Shown here one piece after another: positions 1 through 64,000 of a stretch of DNA of 64,000 nt (the stretch's first letter is position 1; the number at the start of each line of letters is the position of its first letter). Source of the DNA: Pseudoxanthomonas broegbernensis (GTDB lineage: Bacteria; Pseudomonadota; Gammaproteobacteria; Xanthomonadales; Xanthomonadaceae); assembly GCF_014202435.1 (NCBI RefSeq), contig NZ_JACHGU010000003.1:434001-498000 (forward strand). The letters run 5' to 3'. Below the pieces are notes generated by a model that did not search any database, was not told where the DNA came from, and saw only the letters and a program-made list of their open reading frames with translations. A program made the position numbers and the translations under genes.

Positions 1-32
1 TGGCTGCCGTCGGGGAGCGTGATCGTGATCAT
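1..32 (-). CDS. thrS: Threonyl-tRNA synthetase, first 10 codons only (partial)
   Basis: Reading the minus strand from base 32, the translation is MITITLPDGS and then leaves the window. That is the usual opening of bacterial threonine-tRNA ligase, the start of its N-terminal TGS domain. The enzyme charges tRNA-Thr in the cytoplasm. No alternative start lies upstream in frame, and no strong ribosome binding site is visible. A short Thr-rich leader peptide and a terminator lie upstream on the same strand and support the call. Only ten residues are visible, so the identification rests on that signature plus context. Confidence 0.72.
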   Translation of the reverse strand, partial: MITITLPDGS

Positions 33-87
33 GGGAGCTTCAACTGTTCGGTGCGCCGGCCCGGGGCCGACGCTGTTGCATTGGAGG

Positions 88-109
88 GCCCGCACGCGGG
101 TGCGCGGGC
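88..109 (-). other. GC-rich hairpin in the thrS leader
   Basis: The arms GCCCGCGCAC and GCGTGCGGGC (minus strand) are perfect complements around a 2-base loop. The hairpin lies between the putative attenuator terminator and the thrS start. It would fold in the thrS mRNA leader and may influence ribosome access or attenuation. Its function is inferred only from position. Confidence 0.4.
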
Positions 110-130
110 ACATGGCCCTTGGACGGGCGT

Positions 131-151
131 AAAAAAACGCCCTCGAGGGCG
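131..151 (-). terminator. Rho-independent terminator, candidate thrS attenuator
   Basis: On the minus strand a perfect 14-base palindrome (CGCCCTCGAGGGCG, 138-151) is followed directly by seven T residues (131-137). It lies 30 bases after the stop codon of a Thr-Thr-Thr leader peptide and about 100 bases before thrS. That is the layout of a classical transcription attenuator. Confidence 0.7.
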
Positions 152-180
152 CCTGCGGATCGGCGGGGCCCCGGCGGCAT

Positions 181-207
181 TCAGCGGTGGGCGGTGGTAG
201 TGCTCAT
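181..207 (-). CDS. Candidate threonine leader peptide MSTTTAHR
   Basis: This is an eight-codon minus-strand ORF encoding MSTTTAHR, with three consecutive threonine codons (ACT, ACC, ACC). It lies between a TAGAAT -10 box (286-291) and a terminator hairpin with a T-run (131-151), upstream of thrS. In amino-acid attenuators the ribosome stalls on such codons when the charged tRNA is scarce and so prevents terminator folding. The ribosome binding site is weak (only GAG is visible), which lowers confidence. Function is inferred from codon content and position. Confidence 0.5.
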   Translation of the reverse strand: MSTTTAHR

Positions 208-285
208 GTCGCACGCTCGGCCGGCGTTGCCGCGGGCCACCCTGCGGTTCTGGCGCACCGGCACCGTGCCGGCGGCAATGCGCCG

Positions 286-291
286 ATTCTA
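286..291 (-). promoter_or_regulatory. -10 box TAGAAT, probable promoter of the thrS leader transcript
   Basis: TAGAAT occurs on the minus strand about 78 bases before the leader-peptide start. The same hexamer precedes purM, kdsD and the M20 peptidase gene in this window. No convincing -35 box was found at the usual distance. Confidence 0.45.
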
Positions 292-388
292 GCCCAGCCT
301 GCCCGACGCCGGGCGAACCGGCCGCGCGGCCATGGCATGATGCCTGCTGCACCGCAGGATCCGGCTCGAAGGGGGAGAGGAGACCGGC

Positions 389-1420
389 ATGATCATCAAG
401 GGCAAGGCCACCTCGCTGGACATCGCGCACCTGGCCGGCGTTTCCCAGCCGACGGTGTCGCGCGCCCTGCGCGGCAGCCCGTCGGTCAATCCGGAGACCC
501 GGCGCCGGATCATGGCCATCGCCCGCGAGCTGAACTACAAGGTCGACAAGAACGCCTCCAACCTGCGTGCCCAGCAATCCGGCACCCTGGCCCTGCTGTT
601 CTTCGAGGACCCGACCCCGGACGACTCCCTGATCAACCCATTCTTCCACTCGATGCTCGGCTCGATCACCCGCGCCTGCGCCAGGCGCGGCTACGACCTG
701 CTGGTGTCCTTCCAGCAGTTGTCGACCAACTGGCACGCCGACTTCGGGGACACCCACAAGGCCGACGGGATCATCCTGCTCGGCTACGGCGACTACCTGG
801 AGTCGGAATCCAAGCTGCAGCGGCTGGTCGCCCAGGGCACGCACTTCGTGCGCTGGGGCGCGGCCCTGCCGGACGAGCCTGGGGTGTCGATCGGCTGCGA
901 CAATTTCCAGGGCGGGCACGACATCACCGCACACCTGCTGAACCGCGGCCGGTGCAGGATCGCCTTCCTCGGCCATGCCTCCGACCACTATCCCGAGTTC
1001 TTCGAGCGGTACCGCGGCTACGCCGGAGCGCTGCGCAAGGCGCGGCTGAAGCCGGACCCGGCCCTGCAGGCCGACGCCATCACCACCGAGCAATCCGGCT
1101 ACCAGGCCACCTGCGCCCTGCTGGCGGCCGGCAGGCCGTTCGATGCGTTGTTCGCGGCCAGCGACCTGATCGCCCTGGGCGCGATGAAGGCGCTGCGCGA
1201 GCACGGGCGGCGGATTCCCGAGGACGTGGCGGTGGCCGGCTTCGACGACATCGCCATGGCCGGCCTCACCCAGCCGGGGTTGTCGACGGTGCAGCAGGAC
1301 ACCAAGCAGGCCGGCGAAGTGCTGGTGGACAGCCTGATCCGGCTGATCCTGCGCGAGCCGGTGGAAAGCCGCAACCTGCCGGTGAAGCTGGTGCTGCGCG
1401 GCTCCACCGCCACCGGTTGA
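389..1420 (+). CDS. LacI/PurR-family transcriptional regulator of the maltodextrin locus
   Basis: A 343-residue LacI-family repressor. The N-terminal helix-turn-helix is clear (SLDIAHLAGVSQPTVSRAL, residues about 9-27), followed by the hinge and a periplasmic-binding-protein-like sugar-sensing domain ending in the usual GSTATG region. The start codon has a strong GGGGGAGAGGAG ribosome binding site. It is convergent with an amylase gene and sits at the edge of an alpha-glucan locus, so its effector is probably maltose or a derivative (inference). Two identical 14-bp sites, TGAATACGTATGCA, before the permease/amylase operon (4706-4719) and before the TonB receptor (11563-11576) are its likely operators: central TACGTA symmetry is typical of LacI-family sites. 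Confidence 0.88.
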   Translation: MIIKGKATSLDIAHLAGVSQPTVSRALRGSPSVNPETRRRIMAIARELNYKVDKNASNLRAQQSGTLALLFFEDPTPDDSLINPFFHSMLGSITRACARRGYDLLVSFQQLSTNWHADFGDTHKADGIILLGYGDYLESESKLQRLVAQGTHFVRWGAALPDEPGVSIGCDNFQGGHDITAHLLNRGRCRIAFLGHASDHYPEFFERYRGYAGALRKARLKPDPALQADAITTEQSGYQATCALLAAGRPFDALFAASDLIALGAMKALREHGRRIPEDVAVAGFDDIAMAGLTQPGLSTVQQDTKQAGEVLVDSLIRLILREPVESRNLPVKLVLRGSTATG

Positions 1421-1470
1421 ACGCCGCGGCACGCGCCGGCGGCCGGCGGCAGAGGCGGCGGAAAGCCGCC

Positions 1471-3129
1471 TCAGTGCGCCGGCATCGATTCCGCCAGGCG
1501 TGCGCGCAGGTCGGCACGGGTCAGCGGCGCATCGAAGAAGAACACGCGCACGCCATGCGCCGGCACCTCGACGCGCAGGCGCCTGCCGACCTGCAGCGCT
1601 TCCCCGCTGAAGCCATCGCGCCACGCGCCGGGCTGCAGGTGGCCGGCCACGCTCATCGTCCGCGCCCGGTCGCCCTTGTTCAGAAGCACCAGCGCGGTCT
1701 GCGCGGTATCGCCGTGCTGGTAGACACGGTAGAACGCGGCGGTGTCGCCGGACAGGCGCAGGTTGAGCTGCAAGCCGCGCTGCAGGGCCGGCGACGCCCG
1801 GCGCAGGGTGGCGATACGCTGCAGCGACTGGAAGATCGGGCTTTTGTGCGCCGCGTCGATCCGCTCCTGGCCGAAGTAGGCGCGGTTGCCGCCGTGCTCG
1901 GCCTGGCCGCGCATGAAGCCGGTCTCCGAGCCGTAGTAGACCACCGGGATGCCGCGCGCGGTGAACAGCCAGTTGTGCGCGTCGATGAAGCCGGCGTCGT
2001 CCGCATCCAGCCGGCGCATGTCGTGGTTGTCGTAGAAGGTGGCCAGGTCGTAGGGGTTGGCGTAGGGCCCGCCTTGCAGATGCAGCGCCGGCAGCAGCCG
2101 CTCGAAGCCGGCGCGCTTGCGCCCGAACGCCTCGTCCATGGCCTGCTTCATCGGGAAGTCGAGCACGCTGATGCCGCCGTTCTCGGGCAGGGTGAACGGA
2201 GCGATGCCGGCCGCGTCGTAGTCGAAGGCCTCGCCGAACATGTACATGCCCGGGTGCTCGGCGCGGATGCGGTCGGCGAAGGCCTTCCAGAACGGCAGCG
2301 GCTGGTGGCGGATGGTGTCGATCCGCAGCGCGTCCACGCCCTGCCCGATCCAGTGCAGGTAGGCGCTGGCCAGGTAGTCCATCACCGCCGGGTTGTCCGC
2401 GTTCAGGTCGCCCAGTTGGGCCAGGTCGGGCCTGGCGTTGTAGAAGGCGTGCAGCGGTTCGCTGGCCGGGTCCAGCTTCTCCGGCGGCAGGTTCTGGTGG
2501 TCGGCCACCAGTTCCCCCTGCGCGTCGAACAACTGGCCGTACTGTGGCTGCGCCACCGGCATGGTCCAGGCCGGCGAGCCATGGTTGGCGACGATGTCCA
2601 GCACGGTCTTCAAGCCGTGCGCGCGCAGGCCGGCGGTCAGGCCGGCGAAGTCCAGGCCCGCGCTGGGCAGGTGCTCGTCCAGCCTGTGGAAGTTCACGCC
2701 CCAGTAGCCGTGGTAGCCGGTCTTGCCGCGGTCGGTGAGGAAGCCGTCGCAGGTGACCGGATCGCCACCGGTGAAGGCCTGGTCCGGGTTGTCGACGATC
2801 GGCGTGATCCACACCGCGGTGAAGCCCAGGTCGCGGATGTAGCCGGCGTTGTCGAGCAGGCCGCGGAAGTCGCCGCCCAGGTAGCCGATGTTGCCGACCT
2901 GCCCGTCGCATGGCGGCAGCGGGATGTCGAAGGTGCGGTGCGGGCCGCCCTGCCCGCGGTGGTCGTTGGCCGTGTCGCCGTTGACGAAGCGGTCGGTGAG
3001 GACGAAGTACACCGCCTCGGCCGCGAACGGCTCCAGGGTGCCGTAGTAGTCCTCGCCCGCGGCCGCCATCGCCGTGAACGCACCGCCGGCCAGGGCCAGC
3101 CCCGCCGCGATCGCCAGGCCGCGGATCAT
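1471..3129 (-). CDS. Exported GH13 alpha-amylase / cyclomaltodextrin glucanotransferase-like enzyme
   Basis: 552 residues when started at the ATG that overlaps the permease stop codon (ATGA). The reading frame stays open upstream inside the permease gene, but that part is not coding here. An N-terminal signal peptide (hydrophobic residues 5-22, cleavage near AMA) predicts export. GH13 motifs are intact: nucleophile Asp271 in DALRIDTIRH, acid/base Glu300 in MFGEAFD and transition-state Asp370 in YDNHD. It hydrolyses or transglycosylates alpha-1,4-glucans outside the cytoplasm. Sequence style is close to xanthomonad proteins annotated as CGTases, but cyclising activity cannot be judged. It is cotranscribed with the upstream permease and converges on the LacI-type regulator. 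Confidence 0.85.
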   Translation of the reverse strand: MIRGLAIAAGLALAGGAFTAMAAAGEDYYGTLEPFAAEAVYFVLTDRFVNGDTANDHRGQGGPHRTFDIPLPPCDGQVGNIGYLGGDFRGLLDNAGYIRDLGFTAVWITPIVDNPDQAFTGGDPVTCDGFLTDRGKTGYHGYWGVNFHRLDEHLPSAGLDFAGLTAGLRAHGLKTVLDIVANHGSPAWTMPVAQPQYGQLFDAQGELVADHQNLPPEKLDPASEPLHAFYNARPDLAQLGDLNADNPAVMDYLASAYLHWIGQGVDALRIDTIRHQPLPFWKAFADRIRAEHPGMYMFGEAFDYDAAGIAPFTLPENGGISVLDFPMKQAMDEAFGRKRAGFERLLPALHLQGGPYANPYDLATFYDNHDMRRLDADDAGFIDAHNWLFTARGIPVVYYGSETGFMRGQAEHGGNRAYFGQERIDAAHKSPIFQSLQRIATLRRASPALQRGLQLNLRLSGDTAAFYRVYQHGDTAQTALVLLNKGDRARTMSVAGHLQPGAWRDGFSGEALQVGRRLRVEVPAHGVRVFFFDAPLTRADLRARLAESMPAH

Positions 3130-4613
3130 GCCTTGGCCTCCATCGCCGGCGGCCGCGGCACCCGCAGCACGCACAGGCCCGCCAGCGCCAGGCTGGCCCC
3201 GCCCAGCGCCAGCGCCCACAGCGGCCGCCCGCCGAACAGCGATTTCAGCAGGAAGCCGAGCAGGCTGGCCGCGACCAGTTGCGGGATGACGATGAAGAAA
3301 TTGAAGATGCCCATGTACACGCCCATCTTCGCCGCCGGCAGGCTGTCGGACAGCATCGCGTAGGGCAGCGACAGGATCGAGGCCCAGGCGAAGCCCACCC
3401 CCAGCATCGGCAGCAGCAGCCATTGCGGGTCGCGCACCAGCAGGAAGGACAGCAGGCCGGCCGCGCCCAGCCACAGGTTGAGCAGGTGCGCGCCGCGCAG
3501 GCCCAGCGCGCGCGCCATCCATGGGATGGCGATGGCGGCCAGCGCGGCGAAGCCGTTATAGGCGGCGAACAGCACGCCCACCCAGTTGGCGCCCTCGTTG
3601 TAGGCCACCGAGGTGGGGTCGTCGCTGCCGAAGTGCACCCCGGCCACCGCCGCGGTGGTGTAGATCCACATGGCGAACAGGGCGAACCAGGAGAAGAACT
3701 GCACCACCGCCAGGCGGCGCATGGCCAGCGGCATCGCCCGCAGGTCGGACAGGATCGTCGGCAGCATGCCACCGGCTGGGAGCACGCGCGCCACCAGCAG
3801 CAGCGCGCCGTAGGCGATGGACATGCCGGCCAGCACGTACAGCATCCGGTCCCAGCCGCGCGCGGCGATCAGCGCGGCAAGCGCCAGGCCGGCCAGCAGC
3901 CAGGGCAGCGCCGCGACCGCCGGCGCCTGCAGGCCGCCGCCCGCCCCCCGTACGGGGGGCGGCTGCGCGCCATCGAAACGGGCCAGCGCCTCGGGCGGGT
4001 ACTCGCGGGTGCGCAGCACGGTCCAGCCGATCGCGGCGAACAGCACCGCGCCGCCGAAGTAGAACGCGTAGCGCACCGTGTCCGGCACCTCGCCCGGCGC
4101 GGCGGTGTTGGCCACGCCGGCCCTGGCCAGCAGCCAGGGCAGCAGGCTGGCCACGATGGCCCCGGCGCCGATGAAGAAACTCTGCATCGCATAGCCGCCG
4201 GCGCGCTGCGACGACGGCAGTTGGTCGCCGACGAAGGCGCGGAACGGCTCCATCGAAATGTTGATCGACGCGTCCAGGATCCACAGCATGCCCGCCGCGA
4301 TCCACAGCGTCGGCGAGTTGGGCATCGCGAACAGCGCCAGCGTGGCCAGGATGGCGCCGGCGAGGAAGTACGGGCGGCGCCGGCCGAGCCGGGTCCAGGT
4401 GCGGTCGGAGAAGTAGCCGACCACCGGCTGCACCAGCAGCCCGGTCAGCGGCGCGGCGATCCACAGGCCGGGCACCTGCTCCATGTCCGCGCCCAGGGTC
4501 TGGAAGATGCGGCTCACGTTGGCGTTCTGCAGGGCGAAGCCGAACTGGATGCCCAGGAAGCCGAAGCACATGTTCCAGATCTGCCAGAAAGACAGGCGCG
4601 GTTTGCTTTCCAT
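3126..4613 (-). CDS. MFS/GPH-type sugar transporter, probable maltose permease
   Basis: 495 residues, highly hydrophobic, with about 12 predicted membrane helices. The N-terminal FWQIWNMCFGFLGIQFGFALQ and the loop after helix 2 containing SDRTWTRLGRRRP are typical of glycoside/sucrose-maltose permeases of the MFS/GPH group. It should import maltose or short maltodextrins released by the locus enzymes across the inner membrane. The stop overlaps the amylase start by ATGA, indicating translational coupling. The ribosome binding site GGAGGGG is strong. The operator TGAATACGTATGCA lies at 4706-4719 and a TACCAT hexamer at 4672-4677. Exact substrate is inferred from context. Confidence 0.85.
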   Translation of the reverse strand: MESKPRLSFWQIWNMCFGFLGIQFGFALQNANVSRIFQTLGADMEQVPGLWIAAPLTGLLVQPVVGYFSDRTWTRLGRRRPYFLAGAILATLALFAMPNSPTLWIAAGMLWILDASINISMEPFRAFVGDQLPSSQRAGGYAMQSFFIGAGAIVASLLPWLLARAGVANTAAPGEVPDTVRYAFYFGGAVLFAAIGWTVLRTREYPPEALARFDGAQPPPVRGAGGGLQAPAVAALPWLLAGLALAALIAARGWDRMLYVLAGMSIAYGALLLVARVLPAGGMLPTILSDLRAMPLAMRRLAVVQFFSWFALFAMWIYTTAAVAGVHFGSDDPTSVAYNEGANWVGVLFAAYNGFAALAAIAIPWMARALGLRGAHLLNLWLGAAGLLSFLLVRDPQWLLLPMLGVGFAWASILSLPYAMLSDSLPAAKMGVYMGIFNFFIVIPQLVAASLLGFLLKSLFGGRPLWALALGGASLALAGLCVLRVPRPPAMEAKA

Positions 4614-4671
4614 CGAGCAGTTCCCCCCTCCGGGAATCACGGATGCGATGGGCGCCTGGCGCCCTCGGGCC

Positions 4672-4719
4672 ATGGTAGAGGCGCGTCCGCCACGGCGGGC
4701 GTCGATGCATACGTATTCA
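4672..4719 (-). promoter_or_regulatory. LacI-type operator plus TACCAT hexamer before the permease/amylase operon
   Basis: Read on the minus strand, TGAATACGTATGCA (4706-4719, a near-palindrome centred on TACGTA) is followed after exactly 28 bases by TACCAT (4672-4677), a plausible -10 box. The same 14-mer, spacing and hexamer recur before the TonB receptor at 11563-11610. No -35 box is evident at 17 bases in either copy. The site also lies 98 bases upstream of the divergent pullulanase gene, so it may serve both directions. Confidence 0.7.
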
Positions 4720-4816
4720 TCGGTGCGACGGGCCGGCAAGTGGACGCTGCGTGGAATAGTGCGAGCGCCGCGCACGGTGCGGCACGACGCATACCGCCAT
4801 TCCCGGGAGGGGAAAC

Positions 4817-7618
4817 ATGGGACATGTGACGCGCGGCAGCGGCCTACGCCGCCGCGAAACGGCCGCAACCGGCGGACGACGCTGGCGGGCCGGCGGGCTC
4901 GTGGCCCTGCTGTCGTCGCCTGCGATGGCGATGGCGGGCGCCGCCCCACCGCCGCTGGCCGACTGCGATGCCGGCTTCCAGGCCGTGCTGGCCGCCGATG
5001 CGCATGCACCCGCGCAGGCGCGCGCGCTGTGGCTGGACCGGCGCACCCTGCTATGGCCCGGCGCCGGCAACGGCCCCGCCCATCGCTACCGCCTGTACCA
5101 CGCCCCGCACGGCGGCATCCGCGCCGAACCGGGCCGGCCAGTGGCCGGTGCCACGGGTGCCATCGCACTGCACGCGGCATCGTTCCCGGCGGACGCGGCG
5201 GTGGCGCGCCGCTTCGCCCATGCCGGCGAAGGCGCCATCCTGTCGCACGCGCTCGACGACGGACGCCTGCGCGAGCTGCTGCGCCAGGCACTGGTGCTGG
5301 TGCGCGAGGACCCGGCCGGCCGGGTGCTGGAAGCCACTGCGCTGCAACATGCCGGCGCGCTGGACGACCTCTACGCCGGCGCCGTCGACGCGCCGGGGCT
5401 GGGCGCGCACCCTTCCGCCGCCGGCACCGCCTTCGGCGTGTGGGCGCCCACCGCGCGGGCGGTGTCGGTATGCCTGTACGAGGACGATCGCTCGCCCGCG
5501 ACGCGACGCGAACCGCTGCGCCTGGATCCGGCCACGGGCCTGTGGACGTCGGTCCTGCCCGGCGACCTGCGCGGCCGCTACTACACCTACCTGGTCGATG
5601 CCTACGTGCGCGGCGTCGGCCTGGTCCGCAACCGGGTGACCGACCCCTACGCCGCCAGCCTGGGCGCGGACTCGCGGCGCAGCTACGTGGCCGACCTCGA
5701 CGATCCGGCACTCGCGCCGCCCGGCTGGGACGCGGCCCCGCGCCCGGCGCCGCTGCGCGCGCAGGCGGACATGTCGATCTACGAACTGCACGTGCGCGAC
5801 TTCTCGATCGGCGATGCCAGCGTGCCGCCGGCGCACCGCGGCAAGTACCTGGCCTTCACCGACGCGCGCAGCGCCGGCATGGCCCACCTGCGCGAACTCG
5901 CGCGCGCCGGCCTGACCGACCTGCACCTGCTGCCGGTCTACGACTTCGCCAGCGTGCCCGAGGCCGCCTGCGCCACGCCGCAGGTCCCGGAGGCCGCGGC
6001 CGACAGCCCCGCGCAGCAGGCCGCGGTGATGGCCCAGGCCGCACGCGACTGCTTCAACTGGGGCTACGACCCCTTCCACTTCAACGCACCGGAAGGCAGC
6101 TACGCCAGCGACCCCTTCGACGGGGCCGCGCGCATCCGCCAGTTCCGGGCCATGGTGATGGCCCTGCACGCGCTGGGCCTGCGGGTGGGCATGGACGTGG
6201 TCTACAACCACACCTACGCCGCCGGCCAGGACGAGGCCTCGGTGCTGGACCGGATCGTCCCCGGCTACTACCACCGCCTCGACGCGGCCGGGAACATCGA
6301 GCGCAGCACCTGCTGCGAGAACACCGCCACCGAGCACGCGATGATGGCGCGGCTGATGATCGACTCGGCCGAATGGTGGGTCCGCCACTACCGGATCGAC
6401 TCGTTCCGCTTCGACCTGATGGGCCAACAGCCGCGCGCGGCGATGGAGGCGCTGCAGCGCCGGGTGGACGCGGCCGCGGGCCGCCGCGTGCAGTTGATCG
6501 GCGAGGGCTGGAACTTCGGCGAGGTGGCCGACGGGGCGCGCTTCGTCCAGGCCTCGCAGCTTTCGCTGGCCGGCAGCGGCATCGGCACGTTCAGCGACCG
6601 CGCCCGCGACGCGCTGCGCGGCGGCGGCCCGGGCGACCGCGGCCGCGACAAGGTCGCCCGGCAGGGCTGGCTCAACGGGCTGGCCTACGCACCCAACGAC
6701 GCGGCCGACCCCGCGCTCGGCCGCGCCGACCTGCTGCGCGCCGCGGACCTGGTCCGCGTCGGCCTGGCCGGCACCCTGCGCGACTACGTGCTGGCCACCG
6801 CCGACGGCACCGCACGGCCGCTGCATGCGATCGACTACAACGGCCAGCCGGCCGGCTATGCCGCCGCCCCGGGCGAAGTGGTCAACTACGTCGAGAACCA
6901 CGACAACGAGACCCTGTACGACCTCAACGCCTACCGCCTGCCGGCCGGCACCCCGGCCGCCGAGCGCGTGCGGGTGCAGGTGCTGGGCATGACCACCACC
7001 GCGCTCAGCCAGGGCGTGGCCTACTTCCATGCCGGCGTCGACACCCTGCGCTCCAAGTCGATGGACCGCAACAGCTTCGATTCGGGCGACTGGTTCAACC
7101 GGATGGACTGGACCTATCGCGACAACTTCTTCGGTACCGGCCTGCCGCCGGCCAGCGGCAACGGCCAGGACTGGCCGTGGATCGCCCCGCGCCTGGCCGA
7201 CGCCTCGATCAAACCGGCGCCGGCCGACATCGCCTTCGCCCGCGACGCCCTGCGCGACCTGCTGCGGATCCGCGCCAGCTCGTCGCTGTTCCGCCTGCGC
7301 AGCGCCGAAGAGGTGTCCGCACGGCTGGTCTTCCCCAACAGCGGGCCGGCGCAGAACCCGCTGGCGATCGCCGGCCACCTCGATGGCCGTGGCCATCCCG
7401 GCGCCGGCTTCGGCCAGGTCCTCTACCTGATCAACGCCGCGCCGCAGGCGCAGGTGCTGGAGTTGCCGTCCGAACGCGGCAAGCGCTACGTCCTGCACCC
7501 GGTACACCGGGCTCCCGGCGCGGCCGACCATCGGCCGCGCGAGCAGGCCCGCTTCGATTCCGCACGCGGCCGCTTCACCGTGCCGCCGCGCACTGCCCTC
7601 GTGTACGTCCTGGAGTGA
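4817..7618 (+). CDS. Pullulanase-type alpha-1,6-glucosidase (GH13), exported
   Basis: 933 residues. An N-terminal arginine-rich segment and hydrophobic stretch (residues 24-40, ending AMAMAGA) look like an export signal. An N-terminal beta domain follows, then a CBM48-like module ([20 protein letters not shown], about residues 203-222) and a GH13 barrel with [29 protein letters not shown] (nucleophile Asp533), GEGWNFGE (acid/base Glu563) and VENHDNE (Asp696). The YDFASVPE region is diagnostic of alpha-1,6-glucosidases of the pullulanase/limit-dextrinase type, which cleave branch points of glycogen, amylopectin and pullulan. The ribosome binding site GGGAGGGG is strong. It is divergent from the permease and followed within a few bases by the GH97 gene. 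Confidence 0.87.
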
Positions 7619-7626
7619 ACATCGCC

Positions 7627-9744
7627 ATGCGCCATCGACGCCGCCACGCCCCTTCCGCCCCGCCGCGCGCGCTGCCCGACCCCGCCCTGCACGCACGGGT
7701 GCTGGCGGCCACGGCGGCCCTGCTCGCCTGGGCCACCGCACTGCCCGCCACCGCCGGGACCCTGGCCCGCGTCGCCTCGCCGGGCGGCGCGCTCAGCGTG
7801 ATCGTGGAATCGCAGCACGAGCACCGCCTGGCCTACCGGGTCGAGCGCAACGGCGAGCCGGTGATCGCACCCTCGCGGCTGGGCTTCCTGCTCGGCGACG
7901 GGCGCCTGGAGCGCAACCTGGAGCTGGTCGGCCAAACGCAGCGCAGCTTCGACGAGACCTGGGAGCAGCCCTGGGGCGAGCGCCGCCTCACCCGCAACCG
8001 CTACAACGAACTGCGCGCCCGCTTCGCCGAGAAGGCGCCGGCCGGGAAGGACGCCGGCCGCCGCTTCGACGTGGTGTTCCGGGTCTACGACGACGGCGTC
8101 GGCTTCCGCTACGAGTTTCCCGAGCAGCCGGCCATGGACGAGGTGCGCATCCGCGCCGAGCTGACCGAGTTCGCCCTCGCCGAGCCCGCCGGCACCGCCG
8201 CCTGGTGGATCCCCGCCTTCGAATGGAACCGCGAGGAATACCTCTACCGCCGCACCCCGCTGCGCGAGATCGGCACCGCGCAGACGCCGCTGACCCTGCG
8301 CACCGGGGAAGGCCTGCACGTGTCCATCCACGAGGCCGCGCTGGTCGACTATGCCGGCATGAACCTGGCCCGCGGCGACGGCGACGTGCTGCGTGCCGCG
8401 CTCACCCCCGGCGGCGATGGCCCGGCGGTGATCCGCGCCACGCCCTTCGCCACGCCCTGGCGCACGATCCAGGTCGGCGCGCGCGCCGGCGACCTGGCCG
8501 AGTCCAGCCTGATCCTCAACCTCAACGAACCCAACGCCATCGGCGACGTGAGCTGGTTCGTCCCGGCCAAGTACGTGGGCGTGTGGTGGTCGCTGCACCT
8601 GGAGACCGAAACCTGGGGCAGCGGCCCCCGGCACGGCGCCACCACCGCCAACACGAAGCGCTACATCGACTTCGCCGCCGCCAATGGCTTCCGCGGGGTG
8701 CTGGTGGAAGGCTGGAACCCGGGCTGGGACGGCGACTGGTTCGCCAACGGCTGGGGCTTCGACTTCACCCGCGCAATGCCCGACTTCGACCTGCGAGGCC
8801 TGGCGCGATACGCCGCCGGCAAGGGCGTGCACCTGATCGGCCACCACGAGACCGCCTGCGCGGTCAGCCACTACGAGCGCCAATTGCCGGCGGCGCTGGA
8901 CCTGTACGCGCGCAACGGCGTGGACGTGGTCAAGACCGGCTACGTCTGCGACGCCGGCGACATCCAGCGCCAGGACCGCGCCGGCGGCCCGGTCGTGCGC
9001 GAGTGGCACGAGGGCCACTGGATGAGCAACCACCACCTGCGCGTGGTCGAGCAGGCCGCCGCGCATCGCATCGCGATCAACGCGCACGAGCCGATCAAGG
9101 ACACCGGGCTGCGCCGCACCTGGCCGAACTGGGTCTCGCGCGAAGGCGCGCGCGGCATGGAGTTCGCCGCCTGGGCCGATCCGCCCAACCCGCCGGAGCA
9201 CGAGGCCACCCTGGTGTTCACCCGCATGCTGGCCGGGCCGATGGACTTCACTCCCGGCATCGTCAGCCTCCAGGGCCGCAACGGCCGGCCGCTGCGCAGC
9301 ACCCTGGCCAAGCAACTGGCGCTGTACGTGGTGCTGTACAGCCCGATCCAGATGGTCGCCGACCTGCCCGAGCACTATGCGCGGCAGCCCGAGGCGTTCC
9401 GGTTCATCCAGGACGTGGCGGTGGACTGGGAGGACAGCCGGGTACTGGCCGGCGAGGTGGGCCAGTACGCGGTGATCGCGCGCAAGGCGCGCGGCGACGG
9501 CGGGGAATGGTTCCTGGGCGGCGTGGGCGGCGGGCAGCCGCGCGCGCTGGAGGTGGACCTGGGCTTCCTCGACGCCGGCCGCCGCTACCGGGCGGAGATC
9601 TACCGCGACGGCGATGATGCGCACTGGGAACGGGCGCCCTTCGCCTTCGTCCGCCAGACCCGCGAGGTCTCGGCGGACGATGCGATGCCGCTGCGGATGG
9701 CCGCCGGCGGCGGCGTGGCGATCCGTTTCGTGCCGCTGCCGTAG
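7627..9744 (+). CDS. GH97 family alpha-glucosidase (SusB-like), exported
   Basis: 705 residues from this ATG. A GTG at 7615 that overlaps the pullulanase stop (GTGA) is an equally possible start and would add four residues. A signal peptide follows a basic N-terminus (hydrophobic about residues 23-40, ATA/TAG cleavage region). The protein shows the GH97 N-terminal beta-sandwich and (beta/alpha)8 barrel: VEGWNPGWDGDW, GHHET, NAHEPIKDTG and REGARGMEF. Glu488 and Glu512 are 24 residues apart, as are Glu508 and Glu532 of Bacteroides SusB, the catalytic pair of the inverting branch. It probably releases glucose from maltooligosaccharides in the periplasm. It forms an operon with the pullulanase. 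Confidence 0.88.
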   Translation: MRHRRRHAPSAPPRALPDPALHARVLAATAALLAWATALPATAGTLARVASPGGALSVIVESQHEHRLAYRVERNGEPVIAPSRLGFLLGDGRLERNLELVGQTQRSFDETWEQPWGERRLTRNRYNELRARFAEKAPAGKDAGRRFDVVFRVYDDGVGFRYEFPEQPAMDEVRIRAELTEFALAEPAGTAAWWIPAFEWNREEYLYRRTPLREIGTAQTPLTLRTGEGLHVSIHEAALVDYAGMNLARGDGDVLRAALTPGGDGPAVIRATPFATPWRTIQVGARAGDLAESSLILNLNEPNAIGDVSWFVPAKYVGVWWSLHLETETWGSGPRHGATTANTKRYIDFAAANGFRGVLVEGWNPGWDGDWFANGWGFDFTRAMPDFDLRGLARYAAGKGVHLIGHHETACAVSHYERQLPAALDLYARNGVDVVKTGYVCDAGDIQRQDRAGGPVVREWHEGHWMSNHHLRVVEQAAAHRIAINAHEPIKDTGLRRTWPNWVSREGARGMEFAAWADPPNPPEHEATLVFTRMLAGPMDFTPGIVSLQGRNGRPLRSTLAKQLALYVVLYSPIQMVADLPEHYARQPEAFRFIQDVAVDWEDSRVLAGEVGQYAVIARKARGDGGEWFLGGVGGGQPRALEVDLGFLDAGRRYRAEIYRDGDDAHWERAPFAFVRQTREVSADDAMPLRMAAGGGVAIRFVPLP

Positions 9745-9759
9745 CCGGCGCGCGCCGGC
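9744..9759. repeat. 16-bp perfect palindrome between convergent genes
   Basis: GCCGGCGCGCGCCGGC begins at the last base of the GH97 stop codon. It lies between the convergent GH97 and beta-propeller genes. It could fold as a hairpin in either transcript, but the following T-run is weak, so terminator function is uncertain. Confidence 0.35.
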
Positions 9760-9822
9760 GCCGTTGCTTCCCGCCGCCAGGAAGCGCGACGGGATGGCGC
9801 GCCCCCTGGCGAAGGATGCCGC

Positions 9823-11301
9823 CTACTCGGGCAGGTCGAAGCCCATCAGCCGGCCCTCGATGTCGGCGGCGACCAGGGTGTCGCCGCTGCGCGACACGTT
9901 CCCGGCGATGCCCCACTGGTGGCCGTGCCCTTCGGGCAGCGCCAGCCGCGCCAGCAGTGCGCCGCTGCGACGGTCAAGCACGGCCAGGCCGGCCTCGTGC
10001 CGCAGGAAGTACGGGGCTGCCGCCGCGGCGCCGACCACCACGCGCTCGCCCAGCACCAGCGGCGTGCCCCAGGTCTGGCCCAGCACGTCGGTGCGCCAGA
10101 GCACGCGGCCGCTGGCCGGGTCGATGGCGCTGACCCGGCGCATGTCCGACGAGCCGATGTAGAGCGTGCCGTCCGAAATCACCGGCGCCGAATCGATCCA
10201 GGACGTCCAGAAGTTCTGCCGCCATGCGCGCTGGCCGCTGGCCGCGTCGATGGCGTGCAGGTAGGCGTTGCGCCCGCTGGCGTAGACCTTGCCGTCGTGC
10301 ACCAGCAGGTCGGCGGCGGCCTGCCCGCCCAGCGCGTAGCGCCAGCGCTCCTGGCCGCTCGCCCGGTCCAGCGCATGCACGTCGCCCGATTCGAAGGCCA
10401 CGTACACGCTTCCCGGGTCCACGGCGACGGCATGGCGGATGCGGCCCTCGCCGGCAAAGCTCCAACGCGGCGCACCGGTGACGGCATCGACGGCGTGCAG
10501 CACGCCGTCGGCGCCGCCGGCATACACCACGCCATCGGCCAGCACCGGCCGTGGCGCTTCCCAATCCCAATCGAACACCGTCGGATGCGGCAGCACGCGC
10601 GGGCGGCGGCCATCGTCCAGCGCGTGGCGCCAGACCTCGCGCCCGTCCTTGCCATCCAGGCGATGCAGGTAGCCGCCGTCGCTGACCACGTACACCGCAT
10701 CGCCCTCGACCAGGGCCGCGCCGTACATCGGGAAGCCCAGGCCGACGGCCCAGACGATGCGCCCGTCGCTCGTGTCCACCGCATTCAACGTGCCGCCGGT
10801 GGTGCCGACATAGGCGATGCCCTCGCTCACCACCGGCGAGGCGAACACCAGGCCGCCCAGGCGGGTGCTCCAGCGCGGCCCCGGCAGTGCCGGAACCTGC
10901 TCCACCGGCGCGGCGACGGGCGCCGGGGCGCCGCGCTGCAGGCGTGCGTGCTCGTCCTCGCCCAGCAGCGTGCCGACCAGGTGGCCGTCCTCCAGGCGCA
11001 GCGCCATCGGGAGCGTCGGATGGACCAGGGCGCCGCCTTCGATGTGCGCGGCGCCCACGTGCATCCGGTCGAAATGGACGACCGGCAGGTCCAGGCGCAC
11101 GTCCAGGCCGCCCTTGCCGTCTTCCTGCAAGTCCACCCCGATGGCCACGCGTTCCCGCTCGCTGCCGACCTCGCCGCTCCAGTAGCCGGCGAAGGAACCC
11201 GCGTCCTGCGCTTGCGCGACGAGGAACGGGGCGGACGCAAGGGTCAGGGCGAGCACCGCGGATGCGGTGGCGGAACGAAGCATCACGAATTTCCGGGTCA
11301 T
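9823..11301 (-). CDS. Exported PQQ-type beta-propeller protein
   Basis: 492 residues. The start at 11301 was chosen because GGAGAG lies just upstream; a start at 11313 would put that site inside the gene. A signal peptide is clear (residues 3-30, cleavage near AQAQDAG). Residues about 33-150 form a small beta-rich domain of unknown role. After that come at least six propeller blades with the repeated pattern VVY(V/A)G..G.(L)HA(L/V)D..(S/T)G...W, as in PQQ_2/BamB-like repeats. No quinoprotein-dehydrogenase catalytic motif was recognised, so it may be a structural or binding protein rather than an enzyme. Its place inside an alpha-glucan locus suggests a glycan-related role, which is inference. 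It is divergent from the TonB receptor. Confidence 0.75.
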   Translation of the reverse strand: MTRKFVMLRSATASAVLALTLASAPFLVAQAQDAGSFAGYWSGEVGSERERVAIGVDLQEDGKGGLDVRLDLPVVHFDRMHVGAAHIEGGALVHPTLPMALRLEDGHLVGTLLGEDEHARLQRGAPAPVAAPVEQVPALPGPRWSTRLGGLVFASPVVSEGIAYVGTTGGTLNAVDTSDGRIVWAVGLGFPMYGAALVEGDAVYVVSDGGYLHRLDGKDGREVWRHALDDGRRPRVLPHPTVFDWDWEAPRPVLADGVVYAGGADGVLHAVDAVTGAPRWSFAGEGRIRHAVAVDPGSVYVAFESGDVHALDRASGQERWRYALGGQAAADLLVHDGKVYASGRNAYLHAIDAASGQRAWRQNFWTSWIDSAPVISDGTLYIGSSDMRRVSAIDPASGRVLWRTDVLGQTWGTPLVLGERVVVGAAAAAPYFLRHEAGLAVLDRRSGALLARLALPEGHGHQWGIAGNVSRSGDTLVAADIEGRLMGFDLPE

Positions 11302-11713
11302 TCGACTCTCCATGCATGCCGGTGCGGCGGACGGCCGCTCCGCGTCTCGGGGGAGACGAAGACTAAGGCATTCATTCCCACGCGCACAGGGGGCCATGCG
11401 ACGCGCGGCGGCCAGGCCGCGGCGCCGCCGGCGCATGCGTTACGCGGCCGCCAGCGGAATCCGGCAGGCAGCCGGGTCGATCGCGTGCGAAGGCGCGGCG
11501 GACACGCGCGGCGCGAAGTCGCCGGCTGCATGCCTCGCACGGGAAAAGCAGCGAAACGGCAATGAATACGTATGCAGGAAAGCGCACTGCGCACTTCGCG
11601 CCACTACCATCGTTTCGCGCTTCGGGGATCGCATCCCCCGCGCTCGAGAGCCGGGATACCGCCTTTGGCGAAAAACCCGACCTGCTGCATAAAACGTCCT
11701 TGGAGAGGGGAAC
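11302..11713. other. Divergent regulatory region between propeller gene and TonB receptor
   Basis: This 412-bp gene-free stretch is less GC-rich than its surroundings. It contains an inverted repeat CGTCTC-GGGG-GAGACG (11341-11356) in the probable propeller mRNA leader, the LacI-type operator (11563-11576), a TACCAT hexamer (11605-11610) and the receptor ribosome binding site GGAGAGGGG just before 11714. No small gene with convincing coding character was found. Confidence 0.6.
11563..11610 (+). promoter_or_regulatory. LacI-type operator plus TACCAT hexamer before the TonB receptor
   Basis: TGAATACGTATGCA (11563-11576) is identical to the site before the permease operon. Exactly 28 bases later comes TACCAT (11605-11610), about 104 bases before the receptor start. 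The shared sequence and fixed spacing suggest one regulator acting on both promoters. Confidence 0.7.
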
Positions 11714-14464
11714 ATGTCGAATCACAAACGCAACCTGCTGAGCGCTGCGCTGGCCTCGGCCATCGCGCTGGCCGCAACCGGCGCCGGCGCCCAGACCGCC
11801 GAACCGAACAACGAATCCAACGCCGAGACGGTGGACCTGGATACGGTGGTGGTCACCGGCATCCGCCGCGGCATCGAGAGCGCGATCTCGGTCAAGCGCG
11901 AGTCCAGCTCCATCGTCGAGTCGATCTCGGCCGAGGACATCGGCAAACTGCCGGACGTGAGCATCGGCGAGTCCATCGCGCGGCTGCCCGGCGTGGCCGC
12001 CCAGCGCGTGGCCGGCCGTGCCCAGGTGATCAGCGTGCGCGGCCTGTCGCCCGACTTCTCCACCACCCTGCTCAACGGCCGCGAGATGGTCTCCACCGGC
12101 GACAACCGCAGCGTGGAGTTCGACCAGTACCCGTCCGAGCTGGTCAGCGGCGTGACCGTGTACAAGACCCCCGATGCGGCGCTGGTCGGCCAGGGCCTGT
12201 CCGGCACCCTGGACATGCAGACCGCCCGCCCGCTCAACTTCGCCGACCGCGTGGTGGCCGTCAGCGGCCGCTACCAGCGCAATTCGCTGGGCTCGGCCGC
12301 CAACCAGGACGGCGACGGCAGCCGCTTCAACGTCAGCTACATCGACCAGAGCGCGGACCGGCGCTTCGGATTCTCGATCGGCTATTCGCATTCCGACTCG
12401 CCGATCCAGGAGAACCAGGTCGGCCTGTACGAGCCCTGGCAATCGCTCGGCGGCGACGACTGGCGCCCGGGCGTGTCCGCCGGCACCTGGTATTCGGACG
12501 GCATCAAGGCCCTGCGCCGCACCGGCAACATCAAGCGCGACGGGGCGATGGCGACCCTGCAGTTCCGCCCGTCCAACGCCTGGACCAGCACCCTGGACCT
12601 GTTCTACTCCAAGGCCGAGCAGGTGGACACCGCCAACCAGTTCGAGGTGCACCTGGGCGGCTACAACGGCGGCTACGACCCGGGCCTGGCGCTGACCGGC
12701 GTCACCAGCAACGCCAACGGCAGCTTCGACGGCGGCGTGGCGCACAACGTCTATCCGCTGGTGCGCGGCATGTACAACCACCGCGAGGACAGGATCAAGG
12801 CGGCCGGCTGGAACAACGAGTTCAACGCCGGCTCGGTGCGCATCGTCGCCGACGTGGGCTGGTCCAAGGCCGACCGCGACGAGCTGAGCCTGGAGAACAA
12901 CACCCAGATGGCGCCGATGCCGCAGCTCGACTCGGTGGCGCTGGACATCCGCGGCAACGGCTTCTCCACGCTCGCTCCGGGCCGCGACTATTCCGACCCG
13001 TCCAGCCTGTTCCTGACCAACACCATCTACGGCTCGGGCTACGGCAAGGTGCCGTCGATCTCCGACGAGCTGAAGACCTACCGCCTGTCCGCCGAGTTCC
13101 CGGCGCCGCAGGCGCTGTCGTGGCTGTCGGGCATCGACGCCGGAGTGAACCGCGCCGACCGCCACAAGAACAAGAGCCAGCCGGAAGGCAACATCCTGCT
13201 CGGTGCGCAGGGCGACGCCACCATCGGCCAGGAGTACCAGTACCGCCCCGTCGACCTGGGTTTCGCCGGCATCGGCTATATCCCGGCGTGGAACGTACCC
13301 GGCGCGGTGGCGCAGTACATGACCTTCGATCCGGTCGACGACCTGTCCTACCTGGTGCCCAAGGCCTGGACCCTGGACGAGAAGATCACCACCGGCTACA
13401 TCCGCGCCAGCATCGACACCCAGTGGGGCGCGCTGCCGGTCACCGGCAACATCGGCGTGCAGGTGCAGCGCGTGGACCAGTCCTCCGCGTCGCGCTACTG
13501 GGACAACACCAAGCCGGCCGGCCAGGAGGCGCTGCCGTTCTCCGACGGCAAGACCTACACCGACGTGCTGCCGAGCCTGAACCTGGCGCTGCGGCTCACC
13601 GACGACCAGACCCTGCGCTTCGGCCTGGCCAAGCAGGTCGCCCGCCCGCGCGTGGACCAGTTGCGCTCCTCGCTGGAGTTCGGCGTCAACGAGGCCGAAT
13701 GGGAAGTGGGGGGCTCGGGCGGCAACCCCAACCTGGACCCGTGGCGCGCCAATGCCTTCGACGTGTCCTGGGAGAAGTACTTCGGCACCCGCGCCTACGT
13801 CGCCGCCGCGTTCTTCTACAAGGACCTGGAAAGCTACATCTACACCGAAACCCGCGACGGCTACGACTTCAGCGCGCTGATGTCCGGCTACGTGCCGCCG
13901 GCGGGCGCCCCGCCGATCAGCCCGATCGGCAGGTTCACCCAGCCGGTCAACAACAAGGGCGGCTCGCTGCGCGGGCTGGAGCTGAGCGCTTCGCTGCCGC
14001 TGGACCTGTGGACCGAGGCGCTGCGCGGCTTCGGCATCGTCGCCAGCGCCACCTTCAACGACAGCGACATCAAGATCCGCGACCCGGAAAGCGCCTCCAG
14101 CGTGGGCGAGGACCCGATCAGCCTGCCGGGCCTGTCCGACCGCGTGTTCAACCTGACCGCCTACTACGAGCGCAACGGTTTCGAGGCCCGCGTCAGCCAG
14201 CGCCGGCGCTCGGACTTCATCGGCGAGATCGGCAACTTCGACGGCAACCGCACCCTGCGCTACGTGGTCGGCGAGAACATCACCGATGCCCAGGTCAGCT
14301 ACAGCTTCGGCGGCGGCGGCGCGCTGTCGGGCCTGACCGTCCTGCTGCAGGCCAGCAACCTGACCGACGAGTCCTACCGCACCTACGCCGGCACCAAGGA
14401 CCGTCCGCTCGAGCACATCGAGTGGGGCCGTACCTACCTGCTCGGCCTGAACTACCGCTTCTGA
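11714..14464 (+). CDS. TonB-dependent receptor for maltodextrins (MalA-like)
   Basis: 916 residues. A signal peptide (cleavage near GAGAQTA, about residue 27) is followed by a TonB-box-like DLDTVVVTG, a plug domain (IGKLPDVSIGESIARLPGV, RVAGRAQVISVRGL) and a long 22-strand-type barrel ending in the aromatic C-terminus LLGLNYRF. The plug style (ESISAEDIGKLPDV) is that of the large Caulobacter/Xanthomonas carbohydrate receptor group to which the maltodextrin transporter MalA belongs. It should carry maltooligosaccharides across the outer membrane using TonB energy. The ribosome binding site GGAGAGGGG is excellent, and the predicted LacI-type operator lies upstream. Substrate is inferred from the neighbouring alpha-glucan enzymes. 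Confidence 0.86.
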   Translation: MSNHKRNLLSAALASAIALAATGAGAQTAEPNNESNAETVDLDTVVVTGIRRGIESAISVKRESSSIVESISAEDIGKLPDVSIGESIARLPGVAAQRVAGRAQVISVRGLSPDFSTTLLNGREMVSTGDNRSVEFDQYPSELVSGVTVYKTPDAALVGQGLSGTLDMQTARPLNFADRVVAVSGRYQRNSLGSAANQDGDGSRFNVSYIDQSADRRFGFSIGYSHSDSPIQENQVGLYEPWQSLGGDDWRPGVSAGTWYSDGIKALRRTGNIKRDGAMATLQFRPSNAWTSTLDLFYSKAEQVDTANQFEVHLGGYNGGYDPGLALTGVTSNANGSFDGGVAHNVYPLVRGMYNHREDRIKAAGWNNEFNAGSVRIVADVGWSKADRDELSLENNTQMAPMPQLDSVALDIRGNGFSTLAPGRDYSDPSSLFLTNTIYGSGYGKVPSISDELKTYRLSAEFPAPQALSWLSGIDAGVNRADRHKNKSQPEGNILLGAQGDATIGQEYQYRPVDLGFAGIGYIPAWNVPGAVAQYMTFDPVDDLSYLVPKAWTLDEKITTGYIRASIDTQWGALPVTGNIGVQVQRVDQSSASRYWDNTKPAGQEALPFSDGKTYTDVLPSLNLALRLTDDQTLRFGLAKQVARPRVDQLRSSLEFGVNEAEWEVGGSGGNPNLDPWRANAFDVSWEKYFGTRAYVAAAFFYKDLESYIYTETRDGYDFSALMSGYVPPAGAPPISPIGRFTQPVNNKGGSLRGLELSASLPLDLWTEALRGFGIVASATFNDSDIKIRDPESASSVGEDPISLPGLSDRVFNLTAYYERNGFEARVSQRRRSDFIGEIGNFDGNRTLRYVVGENITDAQVSYSFGGGGALSGLTVLLQASNLTDESYRTYAGTKDRPLEHIEWGRTYLLGLNYRF

Positions 14465-14468
14465 CTTG

Positions 14469-14520
14469 GCGCGCCCTCCCCGCCGGACCTCCCCCCGGCG
14501 GGGAGGGCGCGCAATTTCTT
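14469..14520 (+). terminator. Rho-independent terminator after the TonB receptor
   Basis: A long GC stem begins 5 bases after the receptor stop. Its arms, about 17 bases each, read GCGCGCCCTCCCCGCCG and CGGCGGGGAGGGCGCGC, and AATTTCTTC follows. Either the downstream alpha-glucosidase is expressed by read-through or it has its own promoter. Confidence 0.75.
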
Positions 14521-14596
14521 CATGCCGATACTTGCAGCCGCACCCGGGACGTGACTCCCGCGGCGCGGTCCCGCCCGAACCCAAACGACCTTTCCC

Positions 14597-16210
14597 ATGT
14601 CCCGACCTTGCTGGTGGCGCGGCGCCGTCATCTACCAGATCTATCCGCGCAGCTTCCTGGACACCAACGGCGACGGCGTGGGCGACCTGCCCGGCATCGT
14701 CGACCGGCTGGACTACGTGGCCTCGCTGGGCGTGGACGCGATCTGGATCTCGCCGTTCTTCAAGTCGCCGATGGCCGACTTCGGCTACGACATCGCCGAC
14801 CAGCGCCAGGTCGACCCCCTGTTCGGCACCCTGGACGACTTCGACCGCCTGCTCGACAAGGCGCACCGGCTCGGCCTGAAGGTGATGATCGACCAGGTCT
14901 TCAGCCACACCTCCGACCAGCACGAGTGGTTCCGCGAAAGCCGCAGCAGCCGCGACAACCCCAAGGCGGACTGGTACGTGTGGGCCGACGCGCGCGAGGA
15001 CGGCACCCCGCCCAACAACTGGCTGTCGCTGTTCGGCGGCGTGGCCTGGCGCTGGGAACCGCGGCGGCGCCAGTATTACCTGCACAACTTCCTGTCCTCG
15101 CAGCCGGACCTGAACTTCCACAACCCGCAGGTGCGCCAGGCGACGCTGGACTACGTGAAGTTCTGGCTCGATCGCGGCGTGGACGGCTTCCGCCTGGACT
15201 CGATCAACTTCTGCTTCAACGACGCGCAACTGCGCGACAACCCGCCCAAGCCGGCGGACAAGCGCGTGGGCCGCGGCTTCAGCCCCGACAACCCCTATGC
15301 GTTCCAGTACCACTGGTACAACAACACCCGCCCGGAGAACATCGGCTTCCTGGAGGAACTGCGCGCGCTGGTGGACCGCTATCCGGGCGCGGTCACCCTG
15401 GGCGAGATCTCGTCCGAGGACTCGCTGGCCACCACCGCCGAGTACACCTCCGGCCGGCGCCTGCACATGGGCTACAGCTTCGAGCTGCTGGTGGACGACT
15501 TCAGCGCGGCCTACATCCGCGACACCGTCTCCCGCCTGGAAGAAGCCATGACCGAGGGCTGGCCGTGCTGGGCGGTGTCCAACCACGACGTGCGCCGCGC
15601 GGTGACCCGCTGGGGCGGCGGCGGCCCGTCCCCGCGGCTGGCGCGGATGCTGGCGGCGATGGTCTGCTCGCTGCGCGGCTCGGTGTGCGTCTACCAGGGC
15701 GAGGAACTGGGCCTGCCGGAAGCCGACGTGCCGTTCGAGGCGCTGCAAGACCCCTACGGCATCGCCTTCTGGCCCAATTTCAAGGGCCGCGACGGCTGCC
15801 GCACGCCGATGCCGTGGACCGACGCGGACGGCGCCGGCTTCAGCGCCGCCACGCCCTGGCTGCCGGTGCCCGAGGCGCACCGCCCGCTGGCGGCCCGGCG
15901 CCAGCACGCCGATCCGGGGTCCACGCTCAATGCCTTCCGCGCCTTCATGCGCTGGCGCCGCGAGCAACCGGCCCTGGTCCGGGGTTCCATCGCCTTCCTC
16001 GACACCGCCGAACCGGTGCTGGCCTTCGTCCGCGAGCACCAGGGGCAGCGCATGCTCGCCGCGTTCAACCTGTCCGACGCCGCGGCCTCGCTGCCGCTGC
16101 CTTCCGGCGGCTGGACGCTCGCCCAGGGGCATGGCCTGGCATCGGCGTCCATCGACGGGGGCGTCGCCAGCCTCCCGGCGTACGGGGTGCTGTTCGCCCG
16201 CGCGGACTGA
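14597..16210 (+). CDS. Alpha-glucosidase, GH13_23 (XgtA-like)
   Basis: 537 residues with no signal peptide, so probably cytoplasmic. The opening WWRGAVIYQIYPRSFLDTNGDGVGDL is typical of oligo-1,6-glucosidase/alpha-glucosidase GH13 enzymes. Catalytic residues fall at Asp201 (GFRLDS), Glu270 (LGEISSED) and Asp331 (SNHDVRR). These are the positions reported for the transglucosylating alpha-glucosidase XgtA of Xanthomonas campestris, whose length is also nearly the same. It should hydrolyse imported maltose and maltooligosaccharides from the non-reducing end. It follows the TonB receptor by about 130 bp with a terminator between them, and no strong ribosome binding site is visible. Confidence 0.88.
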   Translation: MSRPCWWRGAVIYQIYPRSFLDTNGDGVGDLPGIVDRLDYVASLGVDAIWISPFFKSPMADFGYDIADQRQVDPLFGTLDDFDRLLDKAHRLGLKVMIDQVFSHTSDQHEWFRESRSSRDNPKADWYVWADAREDGTPPNNWLSLFGGVAWRWEPRRRQYYLHNFLSSQPDLNFHNPQVRQATLDYVKFWLDRGVDGFRLDSINFCFNDAQLRDNPPKPADKRVGRGFSPDNPYAFQYHWYNNTRPENIGFLEELRALVDRYPGAVTLGEISSEDSLATTAEYTSGRRLHMGYSFELLVDDFSAAYIRDTVSRLEEAMTEGWPCWAVSNHDVRRAVTRWGGGGPSPRLARMLAAMVCSLRGSVCVYQGEELGLPEADVPFEALQDPYGIAFWPNFKGRDGCRTPMPWTDADGAGFSAATPWLPVPEAHRPLAARRQHADPGSTLNAFRAFMRWRREQPALVRGSIAFLDTAEPVLAFVREHQGQRMLAAFNLSDAAASLPLPSGGWTLAQGHGLASASIDGGVASLPAYGVLFARAD

Positions 16211-16315
16211 ACCGGGCGCGGCCGCCGGCGGCCGCCGGTCTCCCCCCGGATCGTGCCGACGACCGCCCCGGGCGCCCCGGACCCGCGTTTCATGCGGTTT
16301 TCATCGATTTTCCTC

Positions 16316-16344
16316 TTGGCGTCGGCCCGCGCATGGCCTACATT
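16316..16344 (+). promoter_or_regulatory. Sigma-70-type promoter of the HU-like gene
   Basis: TTGGCG (16316-16321), a 17-base spacer and TACATT (16339-16344) lie about 58 bases before the HU-like start codon. Confidence 0.55.
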
Positions 16345-16401
16345 CGCGTTGCCGACGTCGTCGGTCACCTACACCATCCAACCGAACGGAACAGGAAAGT
16401 T

Positions 16402-16815
16402 ATGGCGAAGACCACCAAGAAGCCGGCCGCCAAGAAGGCCGCGCCGAAAGCGGCAAAGAAGGCCGCAGTGAAGAAGGCCGCCGCGCCGAAGAAGGCCGCC
16501 CCGATCCTCAAGGAAGTGCTGGGCAAGTCCGCCCTGATCAAGCATCTGGCCGAGACCAGCGGCGTGGTCGCCAAGGACGTCAAGGCCGTGCTGGCCGCGG
16601 TCGAGGACAGCGTCTCCGGCGCGATCAGCAAGAAGGGCGCGGGCAGCTTCACCCTGCCGGGCCTGTTCAAGGTCACCTCGGTGAAGGTGCCGGCCAAGCC
16701 CAAGCGCAAGGGCATCAACCCGTTCACCAAGGAAGAGCAGTGGTTCGCCGCCAAGCCGGCCTCGGTGAAGGTGAAGGTGCGTCCGCTGAAGAAGCTCAAG
16801 GATGCCGCTTCCTGA
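16402..16815 (+). CDS. HU-family DNA-binding protein with Lys/Ala-rich N-terminal tail
   Basis: 137 residues. Residues 1-34 are a basic low-complexity tail made of KKAA, KKPA and KKAAP units, like histone H1 tails. Residues about 40-135 match an HU/IHF-like fold (KSALIKHLAETSGVVAKDVKAVL, GSFTLPGLFKVTSVKVPAKPKRKG). It probably binds DNA non-specifically and compacts the nucleoid. The HU part is of the divergent type found in xanthomonads rather than canonical HupB. It has its own TTGGCG-17-TACATT promoter, an AGGAAAG ribosome binding site and a strong terminator at 16841-16871, so it is a monocistronic unit. Confidence 0.85.
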   Translation: MAKTTKKPAAKKAAPKAAKKAAVKKAAAPKKAAPILKEVLGKSALIKHLAETSGVVAKDVKAVLAAVEDSVSGAISKKGAGSFTLPGLFKVTSVKVPAKPKRKGINPFTKEEQWFAAKPASVKVKVRPLKKLKDAAS

Positions 16816-16840
16816 TCCATGCTTCGCATCGGTTACCGGC

Positions 16841-16871
16841 GGGGCGGCAGCGATGCCGCCCCGTTTCTTTT
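16841..16871 (+). terminator. Rho-independent terminator of the HU-like gene
   Basis: GGGGCGGCA and TGCCGCCCC pair around a GCGA loop (16841-16862) and are followed by GTTTCTTTT. Confidence 0.85.
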
Positions 16872-17004
16872 GGGAATTCCCTTTTCCCTGAAGAGTTCCG
16901 CCGCCGATCCGGCCCCGGTGGAACAGATCATCATGGCCCGGCGCCTCGTCCGCGCGCGCGCGGCACCCTATCTTGGAACCCGGCCCCACCTGCGGATCCA
17001 TGCC

Positions 17005-17313
17005 ATGACTTCCCCCACCCATCGCTATCGGATCACCGTGACCCCGGTCGAGAGCGGCGGCCTGCCCTGCTTCGGCCGCTGCGCCATCGAGTTCGAGCAG
17101 ACCAGCCGCCAGGACTGGATGCGGCTGGTCGAGGACACCCAGCGCCTGCCCGGCCTGTCCGGCGACGAGCGCACCGCGCTGGCGATCGCCGCGCGCCTGC
17201 TCGACGGCATCGCGCGACGGCACCCGGACCTGGCCGACGACCCGCTGCGCGAGCTGCGCGCGCCGCTGGCCGCGCTGCTGGAACGGATCGATCCGAACAG
17301 CCGGGCGGCCTGA
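17005..17313 (+). CDS. DUF3861-like small protein
   Basis: 102 residues, no signal peptide and no membrane segment. The N-terminal HRYRITVTPVESGGLPC and the following EFEQTSRQDWMRLVE...PGL resemble DUF3861 proteins, small alpha/beta proteins of unknown function common in gammaproteobacteria. The frame extends upstream to 16819, but the upstream part has no family resemblance. The internal ATG at 17005 was therefore chosen, although its ribosome binding site is weak. A TATCTT element lies about 35 bases upstream. The function is not known. Confidence 0.6.
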   Translation: MTSPTHRYRITVTPVESGGLPCFGRCAIEFEQTSRQDWMRLVEDTQRLPGLSGDERTALAIAARLLDGIARRHPDLADDPLRELRAPLAALLERIDPNSRAA

Positions 17314-17382
17314 CGCCCGGCGCCGGCCGCACCCGCGAAGGTGCATGTATTCTGCTGCGCTCCCGTTCCGGCGGAATCGTGC

Positions 17383-17886
17383 ATGCGCCATTGGCTGCCA
17401 ATGCTGCTCGTCCTGCCGCTGGCCCACTGTTCCTGCCAGCGCCAGCCAGAACCCGCGCCCGAACCCGCCGCCCTCCACGCGGAAACCGTGGACCCCGCCG
17501 CCGCTGCGGCTGCCGAAGCGGCCCGGGCGACGGCCGAAGCGGGCAGGCAGGCCGTCGCCACGGTGCACGCCTATCTCGGCGCGCTGCCCGGCACGGACCG
17601 CCCGCGCGCGGACGCCTACTGGTCCGGCGGCGGCCCCGGCGATCCCGCCGGCGATGCGGTGCTGCGCGGCCACATGCCCGGCCTGCGGGGCATGCGGATC
17701 GAGAACGACCGGCCGCAGGCGCTCGACCGCCAGTCGCCCCCGCGCGCCTACGAGGTCCCGGTGCGGCTGCGCCTGGACGACGACGCCGGCAGCCTGCGCC
17801 TGCGGGGCTACTACCGCCTGCGCGCGCGCATCGACGGCGGCGGCTGGGAAATCACCTCGGCCTCGCTGCAGCCCGCGTTCGACTGA
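17383..17886 (+). CDS. Small exported lipoprotein-like protein of unknown function
   Basis: 167 residues from this ATG, which begins a typical export signal: MRHWLPMLLVLPLAHCSC. The Cys in PLAHC may be lipidated, although His at -1 is not the preferred residue, so a lipoprotein is possible but not certain. Residues 22-60 are rich in Ala, Pro and Glu and probably form a linker. The remainder (AYLGALPGTDRPRADAYWSGG to the C-terminal GGGWEITSASLQP) looks like a compact alpha+beta NTF2-like or similar fold. No family is recognised with confidence. It is flanked by a DUF3861 gene and a convergent SET gene. Confidence 0.55.
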   Translation: MRHWLPMLLVLPLAHCSCQRQPEPAPEPAALHAETVDPAAAAAAEAARATAEAGRQAVATVHAYLGALPGTDRPRADAYWSGGGPGDPAGDAVLRGHMPGLRGMRIENDRPQALDRQSPPRAYEVPVRLRLDDDAGSLRLRGYYRLRARIDGGGWEITSASLQPAFD

Positions 17887-17914
17887 ATGCCGCGCCGGCC
17901 GGCGCCGCGTACGC

Positions 17915-18382
17915 TCAGCGCTTGGGCTGGAGCATCGTCCCGGTGCACTTGGGCGAGCCGCACAGGCAGGCCCAGACCTTCTTCAGCCGCGGGGTGTGGC
18001 GCTCGGCCAGGACGATGCCGTAGTTGTAGGTCAGTTCCTCGCCGGGGGCGACGTTGCGGATCGCCTCGATGAAGACCCGGTCCTTGTGCCGTTCCTGGCC
18101 CTCGTGCTCGACGATCACCGCCTCGCAGTTCGGGTCGCAACTGTGGTTGATCCAGCGCGCGTCGTTCCCGCGGTAGTTGGCGTCCACCACCCAGTCATCG
18201 TTGAGCGTGAACAGAAAGGTGTGCCCGCTTTCCACGTCGCCGGAGGTGTCCTCGTCGACCTCCTCGTGGGTGCGGCGGCGCCCCTTGTACTCGATGACGC
18301 GCTCGCCCTTGCGGATCGGCGCCACGGCGAAAACGCCGTTGCCATGGATGGGCGACTTGCGGGCGACGATCTTGCGGGGCAT
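17915..18382 (-). CDS. SET-domain protein (putative lysine methyltransferase)
   Basis: 155 residues, nearly all SET domain. Visible motifs are GNGVFA near residue 15, the core RWINHSCDPNCEA (AdoMet-binding NHSC), the EELTYNYG motif and a post-SET-like CLCGSPKCTGTM near the C-terminus, whose Cys residues could bind zinc together with a core Cys. Such proteins transfer methyl groups from S-adenosylmethionine to lysines. In bacteria the substrate is usually unknown; ribosomal or nucleoid proteins are candidates. The start has a GGAAAG ribosome binding site. The lysine-rich HU-like protein encoded about 1.1 kb away is a speculative target. Confidence 0.85.
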   Translation of the reverse strand: MPRKIVARKSPIHGNGVFAVAPIRKGERVIEYKGRRRTHEEVDEDTSGDVESGHTFLFTLNDDWVVDANYRGNDARWINHSCDPNCEAVIVEHEGQERHKDRVFIEAIRNVAPGEELTYNYGIVLAERHTPRLKKVWACLCGSPKCTGTMLQPKR

Positions 18383-18614
18383 GCGCTTTCCGACGAAGAG
18401 GGGAAACGGGGCAGATTCTCGCCGATACCGCCGCCCATCCCAAGCCCGGACCCTGGCCATGGCTCCGGCGCGACGGCTGCCGCGAGGCGGCCGCCCCTCG
18501 ACAGCGGCCCGGCTCACGCTCGAATCGAGTTGCGCCCGGCCCTGCGCCGGGCGCCGCCGTGACGCCCGCCATCTCCCGGCGCGACCGCAAGATAAACCGG
18601 CCATGCCTACCCGC

Positions 18615-18643
18615 TTGGCCCGGCGGAATCGAAAGAGTACAAT
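18615..18643 (+). promoter_or_regulatory. Promoter of the SUF operon
   Basis: TTGGCC (18615-18620), a 17-base spacer and TACAAT (18638-18643) lie about 28 bases before the Rrf2 regulator gene. Autoregulation by that protein is likely, but no clear operator can be assigned by eye. Confidence 0.6.
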
Positions 18644-18671
18644 TTCGGTACGCTTTAACCCGTGGCCCGCC

Positions 18672-19124
18672 ATGCTCCGCGTCACCAAGCTGACCGATTA
18701 CGCAACCGTGGTCCTGACCGTGCTCGCCGCGCGGCCGGGCCAGGTACTGAGCGCGGCCGAGCTGGCCGACCACTCCGGGCTGGAGCAGCCCACCGTCAGC
18801 AAGCTGCTCAAGCCGCTGGCCCAGGCCGGCCTGGTCGAGGGCCTGCGCGGGGTGCGCGGCGGCTACCGCCTGAGCCGCGACGCGTCCGAGATCAGCCTGA
18901 TCGAGGTCGTGGAGGCGATGGAAGGCCCGCTGGCCATGACCGAGTGCAGCCAGCACGACAGCCAGTGCGGCATCGCCGACCAGTGCGGCGTGCGCGCCAA
19001 CTGGCGCCTGATCAACGACGTGGTCGCCGATGCGCTGCGCAAGGTGACCCTGGCGCAGATGCTGCACCCTCCCGTATCCCCCCAGGTGCGACGGCGCGAG
19101 ATCGCCGTGCGCATCGCCAACTGA
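18672..19124 (+). CDS. Rrf2-family regulator of the SUF operon
   Basis: 150 residues. An N-terminal winged helix (TKLTDYATVVLTVLAARPGQ; LEQPTVSKLLKPLAQAGLVEGLRG) is followed by the Rrf2 wing RGGYRLSRD and three clustered cysteines in a CSQHDSQCGIADQCGV segment (about residues 93-108) that could bind a [2Fe-2S] cluster. It is the first gene of the suf operon, 17 bp before sufB. By analogy to IscR and to SUF-system Rrf2 regulators, it should sense Fe-S status and control this operon. Confidence 0.88.
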   Translation: MLRVTKLTDYATVVLTVLAARPGQVLSAAELADHSGLEQPTVSKLLKPLAQAGLVEGLRGVRGGYRLSRDASEISLIEVVEAMEGPLAMTECSQHDSQCGIADQCGVRANWRLINDVVADALRKVTLAQMLHPPVSPQVRRREIAVRIAN

Positions 19125-19141
19125 ACCCCTAGGCAGCCCGC

Positions 19142-20608
<1,467 letters not shown>

Positions 20609-20715
20609 CGCCTGCCCGGCCTTCCCCGGCCCGGGTCCGGCCACCGGCTTCGGCGTCAGTCCTCCGGCCGGCCCCGCCCTGCCGCCCCAATCCCCCCTCT
20701 TCGAATCCCAATCCC

Positions 20716-21479
<764 letters not shown>

Positions 21480-21480
<1 letters not shown>

Positions 21481-22841
21481 TGCCGCACCTGCACGCCCGC
21501 CCACCGTCGCCCACGCGCAGCCCCGAACCCGGCGACTCGCGCTTCCTCGAATCGTTCCGCACCAGCTTCGACGCGCTGGGCGCCCCCGACGCCCAGCAGT
21601 TGGGCGACACCCGCCGCCAGGCGCTGGACGCCCTGCTGGCCGACGGCCTGCCCGGCCCGCGCGAGGAGGCGTGGAAGTACACGCCGCTGCGCATGCTGGA
21701 GCGCCGCGCCTTCGCCGCCGCCGACCCGGCGCCGCCGGCGTTCGACCCCGCGCTGCTGGAAGGCATCCCCGCGCCGCGCCTGGTGTTCGTCAACGGCCGC
21801 CACGATGCCGCGCACAGCGACCTTTCCGGCCTGCCCGAAGGCGCGGTGCTGGAGCCGCTGTCGCATACCCTGGCCGGCGGCGAACCGCGCGACGTCGGTT
21901 TCCTGCAGCGCCGCTACGACCATCGCAGCGAGGTCTTCGCCCGCGCCAACGCCGCGCTGGCCGACGAGGGCGTGGTCCTGCGCCTGGAGGCCGGGGTGCG
22001 GCTGCCGGCACCGCTGCACCTGGTCTTCGTCGGCGTGCCGCAGGCCGGCGACCGCGCCTGGCACCTGCGCCACTTCCTCGACCTGCGCAACGACGCGGGC
22101 CTGGACATCGTCGAGCACCAGCTCGCCGCCGGCGAGCACGCCCACCTGGCCAACGAGGTGCTGCACCTGCACCTGGGCCAGCGCGCCGCGGTCCGCCATG
22201 CCCGGATCCAGGCCGACGCCGCGCGCGCCACCCGCTTCGCCCGCACCGACGCGGTGCTGGCGCGCGATGCCCGCTACCAGCGCATCGACCTGGAACTGGG
22301 CGCGGCGCTGAGCCGGCACGAGTTGAACGTGCGCCTGGAGGGCGACGGTGCCCGGCTGGTCGCCAACGGCGTGCTGTTCGGCGACGGCCGCCGCCACGTC
22401 GATACCCGCCTGGGCATCGAGCACATCGCCCGCGACACCGCCTGCGAACTGCTCTGGCGCGGCATTGCGGATGGCCGCAGCCGGGTGGTGTTCCACGGCG
22501 GCATCGGCATCCGCGCGGGCGCCGACGGTACCGATGCGGCACTGTCGAACAAGAACCTGCTGCTGTCGGCCGATGCGGAGATCGATACCCAGCCGGTGCT
22601 GGTGATCGACGCCGACGAGGTCAAGGCCGCGCACGGCGCCACCGTCGGCCAGCTCGACGCCAACGCCCTGTTCTACATGCGCTCGCGCGGCATCCCCGAG
22701 GCCCAGGCGCAGCGCCTGATGACCCTGGCCTTCTGCCGCGAACCGTTGCTGGTACTGGAGGACGACGGTCTGCGCAAGCTGCTGCTGGCGCGCCTGGACG
22801 CGGCCCTGGCCGCGGCGCTGGGAACCGGGGAGCCGGCGTGA
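21480..22841 (+). CDS. sufD: Fe-S cluster assembly protein SufD
   Basis: 453 residues. It is a SufB paralogue with the conserved N-terminal helix region (GPREEAWKYTPLRMLE), a beta-helix core and the C-terminal motif LDANALFYMRSRGIPEAQAQRLMTLAF characteristic of SufD. It partners SufB and SufC. Its start overlaps the sufC stop by one base and its stop overlaps the probable GTG start of sufS, so the three are translationally coupled. Confidence 0.95.
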
Positions 22842-24112
22842 ACGACATGCCGCAGACCGCCGTGCACGACGCCGCCCTGCCCGTGCACGACGGCGGCGAG
22901 GTCGACTGGGCGCGGGTGCGCGCCGATTTCCCGCTGCTGATGCGCGAGGTCCACGGCAAGCCGCTGGTCTACTTCGACAATGCCAACACCGGGCAGAAGC
23001 CGTTGCCGGTGATCGCCTCGCAGGACGCGTTCTACCGCCGCCAGAACGCCAACGTCAGCCGCGCCGTGCACGCGCTGGGCACCGAGGCCACCGAGGCCTA
23101 CGAGGGCGCGCGCAACAAGCTGGCCCGCTTCCTCAACGTGCGCGCCGACGAGCTAGTGCTGTGCAGCGGCACCACCTTCGCCATCAACCTGGTGGCCTAT
23201 TCCTGGGCGCTGCCGCGGCTGAAGCCCGGCGACGTCGTCCTGGTCTCGCGGATGGAGCACCACGCCAACATCGTTCCCTGGCAACTGGTGGCCCAGCGCA
23301 CCGGCGCGACCGTGCGCGTGGCCGAGATCCTGCCCGACGGCCGCCTCGACCTGGAGGCCCTGTACCGGGCGATGACCCCGCAGGTGAAGCTGCTGGCGGT
23401 GACGCATGTCTCCAACGTGCTGGGCACGATCAACCCGGTGCGCGAGATCTGCCGCCAGGCGCGCCGCCACGGCATCGTCACCGTGGTCGACGGCTCCCAG
23501 GCCGTCCCGCACCTGAAGCTGGACGTGGCCGCCATCGGCTGCGATTTCTACGCCGTCACCGGCCACAAGATGTGCGCGCCCACCGGCACCGGCGCACTGT
23601 GGGCGCGGCGCGAGCACCTGGAAGCGATGCCGCCGTTCATCGGCGGCGGCGAGATGATCAAGGAGGTCAGCTTCGAGGGCACCGTGTTCAACGACCCGCC
23701 GCACAAGTTCGAGGCCGGCACGCCCAACATCGCCGGCTTCGTCGGCCTGGGCGCGGCGGTGGACTACCTGGAGTCGGTCGGCATGGACAACATCGCCGCG
23801 CGCGAGGCGGAGTTGCTGGCGCATGCGACCCGGGCGCTGCAGGCCATCCCCGGCCTGCGCATCTTCGGCACGGCGCCGGACAAGGCCGGAGTGATCTCGT
23901 TCCTGGTCGACGGCGCCCATGCCCACGACCTGGCCACCCTGCTCGACCTGGAAGGCGTGGCCGTGCGCTCGGGCCAGCATTGCGCGCATCCGCTGCTGCA
24001 GTTCTTCGGGGTGGCCGCCACCGTGCGCGCCTCGCTGGCCTTCTACAACACCCACGAGGAGATCGAGCGCTTCGCCGCCGCGCTGCGCAAGGTCCGCCAG
24101 TTGCTCTGCTAG
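22838..24112 (+). CDS. sufS: Cysteine desulfurase SufS
   Basis: 424 residues from a GTG start that overlaps the sufD stop (GTGA) and has GGGGAG five bases upstream. An ATG at 22847 is the alternative. It is a class V aminotransferase fold with MEHHANIVPWQ, the PLP lysine Lys244 in TGHKM and the persulfide cysteine Cys382 in RSGQHCAHP (GTG numbering). It takes sulfur from cysteine and delivers it to the SufBCD scaffold. No sufE or sufU partner is encoded next to it in this window. Confidence 0.95.
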   Translation: MNDMPQTAVHDAALPVHDGGEVDWARVRADFPLLMREVHGKPLVYFDNANTGQKPLPVIASQDAFYRRQNANVSRAVHALGTEATEAYEGARNKLARFLNVRADELVLCSGTTFAINLVAYSWALPRLKPGDVVLVSRMEHHANIVPWQLVAQRTGATVRVAEILPDGRLDLEALYRAMTPQVKLLAVTHVSNVLGTINPVREICRQARRHGIVTVVDGSQAVPHLKLDVAAIGCDFYAVTGHKMCAPTGTGALWARREHLEAMPPFIGGGEMIKEVSFEGTVFNDPPHKFEAGTPNIAGFVGLGAAVDYLESVGMDNIAAREAELLAHATRALQAIPGLRIFGTAPDKAGVISFLVDGAHAHDLATLLDLEGVAVRSGQHCAHPLLQFFGVAATVRASLAFYNTHEEIERFAAALRKVRQLLC

Positions 24113-24124
24113 GCTTCCCGGCCG

Positions 24125-24676
24125 ATGCCCAGCTTCCGCTTCCGCCACGCCGTCGAGGCCGACATTCCGCTGCTGGTCGGCCTGGTCACCTGCGCCTACC
24201 GCGGCGATGCCAGCCGCCGGGGCTGGACCACCGAGGCCGACATGCTCGACGGCCAGCGCATCGACCCGGAGGCGCTGGCCGCCGACATCGCCCGCCCGCG
24301 CAGTATGGTCGTGCTGGCCGAGCGCGACGCCCCATTCCCAGGCCAGGGCCTGCTGGCCTGCGCGCACGTGGCCGAAGAGGACGGCGCCGGCTATTTCGGC
24401 ATGTTCGCGGTGTCGCCGGGCCTGCAGGGCGCCGGGGTGGGCAAGGCGGTACTGGCCGAGGCCGAGCGCATCGTGCGCGAGGAATGGCGGCTGCCGGCCA
24501 TGCGCATGAACGTGATCGACATCCGCGACAGCCTGATCGCCTTCTACCAGCGCCGCGGCTACGTCCGCACCGGCATCCACAAGCCGTTTCCCTATGGCGA
24601 CGAACGCTTCGGCATCCCGCTGCGCGACGACCTGCGCTTCGAGGTGCTGGAAAAGCGCCTGGAGCCGGCCGCATGA
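24125..24676 (+). CDS. GNAT-family N-acetyltransferase in the SUF operon
   Basis: 183 residues. The GNAT fold is visible: FRHAVEADIPLLVGLV at the N-terminus, motif A FAVSPGLQGAGVGKAVLAEAE with the Q-x-x-G-x-G-like acetyl-CoA loop, and MNVIDIRDSLIAFYQRRGYVRTG at motif B. The substrate is unknown. It lies 12 bp after sufS and overlaps the next gene by ATGA, so it belongs to the same transcript. A direct role in Fe-S assembly is not established. Confidence 0.85.
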   Translation: MPSFRFRHAVEADIPLLVGLVTCAYRGDASRRGWTTEADMLDGQRIDPEALAADIARPRSMVVLAERDAPFPGQGLLACAHVAEEDGAGYFGMFAVSPGLQGAGVGKAVLAEAERIVREEWRLPAMRMNVIDIRDSLIAFYQRRGYVRTGIHKPFPYGDERFGIPLRDDLRFEVLEKRLEPAA

Positions 24677-25005
24677 GCCCGGCCTGGACCTTCGTCTGCC
24701 CCGCCGGCGAGTTGCTGCCCGGCGAGATGAAGCCTGTATTCGACGAGGCGACCGGGGTGCCGATCCTGGTGATCAACCTGGACGGCGAACTCTACGCCCT
24801 GGAAGACCGGTGCAGCCACGAGGACTTCGAGCTGTCCGCCGGTGCCGTCGACCCGGCCGAGGGCAGCATCGAGTGCGTGCTGCACGGCGCCCGCTTCGAC
24901 GTGCGCGATGGCCGTGCCCTGTGCGCTCCGGCCTACTCGCCAGTGCCCAAGTTCCCAGTGAAGGTCGAGGACGGCGGGGTGTGGACCCGGGACGACCGGG
25001 ACTGA
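24673..25005 (+). CDS. Rieske-type [2Fe-2S] ferredoxin of the SUF operon
   Basis: 110 residues, soluble. The two Rieske cluster motifs are complete: C-S-H (DRCSHEDF) and C-x2-H (CVLHGARFD), giving two Cys and two His ligands. It belongs to the non-heme-iron-oxygenase ferredoxin-subunit family, often placed at the end of suf operons, where it may act as electron carrier or cluster acceptor. It overlaps the GNAT gene by ATGA and ends the operon. A hairpin without a T-run follows (25010-25024). Confidence 0.9.
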   Translation: MSPAWTFVCPAGELLPGEMKPVFDEATGVPILVINLDGELYALEDRCSHEDFELSAGAVDPAEGSIECVLHGARFDVRDGRALCAPAYSPVPKFPVKVEDGGVWTRDDRD

Positions 25006-25097
25006 CGAAGGCCTCTTCGAGGCCGGCGAACCTGGAAGCCTGGACCCGGAGGCCCGGCGAAACTTGCTTCACGTCTTGTTGCAAACGGGAATCTGTC

Positions 25098-25117
25098 TCA
25101 TTATCATAACCAATTAT
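25098..25117 (+). promoter_or_regulatory. Fur-like box before the first siderophore-receptor module
   Basis: An AT-rich island with three imperfect NATWAT-like hexamers (CATTAT CATAAC CAATTA) stands out in GC-rich DNA. It lies directly upstream of a small one-helix protein gene and a siderophore receptor. Repression by Fe-loaded Fur is the likely control. Confidence 0.6.
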
Positions 25118-25154
25118 TGACTTCCCGGCCGTTGTCCCGGCAACCGACGCCCCC

Positions 25155-25562
25155 TTGCCTCCCGATCCGTCACCCTCCCGCCCCCGCCCCCGCCCCCGCC
25201 TCCGGCGCCTGACCTGCCTGGTCTGGCTGGCCGGCATGCTGCTGGCGGTGGCCGTGTCCGGGATGCCCGCATCGCCGCTGGCGACCGCGCCGGCCGACGT
25301 CGAAGTCTCGTCCCCGGCGGCCGATCTGCCCGCCGCGGCCGTCGCCTCCGGTCCCGAGGCGGCCCTGTCCGCGCCGCCGCCGTTGCCGGCCGATGCCGAT
25401 TTCCCGCTCGGCGCGCAGGAAGCGGAGGAATCCGCCACGGCCGCCGCGCGGGTCCTGCCCCGCCTGTCCGCCGACGGCCTCGTCGTCGCGGCGGCCGCAC
25501 CGCAAATCGCCGGGCGCCGCTCGCATCCACGCTATCGCAGCCAGGCGCCTCCGCTCGCCTGA
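25155..25562 (+). CDS. Small membrane-anchored or exported protein before a siderophore receptor
   Basis: 135 residues if the TTG at 25155 is the start. No Shine-Dalgarno sequence is visible and an ATG at 25236 is an alternative, so the start is uncertain. A Pro/Arg-rich N-terminus precedes one hydrophobic helix (about residues 20-38). The remainder is Ala/Pro-rich, probably extracytoplasmic and disordered, and ends RYRSQAPPLA. No family is recognised. It lies between a Fur-like box and a TonB-dependent receptor, as does the protein at 28978-29364, whose C-terminus is PGQAPPQA. Confidence 0.45.
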   Translation: MPPDPSPSRPRPRPRLRRLTCLVWLAGMLLAVAVSGMPASPLATAPADVEVSSPAADLPAAAVASGPEAALSAPPPLPADADFPLGAQEAEESATAAARVLPRLSADGLVVAAAAPQIAGRRSHPRYRSQAPPLA

Positions 25563-25732
25563 GCCAGCCGCCCCCGGTGCGCGAGCGCGCCCCGGCAGCC
25601 CATCCCCGTTCTCCGAACACCACGGCCATCCCCGTGTCGCCGCGCATCGCCGCGGCGCGCTTCGCCGATGGCGCGCCGCCACCCGGCCGCCGCCCTCCCG
25701 CTTCCTTCCACCCTCCCTGCAACGGAAACACC

Positions 25733-28072
25733 ATGAGCCACATCAGGAACCGCAAGCACGCCCCCGCCGCACAATGCAGCCTGGCCACCGCCACCCTGCT
25801 CACCGGCCTGGCCCTGGCCGCGCCGGTCGCGGCCGCCGACACCGCCGACCTCGCCGACCGCTCCGGCAACGCCACCACCCTGGACGGCCTGGAGGTCAAG
25901 GGCGTGCACGGCTACAAGGCCGAGCGCGTGGTGTCGCCCAAGTTCACCCAGACGCTGCAGGACACGCCGCAGACCATCCAGGTCATCACCGCCGACCTGT
26001 TCAACCAGCAGGGCGCCACCACCCTGACCGAGGCGCTGCGCAACAGCCCCGGCGTGGGCACGTTCTACGCCGGCGAGAACGGCAACACCTCCACCGGCGA
26101 CACCGTCTACATGCGCGGCTTCGACAGCTCCAGCAGCATCTACGCCGACGGCGTGCGCGACCTGGGCTCGATCTCGCGCGACGTGTTCAACACCGAGCAG
26201 GTGGAAGTCACCAAGGGCCCGGCTGGCACCGACAACGGCCGCTCCTCGCCCACCGGCTCGATCAACATGGTCAGCAAGCAGGCCAACCTGCACGATGCGG
26301 TGTCGGCCACGCTCAGCGCCGGCAACGACGGCCAGAAGCGCGCCACCGCCGACTGGAACCGGTCCTTCGCCGGCCTGCCCGGCGCCGCCCTGCGCTTGAA
26401 CGCCATGTGGCAGGACAGCGACGTCGCCGGCCGCGACCGCGTCGACAACCAGCGCCATGGCCTGGCTTCGTCGCTGGCCTTCGGCCTGGATTCGTCCACC
26501 CGCTACTACCTCAACCTGCTGTACGTGGAGCAGGACAACATTCCCGACGGCTTCGTCCCGACCCTCGGCCTGCCGGGCTGGGAGCCGCAGCCGGGCCTGG
26601 AAGGGCTGGCCGGGCACCCGGTCGACCCGGAGAACTTCTACGGCACCCGCGACGACCATGACGACGTGACCGCGCAGATGGCCACGTTCCGCTTCGAGCA
26701 CGACTTCTCCGACAGCCTGAAGCTGAGCAACACCCTGCGCTGGGGCCAGACCGAGCAGGACTACCTGCTGACCGCGTTCATGTCCACCGGCGGCACCGTC
26801 GCCGACCCGCGGGCCGGCAACATCAAGTGGACCGACCCGGCGGACCTGTCCGGCTACACCCTGGCCCGCAGCAACTCCACCTTCAAGGACCAGCGCAACC
26901 GGATCCTGACCGACCAGCTCAACCTGCGCGCCGACTTCGCCACCGGCGCGGTGCAGCACAACCTCAGCACCGGCCTGGAACTGACCCGCGAGGAGCAGGA
27001 CAGCCACGGCATCGCCAGCACCGGCTCGCGCCCAGCGGCCAACCTGTACGACCCGGACTGGAACGACCGCGGCGACCTGGCCTGGGCGCGCAGCGGCGCC
27101 GGCAGCTACGGCCGTACCGATACCGCCGCGCTATACCTGTTCGACACGCTGAAGTTCGGCGAGCGTTTCCTGCTGACCGCCGGCCTGCGCGCGGACCGCT
27201 ACGAGACCCAATACCGCAACAGCGCCGTGTGCGGCGGTACCGGCCGCGGCGCGGTGTCCTGCGGCAGCCTGCCCACTGGCAGCATCGTCCAGACCGTCGA
27301 TACCGAGGACGACGACACCCTGCTGACCTGGAAGCTGGGCGCGGTGTACAAGCCCGCCGAGGCGGTCAGCCTGTACGCCGGCTACGCGCTGTCGCAACTG
27401 CCCCCCGGCGGCGCCAACTTCCAGCTCAGCGACGCGGCCGGCAGCGCCAGCAGCATCAACGCCGACCCGCAGAAGACCAAGACCTTCGAGGTCGGCAGCA
27501 AGTGGAGCCTGCTGGACGACGCGCTGGCGCTGAACCTGGCGCTGTTCCGCACCGAGGTGACCAACGAGATCAACAGCCTGGTCACCGACGACGCCGGCCT
27601 GCCCACCCAGACCGGCGAGAAGCAGGTGAAGGGCGTGGAGATCTCGGCGGTGGGCAACCTCACCGAGAACTGGTCGATCTCGGCCGGCTACACCCACCAG
27701 AACACCCGGGTCGAGGAAGGCGCCCCGGTAGCCCGGAACGGCAGCTACAACCTCACCTACACCCCCGAGGACGCCTTCACCGGCTGGACCACCTACCGCC
27801 TGCCGTTCGGCCTGACCCTGGGCGGCGGCGTGCGCTACTCCGGCGAGATGCTGCGCGGCACCGATGGCGCGGCCGGCACCCCGGCGTTCGTCAAGTCGTA
27901 CACCGTCTGGGACGCGGTGGCCTCCTACGCCGTCAACGACCACCTGCTGCTGCGCCTGAACGGCTACAACCTGTTCGACAAGCAATACGTGGCGTCCATC
28001 AACAAGAGCGGCTACCGCTACACTCCGGGCACCCCGCGCACCTTCCTGCTCAGCGCCGAGCTGCGCTTCTGA
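25733..28072 (+). CDS. fiu: TonB-dependent catecholate siderophore receptor (Fiu-like)
   Basis: 779 residues. A signal peptide (cleavage near APVAAADTA) precedes a plug with [42 protein letters not shown] and [27 protein letters not shown], all typical of the Fiu/FhuE-type siderophore receptor group. The 22-strand barrel ends LLSAELRF. It imports ferric catecholates or related siderophore fragments across the outer membrane. piuC follows 52 bp downstream, the conserved Fiu-PiuC pairing. A Fur-like box lies upstream of the preceding small gene. Confidence 0.87.
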
Positions 28073-28124
28073 CCGCCGGCCGGCCGGGGCGCCCGCGCCC
28101 CGGCCGCGGCATCGAGGAATACCC

Positions 28125-28811
28125 ATGCTGCTGCACATTCCCCAGGTCCTCTCCGGCGACGAACTGGCCCGGATGCGACAGGCGCTGGAAACGGCGGACT
28201 GGACCGACGGCCGCGAAACGGTCGGCGTGCAGGGCGCACAGGTCAAGCGCAACCAGCAGTTGCCGGACGCCTCGCCGTTGAAGGCCGAGCTGGGACAGGC
28301 GGTATTGGCGGCCCTGGAACGCAACCCGCTGTTCTTCGCCGCGGCCCTGCCGCTGCGCACCCTGCCGCCGCGCTTCAACCGCTATGCGGGCGGCGGCGAA
28401 TACGGCTTCCACGTCGATGGCGCGGTGATGATCACCGGCGCCGGCGCGCAGCGGACCCAGGTCCGGTCGGACCTGTCCTGCACCCTGTTCCTGTGCGAAC
28501 CCGACGAATACGACGGCGGCGACCTGGTCGTCAGCGACACCTACGGTGAGCACGAGGTGAAGCTGCCGGCCGGCGACCTGATCCTGTATCCGTCCAGCAG
28601 CCTGCACCGGGTCACGCCGGTCACCCGCGGCACACGGCTGGCCTCGTTCTTCTGGGTGCAGAGCATGGTCCGCGACGATGCCCAGCGCCGGCTGCTGTTC
28701 GAGATGGACACCGCCATCGAGACCCTGCGCCGCGGCGGCAACGACGCCGGCGCGGTACTGCAGTTGACGGGGGTCTACCACAACCTGCTCAGGCGCTGGG
28801 CCGAGATGTAG
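28125..28811 (+). CDS. piuC: PKHD-type Fe(II)/2-oxoglutarate dioxygenase PiuC
   Basis: 228 residues, full length for the PiuC/YbiX family. The iron-binding facial triad is visible as His96 and Asp98 in YGFHVDG and His161 in SSSLHRVTP, with the 2-oxoglutarate-binding Arg in [11 protein letters not shown]. The family is a prolyl-4-hydroxylase-like dioxygenase. Its substrate is not known, but the gene is regularly linked to catecholate siderophore receptors and to uptake of siderophore-like antibiotics. It is cotranscribed with the receptor gene upstream. Confidence 0.9.
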
Positions 28812-28846
28812 CCTCCACCGAAGAGAGAACGGGATTCATCATCGAT

Positions 28847-28874
28847 TGCATTTGATAACCATTCCCGTTTAATA
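28847..28874 (+). promoter_or_regulatory. Fur-like box and -10 region before the second receptor module
   Basis: TGCATT TGATAA CCATTC forms a degenerate Fur-type hexamer array. It is followed by TTTAATATC, a probable -10 region, upstream of the small protein gene at 28978 and the receptor at 29545. Confidence 0.55.
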
Positions 28875-28977
28875 TCCGTCCCGCTAGGCGTGCCCCTGCC
28901 GGTACGCCCTTCCGGGAACGCAGTTGATCCAGCTCCACGCCCCTGCCGATCGCCATGTGGCCCCGCAGTCGCCGCGC

Positions 28978-29364
28978 ATGCGGAATTCCGTGCGCTGGCT
29001 GCTCCTGGCCACCATGGCGGTGCTGTCGATCCTGGCGGCCGCTTGCGTGGACGCGCGGCCGTATCCGGACCCATCCCTGCAGGCCTGGGCCGGCGCCGCC
29101 CACGCCCATGAGGCCGGGTCCGGCGGACGCGAACCGTCCGACATCCTCCATCGCCCGGTGCTGGCCAAGAAGCGCCGGCCGATGCCCTTGGGCGTGCTGA
29201 CGCTGCCGGTCCGCGGCAACCGCCTTCCGGCCTGGATCGAACCCGCGCCCTCGCTTGCGTACGTGCTGCGGCTGTCGGCAGGCTTCGACGCCACCGTGTT
29301 GCCGCCGTCGCCGCCCAATCCCCTGCTGCGCCTGCACCCCGGCCAGGCACCTCCCCAAGCCTGA
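28978..29364 (+). CDS. Small exported protein before the second TonB receptor
   Basis: 128 residues from the ATG at 28978; a GTG at 28957 is an alternative in the same frame. The N-terminus is a signal or anchor (VRWLLLATMAVLSILAAAC). The Cys could be a lipidation site, although Ala at -3 is atypical. The remainder is Pro-rich, with one PSLAYVLRLSAGFDATVLPP segment and the C-terminus HPGQAPPQA. No family is recognised. Like the protein at 25155 it follows a Fur-like box and precedes a TonB receptor, so a role in iron uptake or receptor regulation is possible but unproven. Confidence 0.5.
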   Translation: MRNSVRWLLLATMAVLSILAAACVDARPYPDPSLQAWAGAAHAHEAGSGGREPSDILHRPVLAKKRRPMPLGVLTLPVRGNRLPAWIEPAPSLAYVLRLSAGFDATVLPPSPPNPLLRLHPGQAPPQA

Positions 29365-29544
29365 GCGTCTCCAGGCCGCCGCCCGCGCGGGCGGCACAGG
29401 GCCGCGCGCGCCTGCCGGCGCGGCGCTTGCCCGCTTCGAACCCACCTCTTTCACCACCACACCGCAGGTGCGGCGCCGGCCCCGGCCGCGCGTCCGCACG
29501 CCTGCGACCGCCCTTTTATCTTTTTATCTCCAGAGTCCATTCCA

Positions 29545-31950
29545 ATGTCGCATTCGCATCGCAACCCCCTCCGTCCCGCTCCGCTCGCCGCCGCCCTGGG
29601 CCTGGTCCTGGCCGCCTCCCTGCCGGCTACCGCCGCCCCGGCTCCCGCCGGCGCTCCCAACACCCTGGACACCGTCGTGGTGACCGCCGCCGGCTTCGAG
29701 CAGAAGATCACCGACGCGCCCGCCAGCATCAGCGTCATCACCCGCGAGGAACTGGCCAAGCGCCCGTACATGACCCTGCTGGACGCGGTGCGCGACCTGG
29801 AAGGCGTGGACGTGGGCGAGACCCGCGACAAGACCGGCCAGGGCACCATCTCCATGCGCGGCATGGGCTCGGACTACACCCTGATCCTGGTCAACGGCCG
29901 GCGCCAGAACAACCACGGCGACATCTACCCCAACAACTTCGGCGGCAACCAGTTCAACCACATCCCGCCGCTGGACGCGATCGAGCGCATCGAGGTGATC
30001 CGCGGCCCGGCCTCGACCCTGTACGGCGCCGATGCGATGGGCGGGGTGATCAACGTCATCACCAAGAAGAACCTGGACAGTTGGAGCGGCTCGGTCAGCC
30101 TCGGCCGCACCTTCGAAACCGACGACCAGTTCGGCGACGACGCCACCGCGGACTTCTTCGTCACCGGCCCGCTCGTGAAGGGCAAGCTGAACCTCAGCGC
30201 GCGCGGCAGCCGGTACGAGCGCGACGCCTCCAACCCGGTGTACGCGCCGGTCACCGACCCGGCCGGCCAGACCCACACCCGCCCGCTGGGCTTCGGCAGC
30301 GGCGGCAAGACCGTGGACAACACCAACAAGGCCGTCGGCTTCAGCCTGGAATGGATCGTCGCCGACAACCAGAGCCTGACCCTGGACTACGACACTTCCA
30401 AGCAGGCCTACGACAACGGCACCAAGATCAACGATTCCGGTGCGGAGGAATACCCGGTCGGCACGGTCGACAGCATCGCCAGCATCTGGAAGGCGGGCAA
30501 CGCCTGCCTGGGCGCGGCCGGCGCCAACGCCAGCGCCTGCGGCGCCAATGGCGGCACCTGGGGCCGTCGCGCCAACCCGAACGTGGGCTACGGCCCCACC
30601 CAGGAGTTCACCCGCGAGAGCTGGTCGGTCGCCCACGACGGCAAGTGGGAGTTCGGCAACAGCCTGGTCTCGCTGGCCCACATCGCCACCAACAACGACG
30701 GCCGCACCCTGCCGTTCACCGTGGCCGAGCGCGAGCACTTGCTGGCGATGTTCGACGGCACCGGCGCATACGCCGGCATGAGCACGGCCGAGCGCCGGGC
30801 GCTGGCCGAATCCACCTTCCTGCCGCGTCCCAAGCGCACCCTGGAAAGCCGCCAGTACACCCTGGACGGCAAGCTCGACATCCCGTGGCAGTGGAACGGC
30901 GAGCACACCACGGTGCTGGGCACCCAGGTGATCCGCGGCGAACTGGAAGACGGCGTGTTCGGCATGGAAGCGGGCACCCCCAGCGCCGTGCAGGAGCACA
31001 ACATGTACTCGCTGTTCGCCGAGAACACCTGGTACGTGGTCAAGCCGCTGGCGATCACCGCCGGCCTGCGCTACGACGACCACCAGGTGTTTGGCGACCA
31101 GGTCAGCCCGCGCCTGTACGGCGTGTGGACCGCGAGCGAGCAGTGGACGGTCAAGGGCGGCGTCAGCACCGGCTTCAAGACCCCCAAGACCACCCAGTTG
31201 TACAACGGCATCATCGGCTTCGGCAGCCAGGGCACCCTGCCGCTGTTCGGCAACCCCGACCTGCAACCGGAAACCAGCACCAGCACAGAACTGGCCGTGT
31301 ACTGGCAGCATCCGCGCGGCCACAGCTTCAACGCCACGGTGTTCCACAACGCGTTCGACGACAAGCTCTCCACCGAAAGCTGCGGCCCCGGTCTGGTACT
31401 GGCCTGCCCGACCGGCGAATACGGCGACCTCGGCTATGTCACCGGCAGCGTCCCGGTCAACATCGACGAGGCGGTGGTCCAGGGCGCCGAGCTGGCCGGA
31501 CGCTGGCAGATCGCCGAGCGCTTCGGCTTCCGCGCCAACTACACCTACACCGACAGCGAGCAGAAGAGCGGCGCCTCCAAGGGCCGGCCGCTGGGCAACA
31601 GCGCCAAGCACATGGCCAACGCCACCCTCGACTGGCAGGCCACGGACAGCTTCAACGTCTTCCTGAGCGCCGAGCTCCGTTCCAAGCGCTACCGCGGCGT
31701 CGATGCGACCAGCGGCGAACTGCTTTACTGGAAGGATTACGAGGTGTTCCACCTGGGCGCTTCGTACAAGGTCGCCGAGTGGGTCACGGTCAACGCCCGC
31801 ATCAACAACCTGCTGGACCGCGACTTCACCAGCTACCAGTATTCGTTCGCCGACAACGGCAACGGCGGCTACACGCTGTCGGCGCAGGACGACTACAACA
31901 ACAAGGACAAGGCCCGCAACGTCTGGGTCAGCCTGAACTTCAGCTTCTGA
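29545..31950 (+). CDS. TonB-dependent receptor, ferric-siderophore/CirA-FepA type
   Basis: 801 residues. A signal peptide (cleavage near ATAAPAP) precedes the TonB box TLDTVVVTAAG. The plug contains DAPASISVITREELAKRPYMTLLDAVRDLEGVDV, GQGTISMRGMGSDYTLILVNGRRQ and IEVIRGPASTLYGADAMGGVINVITK, the classic FepA/CirA/BfrD signature. The barrel ends VWVSLNFSF. It probably imports a catechol siderophore or a degradation product. A small exported protein and a Fur-like box lie upstream, and a strong terminator at 31962-32006 separates it from the reductase cluster. Confidence 0.87.
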   Translation: MSHSHRNPLRPAPLAAALGLVLAASLPATAAPAPAGAPNTLDTVVVTAAGFEQKITDAPASISVITREELAKRPYMTLLDAVRDLEGVDVGETRDKTGQGTISMRGMGSDYTLILVNGRRQNNHGDIYPNNFGGNQFNHIPPLDAIERIEVIRGPASTLYGADAMGGVINVITKKNLDSWSGSVSLGRTFETDDQFGDDATADFFVTGPLVKGKLNLSARGSRYERDASNPVYAPVTDPAGQTHTRPLGFGSGGKTVDNTNKAVGFSLEWIVADNQSLTLDYDTSKQAYDNGTKINDSGAEEYPVGTVDSIASIWKAGNACLGAAGANASACGANGGTWGRRANPNVGYGPTQEFTRESWSVAHDGKWEFGNSLVSLAHIATNNDGRTLPFTVAEREHLLAMFDGTGAYAGMSTAERRALAESTFLPRPKRTLESRQYTLDGKLDIPWQWNGEHTTVLGTQVIRGELEDGVFGMEAGTPSAVQEHNMYSLFAENTWYVVKPLAITAGLRYDDHQVFGDQVSPRLYGVWTASEQWTVKGGVSTGFKTPKTTQLYNGIIGFGSQGTLPLFGNPDLQPETSTSTELAVYWQHPRGHSFNATVFHNAFDDKLSTESCGPGLVLACPTGEYGDLGYVTGSVPVNIDEAVVQGAELAGRWQIAERFGFRANYTYTDSEQKSGASKGRPLGNSAKHMANATLDWQATDSFNVFLSAELRSKRYRGVDATSGELLYWKDYEVFHLGASYKVAEWVTVNARINNLLDRDFTSYQYSFADNGNGGYTLSAQDDYNNKDKARNVWVSLNFSF

Positions 31951-31961
31951 TCCTTTCCGGC

Positions 31962-32006
31962 CGCGCGGGACCCGGCATGTCAACCGGCCGGGTCCTGGCG
32001 CGTTTT
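31962..32006 (+). terminator. Rho-independent terminator after the second TonB receptor
   Basis: GGGACCCGGC (31967-31976) pairs with GCCGGGTCC (31987-31995), with extra flanking CGCG pairing, and is followed by CGTTTT. Confidence 0.7.
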
Positions 32007-32020
32007 CCTGGCGTCCCTGG

Positions 32021-32057
32021 CTATCAATGAGAATTGTTCTCATTGATAGCCTATACT
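32021..32057 (+). promoter_or_regulatory. Perfect Fur-like palindrome overlapping the promoter of the reductase cluster
   Basis: CTATCAATGAGAA and TTCTCATTGATAG (32021-32033 and 32037-32049) are perfect inverted repeats around TTG. They include the AATGAGAA...TTCTCATT core typical of Fur sites. TATACT (32052-32057), a good -10 box, follows at once, so bound Fur would block RNA polymerase. It controls the PepSY-DUF2271-DUF4198-apbE-reductase genes. Confidence 0.85.
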
Positions 32058-32084
32058 TCGCCATCCCCGTATCGCTCCGATTCC

Positions 32085-32732
32085 GTGCCTGCCAGCGCCT
32101 CCCATTCCGATCCGGTCTCCGCCCAGCGCCGTCGCGGCTTCTGGCTGCGCACGCTGCACCAGTGGCACTGGATCAGCTCGGCACTGTGCCTGGTCGGCAT
32201 GCTGCTGTTCGCCGCCACCGGGGTGACCCTCAACCACGCCGCGAAGATCGAGGCCAAACCGAGAGTCGACAACCACGCCCTGCAGTTGCCGGCGCCGTTG
32301 CTGGCGTCGCTGGCCGCTTCCCCGGAGGAAGGCAACGCATCCCTGCCGGCCGAGGTGGCGGCCTGGCTGGGGGACAGGCTGGAGGTCTCCCTGGGCCGGC
32401 GTCCGGCGGAGTGGTCGGCGGCGGAGGCCTACATCTCCATGCCCACGCCCGGCGCCGACGCATGGCTGAGCATCGACCGCGAAACCGGTGCGGTGGAGTA
32501 CGAGCGCACCGACCGCGGCTGGGTCTCCTACCTCAACGATTTGCACAAGGGGCGCAACGCCGGACCGGCCTGGGGCTGGTTCATCGACGTGTTCGCCATC
32601 GCCTGCCTGGTGTTCTGCATCACCGGGCTGTTCCTGCTGCACCTGCATGCGCGGCAGCGCCGCATGACCTGGCCGCTGGTGGGCCTGGGCCTGGTGGTAC
32701 CGCTGCTGCTCGCCCTGGTCTTCATCCATTGA
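32085..32732 (+). CDS. PepSY-associated membrane protein
   Basis: 215 residues from the GTG at 32085. The frame stays open back to a TTG at 32034, but that codon lies inside the Fur palindrome upstream of the -10 box, so the GTG is the credible start. Topology: a cytoplasmic N-terminus, a helix with [25 protein letters not shown], a periplasmic PepSY-like segment (about residues 65-155) and two C-terminal helices ([22 protein letters not shown] and [18 protein letters not shown]). His residues at membrane edges (HQWHW, TLNH, LHLHAR) could ligate haem. PepSY-TM proteins often accompany periplasmic flavin or haem electron-transfer systems. Confidence 0.8.
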
Positions 32733-32758
32733 CGGCTTCATCCACTGACGAGGTTCCC

Positions 32759-33280
32759 TTGAAGATGCGCGCCAAGCTGTTCATCGCGGTCAGCGGCCTG
32801 CTCACGCTCCCGGCCTACGCGGCCGAGCTGCAGGTCAACGTCGAGATCCCCAAGCTCAACGTCGCCGAGTACCACCGTCCCTACGTGGCCATCTGGCTGG
32901 AGGGCGCCGACCAGAAGGTCGCCGCCAACCTGGCCGTGTGGTACCAGATGAAGGACACCGCCGAGGGCCACGGCACCAAGTGGCTGCCGGACCTGCGCCA
33001 GTGGTGGCGCAAGTCCGGCCGCACCCTGCAGGTGCCGGTGGACGGGGTGACCGGCCCGACCAAGCCGGCCGGCACGCACGGGCTGTCCTTCACCGACGCG
33101 CAGCCGCAGCTCAAGGAACTGGCGCCGGGCCAGTACACGCTGGTGGTGGAGGCCGCGCGCGAGGTCGGCGGCCGCGAGCTGGTCAAGGTCCCCTTCGCCT
33201 GGCCGGCCCAGGCGCCGCAGTCGGGCAAGGCGCAGGGCAGCAGCGAACTCGGCGCCGTCACCTTGTCGGTCAAGCCCTGA
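32759..33280 (+). CDS. DUF2271 periplasmic protein with flavinylation-like motif
   Basis: 173 residues from a TTG start that has ACGAGG five bases upstream. The ATG at 32765 would give 171 residues but with an 11-base spacing. A short signal peptide ([15 protein letters not shown], cleavage before AELQ) predicts a periplasmic location. The body is a DUF2271 domain ([33 protein letters not shown]). At residues 95-101 the sequence DGVTGPT resembles the D-x-x-(S/T)-G-A-(S/T) sequence to which ApbE links FMN, with Pro in place of Ala. apbE is three genes downstream. A covalent flavin carrier role is therefore a reasoned inference. Confidence 0.75.
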
Positions 33281-33350
33281 GCCCCGCCCTGCGCAGGCAT
33301 ATCCCACATCCCACCGCATCCGTCGCGGACACCCTGAGAGGTCCACCACC

Positions 33351-34160
33351 ATGAAGCGTTCCCTGATCCTCGCCGTCGCCATCGCCTCGCTGGCCGTCCC
33401 GTTCACCGCCGCCGCGCACAAGGCCTGGCTGCGTCCCTCGCAGACCGTGCTGGCCGGCACCGATCCGTGGATCACGGTGGACGCGGCGGTGTCCAACGAC
33501 CTGTTCTACTTCAACCACGTGCCGATCCGGCTGGACAACCTGGTCATCACCGCGCCGGACGGCACCGCCGTGCAGCCGCAGAACCCGGCCACCGGCAAGT
33601 ACCGCAGCGTGTTCGACGTGCAGTTGGCCCAGCAGGGCACTTACCGCATCGCGGTGGTCAACAGCGGCCTGTTCGCCAACTGGGAGGAGGACGGCAAGCC
33701 CAAGCGCTGGCGCGGCACCGCGGCCACCTTCGCCGCCGAGGTACCGAAGGACGCCAAGGACCTGCGGGTCTCGCAGAGCGTGGGCCGCAACGAGACCTTC
33801 GTCACCAACGGCTCGCCGAACGGGACCGCGCTCAAGCCCACCGGCGAGGGCATCGAACTGCTGCCGCTGACCCATCCCAACGACCTGTTCGCCGGCGAGG
33901 AGGCGAAGTTCCGCGTGCTGGTCGACGGCAAGCCGGCGGCCGGCCTGGAGTTCGAGATCGTCCGCGGCGAGACCCGCTACCGCAATGCGCAGGACGAGAT
34001 CAAGGCCACCACCGATGCCCGCGGCGAGTTCAGCGTCACCTGGCCGGCGGCCGGGATGTACTGGCTGGAGGCCTCCACCCAGGACGACAAGACCAGCCTG
34101 CCGCAGGCCAAGCAGCGGCGCCTGAGCTACGTGGCGACGCTGGAAGTGCTGCCGCAGTAA
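33351..34160 (+). CDS. DUF4198 periplasmic protein
   Basis: 269 residues with a signal peptide ending FTAAAHKAW; His at the mature N-terminus is typical of DUF4198 proteins and could bind metal. The remainder is two Ig-like beta domains (residues about 23-120 and 170-265), the second with [19 protein letters not shown] and [22 protein letters not shown]. The family is often encoded with TonB receptors and is thought to be a periplasmic metal-related protein. It lies between DUF2271 and apbE. No flavinylation motif is seen in it. Confidence 0.78.
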
Positions 34161-34190
34161 GCGGCAGCGCGGAAGGCCAAGCAAGCGACG

Positions 34191-35165
34191 ATGGAACAGG
34201 CGACCGCCTCGAGCCTCGCCAGCCTGGGCGGGCAGACCATGGGAACGCGCTGGAGCGTGCGCCTGGCCGCGCGCCCCGGTGCCGACCTGCATGCGCTGCA
34301 TGACGGCATCCAGCGCAGCCTCGACCTGGTCGTGGCGCAGATGAGCACCTGGGAGGCGGACTCGGACATCAGCCGCTACCGCCGCGCGGAGCCCGGCAGT
34401 TGGCAGCGGTTGCCGGCCCAGTTCGCCGCCGTGCTGGACTGCGCGATCGCGGTGGCCGAGGCCAGCGGCGGCGCCTTCGACCCCACCCTCGGCCCGCTGG
34501 TGGACCTATGGGGCTTCGGCAGCGCGGGCACGCCGCGGCGGGTGCCGGCGGCCGATGACATCGAACGCGAGCGCGGGCGCACCGGCTGGCGGCGCCTGCA
34601 GCGCCGCGAGGGCGGCCGCGAGTTGCTGCAGCCGGGCGGGCTGCAACTGGACCTGTCGGGCATCGCCAAGGGCTACGGCGCCGACATCGTCGCCCTGCAC
34701 CTGCGCGACCGCGGCATCGCCGCGGCGCTGGTGGAAGTCGGCGGCGAGATCCGCGCCTACGGCCGCAAGCCCGACGGCCGGCCCTGGCACGTGCTGGTCG
34801 AGTCCACGCCCGACGAGGACGCGGATTCCGCCGGCCTGCCGCCCCGCGTGCTGGCGCTGGACGACGCGGCGGTGGCCACCTCCGGCGACCGCTGGCACCG
34901 GTTCGAGCAGGAAGGCACCCGCTACGCGCACACCCTGGATCCGCGCAGCGGCAAGCCCGTGGCCCACGCGGCGGCATCGGTCACCGTGGTCGCCGGCCAG
35001 GCGATGGGCGCCGATGCCTGGGCCACCGCGCTCACGGTGATGGGCCGCGGCGACGGGCTGGCATTCGCCCAGAAGCATGGGCTGGCCGCGCGCTTCGTCG
35101 CCCATGACGGAGACCGGCTGGAAGAATCGATGACCGACGCCTTTCGCGCGCGGCTGGCCGCATGA
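34191..35165 (+). CDS. apbE: FAD:protein FMN transferase (ApbE)
   Basis: 324 residues, full ApbE domain: GGQTMGTRWSVRL at the start, AQMSTWEADSDISRYRRAE, DPTLGPLVDLWGFG, LDLSGIAKGYGADIV, ALVEVGGEIRAYG and the C-terminal HTLDPRSGKPVAHAAASVTVVAGQAMGADAWATAL with its metal-binding Asp. It links FMN from FAD to a Thr or Ser of target proteins. No signal peptide or lipobox is visible, and an in-frame stop 30 bases upstream rules out a longer N-terminus. Most ApbE proteins are exported, so this one may act in the cytoplasm. The likely substrate is the DUF2271 protein. Confidence 0.9.
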   Translation: MEQATASSLASLGGQTMGTRWSVRLAARPGADLHALHDGIQRSLDLVVAQMSTWEADSDISRYRRAEPGSWQRLPAQFAAVLDCAIAVAEASGGAFDPTLGPLVDLWGFGSAGTPRRVPAADDIERERGRTGWRRLQRREGGRELLQPGGLQLDLSGIAKGYGADIVALHLRDRGIAAALVEVGGEIRAYGRKPDGRPWHVLVESTPDEDADSAGLPPRVLALDDAAVATSGDRWHRFEQEGTRYAHTLDPRSGKPVAHAAASVTVVAGQAMGADAWATALTVMGRGDGLAFAQKHGLAARFVAHDGDRLEESMTDAFRARLAA

Positions 35166-36814
35166 GCGCCATGGCCGCACCCGGCTCCGGCACCGGATCG
35201 GGCGGTGCATCGCGCCCGCTGCTCGGCAACCTGGCGGTCCTTGCCGTGCTCGCGCTGCTGGCCGGCGCCCTGCTGACCCTGCATGGCGGTGCCTGGTGGC
35301 CGGCCGCGCCCCAGCCCTCCCGCTGGTGGCTGTGCGCACTGGTGGTCGTGGCCTACGCCGGCACCAGCGCCGTCTTCCTGTGGCCGCGCCGGGCATCGCT
35401 GCCGGACACAGCAATAGCGGGCGAACCGCCCTTGCTGGTGGTGTGGGCCAGCCAGACCGGCTTCGCCAGCGCGCTGGCCGAGCGCAGCGCGGCGGTGCTG
35501 CGCGACTGCGGCGGCAACGTACTGCTGCTGCCGCTGGACCAGGTCGACGCCGGGCGCCTGGCGGACACCCGCCGCGCGCTGTTCATCGCCAGCACCACCG
35601 GCGAGGGCGACCCGCCCGACCACGCCCTGCACTTCCTGCACGAGACCATGCGCCAGTCGCCGGCGCTGCCGCGACTGCAATACGCGCTGCTGGCCCTGGG
35701 CGATCGCGAGTATGCGCACTTCTGCGCCTTCGGCCGCCAGTTGGACGAATGGCTGCGTGGACGCGGCGCGCAGCCGCTGTTCGACCGGGTCGAGGTCGAC
35801 AACGCCGACGAGGCGGCGCTGCGCCACTGGCAGTACGAACTGGGCCGGATCGCCGACAGTGCCGACCTCGCCGACTGGAGCCCGCCCGCCTACGAGTCCT
35901 GGCGGCTGGCGGCACGGGAACTGCTCAACCCGGGCAGCCAGGGCGCGCCGGTCCACGACCTGGCCCTGGAGCCGGCCACCGGCACCTTGCCGACATGGCA
36001 GGCCGGGGATATCGCCGAGATCGGGCCGCGCAATCCGCCGGCACGGGTGCAGGCGCTGCTGGATCGGCTCGGCCTGGACGGGGGCGCCCGGCTGTCCGCC
36101 ACGGGCGGCGAGGAAACGCTGGCCGCACTGCTGGCGCGCTCGCAACTGCCGGAGGACATCCAGGCACTGCCCGGGTTGGCACCGGACGCCTTGGCCGCCC
36201 AGTTGCGGCCCTTGCCCCACCGCGAATACTCGATCGCCTCGATCCCGGAGGAAGGCCGGCTGCGCCTGCTGGTGCGCGAGATGCCGCGCGCCGACGGCAG
36301 CCCGGGCCTGGGCAGTGGCTGGCTGTGCCGATATGCGCCGCTGGGCGGAACCATCGACCTGCGCCTGCGCGGCAATCCCGGTTTCCAGCCGCCACCGGCG
36401 GAACGGCCATTGATCCTGGTCGGCAACGGGACCGGGATCGCCGGCCTGCGCGCGCACCTGCGCGCGCGCATCCGCGCTGGCGCGCGCCGCAACTGGCTGC
36501 TGTTCGGCGAACGCAATGCGGACCGCGACTTCTTCTACCGCGGCGAACTCATGGAATGGCGGGCACAGGGCTGGCTGGAGCGGCTGGACCTGGCCTTCTC
36601 CCGCGACGAGGGCGATGGCGCCTATGTGCAGGATCGCCTGCACGCCGCCGCCGACATCCTGCGCGACTGGGTCGACGCCGGCGCCTGCGTTCTGGTCTGC
36701 GGCAACGCCAGCGGCATGGCGCCGGGCGTGGATGCGGCGATGGCCCAGGCGCTCGGCGAAGAGCGGCGCGACGCGCTGCGCATCGAGGGCCGATACCGGC
36801 GCGACGTCTACTGA
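35162..36814 (+). CDS. Membrane-anchored flavodoxin/sulfite-reductase-type flavoprotein
   Basis: 550 residues. Two N-terminal membrane helices (about residues 20-42 and 54-76) anchor a flavodoxin-like FMN domain (LLVVWASQTGFASALAERSA, STTGEGDPPDHAL, LALGDREYAHFCAFGRQLDEW). A CysJ/ferredoxin-NADP reductase-like module follows, with the FAD motif REYSIAS (354-360), the NADPH-binding GNGTGIAG (421-428), GERNADRDFFYRGEL and the C-terminal aromatic Tyr of RRDVY. It should move electrons from NADPH through FAD and FMN toward a membrane partner, plausibly the PepSY protein. It overlaps apbE by ATGA and ends the Fur-controlled cluster. Confidence 0.85.
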   Translation: MSAMAAPGSGTGSGGASRPLLGNLAVLAVLALLAGALLTLHGGAWWPAAPQPSRWWLCALVVVAYAGTSAVFLWPRRASLPDTAIAGEPPLLVVWASQTGFASALAERSAAVLRDCGGNVLLLPLDQVDAGRLADTRRALFIASTTGEGDPPDHALHFLHETMRQSPALPRLQYALLALGDREYAHFCAFGRQLDEWLRGRGAQPLFDRVEVDNADEAALRHWQYELGRIADSADLADWSPPAYESWRLAARELLNPGSQGAPVHDLALEPATGTLPTWQAGDIAEIGPRNPPARVQALLDRLGLDGGARLSATGGEETLAALLARSQLPEDIQALPGLAPDALAAQLRPLPHREYSIASIPEEGRLRLLVREMPRADGSPGLGSGWLCRYAPLGGTIDLRLRGNPGFQPPPAERPLILVGNGTGIAGLRAHLRARIRAGARRNWLLFGERNADRDFFYRGELMEWRAQGWLERLDLAFSRDEGDGAYVQDRLHAAADILRDWVDAGACVLVCGNASGMAPGVDAAMAQALGEERRDALRIEGRYRRDVY

Positions 36815-37283
36815 CAACCTTGCGGCGCGGCGGTAGCGCCGGTGCGTCGCAGGCCGCTATCCGGCATGCCCCATGGGATGAAAACCAAGAGGAGCCCTCC
36901 GGGGCCGGCCGGCCATGCCAGCCGCGCTCCAGCCCCCTGGCCGGACATCCACGCACGTGCCGAGGATCAGGTCCTGCCGTATCCGGCCGGCATGACGGTA
37001 GACACAAATGACATCGCCCGGCTGCACTCCCTGTGCAACACCGGGCGATGGGTACTTCCTTGTTGGCTTCCCTGCCTGGTTCGATACGTCCCTGCCTTGG
37101 TGGATGCTGACCACGCGGTCCTTGCGTGAGCCAACTCCAAATTACCCGGGCGAACCGCCAATCCGACACCTGCGACCGCGCTGCACCGGTCCTGAAATTT
37201 CTACAATTCCTGCAATGCTCCGGCATCCTTCCGGAATGCATTCCTCGGCCGGTGGCGAGACGGACCTCGCCACCCGCCGTCCG
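36815..37283. other. 469-bp region without a recognisable gene
   Basis: The central part is less GC-rich and codon-atypical. A hairpin TCGCCCGG...CCGGGCGA spans about 37014-37048, and smaller hairpins occur at 37232-37243 and 37251-37274. A minus-strand ORF of 85 residues (36857-37114) contains a GVQPGDVICVYRHAGR stretch but no family, ribosome binding site or typical codon use. It could be a remnant of a lost gene or hold a small RNA; nothing stronger can be said. Confidence 0.5.
37252..37273 (-). other. Hairpin downstream of comEA
   Basis: GTGGCGAG and CTCGCCAC are perfect inverted repeats about 11 bases after the comEA stop. There is no T-run, so it is at best a weak terminator or an mRNA-stabilising structure. 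Confidence 0.4.
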
Positions 37284-37628
37284 TCAGCGGCGCACCACCG
37301 GCTTGGCGGGGGCCGCGCCGACGGCGGACCCGGCCTTCTGCACCGGCCCAGCCGCGTTGCCGACCGCGATGAGGTCGCGGTTGCGTTCCACCGTCTTCAG
37401 TCCGATGCCCTTCACCAGTGCCAGTTCATCGGCGCTCTTGAACGGCCCGTTTGCGCTGCGGTACTCGACGATGGCTTCCGCCTTCGAAGATCCGATACCG
37501 ACCAGGACCCTCTCCAGTTGAGCGGCATCGGCGGTGTTGATGTCGACCTTGTCCGCGGCGAACGCGGTTCCGGCCAGCAGCAGCACGGACAGCACCAGCG
37601 ACTTCAGAAGAACGGAAAACGACTTCAT
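37284..37628 (-). CDS. comEA: ComEA-like helix-hairpin-helix DNA-binding protein
   Basis: 114 residues. A signal peptide (MKSFSVLLKSLVLSVLLLAGTAFAADK, cleavage after AFA) precedes a single ComEA-type helix-hairpin-helix repeat: VDINTADAAQLERVLVGIGSSKAEAIVEYR and the second hairpin ALVKGIGLKTVERNRDLI. The C-terminus is a short Ala/Pro-rich tail. It binds incoming double-stranded DNA in the periplasm during natural transformation. The ribosome binding site AAGGAGTG is strong. It is monocistronic in this window. Confidence 0.9.
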   Translation of the reverse strand: MKSFSVLLKSLVLSVLLLAGTAFAADKVDINTADAAQLERVLVGIGSSKAEAIVEYRSANGPFKSADELALVKGIGLKTVERNRDLIAVGNAAGPVQKAGSAVGAAPAKPVVRR

Positions 37629-37801
37629 GGCAACACTCCTTGTAGCTTGGTTGGTGGGTATCCCGAGACCGGCTTCCTGCCGGAACTTCGGTAGACCCAG
37701 TCTTCCGCGCCACCGACAAGAAGCCTATCGCCGCAACGGCAGGCAAACAGCAGGGGAACCCCCCGTTCATCTGTAGGAAAAACCCTACCCCGGGACCGCC
37801 G

Positions 37802-37807
37802 TAGAAT
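37802..37807 (+). promoter_or_regulatory. -10 box TAGAAT before the M20 peptidase gene
   Basis: TAGAAT lies 33 bases before the peptidase start. An inverted repeat GTAGG...CCTAC (about 37771-37786) precedes it, near the expected -35 zone. Confidence 0.5.
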
Positions 37808-37839
37808 CTCCGCCCAACCCCTTTCGCCCTGGAGCCCCC

Positions 37840-39345
37840 ATGGACAGCACCCGGCTGGACCCCTCCTCCACCGAGCGATTCATCGCCCGGAAGTGGGACG
37901 AGGACATCGTCCCGCAGCTCGTCGAGTACATCCGCATCCCGAACAAGTCGCCGATGTTCGACCAAGACTGGCAACGCAACGGCCACATGGATGCCGCCGT
38001 GCGGCTCATGGAGGATTGGGCCAGGGCGCAGGCCATCCCGGGCCTGCAGGTCGAGGCGGTGCGGCTGGAGGGCCGCACGCCGCTGATCTATGCCGAGATC
38101 CCGGCCAGCGGCCCGGGCTCGCGCGAGGACACCGTGCTGCTGTACGGCCACCTGGACAAGCAGCCGGAGATGACCGGCTGGGATGCGGACCTGGGCCCGT
38201 GGAAGCCGGTACTCAAGGGCGACCGGTTGTACGGCCGCGGCGGCGCCGACGACGGCTATGCCATCTTCGGCTCCCTGGCCGCGATCCAGGCGCTGCAGGA
38301 GCAGGGCGTGCCGCATGCGCGCTGCGTGCTGCTGATCGAGGCCTGCGAGGAATCGGGCAGCTACGACCTGCCCGCCTACGTCGACCACCTCGCCGACCGC
38401 ATCGGCAAGCCCTCGCTGGTGGTGTGCCTGGACTCGGGCTGCGGCAACTACGAGCAACTGTGGTGCACCACCTCGCTGCGCGGCCTGGCCGGCGGCAACC
38501 TCACCGTCAAGGTGCTGTCCGAGGGCGTGCACTCGGGCGACGCCTCGGGCATCGTGCCGTCCAGCTTCCGCCTGCTGCGGCAATTGCTGTCGCGGCTGGA
38601 GGACGAGGCCACCGGCCGGATCAAGGTCGATGGGCTGCACGTGGATATCCCGGTGGAGCGCCAGGAGCAGGCCGGCAAGGTCGCCGGCGTGCTGGGCGAC
38701 GAGGTATTCGGCAAGTTCCCGTTCCTGGAGGGCATGAGCCCGATGTCCGGCGACCTCACCGAGATGGTGCTCAACCGCACCTGGCGGCCGGCGCTCTCGG
38801 TCACCGGCGTGGACGGGATGCCGCCGCTGTCCTCGGCCGGCAATGTCCTGCGCCCGCATACCTCGGTGAAGCTGTCGCTGCGCCTGCCGCCGACCCTGGA
38901 CGGCAAGCGCGCGGGCGATCTGCTCAAGGACCTGCTGCTGAAGGACCCGCCCAACGGGGCGACGGTCGAACTGGAACTGGAGAAGGCATCCACCGGCTGG
39001 AACGCGCCGGCGCAGTCGCCCTGGCTCACCGAGGCGATCGACGACGCCTCGCAGGCGGCCTTCGGCAAGCCGGCCATGTACATGGGCGAAGGCGGCACGA
39101 TCCCGTTCATGGGCATGCTCGGGGAGAAATTCCCCGGCGCACAGTTCATGATCACCGGCGTGCTCGGCCCGCACTCCAACGCGCACGGGCCCAACGAGTT
39201 CCTGCACATCCCGATGGGCAAGCGGGTGACCCAGAGCGTGGCGCACGTGATCGCCGCGCACCATCGGGCCAGCGTGCGCGGCGAGACCGTCGGGGCGGGC
39301 GCGGTGGCCGGCGGCGAGCGGCATGGCGAGCACGGCTGCTGCTGA
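37840..39345 (+). CDS. M20-family metallopeptidase (dipeptidase type)
   Basis: 501 residues, no signal peptide. Metal ligands of the M20 fold are visible: His and Asp in LLYGHLDKQPE, Asp in GRGGADDGY, the catalytic/ligand Glu pair in IEACEESGS, Asp in VVCLDSG and the C-terminal His in GPHSNAHGPNEFL. The dimerisation domain occupies about residues 220-400. It belongs to the M20 group that includes carnosine- and beta-Ala-dipeptidases and should hydrolyse small peptides in the cytoplasm. GGAG lies upstream of the start. The C-terminal tail RHGEHGCC is His/Cys-rich and unusual. Substrate is unknown. Confidence 0.88.
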   Translation: MDSTRLDPSSTERFIARKWDEDIVPQLVEYIRIPNKSPMFDQDWQRNGHMDAAVRLMEDWARAQAIPGLQVEAVRLEGRTPLIYAEIPASGPGSREDTVLLYGHLDKQPEMTGWDADLGPWKPVLKGDRLYGRGGADDGYAIFGSLAAIQALQEQGVPHARCVLLIEACEESGSYDLPAYVDHLADRIGKPSLVVCLDSGCGNYEQLWCTTSLRGLAGGNLTVKVLSEGVHSGDASGIVPSSFRLLRQLLSRLEDEATGRIKVDGLHVDIPVERQEQAGKVAGVLGDEVFGKFPFLEGMSPMSGDLTEMVLNRTWRPALSVTGVDGMPPLSSAGNVLRPHTSVKLSLRLPPTLDGKRAGDLLKDLLLKDPPNGATVELELEKASTGWNAPAQSPWLTEAIDDASQAAFGKPAMYMGEGGTIPFMGMLGEKFPGAQFMITGVLGPHSNAHGPNEFLHIPMGKRVTQSVAHVIAAHHRASVRGETVGAGAVAGGERHGEHGCC

Positions 39346-39484
39346 GCCGTCCGTGCTTCGCCCCTGCGCGCAAGCGCCGGGCCGCATGCCGGGCGTCACC
39401 CCGCCCGGCAGCGGCATGGCGCACGCCAGGCGGCGCTGAGGTACGCTCGCGCGGTCACCCCTTCACCCCGACCGGAGCATGCAG

Positions 39485-39754
39485 ATGGAACAGATCCTTG
39501 GTGGCGGCATCCTTTGGACCCTGCTGATCGGCTTCATCGCCGGCCTGCTGGCGCGCGCGATCAAGCCGGGCAACGACAAGCTCGGCTTCCTGTGGACCAT
39601 CGTGCTGGGCATCGCCGGCGCCCTGCTGGCGCGCTTCATCGGCGCCGCGCTGGGCTGGTACGCACCGGGCGAACCGGCGGGCTTCATCGCCGCGGTGGTG
39701 GGCGCCATCGTCCTGCTGGTCATCTATGGGATGGCGACGAAGAAGAAGACCTGA
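39485..39754 (+). CDS. GlsB/YeaQ/YmgE-family membrane protein
   Basis: 89 residues from the ATG at 39485, which has GGAG at a proper distance; an ATG at 39479 is too close to it. Three hydrophobic segments are visible (ILWTLLIGFIAGLLARAI, LGFLWTIVLGIAGALLARFIGAAL, AGFIAAVVGAIVLLVIYGM). The Gly-rich helix pattern is that of the transglycosylase-associated (GlsB/YeaQ) small inner-membrane proteins, often stress-induced. The molecular function is unknown. A strong bidirectional terminator follows. Confidence 0.85.
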   Translation: MEQILGGGILWTLLIGFIAGLLARAIKPGNDKLGFLWTIVLGIAGALLARFIGAALGWYAPGEPAGFIAAVVGAIVLLVIYGMATKKKT

Positions 39755-39774
39755 GCGACGCCACCGTCCGATAC

Positions 39775-39803
39775 GCAAAGGCCCCGCACGCGGGGCCTTT
39801 GCC
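39775..39803. terminator. Bidirectional rho-independent terminator
   Basis: GCAAAGGCCCC and GGGGCCTTTGC pair around GCACGC. AAA precedes and TTT follows the GC core, so it can act on both strands for the GlsB-like gene and, in the opposite direction, for transcripts arriving from manC. Confidence 0.8.
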
Positions 39804-39838
39804 TTGGGCGCCCTTGCGCAAGCCCGGTGCGCATGGGT

Positions 39839-39862
39839 GTCGCCGGCCGATGTCGGCTTCCC
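39839..39862 (-). repeat. REP-like element
   Basis: The minus strand reads GGAAGCCGACATCGGCCGGCGAC, a degenerate copy of the GTAGGA-CCGGCTTCAGCCGGCGAC repeat that is seen more perfectly at 43277-43303. Confidence 0.5.
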
Positions 39863-39890
39863 CAAAAGCAGCGATGGTCCACGGTTTCCC

Positions 39891-39915
39891 GCAGGAGGCG
39901 GCTTCAGCCGGCAAC
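39891..39915 (+). repeat. REP-like element
   Basis: GGAGGCGGCTTCAGCCGGCAAC. The core GGCTTCAGCC is shared with the copy at 43277-43303. Confidence 0.6.
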
Positions 39916-39952
39916 CGCCATGCCCACGCTTCCCCGCGACTGCGCAGGCCCT

Positions 39953-39981
39953 GCCGCCGACTGAAGTCGGCTCCTACGAAG
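39953..39981 (-). repeat. REP-like element
   Basis: The minus strand reads TCGTAGGAGCCGACTTCAGTCGGC followed by GGC. It matches the GTAGGAGCCG-CTTCAG-CGGC pattern and is inverted relative to the copy at 39891. Confidence 0.65.
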
Positions 39982-40079
39982 GTGCGAAGGCAACGGGTGC
40001 GAAGGCCATCTCGCGCGCCCTGGAACCGGGCGAAGAAGAAGCCTGGCCACTCCCGGACCCCCTCCCTGGCGCTCGGGCC

Positions 40080-41495
40080 TCAGGCGCTGCGCCCGTACAC
40101 GTCCTCGAACCGGACGATGTCGTCCTCGCCCAGGTAGCTGCCCGACTGCACCTCGATCAGCTCCAGCGGCACCTTGCCCGGGTTCTCCAGGCGGTGCTTC
40201 ACCCCCAGCGGGATGTAGGTGCTCTGGTTCTCCGACAGCAGCAGCACCTCCTCGCCACGGGTGACCCTGGCCGTACCGCGCACCACGATCCAGTGCTCGG
40301 CGCGATGGTGGTGCATCTGCAGGCTCAACGCGGCCCCGGGCTTGACCGTGATCCGCTTGACCTGGAAGCGGTCGCCGGTGTCGACGGAGTCGTACGCGCC
40401 CCATGGCCGGTAGACCTTGCGATGCAGGACCGCCTCGCCGCGGCCGTCGCGCTTGAGCGCGGCGACCACGTCCTTGACCCGCTGCACCTTGTCCTTGTGC
40501 GCCACCAGCACCGCATCGTCGGTGTCCACCACCACCACGTCGTCCAGGCCGATCAGCGCCACCAGGCGGCGCTCGGTCCAGGCGTAGGTATCGCGGCACT
40601 CCAGTGCGAGCACGTCGCCATGATGGGCGTTGCCATCGCCGTCGCGCTCGGACGCCGCCCACAGCGCCGACCAACTGCCGACGTCGTTCCAGCCCACGTC
40701 CACCGGCAGCACCGCCGCGTCGGAGGTCTTCTCCATCACCGCGTAGTCGATGGAATCAGAAGGGCAGGCGGCGAAGGATTCGCGCTCCAGGCGCACGAAG
40801 TCGGCATCGCGCGAGGCGCCGGCGAAGGCGCGGCGGCAGGCTTCCAGGATGTCGGGACGATGGCGCCCCAGTTCCTCCAGGTAGCGCGAGGCGCGAAACA
40901 GGAACATGCCGCTGTTCCAGAAGTACGCGCCGGAGGCGACGTAGTCCCGCGCGGTGGCCGCGTCGGGCTTCTCCACGAAGCGCTCCACCCGGCGCACGCC
41001 CTCGCCCGCGGCCGCCTTGATGTAGCCGTAGCCGGTCTCCGGCCCGGTCGGCACGATGCCGAAAGTGACCAGCGCGCCGCCCTCCGCCGCCGCGCGCGCG
41101 GCCTGCACCGCGGCGCGGAACGCGGGCGCGGCGGCGATGGCGTGGTCGGAGGGCAATACCAGCAGCAGCGGGTCGTCGCCACCGGCGGTGGCCTGCAGCG
41201 CCGCCGCGGCGATGGCCGGGGCGGTGTTGCGGCCGACCGGCTCAAGCAGGATCGCCGCCGGCTCGGCGCCGGCCTGGCGCAACTGCTCGGCGACCATGAA
41301 GCGGTGCTCCTCGTTGGCCACCGCCAAGGGCGCGGCCTCGGCCAGCCCGGCCACCCGGCGCCAGGTTTCCTGCAGCAGCGACTCGCGCCCGACCAGCGGC
41401 AGGAACTGCTTGGGATAGGCCTCGCGCGACAGCGGCCAGAGCCGCGTGCCGGACCCGCCGGACAGCAGGACGGGAACAAGCTGGGGGTTGGACAT
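40080..41495 (-). CDS. manC: Mannose-1-phosphate guanylyltransferase / mannose-6-phosphate isomerase
   Basis: 471 residues, bifunctional length. The N-terminal nucleotidyltransferase has VPVLLSGGSGTRLWPLSREAYPKQFLPL, the pyrophosphorylase loop, and FVEKPDAATARDYVASG and FWNSGMFLF. The C-terminal cupin (about residues 350-470) carries HKVYRPWG-like RKVYRPWGAYDSV, LSLQMHHHRAEHWIVV with metal-binding His and Glu, and YIPLGVKHRLENPG. It makes GDP-mannose for exopolysaccharide or LPS. In Xanthomonas the equivalent gene is xanB, used for xanthan; here no xanA or gum genes are adjacent. It is divergent from amgK. Confidence 0.93.
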   Translation of the reverse strand: MSNPQLVPVLLSGGSGTRLWPLSREAYPKQFLPLVGRESLLQETWRRVAGLAEAAPLAVANEEHRFMVAEQLRQAGAEPAAILLEPVGRNTAPAIAAAALQATAGGDDPLLLVLPSDHAIAAAPAFRAAVQAARAAAEGGALVTFGIVPTGPETGYGYIKAAAGEGVRRVERFVEKPDAATARDYVASGAYFWNSGMFLFRASRYLEELGRHRPDILEACRRAFAGASRDADFVRLERESFAACPSDSIDYAVMEKTSDAAVLPVDVGWNDVGSWSALWAASERDGDGNAHHGDVLALECRDTYAWTERRLVALIGLDDVVVVDTDDAVLVAHKDKVQRVKDVVAALKRDGRGEAVLHRKVYRPWGAYDSVDTGDRFQVKRITVKPGAALSLQMHHHRAEHWIVVRGTARVTRGEEVLLLSENQSTYIPLGVKHRLENPGKVPLELIEVQSGSYLGEDDIVRFEDVYGRSA

Positions 41496-41540
41496 GGGAC
41501 GCTACCGTTGCGCAGGCTCGCCTGACGATGGCGGCGAGTT

Positions 41541-41546
41541 TACCCT
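41541..41546 (+). promoter_or_regulatory. Possible -10 box TACCCT before amgK
   Basis: TACCCT lies 28 bases before the chosen amgK ATG. It also argues against the GTG immediately after it as the true start. Confidence 0.35.
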
Positions 41547-41573
41547 GTGCGCATCGCTCTCCTTCCCGCGCCC

Positions 41574-43303
<1,730 letters not shown>

Positions 43304-43344
43304 TCGCGCCGAAACCCGGCATGCCCGGCCCTACCCGCATGCCG

Positions 43345-43366
43345 GTCGCCGGCTATACCGGCTCCC
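43345..43366 (-). repeat. REP-like element, inverted relative to the previous copy
   Basis: The minus strand reads GGGAGCCGGTATAGCCGGCGAC. With 43277-43303 it forms a BIME-like inverted pair between murU and hda. Confidence 0.6.
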
Positions 43367-43398
43367 GCGGCGGCAACACGACAGCGAGGCGCGCGGGC

Positions 43399-44142
43399 TC
43401 ATCCGGCACCTTCCCGGCCATTTCCGAGCATTCCCCTCAGGAACGGCACGGTCACCCGGCGCTGCGCGGCCAGCGACTCGCGGTCGATCCGGTCCAGCAG
43501 CGCCAGCAACTGCACCAGGTCGCGGCCGGTACGGGTCAGCAGCCAGTCGACCGCCGCCGTCTCCAGCACCAGGCCGCGGCGACGGGCGCGGTCGTGCAGT
43601 ACCTGGCGGCGGGCGTCGTCGTCCAGCGGCCGCAGCGCGATGCGGGTGCACTGGCCCAGCCGCGAACGCAGGTCCGGCAGCACCAGCGGCAACGCCGGCG
43701 GCGCGGCGGCGGCCAGGTACAGCACGCCCATGCCGGCGGCACGGGCGCGATTGTGGAAATCGAACAGGGCGACCTCGTCGTCGCGACGGCCGGCGGCGGC
43801 CTCCAGCCCGTCCAGTGCCACCAGGTCGGCTTCCATCGCTTCCAGCGCATCGCGCAGGCGCCCGGCCACGGCGCGCAGCGGCAGGTAGACGGCGCGGCGG
43901 CCCGCCTGCTCCGCATCGGCGCAGGCCGCCAGCCCCAGGTGGGTCTTGCCGGAACCGGCCGTACCCTCCAGGTACAGCCAGTCCGCGCCCGGCCGGCGGG
44001 CCAGCGCGCGCAACTGTTCCACGGCTCCGGCGGGGGCGCCGATGTAGCTGTCCAGCCGCTGGTCCGGCGGGTAGCGCAGGGCCAGCGGCAACTGCGGCGT
44101 ACCCCCGGCCCGTGCGGGCGGCGCGGGGGGGCGTGCGCTCAT
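43399..44142 (-). CDS. hda: DnaA-related regulator Hda
   Basis: 247 residues. It starts with a flexible segment and then the AAA+ core: QLPLALRYPPDQRLDSYIGAP, Walker A GTAGSGKTHL (near residue 60), Walker B-like LVALDGLEAA, LPDLRSRLGQCTRIALRPLDDDAR with the sensor region, and the C-terminal helical lid. The QLPLAL segment near the N-terminus is the clamp-binding motif of Hda. It stimulates DnaA-ATP hydrolysis when bound to the DNA clamp, preventing over-initiation. It overlaps the upstream permease gene by ATGA. Confidence 0.88.
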   Translation of the reverse strand: MSARPPAPPARAGGTPQLPLALRYPPDQRLDSYIGAPAGAVEQLRALARRPGADWLYLEGTAGSGKTHLGLAACADAEQAGRRAVYLPLRAVAGRLRDALEAMEADLVALDGLEAAAGRRDDEVALFDFHNRARAAGMGVLYLAAAAPPALPLVLPDLRSRLGQCTRIALRPLDDDARRQVLHDRARRRGLVLETAAVDWLLTRTGRDLVQLLALLDRIDRESLAAQRRVTVPFLRGMLGNGREGAG

Positions 44143-45350
44143 GCCGGCCCCGGGCCCCGCACCCCGTCCGGCGCCTGCGCGGCGGCCGGCGCGGACGTGG
44201 CCTGGTCGAGGCTGCTGCGGTCCACGTAGGAGTCCAGCACGATGGGGATCTGCTCGCCGGTATACAGGTCGCTCTGGCGGTAGCGCTCGCTGGCGAAGCG
44301 CAGCAGCACGTTGGCCACCGCCGCCACCGGCAGCGCCATCAGCATGCCCAGGAAGCCGAACAACTGCCCGCCGGCCATCACCGCGAAGATCACCGCCACC
44401 GGGTGCAGACCGATCTTGTCGCCGACGATGCGCGGGGTCAGCACGTAGCTCTCCAGCAACTGGCCCACCGTGAACACCGCCCCCACCAGCAGCAGCAACT
44501 GCAGGTCCAGGCCCTGCGCCTGCACCAGCGCCGTGGCGACCGCCATCACCACGCCGGTGGTCGCGCCCAGGTAGGGGATGAAGCTGATCAGGCCAGCCAC
44601 GATGCCGATCAGCAGGCCCAGCTTCAGCCCCACCAACTGCAGGCCGATGGCGTAGATGGCCCCCAGCGCGAGCATCACCAGGAACTGCCCGCGCAGGAAC
44701 GCAGCCAGCACGTCGTTGGACTCGCGCGCCAGCCGCGAGACGGTGTCGATGTGGTCGCGCGGGACCAGCACGGCCACCCGCGCCACCAGGAGGTCCCAGT
44801 CGCGCAGGAAGTAGAACGTGAGGATCGGCAGCAGCACCACGTTGACCACCCAGGCGACCATCGCGAAACCCGAGCGCGAGAGATAGCCGAACAGGGTCGC
44901 GGCGAAACCGCCGGCCTGCTGCCAGTGCATGCGCACCCACTCCACCAACTGGTCCGGATCCAGCCAGACCAGCAGCTCCAAGCCGGTCCTGGCCTCCAGC
45001 CACGGCAGCGCGGTGTCGACGAACCAGTCGCGGTACGCGGGCAAGGTGACGATCAGGGTCTTCACCTGGCGTTCGAGCAGCGGCACCAGGATCAGCAGTG
45101 CCAGCGTCAGCAGCAGCGTCATCAGCGCGAACACAAGGGTGACGGCGACGTTGCGCGAGCGCCCCCGGCGTTCCAGCCTGTCCACCAGCGGGTCGCCCAG
45201 CCAGCCCAGCAGCGCGCCGAGTACGAACGGGGTCAGGATCGGCGCCAGCATCCACATCAGCCACACCGCCACCACGGCCAGCAGGATCCACTTCAACTGG
45301 CGCAGGAAGCGCGCAATCTCGAATTCGGGCGTGTCTTGGACCTCGTTCAT
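44139..45350 (-). CDS. AI-2E/PerM-family membrane transporter
   Basis: 403 residues with about eight membrane helices. It carries the PerM/AI-2E family pattern: FLRQLKWILLAVVAVWLMWMLAPILTPFVLGALLGWLGDPLV at the N-terminus, VVNVVLLPILTFYFLRDWD, LISFIPYLGATTGVVMAVA and the C-terminal HPVAVIFAVMAGGQLFGFLGMLMALPVAAV. Family members export small molecules or sodium; the substrate here is unknown. It sits between DUF2066 and hda with ATGA overlaps on both sides, an arrangement seen in many xanthomonads and pseudomonads. Confidence 0.87.
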   Translation of the reverse strand: MNEVQDTPEFEIARFLRQLKWILLAVVAVWLMWMLAPILTPFVLGALLGWLGDPLVDRLERRGRSRNVAVTLVFALMTLLLTLALLILVPLLERQVKTLIVTLPAYRDWFVDTALPWLEARTGLELLVWLDPDQLVEWVRMHWQQAGGFAATLFGYLSRSGFAMVAWVVNVVLLPILTFYFLRDWDLLVARVAVLVPRDHIDTVSRLARESNDVLAAFLRGQFLVMLALGAIYAIGLQLVGLKLGLLIGIVAGLISFIPYLGATTGVVMAVATALVQAQGLDLQLLLLVGAVFTVGQLLESYVLTPRIVGDKIGLHPVAVIFAVMAGGQLFGFLGMLMALPVAAVANVLLRFASERYRQSDLYTGEQIPIVLDSYVDRSSLDQATSAPAAAQAPDGVRGPGPA

Positions 45351-46444
45351 CGCATCCGGTACTCCGCCGGCACTCCTTCCACCGCCACCACCGGCGCGTC
45401 GGCGCCGAACATGCGCTCGAAGCCGGACAGGCCGGTCAGCAGGTCCAGGTCGAACTCGATCCGGTCGGCCGCCGCGCGCACCGGCGCCACCCGGCGCACT
45501 ACCGGCAGGCGCTGCAGCAGCGCCGATACGCGAAGGTAATCGTCGGCGCTGCGCAGGCCGGTGAAGGCGACCCGGTAGGTGCCGGCCGGCTCGGACGGCG
45601 GTACCCGCGCATAGCGCTTGATCAAGGCATCGGCGGCCACGTCCGCGCCGCTGGCCAGCGCGCGGCGCGGATCGCCCTCGCTGACCGAGCGGGTGGCCAG
45701 GACCCGCCCGGCATCGACGAAGGTCCAGTCGGTCACCCAGCCGGCGTCACCGCGGTACATCTTGCCGATGAGCTGCATCGGCGGGTCGTAGCGGGCCGAG
45801 GCGCGGGCCACCGCGGCCGGGTCGTCGCGCCAGATCGCGCCGACCGCGGCCTGCTCCGCGGCGCTGCCGGCCGGCAGGCCCAGGCGGTAGCCGCGCTCGA
45901 TGGCGCGCTCCAGCAGCGGACGCGCGGCATTGGCCTGGCCGGTGCCCAGCAGGCGCGGCCCGCTGCCGTCGTCGATGGCCAGCCACAGCACCGGCTTGGG
46001 CCGAGGCTGCGGCCACAGCGGCAGGCCCAGCGCGGCGGTCAGCGCGTCCACCGACTCGGGCACGAAGCGCACCACCAGGATGGTCCGGAAGGTGGGCGCG
46101 CCGCCCGGCGAGGTACCCTGGTCCTGGCGGTAGTCGTAGCCGTCGACGTAGCCGGCGGCGTTGCGCAGTTCCTGGGACACGCCGGGGCGGGCGGCCACGT
46201 TGGCGTCGCCGGACAACTTGCCCAGCACCTGGGCCAGCGCGCGGGCGAAGCCGGCCTCGCGGGCCTGGTCGGTCTGGCTGGTGACCGGCACCTCGCCGGA
46301 ATACAGGCCCTGCGCGGAGGCGACGTCGCCCTCGGTGCGCAGGCCGTCCTGCCAGGCGTGCGCGGGCGCGGGCACGCCCAGGCACAGCGCCAGGCACAGG
46401 GGAAAGGCGGAAAACAGGCCGGTACGGACACGACGCGCGCGCAT
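45347..46444 (-). CDS. DUF2066 periplasmic protein
   Basis: 365 residues with a signal peptide (SAFPLCLALCLGVPAPAHA, cleavage before WQDG). The DUF2066 domain includes LYSGEVPVTSQTDQAREAGFARALAQVLGKLSGD and NAAGYVDGYDYRQ at residues 45-110, then FRTILVVRFVPESVDALTAALGLPLWPQPRPK. The role is unknown; it is likely periplasmic and is linked to the downstream permease by an ATGA overlap. It is divergent from purM. Confidence 0.82.
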   Translation of the reverse strand: MRARRVRTGLFSAFPLCLALCLGVPAPAHAWQDGLRTEGDVASAQGLYSGEVPVTSQTDQAREAGFARALAQVLGKLSGDANVAARPGVSQELRNAAGYVDGYDYRQDQGTSPGGAPTFRTILVVRFVPESVDALTAALGLPLWPQPRPKPVLWLAIDDGSGPRLLGTGQANAARPLLERAIERGYRLGLPAGSAAEQAAVGAIWRDDPAAVARASARYDPPMQLIGKMYRGDAGWVTDWTFVDAGRVLATRSVSEGDPRRALASGADVAADALIKRYARVPPSEPAGTYRVAFTGLRSADDYLRVSALLQRLPVVRRVAPVRAAADRIEFDLDLLTGLSGFERMFGADAPVVAVEGVPAEYRMR

Positions 46445-46554
46445 GCGGGTTCCTCGACGGCTGCCAAGCAGGGGGAGTTGCGGGAATTGTTGCCCGAATG
46501 CCGGCGCGGCGCCAATCGATCCGGCGCCGGGGAGCCCGGGCCGGGGCCGGCTGC

Positions 46555-46560
46555 TAGAAT
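46555..46560 (+). promoter_or_regulatory. -10 box TAGAAT before purM
   Basis: TAGAAT lies 37 bases before the purM GTG. No clear PurR operator was seen. Confidence 0.55.
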
Positions 46561-46596
46561 CGCCGCCCCCGATCCCGTTCCCCGCAGGCCCCGCAC

Positions 46597-47649
46597 GTGA
46601 GCCAGACCTCTCCGCCCGTCCCCCTCACCTACCGCGACGCGGGCGTCGACATCGACGCGGGCAACGAGGTGGTCGAGCGGATCAAGCCGCTGGTGCGGCG
46701 CAGCTTCCGGCCGGAGGTGATGGGCGGCCTGGGCGGCTTCGGCGCGCTGTTCGACCTGTCGGGCAAGTACCGCGAGCCGGTGCTGGTCTCCGGTACCGAC
46801 GGGGTGGGCACCAAGCTCAAGCTGGCCCAGCAACTGGGCCGCCACGACACCATCGGCATCGACCTGGTGGGCATGTGCGTGAACGACGTGCTGGTGCAGG
46901 GCGCCGAGCCGCTGTTCTTCCTGGACTACTTCGCCACCGGCAGGCTGGACGTGGAGACCACGGTGGCCGTGGTCGGCGGCATCGCCCGCGGCTGCGAGGA
47001 AGCCGGGTGCGCGCTGATCGGCGGCGAGACCGCCGAGATGCCGGACATGTACGCCCCGGGCGAGTACGACCTGGCCGGCTTCACCGTGGGCGCCGTGGAG
47101 AAGTCGGCGCTGCTGGACGGCGGCAAGGTGCGCGAGGGCGACGTGCTGCTGGGCATCGCCTCCTCCGGCCCGCATTCCAACGGCTACTCGCTGGTGCGCC
47201 GCATCTACGACCGCGCCGGGCGGCCCGCCGACGTCCACGTGGGCGGGGTGCCCCTGGCCGATGCGCTGATGGCGCCCACCCGGCTGTACGTCAAGCCGGT
47301 GCTGGCCCTGCTGCGCGAACACGGCCAGGCGATCCACGCCATGGCCCACATCACCGGCGGCGGCCTGACCGAGAACATCGTGCGGGTAGTGCCCGAGGGC
47401 CTGGGGGTCGAGATCGAAGCCTCGGCGATCGTGCTCCCCCCGGTGTTCGATTGGCTGCAGCGCGAGGGCGCGGTGGCCGATGCGGAGATGTGGCGCACAT
47501 TCAACTGCGGCATCGGCTTCGTGCTGGTGGTCCCGGGCGACGGCATCGCGGCGGTGGCCGCCGCCCTGGACGCGCAGGGCCTGGAGCACCGCGCCATCGG
47601 CCGGGTCGTCGTGGCCGCCGGCGCCGGCGAGCGCGTGCGCATCGGCTGA
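46597..47649 (+). CDS. purM: Phosphoribosylformylglycinamidine cyclo-ligase PurM
   Basis: 350 residues from a GTG start. Family motifs are [33 protein letters not shown] (ATP/Mg binding), [54 protein letters not shown] and the C-terminal [11 protein letters not shown]. It forms aminoimidazole ribonucleotide in the fifth step of purine biosynthesis. purN follows with no gap. Confidence 0.97.
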
Positions 47650-48315
47650 ATGAGCGCGCGCATCGCAGTCCTCGCCTCCGGGCGCGGCAGCAACCTGCAG
47701 GCCCTGCTCGACGCGATCGGCGCCGGCCGCCTGGACGCGCGCATCGCCGGCGTCTTCTCCGACCGCCCCGATGCCGCCGCGCTGGACCGGGTGGAGCCGG
47801 CGCTGCGCTGGAGCGCCGACGCGCGCACCTTCCCCGACCGCGCCGCCTTCGACGCGGAGCTGGCGCGGGCCGTGGCCGCCTGCGCGCCGGACTGGGTCTT
47901 CTGCGCCGGCTACATGCGCATCCTGGGCGAGGCCTTCGTGCGCCGCTTCGAGGGCAGGCTGCTCAACGTGCACCCCTCGCTGCTGCCGCGCTACAAGGGC
48001 CTGCACACCCACGCCCGCGCCCTGCGCGCCGGCGACGCCGAGCATGGCGCCAGCGTGCACTTCGTGGTGCCGGAGCTGGACTCCGGCGCGGTGGTCGCGC
48101 AGGTCCGCATCCCGGTACTGCCCGGCGACACCGCCGATACCCTGGCCGAGCGCCTGCTGCCGCAGGAGCACCGGCTGGTGGCCGCGGTGATGGCGCTGGC
48201 CGCCAGCGGCCGCCTGGCTGAACGCCACGGTCAGGTCCAACTGGATGGTCAGACCCTGTTTAGACCGCTGCGACTAGATTCCGCTGGCGTCCTGCACCCG
48301 GACTCACGCGACTGA
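47650..48315 (+). CDS. purN: Phosphoribosylglycinamide formyltransferase PurN
   Basis: 221 residues. The formyltransferase fold is clear: IAVLASGRGSNLQALLDAI at the N-terminus, the catalytic region LNVHPSLLPRYKGLHTHARAL and the invariant Asp in ELDSGAVVAQV. It uses 10-formyl-tetrahydrofolate to formylate GAR in purine synthesis. It starts immediately after the purM stop. The last residues (LDSAGVLHPDSRD) extend beyond the catalytic domain. Confidence 0.95.
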   Translation: MSARIAVLASGRGSNLQALLDAIGAGRLDARIAGVFSDRPDAAALDRVEPALRWSADARTFPDRAAFDAELARAVAACAPDWVFCAGYMRILGEAFVRRFEGRLLNVHPSLLPRYKGLHTHARALRAGDAEHGASVHFVVPELDSGAVVAQVRIPVLPGDTADTLAERLLPQEHRLVAAVMALAASGRLAERHGQVQLDGQTLFRPLRLDSAGVLHPDSRD

Positions 48316-48365
48316 CACCATCGCCCGGGCATGCTGGGGCGCGACCTTCCTCCCGCCCCCCGACG

Positions 48366-49169
48366 ATGAGCCCGACCACGCCCTTCCGGATTCCATCCCG
48401 CCTGCTGCTGCTCGCCTGCCTGTGCGCATGCGCGGCGGTCGCTCGCACCCAGGATGCGGAGATGGCGGCTTCGGAGCCGGCCGTGCAATCGCCCGGCGAA
48501 GCCCCGGCCGATGCGGTGCTGGAACCGTTCCTGGCCACCTACGATGCCTGGTATCGCGGCCGCCAGGCCGGCGACGCCAGCCTGCAGGTGAGCGAGGCCG
48601 GGGACGGCCGCTGGCGGGTGGACCTGTCCATCCGCGGCGCGCGCGGCCTGGCCGGGCTGGCCCGGCTCAACATCGAGCAGAGCACGGTGTTCGAGGACGA
48701 CGCCGGCCGGTACCGGCCGCTGAGCCAGAGCACCGTGCGCAAGGCGATGCTGCTGGACAAGCGGGTGACCGGCACCTACGACTGGGGCACGATGCAGGCG
48801 CACTGGGACGGCGACCTGAAAAAGGACCGGCGCCGCCCGCTGGCGCTGCAGCCGGGCGACATGAGCGCGCTGCTGATCAACCTGGCGGTGATCCGCGATG
48901 CCCGCGCCGGCGCCGTGCTGCATTATCGTTTCGTCGACGGCGGGCGCGTGCGCGAGCACGTCTACCACGTCGCCGCGCAACCGGAGACACTGGCCGTGGC
49001 CGACATGAGCTACGACGCGCTGCGCGTGGCCCGCACCGACCACGACGGCGACCAGACCGTGCTGTGGGTCGCCGGCGGCGTGCCCACCCCGATCCGCATC
49101 CTGCAGCGCAAGGACGGGCGGGACGAGATCGACCTGAGACTGGTGGAATACCGAGGAGCCCGAGGATGA
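48366..49169 (+). CDS. DUF3108 exported protein, first copy
   Basis: 267 residues. The signal peptide LLLLACLCACAAVA could include a lipobox (LCAC), so a lipoprotein is possible. The DUF3108 beta-rich domain (about residues 55-260) has FLATYDAWYRGRQAGDASLQVSE, STVFEDDAGRYRPLSQST, YDWGTMQAHWDGD and ALQPGDMSALLINLAVIRD, repeated closely in the next gene. The function is unknown; such proteins are thought to act in the periplasm or at the outer membrane. It follows purN by 50 bp. Confidence 0.82.
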   Translation: MSPTTPFRIPSRLLLLACLCACAAVARTQDAEMAASEPAVQSPGEAPADAVLEPFLATYDAWYRGRQAGDASLQVSEAGDGRWRVDLSIRGARGLAGLARLNIEQSTVFEDDAGRYRPLSQSTVRKAMLLDKRVTGTYDWGTMQAHWDGDLKKDRRRPLALQPGDMSALLINLAVIRDARAGAVLHYRFVDGGRVREHVYHVAAQPETLAVADMSYDALRVARTDHDGDQTVLWVAGGVPTPIRILQRKDGRDEIDLRLVEYRGARG

Positions 49170-49867
49170 GCAACCGCACCCCTTCCCTCCGCCGCAGCCT
49201 GGTGCCGGCCTGCCTGGCGGCGTGGCTGCTGCTGGCCGCCGCGTCCGTGCAGGCCGCCGCGCTGGCGCCGTTCGACGCGCGCTACCAGGCCAGCTACATG
49301 GGCATGCAGGCCAACGGCCGCATGACCCTGGCCCGCGAGGACGGGAACTGGAAGTACCAGCTCAACGTCCGCAACCAGCTCGCCGACCTGACCCAGACCA
49401 CCGTGTTCGACGAGCACCAGGGCCGGCTGCGCCCGCTCAGCAGCAGCGACCGCTCGGTGATGCTGATCAAGCGCCGGTCAGTGGCGGCCAACTACGACTG
49501 GTCGGCCGCGCAGGCCACCTGGAGCGGCGACGTCAAGCCCGAGCGCCGCGGCCCGGTGGCGCTGCAGCCCGGCGACATGGACGCGCTGCTGATCAACCTG
49601 GCGGTGGTCCGCGACGTGGCCGCGGGCAACCCGCTGGCCTACCGCATGGTCGACGAGGGCCGGGCCAAGGCGATGCGCTACGAGGTGGCCGGCAAGGAGC
49701 AGATCACCGTCTCCGGCAAGCAGCGGCAGGCGACCAAGGTGGTGCGGCGCGACGACAAGCGCGAGACCGTGGCCTGGATCGTCGCCGGCCTGCCGGTGCC
49801 CGCGCGCATCCTGCAGCGCGAGAACGGCCAGGACACCATCGACCTGACCCTGCAGTCGGTGAACTGA
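49166..49867 (+). CDS. DUF3108 exported protein, second copy
   Basis: 233 residues with a signal peptide cleaved near VQAAALAPF. The domain matches the preceding protein in order: FDARYQASYMGMQANGRMTLARE, TTVFDEHQGRLRPLSSSDRSVM, YDWSAAQATWSGD, ALQPGDMDALLINLAVVRD and the C-terminal PARILQRENGQDTIDL versus PIRILQRKDGRDEIDL. The pair overlap by ATGA and arose by tandem duplication. The ribosome binding site GAGGATG-type element overlaps the start region. The function is unknown. Confidence 0.82.
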   Translation: MSNRTPSLRRSLVPACLAAWLLLAAASVQAAALAPFDARYQASYMGMQANGRMTLAREDGNWKYQLNVRNQLADLTQTTVFDEHQGRLRPLSSSDRSVMLIKRRSVAANYDWSAAQATWSGDVKPERRGPVALQPGDMDALLINLAVVRDVAAGNPLAYRMVDEGRAKAMRYEVAGKEQITVSGKQRQATKVVRRDDKRETVAWIVAGLPVPARILQRENGQDTIDLTLQSVN

Positions 49868-49887
49868 ACCGCCTGCGCCCGGCGCCG

Positions 49888-50222
49888 CTACCGCGCGGGC
49901 GCGGCGGCGGGACCCGCCTCCGTGGCGTCCTCGCCGAACACGGTGCGGCAATCCACCCGGATCGCCTCGCCGCTGCGGTACCAGCGAAAGGTAGTGCACT
50001 CGCGGCTGCCTTCCCGTCGCGTCTGCGCGGTCACCGCGTACATCGCCTGCAGTATCTCGCCGCGGGCCACCGTGCCGTCCGCGTTCCAGTCCATGTCGGC
50101 GGTGGCGATGCCACGGGTGGCGGCCATGCCGGCCCAGCCGGCCCAGCCGACCGCCAGCAACGCCGCCGCCAGCAGCGCCAGCAGGACCTTCCGGCGCCGG
50201 GTCAGCCGGCCGCGCAGCAGCA

Positions 50223-50223
<1 letters not shown>
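49888..50223 (-). CDS. Small EF-hand protein downstream of murA
   Basis: 111 residues. A basic N-terminus and one hydrophobic helix (KVLLALLAAALLAVGWAGWAG, about residues 12-32) form an anchor or uncleaved signal. Residues about 45-56 form a complete EF-hand loop, D-W-N-A-D-G-T-V-A-R-G-E, with Ca-ligand positions 1, 3, 5 and 12 filled. Two Cys follow (CTTFRWY, VDCRTVFG). It probably binds Ca in the periplasm. Its ATG overlaps the murA stop by one base, so it is translationally coupled to murA. The role is unknown. Confidence 0.72.
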
Positions 50224-51798
<1,575 letters not shown>

Positions 51799-51811
51799 GG
51801 AGCGCTTGGCC

Positions 51812-51835
51812 TAGAATGAGGCGCCATAGTCTAGC
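51812..51835. promoter_or_regulatory. Divergent -10 boxes between bolA and kdsD
   Basis: TAGAAT (51812-51817, plus strand) points toward kdsD. A TAGACT-like box on the minus strand (about 51828-51833) points toward bolA-murA. The two promoters therefore overlap back to back. Confidence 0.45.
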
Positions 51836-51863
51836 GAATCCGGGGCCGCCCGGGCCGACGCGC

Positions 51864-52859
51864 ATGCCTGCTCACGTCCCCTCCGCCACCGATGCCGATT
51901 GCCTGGTCGCCAGCGGCCGGCGCGTGTTCCAGATCGAAGCGCAGGCGCTGGAGGCGGTCGGCGCGCGCGTCGGCGCGGACTTCGCCCTGGCCTGCCAGCG
52001 CATCCTGGCCTGCCGCGGGCGCGTGGTCTGCACCGGCATGGGCAAGTCCGGGCACGTGGCGCGCAAGATCGCCGCCACCCTCGCCTCCACCGGCACCCCG
52101 GCGTTCTTCGTCCACCCCGGCGAGGCCGGCCACGGCGACCTGGGCATGATCACCGACGCCGACGCGGTCCTGGCCCTGTCCTATTCGGGCGAGTCGGACG
52201 AGGTGCTGATGCTGCTGCCGGCGCTGCGCCGGCTGGGCAACATGGTGATCGCCATGACCGGCCGGCCACAGTCGACGCTGGCCCGCGAGGCCGACGTGCA
52301 CCTGGACGTCAGCGTGCCGGCCGAGGCCTGCCCGCTGCACCTGGCGCCGACCTCCAGCACCACCGCCTCGCTGGCGATGGGCGATGCGCTGGCGGTGGCA
52401 CTGCTGGAGGCGCGCGGCTTCACCGCCGACGACTTCGCCCGCTCGCACCCGGCCGGCAACCTCGGCCGCCGCCTGCTGCTGCGCATCACCGACGTGATGC
52501 ACGGCGGCCAGGACCTGCCCCAGGTCGGGGAAGACGCCAGCCTGGCCGAGGCGCTGATGGAGATGAGCCGCAAGCGCCTGGGCATGACCGCGGTGGCCGG
52601 CGCCGACGGCCGCCTGGCCGGCATCTTCACCGACGGCGACCTGCGCCGCGCGCTGGACCGCGGCATCGACGTGCGCCAGGCCGGCATCGCCCAGCTCATG
52701 ACCCGCAACCCGCGCACCGTCGACGCCGGGCAGATGGCCGCCGAGGCCGCGCACCTGATGGAGCGCCACCAGATCAACGGCCTGATCGTGGTCGACGCCG
52801 ACGGCCGCGCGGTCGGCGCGCTCAACATTCACGACCTGTTGCGCGCGCGCGTGGTTTAA
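51864..52859 (+). CDS. kdsD: Arabinose-5-phosphate isomerase KdsD
   Basis: 331 residues from the ATG at 51864; an upstream ATG at 51816 lies in the -10 box. The N-terminal SIS domain contains VVCTGMGKSGHVARKIAATLASTGTPAFF and LSYSGESDE, and the catalytic His-bearing HPGEAGHGDLG. Two CBS domains follow (about residues 205-330; TDVMHGG, TRNPRTVDAG). It makes arabinose-5-phosphate, the first precursor of Kdo. It opens the Kdo/Lpt operon and is followed 7 bp later by kdsC. Confidence 0.95.
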   Translation: MPAHVPSATDADCLVASGRRVFQIEAQALEAVGARVGADFALACQRILACRGRVVCTGMGKSGHVARKIAATLASTGTPAFFVHPGEAGHGDLGMITDADAVLALSYSGESDEVLMLLPALRRLGNMVIAMTGRPQSTLAREADVHLDVSVPAEACPLHLAPTSSTTASLAMGDALAVALLEARGFTADDFARSHPAGNLGRRLLLRITDVMHGGQDLPQVGEDASLAEALMEMSRKRLGMTAVAGADGRLAGIFTDGDLRRALDRGIDVRQAGIAQLMTRNPRTVDAGQMAAEAAHLMERHQINGLIVVDADGRAVGALNIHDLLRARVV

Positions 52860-52866
52860 CCCCCCA

Positions 52867-53451
52867 ATGCCCCAAGAGCCCTTCGTGCCCTACGATCCCC
52901 TCGCCAGCGTCACCCCCGACATCCACAAGCGCGCCGGCCGCATCGGCCTGGTCTGCCTGGACGTGGACGGGACCCTTACCGACGGCCGCCTGTACTTCGA
53001 CAGCGCCGGCAACGAACTGAAGTCCTTCAGCGTGCTCGACGGCCAGGGCCTGACCCAGTTGCTGCGGTTCGGATTCCACGTGGCGCTGATCACCGCCCGT
53101 CCCAGCCTGGTGGCGCAGAAGCGCGGCGCCGACCTGGGCCTGGAGACTCACATCGGCGTGCTCGACAAGCTCGCCTGCATGGACGATCTGATCGAACGCC
53201 ACGGCCTGTCGCGCGAACGCACCTGCTTCGTCGGCGACGACCTGCCGGACCTGGACTGCCTGCGCGAGGCCGGCCTGGCGGTGGCGCCGGCCAACGCGCA
53301 CCCGTGGATCGCCGAGATCGTGCACTGGCGCACCCGCGCGCGCGCCGGCGAAGGCGCGGTGCGCGAGGTCTGCGACGTGCTGCTGGCCGCGCAGGGCCAC
53401 GTGCCGGCCATCCTCGCCGGCCATGGCTCGCGCGACGGACGGCGTGCATGA
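52867..53451 (+). CDS. kdsC: Kdo-8-phosphate phosphatase KdsC
   Basis: 194 residues. It is a HAD-superfamily C0 phosphatase with the nucleophile motif LDVDGTLTDG, then ALITARPS (motif II), the Lys in VLDKLACMDDLI and VGDDLPDLDCLREAGLAVAPANA (motif III/IV). It dephosphorylates Kdo-8-phosphate to Kdo. The stop overlaps the lptC start by ATGA. Confidence 0.95.
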   Translation: MPQEPFVPYDPLASVTPDIHKRAGRIGLVCLDVDGTLTDGRLYFDSAGNELKSFSVLDGQGLTQLLRFGFHVALITARPSLVAQKRGADLGLETHIGVLDKLACMDDLIERHGLSRERTCFVGDDLPDLDCLREAGLAVAPANAHPWIAEIVHWRTRARAGEGAVREVCDVLLAAQGHVPAILAGHGSRDGRRA

Positions 53452-54008
53452 GCTGGCGCACCGGCCTCGGCCTGGCGCTGCTGGTGGCCGCCATCGTCAG
53501 CGGCTGGTCGGCCTGGCGCATGCGCGACCGCAGCGCGCCGGCCGCGGCGCAGGCCCAGCGCTCCGACTACGTGCTGCGCGACTTCGAGCTGGTGGCACTG
53601 GGCAAGGACGGCGCCGAGTCGCTGCGGCTGCGGGCGCCGCAACTGCAGCGCAGCCGCGACGACGAGAGCCTGGACATCGACGCGCCGGTGTTCCTGATCC
53701 CCGCGGCGCAGGGACCGTGGAGGGTGCGCGCCGACCGCGGCTGGGTGAGCCCCGACGGCGACCTGGCCCGGCTGGAAGGCGACGTGTCCGGCCACAGCGA
53801 CCCGGCCGAAGGCCCGCCCACCACCTTCCGCACCACCCGCCTGGAACTGCTGCCGGACCAGGACCTGGTCCGCACCGGCGCGCCGGTCACCCTGACCCGG
53901 CCCGGTATCATGCAGACCGGCACGGGGCTGGAAGCCAACCTCAAGACCCGCCAGTACCGACTTCTTTCGCAGGTCAGGACCCGCTATGAACCTTCCGTGC
54001 GCCGCTAG
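53448..54008 (+). CDS. lptC: LPS export protein LptC
   Basis: 186 residues. One N-terminal membrane anchor (GLGLALLVAAIVSGWSAW) precedes a periplasmic beta-jellyroll ([80 protein letters not shown]). It links the inner-membrane LptBFG complex to LptA in LPS transport. It overlaps kdsC by 4 bases and lptA by 23. Confidence 0.92.
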   Translation: MSWRTGLGLALLVAAIVSGWSAWRMRDRSAPAAAQAQRSDYVLRDFELVALGKDGAESLRLRAPQLQRSRDDESLDIDAPVFLIPAAQGPWRVRADRGWVSPDGDLARLEGDVSGHSDPAEGPPTTFRTTRLELLPDQDLVRTGAPVTLTRPGIMQTGTGLEANLKTRQYRLLSQVRTRYEPSVRR

Positions 54009-54608
54009 TCCCCGGCCCCGTCGCGCGTGCACCAAGCGCGCCGCCGGCCTACCGGGCGCTGCCTTGCCGAATGCGCTCCTGCCGGGCGCGCTCGCGCTGG
54101 GCGTGCTGCTGCTCGGCGCGCTCGCACCGGCGCCGCCGGCCCAGGCCAAGTCCTCCGACCGCAACCAGCCGATGACCCTGGACTCGGACAACTCCGACTG
54201 CAGCCAGCTTGCCGACGCCAATTCGCGCTGCGTGTTCACCGGCGGCGTGGTGATCGTCCAGGGCACCCTGGACATCCGCGCCGAGCGCGCCGAGATCCTG
54301 CAGCGCAGCGGCGAGACCGAGCAGGTCATCCTGACCGGCAAGCAGGCCAGCATGAAGCAGGAGATGGACGACGGCACCACCATGAACGCGCGCGCCGACC
54401 GCATCGTCTACGAGCCGAAGAAGGAAACCCTGACCCTGACCGGCAACTACCAGGTCGATTCGCCGCGCGGCAGCAACAGCGGCCAGCGCATGGTCTACGA
54501 CATGGCCAGCGGGCAGATGCGCAGCGGCGGCGACGGCAGCCGGGTGCGCACCGTGATCCAGCCGCGGCAGCCGGCCGCCACGCCGGACGCGCCCGGGAGC
54601 GGCGGCTG

Positions 54609-54609
<1 letters not shown>
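53986..54609 (+). CDS. lptA: LPS periplasmic bridge protein LptA
   Basis: 207 residues. An Arg-rich N-terminus and hydrophobic region (about residues 30-50, cleavage near PPAQAKS) form a signal peptide that is longer than usual. The OstA-type jellyroll follows: [66 protein letters not shown] and the C-terminal [17 protein letters not shown]. It polymerises into the periplasmic LPS bridge. It shares its stop and start bases with lptB. Confidence 0.92.
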
Positions 54610-55328
<719 letters not shown>

Positions 55329-55387
55329 GCACCCGCCCAGGAACCGCCCCCGGCCGGCAGCCCCGCCGCCCCACACCTGGCAGGGAC

Positions 55388-56818
55388 ATGAAGGCACGGC
55401 TGCAGACATCGCTGGGACAGCACCTGGTCATGACGCCGCAGTTGCGCCAGGCCATCCGCCTGCTGCAGATGTCCTCGCTCGAACTGCAGGCCGAGGTCGC
55501 CGAAGCCATCGAGACCAACCCGCTGCTGGAGTGGACCGACGAGGCCCAGCACGAGCCGGTCGCCGGCGACCCGGGCGACGCGCAATCGCCTTCCGATACG
55601 GACGCGGACGCGTCCTCGGCGCCGGGCGACGCCGCCGACGACGGCGACTGGTCCAGCGACGAGCCGGCCTGGGCCGGCGGCGGCTTCGACGACGAGGACG
55701 GCGACGGCGCCGCCGAGCGCATGAGCGAGCCGGAAGACCTGTCCAGCCACCTGCTCTGGCAACTGCACCTGTCCCACCTGTCCGGGCGCGACCGCCACAT
55801 CGGCGCGGCGCTGATCGACTCGCTGGACGAGGACGGCTACCTGCGCGAGCCACTGGCGGCCATCGCCCAGGCCCTGCTGCCGGAAGTGCATGCCGGCGAG
55901 GACGAGATCCTGGCCGTGCTGCACCAGGTGCAGCGCTTCGATCCGGTCGGCGTGGCCGCGCGCAGCCTGGCCGAATGCCTGCGCCTGCAACTGGATGCGC
56001 TGGCCGGCGACACCCCCAGCCTCGAACTGGCGCGGCGCATCGTCGACGGCCCGCTGGAACGGCTGCCGCGCAGCGGCATCGACGGCATCGCCCACGAGCT
56101 GCGCTGCGCGCCGGCCGAGGTCGAGCAGGCCGTGCACCTGGTGCGCTCGCTGGACCCGCGCCCGGGCAAGCAACTGGCCGGACTGGACCACGACAGCTAC
56201 GTGGTGCCCGACTGCGTGATCTGGCGCCAGCGCGGGATGTGGAAGGTGGCGCTGTCGCGGCAGGCGCTGCCGCGGGTGTCCATCCATCGCGGCTACGAGC
56301 AGATGATCCGCCGCTGCGGCGAGGGCGATGCCGGCTACCTGCGCACCCAGTTGCAGGAGGCGCGCTGGCTGCTCAAGAGCCTGGAGGCCCGCGGCGACAC
56401 CCTGCTCAAGGTGATGCGCTGCCTGCTGCGGCAGCAGGCAGCGTTCCTGGAGTTCGGCGAACAGGCGCTGCGGCCGCTGACCCTGCGCGAGATCGCCGGC
56501 GAGGTCGGCGTGCACGAATCCACCGTCTCGCGCGCCATCGCCCGCAAGTACGTGCGCACCCCGCGCGGCACCCTGCCGCTGAAGGCCTTCTTCGCCTCGG
56601 GCATCGACACCGAGGGCGGCGGCGAGGCTTCCAGCACCGCCATCCAGGCCATGATCCGCCGTCTCATCGATGACGAGAACCCGCGCAAGCCCTTGTCTGA
56701 CGCCAAGCTGGCCGACGTGCTCAAGGAAGACGGCATACCGGTGGCGCGGCGCACGGTGGCGAAGTATCGTGAAGCCATGAACATTCCGGCTTCGCACGAT
56801 CGGGTCCGCATTGGCTGA
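55388..56818 (+). CDS. rpoN: RNA polymerase sigma-54 factor RpoN
   Basis: 476 residues. Region I is QTSLGQHLVMTPQLRQAIRLLQMSSLELQAEV, followed by an acidic region II (about residues 55-115), the core-binding domain (DRHIGAALIDSLDEDGYLREPL; RFDPVGVAARSLAECL) and the C-terminal HTH and RpoN box (EIAGEVGVHESTVSRAIARKYVRTPRGTLPLKAFFASG; ARRTVAKYREAMNI). It directs activator-dependent transcription. It precedes hpf and the regulatory PTS genes, the usual rpoN neighbourhood. Confidence 0.97.
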   Translation: MKARLQTSLGQHLVMTPQLRQAIRLLQMSSLELQAEVAEAIETNPLLEWTDEAQHEPVAGDPGDAQSPSDTDADASSAPGDAADDGDWSSDEPAWAGGGFDDEDGDGAAERMSEPEDLSSHLLWQLHLSHLSGRDRHIGAALIDSLDEDGYLREPLAAIAQALLPEVHAGEDEILAVLHQVQRFDPVGVAARSLAECLRLQLDALAGDTPSLELARRIVDGPLERLPRSGIDGIAHELRCAPAEVEQAVHLVRSLDPRPGKQLAGLDHDSYVVPDCVIWRQRGMWKVALSRQALPRVSIHRGYEQMIRRCGEGDAGYLRTQLQEARWLLKSLEARGDTLLKVMRCLLRQQAAFLEFGEQALRPLTLREIAGEVGVHESTVSRAIARKYVRTPRGTLPLKAFFASGIDTEGGGEASSTAIQAMIRRLIDDENPRKPLSDAKLADVLKEDGIPVARRTVAKYREAMNIPASHDRVRIG

Positions 56819-56875
56819 GAACGCGGCATCCGCATCGCACGGGGCCGCCCACGCGGCAGACCCAGGAGGTTCACG

Positions 56876-57190
56876 ATGCGCATCGAAACGTACGGCCAGC
56901 AGCTCGAGGTCACCCCGGCCCTGAACGAGTACGTGCAGAGCAAGCTGCAACGCCTCGACCGCCATTTCGACCAGCCCATCGAGGTGCGCGTGCAGTTGGG
57001 GCTGCGCAAGCCCGCCCACCACGCCGCGGCCGACCTGATCGTCCCCGGCAAGACCCTGCATGCCGACGCCGACGGCGAGAACATGTACGCGGCCATCGAC
57101 CTGCTGGCCGACAAGCTCGACCGCCTGGTCGTCAAGCACAAGGAAAAGCAGCAGCAGTACACCGCCCGGGTGGTGCCCGACACCCTCTAG
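56876..57190 (+). CDS. hpf: Ribosome hibernation promoting factor, short form
   Basis: 104 residues. The HPF/YfiA beta-alpha-beta-beta-beta-alpha fold is clear: [35 protein letters not shown], then [39 protein letters not shown]. It lacks the C-terminal dimerisation domain of long HPF. It would promote 100S ribosome dimers in stationary phase. It has an AGGAGG ribosome binding site, perfectly spaced, and follows rpoN. Confidence 0.92.
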
Positions 57191-57272
57191 AACCGGGCGC
57201 CGTGGCCGGCGGCGCCCATGCGCCGCCGGTTTGGGCGACAATCGTGCGACTCCGCCGCCGAGACCGGGTCGC

Positions 57273-58226
57273 ATGAGAAACGCCAGCATCACCGCCCGCG
57301 AGCTGTTCGACCAGCAGCAGGAAAGGCTGTGCCTGCGCTGGCTGGCCGGGCAGAAGGGCGAGCACCGCGAGATCGAGTCCGGCCAGACCAACGCCCGCCG
57401 CCCCTCGCTGGCCGGCTACCTCAATGCGGTCTATCCCAACAAGGTGCAGATCCTGGGCAGCGAGGAGCTGACCTGGCTGGACTCGCTGGACTCGCGCCAG
57501 CGCTGGGAGACGATCGAGAAGATCGTCCAGTTCCGCCCGCTGGCGCTGGTGATCAGCAAGAACCAGTCCTGCCCCGAGGACCTGCGCGCGGCGGCCGAGG
57601 AGTCGGACACCCCGCTGTGGATCTCGCCCAAGCGCGGCCATGAGCTGCTCAACCACCTCTCCTACCACCTGGCCCGCACCCTCGCCCCGCGCGTCACCCT
57701 GCACGGGGTGTTCATGGAGATCTACTCCATCGGCGTGCTGATCACCGGCGAGGCGGGATCGGGCAAGAGCGAACTGGCCCTGGAACTGCTCAGCCGCGGC
57801 CACCGCCTGGTCGCCGACGATGCCCCTGAGTTCACCCAGATCGCCCCGGACGTGCTCGACGGCACCTGCCCGGAACTGCTGCAGGACCTGCTGGAAGTGC
57901 GCGGCCTGGGCGTGCTGAACGTGCGCGAGATGTTCGGCGACACCGCGGTGAAGAAGAACAAGTACCTGCGCCTGATCGTGCACCTGACCCGGCCGATGAC
58001 CGAGCCCAACCCGCACGGCTACGAGCGCCTGACCGGCGACTCGGGCACCCGCCACGTGCTCGACCTGGACGTGCCGCTGATCACCCTGCCGGTGATGCCC
58101 GGCCGCAACCTGGCGGTGCTGACCGAGGCCGCCACCCGCCTGCACATCCTGCGCACCAAGGGCATCGACCCGGCGGCCATCTTCATCGCCCGGCACAACA
58201 ACCTGCTCGAGCGGCGCGGGGCATGA
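57273..58226 (+). CDS. hprK: HPr kinase/phosphorylase HprK
   Basis: 317 residues. The N-terminal domain includes [22 protein letters not shown]. The C-terminal kinase domain has Walker A GEAGSGKS (159-166, Lys165), [12 protein letters not shown] and the signature [15 protein letters not shown], with the C-terminal [16 protein letters not shown]. It phosphorylates HPr on Ser46 and dephosphorylates it, coupling metabolism to gene control. It occupies the place between hpf and rapZ where enterobacteria have ptsN. It overlaps rapZ by ATGA. No own promoter is obvious. Confidence 0.95.
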
Positions 58227-59095
58227 ACGCGTCCAAGCCAACCCTGGTGATCGTCAGCGGCCTGTCCGGGTCGGGCAAGTCGGTGGCGCTGAAGACCTTC
58301 GAGGACCTGGACTACTACTGCGTCGACAACCTGCCGGTGGAACTGCTGCCGGCCTTCGTGCGCAGCCTGATCCGCGACGACGGCCTGCCCGAGCGCATCG
58401 CGGTGGGCATCGACGTGCGCAGCCGGCACAGCGACCTGAGCCGGCTGGCCGAGTGGCGCGCGCTGGCCTCCACCCTGGGCGCGGACGCGCGCCTGCTGTT
58501 CTTCGAGGCCGACGACCAGATCCTGCTGCGGCGCTACGCCGACACCCGCCGCCGGCACCCGCTCAGCCGCCTGGGCCTGTCGCTGCCGCAGGCCATCGCC
58601 CGCGAGCGCCAGGTCACCCGGCCGCTGCGCGAGGAGGCCGACGCGGTGATCGACACCAGCGAACTCAACGTGCACCAGTTGCGGCGCCAGGTCATCACCG
58701 GCTTCGCCCTGGAGCACAGCCCGGGGCTGTCGCTGCTGTTCGAGTCCTTCGCCTACCGCCGCGGCGTGCCCGAGGAGGCCGACTTCGTGTTCGATGCGCG
58801 GGTACTGCCCAACCCGCACTGGGACCCGGAACTGCGTCCGCTGACCGGGCGCGACGCCCGGGTCCGCGACTACCTGGACGCGCAGCCGGAGGTGGAGGCC
58901 TACGCCGGCCAGGTCGCCGCCTTCCTCGACACCTGGCTGCCGAAGCTGCGCACCGACACCCGCGCCTACGTCACCGTGGCCTTCGGTTGCACCGGCGGCA
59001 AGCACCGCTCGGTCTACCTGGCCGAACGGCTGGCGGCCCACGCCCGCGAACAGGGCTGGGACGAGGTGGCCACCTACCACCGCGAGCAGGACTGA
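58223..59095 (+). CDS. rapZ: RNase adapter / nucleotide-binding protein RapZ
   Basis: 290 residues. The N-terminal P-loop is [30 protein letters not shown]. The C-terminal domain contains [24 protein letters not shown] and HREQ near the end, typical of RapZ/YvcJ. In E. coli RapZ directs RNase E to the sRNA GlmZ and controls glucosamine-6-phosphate synthesis. Whether the same target exists here is unknown. It is translationally coupled to hprK. Confidence 0.95.
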
Positions 59096-59204
59096 CCCGC
59101 CCCTCGCGGGGAAGCGGGTACCGCCCGGCGAGCCCGTCCCGGGACATCCGCGGCCGCCGGCAACAAAGTGGCCGACACCCACTGACGGCGGTCATAGCGC
59201 TCTG

Positions 59205-59217
59205 TTAACTTCTCACC
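59205..59217 (+). promoter_or_regulatory. Candidate promoter giving a leaderless EIIA transcript
   Basis: TTAACT (59205-59210) lies 17 bases after CTGACG (59182-59187). The start ATG of the EIIA gene is only seven bases further, where transcription would begin. There is no Shine-Dalgarno sequence. The match to consensus is modest, so this is tentative. Confidence 0.3.
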
Positions 59218-59610
59218 ATGGCCTGTGGCATTCTCCTCATCACCCATCCCGGCGTCGGCAGTGCGCTGCTGGCGGTGGCGACCGCCCTGCTGCGCAACCT
59301 GCCGCTGCGGGTGGAAGCCTTCGACGTGCCGTTCGACGCCGACCTGGAGCAGTTGCTTCCCCAGGCTTCGGCGGCCTTGCGCCGGGTCGATGGCGGCGAA
59401 GGCGTGCTGGTGCTGACCGACCTCTATGGCGCCAGTCCGAGCAACCTGGCCCAGCGCCTGGCCCGGCTGGGCACGCCGGTGCGCAGGGTCTCGGCGCTGA
59501 GCCTGCCGATGCTGCTGCGGGTGCTGAACTACCCGGAACAGGGACTGGACGAACTGCCCGCCACCGCCGCGGCGGGCACGCGCAACGGAGCGATCATCGA
59601 CGATGCTTGA
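59218..59610 (+). CDS. PTS EIIA component, mannose/fructose type
   Basis: 130 residues. The EIIA-Man fold begins GILLITHPGVGSALLAVA with the phosphorylation site His10, and contains EGVLVLTDLYGASPSNLAQRLA. No EIIB, EIIC or EIID is encoded nearby, so it is probably a regulatory phosphoacceptor in a PTS that does not transport sugar. Its last eight bases overlap the HPr start. No ribosome binding site is visible. In xanthomonads this gene lies between rapZ and ptsH. Confidence 0.9.
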   Translation: MACGILLITHPGVGSALLAVATALLRNLPLRVEAFDVPFDADLEQLLPQASAALRRVDGGEGVLVLTDLYGASPSNLAQRLARLGTPVRRVSALSLPMLLRVLNYPEQGLDELPATAAAGTRNGAIIDDA

Positions 59611-59871
59611 ACGAGAACTCACCGTCTCCAACCGCCTGGGCCTGCATGCCCGGGCCACCGCCAAGCTGGTGCAGGCGCTGGCGCCGTTCCGCTGCACGGT
59701 CACCCTGCAGGCGAAGGGCCGTGAGGTCAACGCCAAGAGCATCATGGGCGTGATGCTGCTGGCCGCCGGCCAGGGCACGCCGGCACGGTCCGCGCCGATG
59801 GCGAGGACGAGGCCACGGCGATGGATACGCTGGCGGCGCTGTTCGAACGCCGCTTCGACGAGGACGCATGA
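59603..59871 (+). pseudogene. ptsH: HPr phosphocarrier gene with one-base frameshift
   Basis: Up to codon 59 the frame encodes HPr exactly: ERELTVSNRLGLHARATAKL with phospho-His15, and NAKSIMGVMLLAAGQGT with regulatory Ser46 and the HprK-recognition segment. Around 59780-59785 one base appears to be missing. In the +2 frame the sequence continues as TVRADGEDEATAMDTLAALF and ends at TGA 59869-59871, giving an 89-residue HPr if one base is restored. In frame 0 the sequence instead reads unlike HPr and runs without a stop into ptsI. It may be a sequencing or assembly error or a real mutation. A loss of functional HPr would disable the downstream PTS. Confidence 0.8.
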
Positions 59872-59895
59872 GCCCGTCCGGGCCGGCCGGCTCCC

Positions 59896-59931
59896 GCATG
59901 CCTTGCGGACACCGGTGTCCGCAAGGCATGC
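59896..59931. repeat. 36-bp perfect palindrome immediately before the ptsI start
   Basis: GCATGCCTTGCGGACACC is followed directly by its exact reverse complement, ending two bases before the ptsI ATG. The AAGG that would serve as the ptsI ribosome binding site lies in the 3' arm. In RNA it would form a very stable hairpin that hides the initiation region, or it may be a protein-binding site. There is no T-run, so it is not a typical terminator. Confidence 0.9.
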
Positions 59932-59932
59932 G

Positions 59933-61651
59933 ATGAGGCAGGTCTTCGCCGACCACGGCGCCTCGCGCGGCCTGGCCCTGGGCCGGGCACGCGTGCGCCT
60001 GTCGCGCGCCCTGGAAGTGGGCGAGCGCCACGTTCCCGCCGCGCAGGTCGGGGCCGAGGCGCAGCGCCTGCAGCACGCCCTGGACGCGGCGCGCGAGGAG
60101 ATGCGCGCGCTGCGCGAGAAGCTGCAGGGCGCGCTGTCGGACGAGGCGGTGGAATTCGTCGACCTGCACGCCCTGCTGCTGGACGACCCGGAACTGATCC
60201 AGGCCCTGGACGGGCTGATCCGCCAGGAACGCTACTCCGCCGGCTACGCCCTGCGCGTGCAGCGCGACCGCCTGGCGGCGGTGTTCGAGCGCATGGACGA
60301 CCCCTACCTGAAGGCCAGGCTCGACGACCTGGACCACATCATCGGTCGCATCCACGCCCACCTTTATCGTCGCGAACCGGCCCCGCGCAGCACCGCCGGC
60401 GAGGTCCTGGTCTGCGACAACGTGGCCCCGTCGGAACTGATCCAGTTGCAGGCGCAGGGCGTGGTGGCGGTCGTCTCGGCGGCCGGCAGCCCGCTCTCGC
60501 ACAGCGCGATCCTGGCGCGCAGCCTCTACCTGCCGCTGGTGGTCGGCGCCACCGAGGCACTGGACCGGATCAACGACGGCGACGTGCTCATGGTCGACGG
60601 CGAGAGTGGCCGGATCGTGCTCGACCCGGACGCGGCCGACCTGCGCGACTACCGCGCCCGCCGCCAGCAGGAAGCCCGCGAACGGCGCGGCCTGGAGCGG
60701 CTGCGCAGCAAGCCCACCCGCACCCTCGACGGCACCGACATCGTGCTGTACGCCAACGCCGAGTCGCGCGAGGACATGGCCCGCGCCCATGCGGTCGGCG
60801 CGGCCGGCGTGGGCCTGTACCGCACCGAGTTCCTGTTCCTGCAGCGCGAGGAACTGCCGGACGAGGAGGAACAATTCCTCGCCTACCGCGACGCGGTGCT
60901 GGCCATGGGCGGGCGCCCGGTCACCTTCCGCACCCTGGACCTGGGCGCGGACAAGGCCGACCGCGCCGGGCTGGCCCTGGCCAACGAGGACAATCCGGCG
61001 CTGGGCGTGCGCGGCGTGCGCCTGTCGCTGCTGTACGACGAGGTGTTCGACACCCAGTTGCGCGCGATCGCACGCGCGGCCGCCTATGGACCGCTGCGCG
61101 TGCTGGTGCCGATGGTCAGTTGCCGCGAGGAACTGCTGATCGTGCGCCGGCGCCTGCGCCGCGCGGTGGCCGCCGTGCGCCGGCGCGGCGTGGCGGTGGA
61201 GCCTCCGCCGATGGGCGCGATGATCGAGGTGCCGGCCGCCGCCATCGGCGTGCACGGCCTGCTCGACGCGGTGGACTTCCTGTCGGTGGGCACCAACGAC
61301 CTGGTCCAGTACCTGCTGGCGGTGGACCGCAACAACGATGCCCTGGGCGGGCTGTACTCACCGCTGCATCCGGGCGTGCTGCGCCTGTTGGCCCACGTGA
61401 TCGGCGCCGGCGCGCGGCACGGCACGCCGGTGGCGGTATGCGGCGAGATGGCCGGCGACCCGATGCTGGCGCCGTTGCTGCTGGCGCTGGGCCTGCGCGA
61501 GTTCAGCCTGCACCCGGCCAACCTGCTGGAACTGCGCCGCGCGATCCGCGATTGCGACCTGTCCGCCTTGCAGGCGCGCGCCGACAAGCTGCTGCAGGCA
61601 CGCGACCGCGCCGCCATCGAACGCTGGCTGCAGGCCGCCGTCCCGGCGTGA
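59933..61651 (+). CDS. ptsI: Phosphoenolpyruvate-protein phosphotransferase, enzyme I
   Basis: 572 residues from the ATG at 59933, right for EI. The N-terminal HPr-binding domain starts GASRGLALGRARV. The phospho-His is His190 in GSPLSHSAILARSL. The PEP-binding TIM barrel has GVGLYRTEFLF, RTLDLGADK, MIEVPAAAI, DFLSVGTNDLVQY and VCGEMAGDP. It transfers phosphate from PEP to HPr. The continuous frame upstream (to 59603) results from the ptsH frameshift, not from a natural fusion. The only ribosome binding site candidate lies in a palindrome arm. Confidence 0.93.
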   Translation: MRQVFADHGASRGLALGRARVRLSRALEVGERHVPAAQVGAEAQRLQHALDAAREEMRALREKLQGALSDEAVEFVDLHALLLDDPELIQALDGLIRQERYSAGYALRVQRDRLAAVFERMDDPYLKARLDDLDHIIGRIHAHLYRREPAPRSTAGEVLVCDNVAPSELIQLQAQGVVAVVSAAGSPLSHSAILARSLYLPLVVGATEALDRINDGDVLMVDGESGRIVLDPDAADLRDYRARRQQEARERRGLERLRSKPTRTLDGTDIVLYANAESREDMARAHAVGAAGVGLYRTEFLFLQREELPDEEEQFLAYRDAVLAMGGRPVTFRTLDLGADKADRAGLALANEDNPALGVRGVRLSLLYDEVFDTQLRAIARAAAYGPLRVLVPMVSCREELLIVRRRLRRAVAAVRRRGVAVEPPPMGAMIEVPAAAIGVHGLLDAVDFLSVGTNDLVQYLLAVDRNNDALGGLYSPLHPGVLRLLAHVIGAGARHGTPVAVCGEMAGDPMLAPLLLALGLREFSLHPANLLELRRAIRDCDLSALQARADKLLQARDRAAIERWLQAAVPA

Positions 61652-61877
61652 CGCCGCTTCCGTCGCGCACGCACGGCGACCGCGACGGAAGCGCATCCGA
61701 CACCCTGGCCACGGACCTTGCCGGGCGACCGCGCTACCGTCGGACCCGCGCGCGAATCGTCCGTCGCCGGTTTTTGCCCTATCAAATGCCGGGCGCGACG
61801 GGGATAATGGCGGCCATGAACGCCTGACCCGCCGCGCGTCACGTCGCGGCCCCTGCCCCGACAAACCGGAGACGCGC

Positions 61878-63239
61878 ATGGCCGAAGCCGTCCGCCACGA
61901 CAAAACCGCGCGCCAACTGCGCATGCTGTCCGATGCACTGGGCAGCGGCCGGCTGGGCCCGGTGCGGAGGCTGGTCAACACCCTGTCCCCGGCCGAGATC
62001 GGCAACCTCCTCGAATCGCTGCCGCCAGGCAAGCGCCAGGTGGTGTGGGGCCTGGTCGACCCCGAGGACGACGGCGAGGTCCTGGTCCACGTCGGCGAGG
62101 AGGTGCGCGAGAGCCTGCTGGCCGACATGGACACCGACGAGATCGTCGCCGCGGTCGAGGACCTGGACATCGACGACCTGGCCGACCTGGTCGAGGACCT
62201 GCCGGACACGGTCATCGACGAGGTCCTCAAGTCGATGGACCGCGAGAACCGCGAGCGCCTGGAGCAGGTGCTGTCCTACCCGGAGGACACCGCCGGCCGC
62301 CTGATGAACCCGGACGTGGTCACCGTGCGAGCCGACGTCAACGTCGACGTCGTGCTGCGCTACCTGCGCCTGCGCGGCGAGCTGCCCGAACACACCGACC
62401 ACCTGTACGTGGTCAGCCGGCGCCACCAGTACCTGGGCCGGGTGGCGCTGGCCGCGCTGGTCACCCACGAGGACTCCACCCCGATCAACCGCCTGGTCGA
62501 CGACCGCCAGCCGGCGATCGACGTGGGCGAGTCCGACCAGGAAGTGGCGCGCATGTTCTCCGACCACGACTGGATCAGCGCCCCGGTGGTGGACGACAAC
62601 AACATCCTGCTGGGCCGCATCACCATCGACGACGTGGTCGACATCATCCGCGAGCAGGCCGAGCACCAGGCCCTGGGCGCGGCCGGCCTGGACGAGGACG
62701 AGGACCTGTTCAGCCCTGTCTGGCGCGCCATGCGGCGGCGGCTGGTGTGGCTGTTCGTCAACCTGTGCACCGCCTTCGTGGCCGCCAACGTGGTCGGCCA
62801 GTTCGAGGGCACCATCGACAAGCTGGTGGCGCTGGCGGTGCTGATGCCGATGGTGGCCGGGCTGGGCGGGAACGCCGGCACCCAGGTGCTGGCGCTGATG
62901 GTGCGCGGGCTGGCGCTGGGCCAGGTGGGCGCATCCAACGTGCGCACCCTGCTGTGGAAGGAATTGCGCGTGGCCCTGTTGAACGGGGTGCTGATGGGTA
63001 CGGTGCTGGGCCTGATCGTGCTGGCCTGGTTCCACAACATCGGCCTGTCGGTGGTGATCTTCGTCGCCCTGACCTGCAACCTGCTGCTGGCCGCTTCCGC
63101 CGGCGTGCTGATCCCGCTGACCCTGAAGCGGATGGGCTTCGACCCGGCGCTGGCCAGCGGCATCTTCCTCACGGCCATCACCGATTCCATGGGCTTCTTC
63201 ACCTTCCTCGGGCTGGCCACCCTGCTCCTGCTGCGCTGA
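61878..63239 (+). CDS. mgtE: Magnesium transporter MgtE
   Basis: 453 residues. An acidic N domain (LEQVLSYPEDTAGRLMNPDVVTVRADVNVDVVLRYLR), two CBS domains (about residues 140-260) and five C-terminal helices (LVWLFVNLCTAFVAANVVGQFEGTI; LPMVAGLGGNAGTQ; ITDSMGFFTFLGLATLLLL). The GGNAGTQ motif and Asp in ITDSMG line the Mg pore. It imports Mg2+ and closes when the cytoplasmic domains bind Mg. It closes the PTS neighbourhood; a 226-bp gap with a GATAAT element lies before it. Confidence 0.95.
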   Translation: MAEAVRHDKTARQLRMLSDALGSGRLGPVRRLVNTLSPAEIGNLLESLPPGKRQVVWGLVDPEDDGEVLVHVGEEVRESLLADMDTDEIVAAVEDLDIDDLADLVEDLPDTVIDEVLKSMDRENRERLEQVLSYPEDTAGRLMNPDVVTVRADVNVDVVLRYLRLRGELPEHTDHLYVVSRRHQYLGRVALAALVTHEDSTPINRLVDDRQPAIDVGESDQEVARMFSDHDWISAPVVDDNNILLGRITIDDVVDIIREQAEHQALGAAGLDEDEDLFSPVWRAMRRRLVWLFVNLCTAFVAANVVGQFEGTIDKLVALAVLMPMVAGLGGNAGTQVLALMVRGLALGQVGASNVRTLLWKELRVALLNGVLMGTVLGLIVLAWFHNIGLSVVIFVALTCNLLLAASAGVLIPLTLKRMGFDPALASGIFLTAITDSMGFFTFLGLATLLLLR

Positions 63240-63346
63240 AACCGCATCGCGGCGGGGCTTTTCCTACGCACGGCGGCGGCGTACGCCGATGGCGGCGCCC
63301 GGCAGCGGACGCGAAGCTGCGGCCATGCCCATTCCCGAGCGCCGCC

Positions 63347-64000
63347 ATGCGCGCCTTGCTGTTTCTCCTGCTGTGCCTTCCGGCCTGCCCGGTGTTGTCG
63401 GCACCGCCGCCCGAACCGATGCTGGCCACCTCCTACCGCGACGGTGTGCCGGTATCGGCGTTCCTGGTCAGCGAGAAGCTCGACGGCGTGCGCGGCCGCT
63501 GGGACGGCCGGATGTTGTGGACCCGCGGCGGCGCGCGGATCCGTCCTCCGGCCGCGTTCACGCGCGGCTGGCCGGCCGAGCCGATGGATGGCGAACTGTG
63601 GATCGGGCGCGGCCGGTTCGACGAGGCCAGCGCCACCGTCCGCCGCGTCGAGGCCGACCCGCGGGCCTGGCGCGAGATGCGCTTCATGGTGTTCGACCTG
63701 CCCGCGCACCCGGGCCCGTTCGCCGACCGGGTCGCACGCATGCACGGGCTGGTGGCGGCCGCCGGCAACCCGGCACTGGCGATGATCCCCCAGCGGCGTT
63801 TCGGCACCGCCGCCGAACTGGATGCCGAGCTGGCCCGGGTGGTCGCGGCGGGGGGCGAGGGCCTGATGCTCCACCGGCACGATGCCCTGTACCGTGCCGG
63901 GCGCAGCGATGCGCTGCTCAAGTACAAGCCTCACCAGGACGCCGAAGCGCAGGTGGTCGCGCATCGGCCCGGCAAGGGGAAGTACCAGGGCCTGATGGGA
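63347..64000 (+). CDS. Secreted ATP-dependent DNA ligase (Lig E type), 3' end outside the window
   Basis: At least 218 residues from the ATG at 63347, with no stop before the window end. A signal peptide (LLFLLLCLPACPVLSAP) predicts periplasmic export. Ligase motifs are intact: the adenylation Lys44 in SEKLDGVRGRW (motif I KxDG), DGELW (III), GEGLMLH (IV) and LLKYKP (V), with the linker GKGKYQGLMG entering the OB domain. It is a minimal ATP-dependent DNA ligase of the Lig E group found in naturally competent bacteria. It would seal nicks in periplasmic or extracellular DNA, related in theme to comEA at 37284. Confidence 0.88.
   Translation, partial: MRALLFLLLCLPACPVLSAPPPEPMLATSYRDGVPVSAFLVSEKLDGVRGRWDGRMLWTRGGARIRPPAAFTRGWPAEPMDGELWIGRGRFDEASATVRRVEADPRAWREMRFMVFDLPAHPGPFADRVARMHGLVAAAGNPALAMIPQRRFGTAAELDAELARVVAAGGEGLMLHRHDALYRAGRSDALLKYKPHQDAEAQVVAHRPGKGKYQGLMG

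Follow-up and report, generated by a model that had tools for sequence, protein, structure and literature searches.

The gap between ptsH and ptsI of Pseudoxanthomonas broegbernensis holds a short open reading frame that, from its anatomy and its conservation, looks like a track for ribosomes. This relay ORF is a more interesting finding than the perfect palindrome it contains, which was the subject of the original prediction. We consider it probable, if well short of certain, that the relay couples ptsI translation to that of ptsH and that the palindrome is a later, tolerated addition. The palindrome itself is probably a scar specific to its lineage, within a relay ORF that is conserved.

The window, by which we mean the whole stretch of 64,000 nucleotides that was analyzed, carries hprK, rapZ, an EIIA gene, ptsH, ptsI and mgtE, arranged as in the X. 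sacchari annotation. For X. campestris, this cluster is reported to include an EIIA-Ntr gene (PMC6916182, in the portion available); a search with the Pfam profile PF00359 (PTS_EIIA_2) gave matches in 0 of 17 Pseudoxanthomonas genomes. The features around the ptsH-ptsI junction are collected in Table 1. The ATG of the relay ORF overlaps the former ptsH stop codon (TGA, 59869-59871), and its own TGA (59934-59936) overlaps the ptsI start codon. Just 3' of ptsI there is an inverted repeat (61655-61693; 18-nt arms, 89% complementary), possibly the end of the operon.

Table 1. Features at the ptsH-ptsI junction, in positions of the window.
Feature	Position	Strand	Remarks
ptsH (HPr)	59603..59871	+	one base short near 59783/59784; frame continues into ptsI
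Relay ORF, 22 codons + stop	59868..59936	+	ATGA overlap at both ends; contains the whole palindrome
Perfect palindrome, 19+19 without spacer	59895..59932	no strand	abuts the ptsI start codon; single copy
AAGG, Shine-Dalgarno-like	59923..59926	+	within the 3' arm of the palindrome, 6 nt before the ptsI ATG
ptsI (enzyme I)	59933..61651	+	572 codons + stop, without internal stop

A relay ORF lies between ptsH and ptsI in all 17 Pseudoxanthomonas genomes compared (16 by gap comparison, and one, L024, read separately; the set includes loci equal to the records for P. taiwanensis and for Pseudoxanthomonas sp. J31). Relative to the ptsH stop, the genus relays start at -4 to +3 nt; they stay open throughout and terminate at a TGA that begins on the second base of the ptsI start codon. 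Across 16 genus loci, the start offset varies (-4, +2, +3) and the gap ranges from 49 to 127 nt, and the frame closes on ptsI every time. The X. sacchari gene table, which is stated to be incomplete, has no entry for a relay ORF, and no description of one between ptsH and ptsI was found in the open-licence literature searched.

A survey of the family extends this picture. Its 118 loci comprised 30 loci of a first set, 8 of 80 named loci, and 80 stretches covering genera that were hand-picked among the matches listed (195 of 198 genomes had a match). Two named loci, L062 and L063, were included in the genus comparison but omitted here as repeats of L016 and L015. Removal of five duplicates left 113 distinct loci. 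The two genes overlap directly in 28 of these and are separated by 0-14 nt in 30; 41 have an exact relay ending in NTGA, two have a bridging ORF with a different overlap, and four have a longer gap without a relay. In the remaining eight (L161-L167 and L178), a start at +2 relative to the ptsH stop lies in frame with EI and continues into it, 20-25 codons before the conserved GHGA-type motif of the enzyme. Such an extension would be an alternative to the relay, likewise leaving no untranslated gap. The script reported no start codon for L024 or for seven of the eight loci with an extension, and these were read individually; the eighth, L164, was scored "nobridge" and later reclassified, although it has a GTG closer to the aligned start as well.

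Among distinct gaps of at least 15 nt, 41 of 47 thus have an exact relay (the script scored 40 in 46 gaps, and L024 adds one to each count). For those 46 gaps, shuffling predicts 6.8 relays, corresponding to a P of about 3e-37 if kinship is ignored, while the sampled genomes are related and not independent. The four relay-free gaps and the two with other overlaps count against our account. Shuffles that kept the first 8 nt of each gap were bridged in 35.9 of 50 cases, compared to 43 of 50 observed (totals from before duplicate removal and with L164 still included), and because so many bridges arise in this way, little weight can be placed on openness by itself. Short GC-rich frames readily remain open, and the NTGA end is fixed; the signal comes chiefly from the position of the start, the maintenance of the frame and the NTGA end. 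At the sole control junction, rapZ-EIIA, a bridge was present in 0 of 27 loci (of the 30 in the first set; three had no rapZ match in the fetched stretch). Relay length varies from 8 to 42 codons across the family sample. On a poorly resolved tree of 112 loci, the presence of a relay requires four changes, two of them forced by starred branches, and its length 21, ten of them within the genus. That strong ribosome binding sites for EI are general among gapped loci is not supported (mean -5.3 kcal/mol, compared to -4.3 after shuffling), and overlapping loci have the stronger sites (-6.6 kcal/mol).

These observations suggest a model for the translation of the two genes. Ribosomes finishing ptsH would restart on the relay, cross it, stop at its TGA and restart on ptsI, so that EI synthesis would follow HPr synthesis despite the 49-127 nt between the genes in the genus. 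The relay would thereby convert one long gap into two tight junctions, and the properties under selection would mainly be the start at the ptsH stop, the open frame and the stop overlapping the ptsI start codon. What is known of termination-reinitiation (TeRe) coupling fits such a model: in the accessible part of PMC10666635, -4 overlaps are described as the commonest and gaps of about 20 nt as almost abolishing coupling in native E. coli and Haloferax pairs. In the window, as in the gaps with an exact relay, the relay stop overlaps the ptsI start by the same -4 NTGA as in TeRe pairs, and both junctions of the window read ATGA; where a relative has an intact ptsH, ribosomes leaving that gene would also terminate at the start of the relay, but not in the window genome as assembled, where the frame passes the former stop. 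Unlike the pairs treated there, a third, very short ORF here bridges a gap that would otherwise be too long. The iraD uORF is reportedly an example of a short upstream ORF that delivers ribosomes to a gene. PMC12548453, as far as accessible, describes short ORFs that presumably supply the following gene with ribosomes, and the unfolding of RNA by upstream ribosomes. The suggested role of the relay in driving translation of the next gene is similar, but the relay lies between two operon genes, is tied to both of them, and shows stronger conservation of frame than of sequence.

The palindrome is real, and its length is far above chance. It had been described as 36 bp long with 18-nt arms, ending two bases before the ptsI ATG; it is indeed perfect, but it comprises 38 bp, with 19-nt arms (59895-59913 and 59914-59932) that are 100% complementary and have a 0-nt spacer, and its last base is flush with the ATG at 59933. 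The Shine-Dalgarno-like AAGG does lie in the 3' arm, as had been noted. From base composition only, about 4e-6 zero-spacer palindromes with arms of at least 19 nt are expected per 64 kb. The next-longest zero-spacer palindrome in the window has 11-nt arms, and others in 400 kb of the same contig reach at most 13-nt arms. Two further symmetric sequences in the window are an inverted repeat at 14469-14512 (18-nt perfect arms, 8-nt spacer) and a near-perfect palindrome at 32019-32051 (15-nt arms, 3-nt spacer), which we take to resemble an iron (Fur) box.

As RNA, the palindrome folds into a hairpin of -33.2 kcal/mol (z -8.2; -23.1 kcal/mol as DNA), and the 101 nt around it have a fold z of -4.8. 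The z score of the ptsI start region is -6.3 in the window, compared to -1.8 to +2.2 in 15 genus relatives (mononucleotide shuffles), which speaks against a conserved hairpin over ptsI; the mean unpaired probability of the region is 0.16, compared to 0.29-0.57 in the same relatives. Outside the genus, locus L027 shows a similarly low value (0.18) without such a hairpin (z -1.3). Anti-Shine-Dalgarno pairing at the ptsI start of the window is weak (-5.5 kcal/mol, compared to -4.8 for shuffles). An RNA hairpin over the ptsI start should raise the dependence of ptsI on ribosomes that cross the relay, whose translation should open it. The original prediction that upstream ribosomes open the palindrome agrees with this anatomy, since the hairpin buries the ptsI start, but the comparison points to the relay ORF as their route and not to read-through from a frameshifted ptsH. 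A selected role for the hairpin finds no support in these sequences, because the hairpin is not conserved.

In the genus, a 25-mer of the palindrome (allowing up to 3 mismatches) matched only the genome it came from and was absent from the other 16 of the 17. Such absence fits the recent origin that had been proposed, but a simple insertion is not evident, because the window gap of 61 nt falls inside the genus range. We suggest instead that, in the lineage of the window, a local inverted duplication, probably by a template switch during replication, put the palindrome into the relay, where it would be tolerated since openness and frame are what counts there. Mutations at quasi-palindromes provide a precedent, as local template switching alters inverted repeats and can extend the identity of their arms (PMC7202029, PMC3820800, as far as these sources were available); in our case the template-switch origin is an inference.

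An alternative that we give only slightly less than an even chance, and that is compatible with the relay, is that the template-switch scar has no effect on EI, whose translation would be initiated well enough anyway. The occurrence of the palindrome in one genome only among those compared, the 15 genus relatives without structure at the ptsI start, and the wide sequence change that the relay tolerates are all consistent with a neutral scar. However, independent initiation should be affected by a hairpin of -33 kcal/mol over the start region.

The ptsH frameshift that had been noted is present in the sequence: the gene has 269 nt, compared to 270 in three relatives, with a single base missing near 59783/59784. 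Ribosomes would run through into the ptsI frame, and the merged ORF has 682 codons. A functional tie between frameshift and palindrome, which had also been proposed, is mechanically possible but has no comparative support, because relatives with intact ptsH have the relay without the palindrome. If the deletion is real, ribosomes from ptsH would move into the ptsI frame without using the relay start, and their product would be a fusion of EI with a damaged HPr; for EI on its own, initiation at 59933 would be required, with the passing ribosomes holding the hairpin open. The deletion would then cut the handover from ptsH to the relay in the genome of the window, which counts against our account.

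It is unlikely, in our judgment, that the palindrome, the deletion or both are assembly or sequencing errors. Such an error is suggested by the disruption of the only HPr match in the genome (Pfam PF00381, covering positions 2-57 of the 81-position profile), for which the same search found no backup gene, and by the 89 codons of HPr in 15 of 16 other genus genomes, the exception being L024, a 57%-complete assembly. On the other hand, the palindrome lies mid-contig between syntenic genes and preserves the relay frame, and in a comparison with the relative G013 over 48.5-63.2 kb, 19 of 39 matched ORFs of at least 100 aa have single-frame alignments that cover more than 90% of their length. The remaining 20 appear, by reading, to be mostly antisense or over-long; ptsH, being shorter than 100 aa, is not among the ORFs compared. 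The neighboring genes, as far as they were read, thus lend no support to a generally poor assembly, which does not by itself prove the ptsH deletion. Loss of ptsH in X. campestris has been reported to have no influence on virulence or sugar uptake (PMC6916182, in the portion available), and a real loss in P. broegbernensis is therefore conceivable.

That the relay encodes a functional small protein seems very doubtful. An N-terminal MxxPG, found in 12 of 16 genus loci, is the one feature that would point to a selected peptide, and it may reflect some sequence constraint. However, relay lengths differ widely (8-42 codons), no common C-terminal part was found among the genus loci, and non-synonymous changes dominate in the three equal-length pairs, of six compared, in which codon changes were counted (non-synonymous to synonymous 7:1, 12:0 and 16:2). 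Judged from these sequences, the amino acids of the relay are little conserved beyond the short N-terminal motif.

Perfect palindromes are typical of dimer-binding sites, and the original prediction had also considered a DNA-protein site. That the palindrome is an operator bound by a protein, or belongs to a repeat or mobile family, is nevertheless the least credible reading and highly improbable, given its position inside an operon and its single copy in the genome (3.47 Mb, 32 contigs), where three other arm matches need 3 mismatches each and a reversed control pattern gave one match. The exact 36-mer had no match in the species genome collection and the exact 19-nt arm none in viral contigs; a phage search with the palindrome found nothing, and a plasmid search returned only partial matches in five records, with an E of about 5, which is chance level. 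A 301-base query spanning the palindrome and the relay ORF revealed no second genomic copy of that stretch. Single occurrence in the genome and among the genus relatives disfavors a shared binding site or the operator of a regulon, and together with the collection, viral, phage and plasmid searches it leads us to reject a repeat or mobile element family. It also sets the palindrome apart from the MIRU elements of mycobacteria, ORF-containing elements described as mobile repeats in the accessible part of PMC12548453, which are present in many copies. Neither an intrinsic terminator (a GC-rich stem followed by a T run) nor a promoter was found in 59600-60100.

A relay that is locked in frame but loose in sequence, and that is found across several genera of one family, suggests that a long gap can be bridged by a translated track with coupling retained. 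According to the accessible part of PMC10666635, coupling needs overlaps or very short gaps, and the relay offers a natural test of that rule. ORFs of this type may escape annotation. The palindrome is in effect a naturally occurring mutant in which one could ask whether it is the track or the unfolding of RNA that matters. Tentatively, and with more doubt than for the model itself, we propose that relay ORFs are a distinct kind of genetic element, selected mainly for their ends and their open frame and not for their product, which would keep translation continuous across operon gaps; the palindrome would then show that the track can be changed freely, and that a loose coupling may become an obligatory one in a single mutation.
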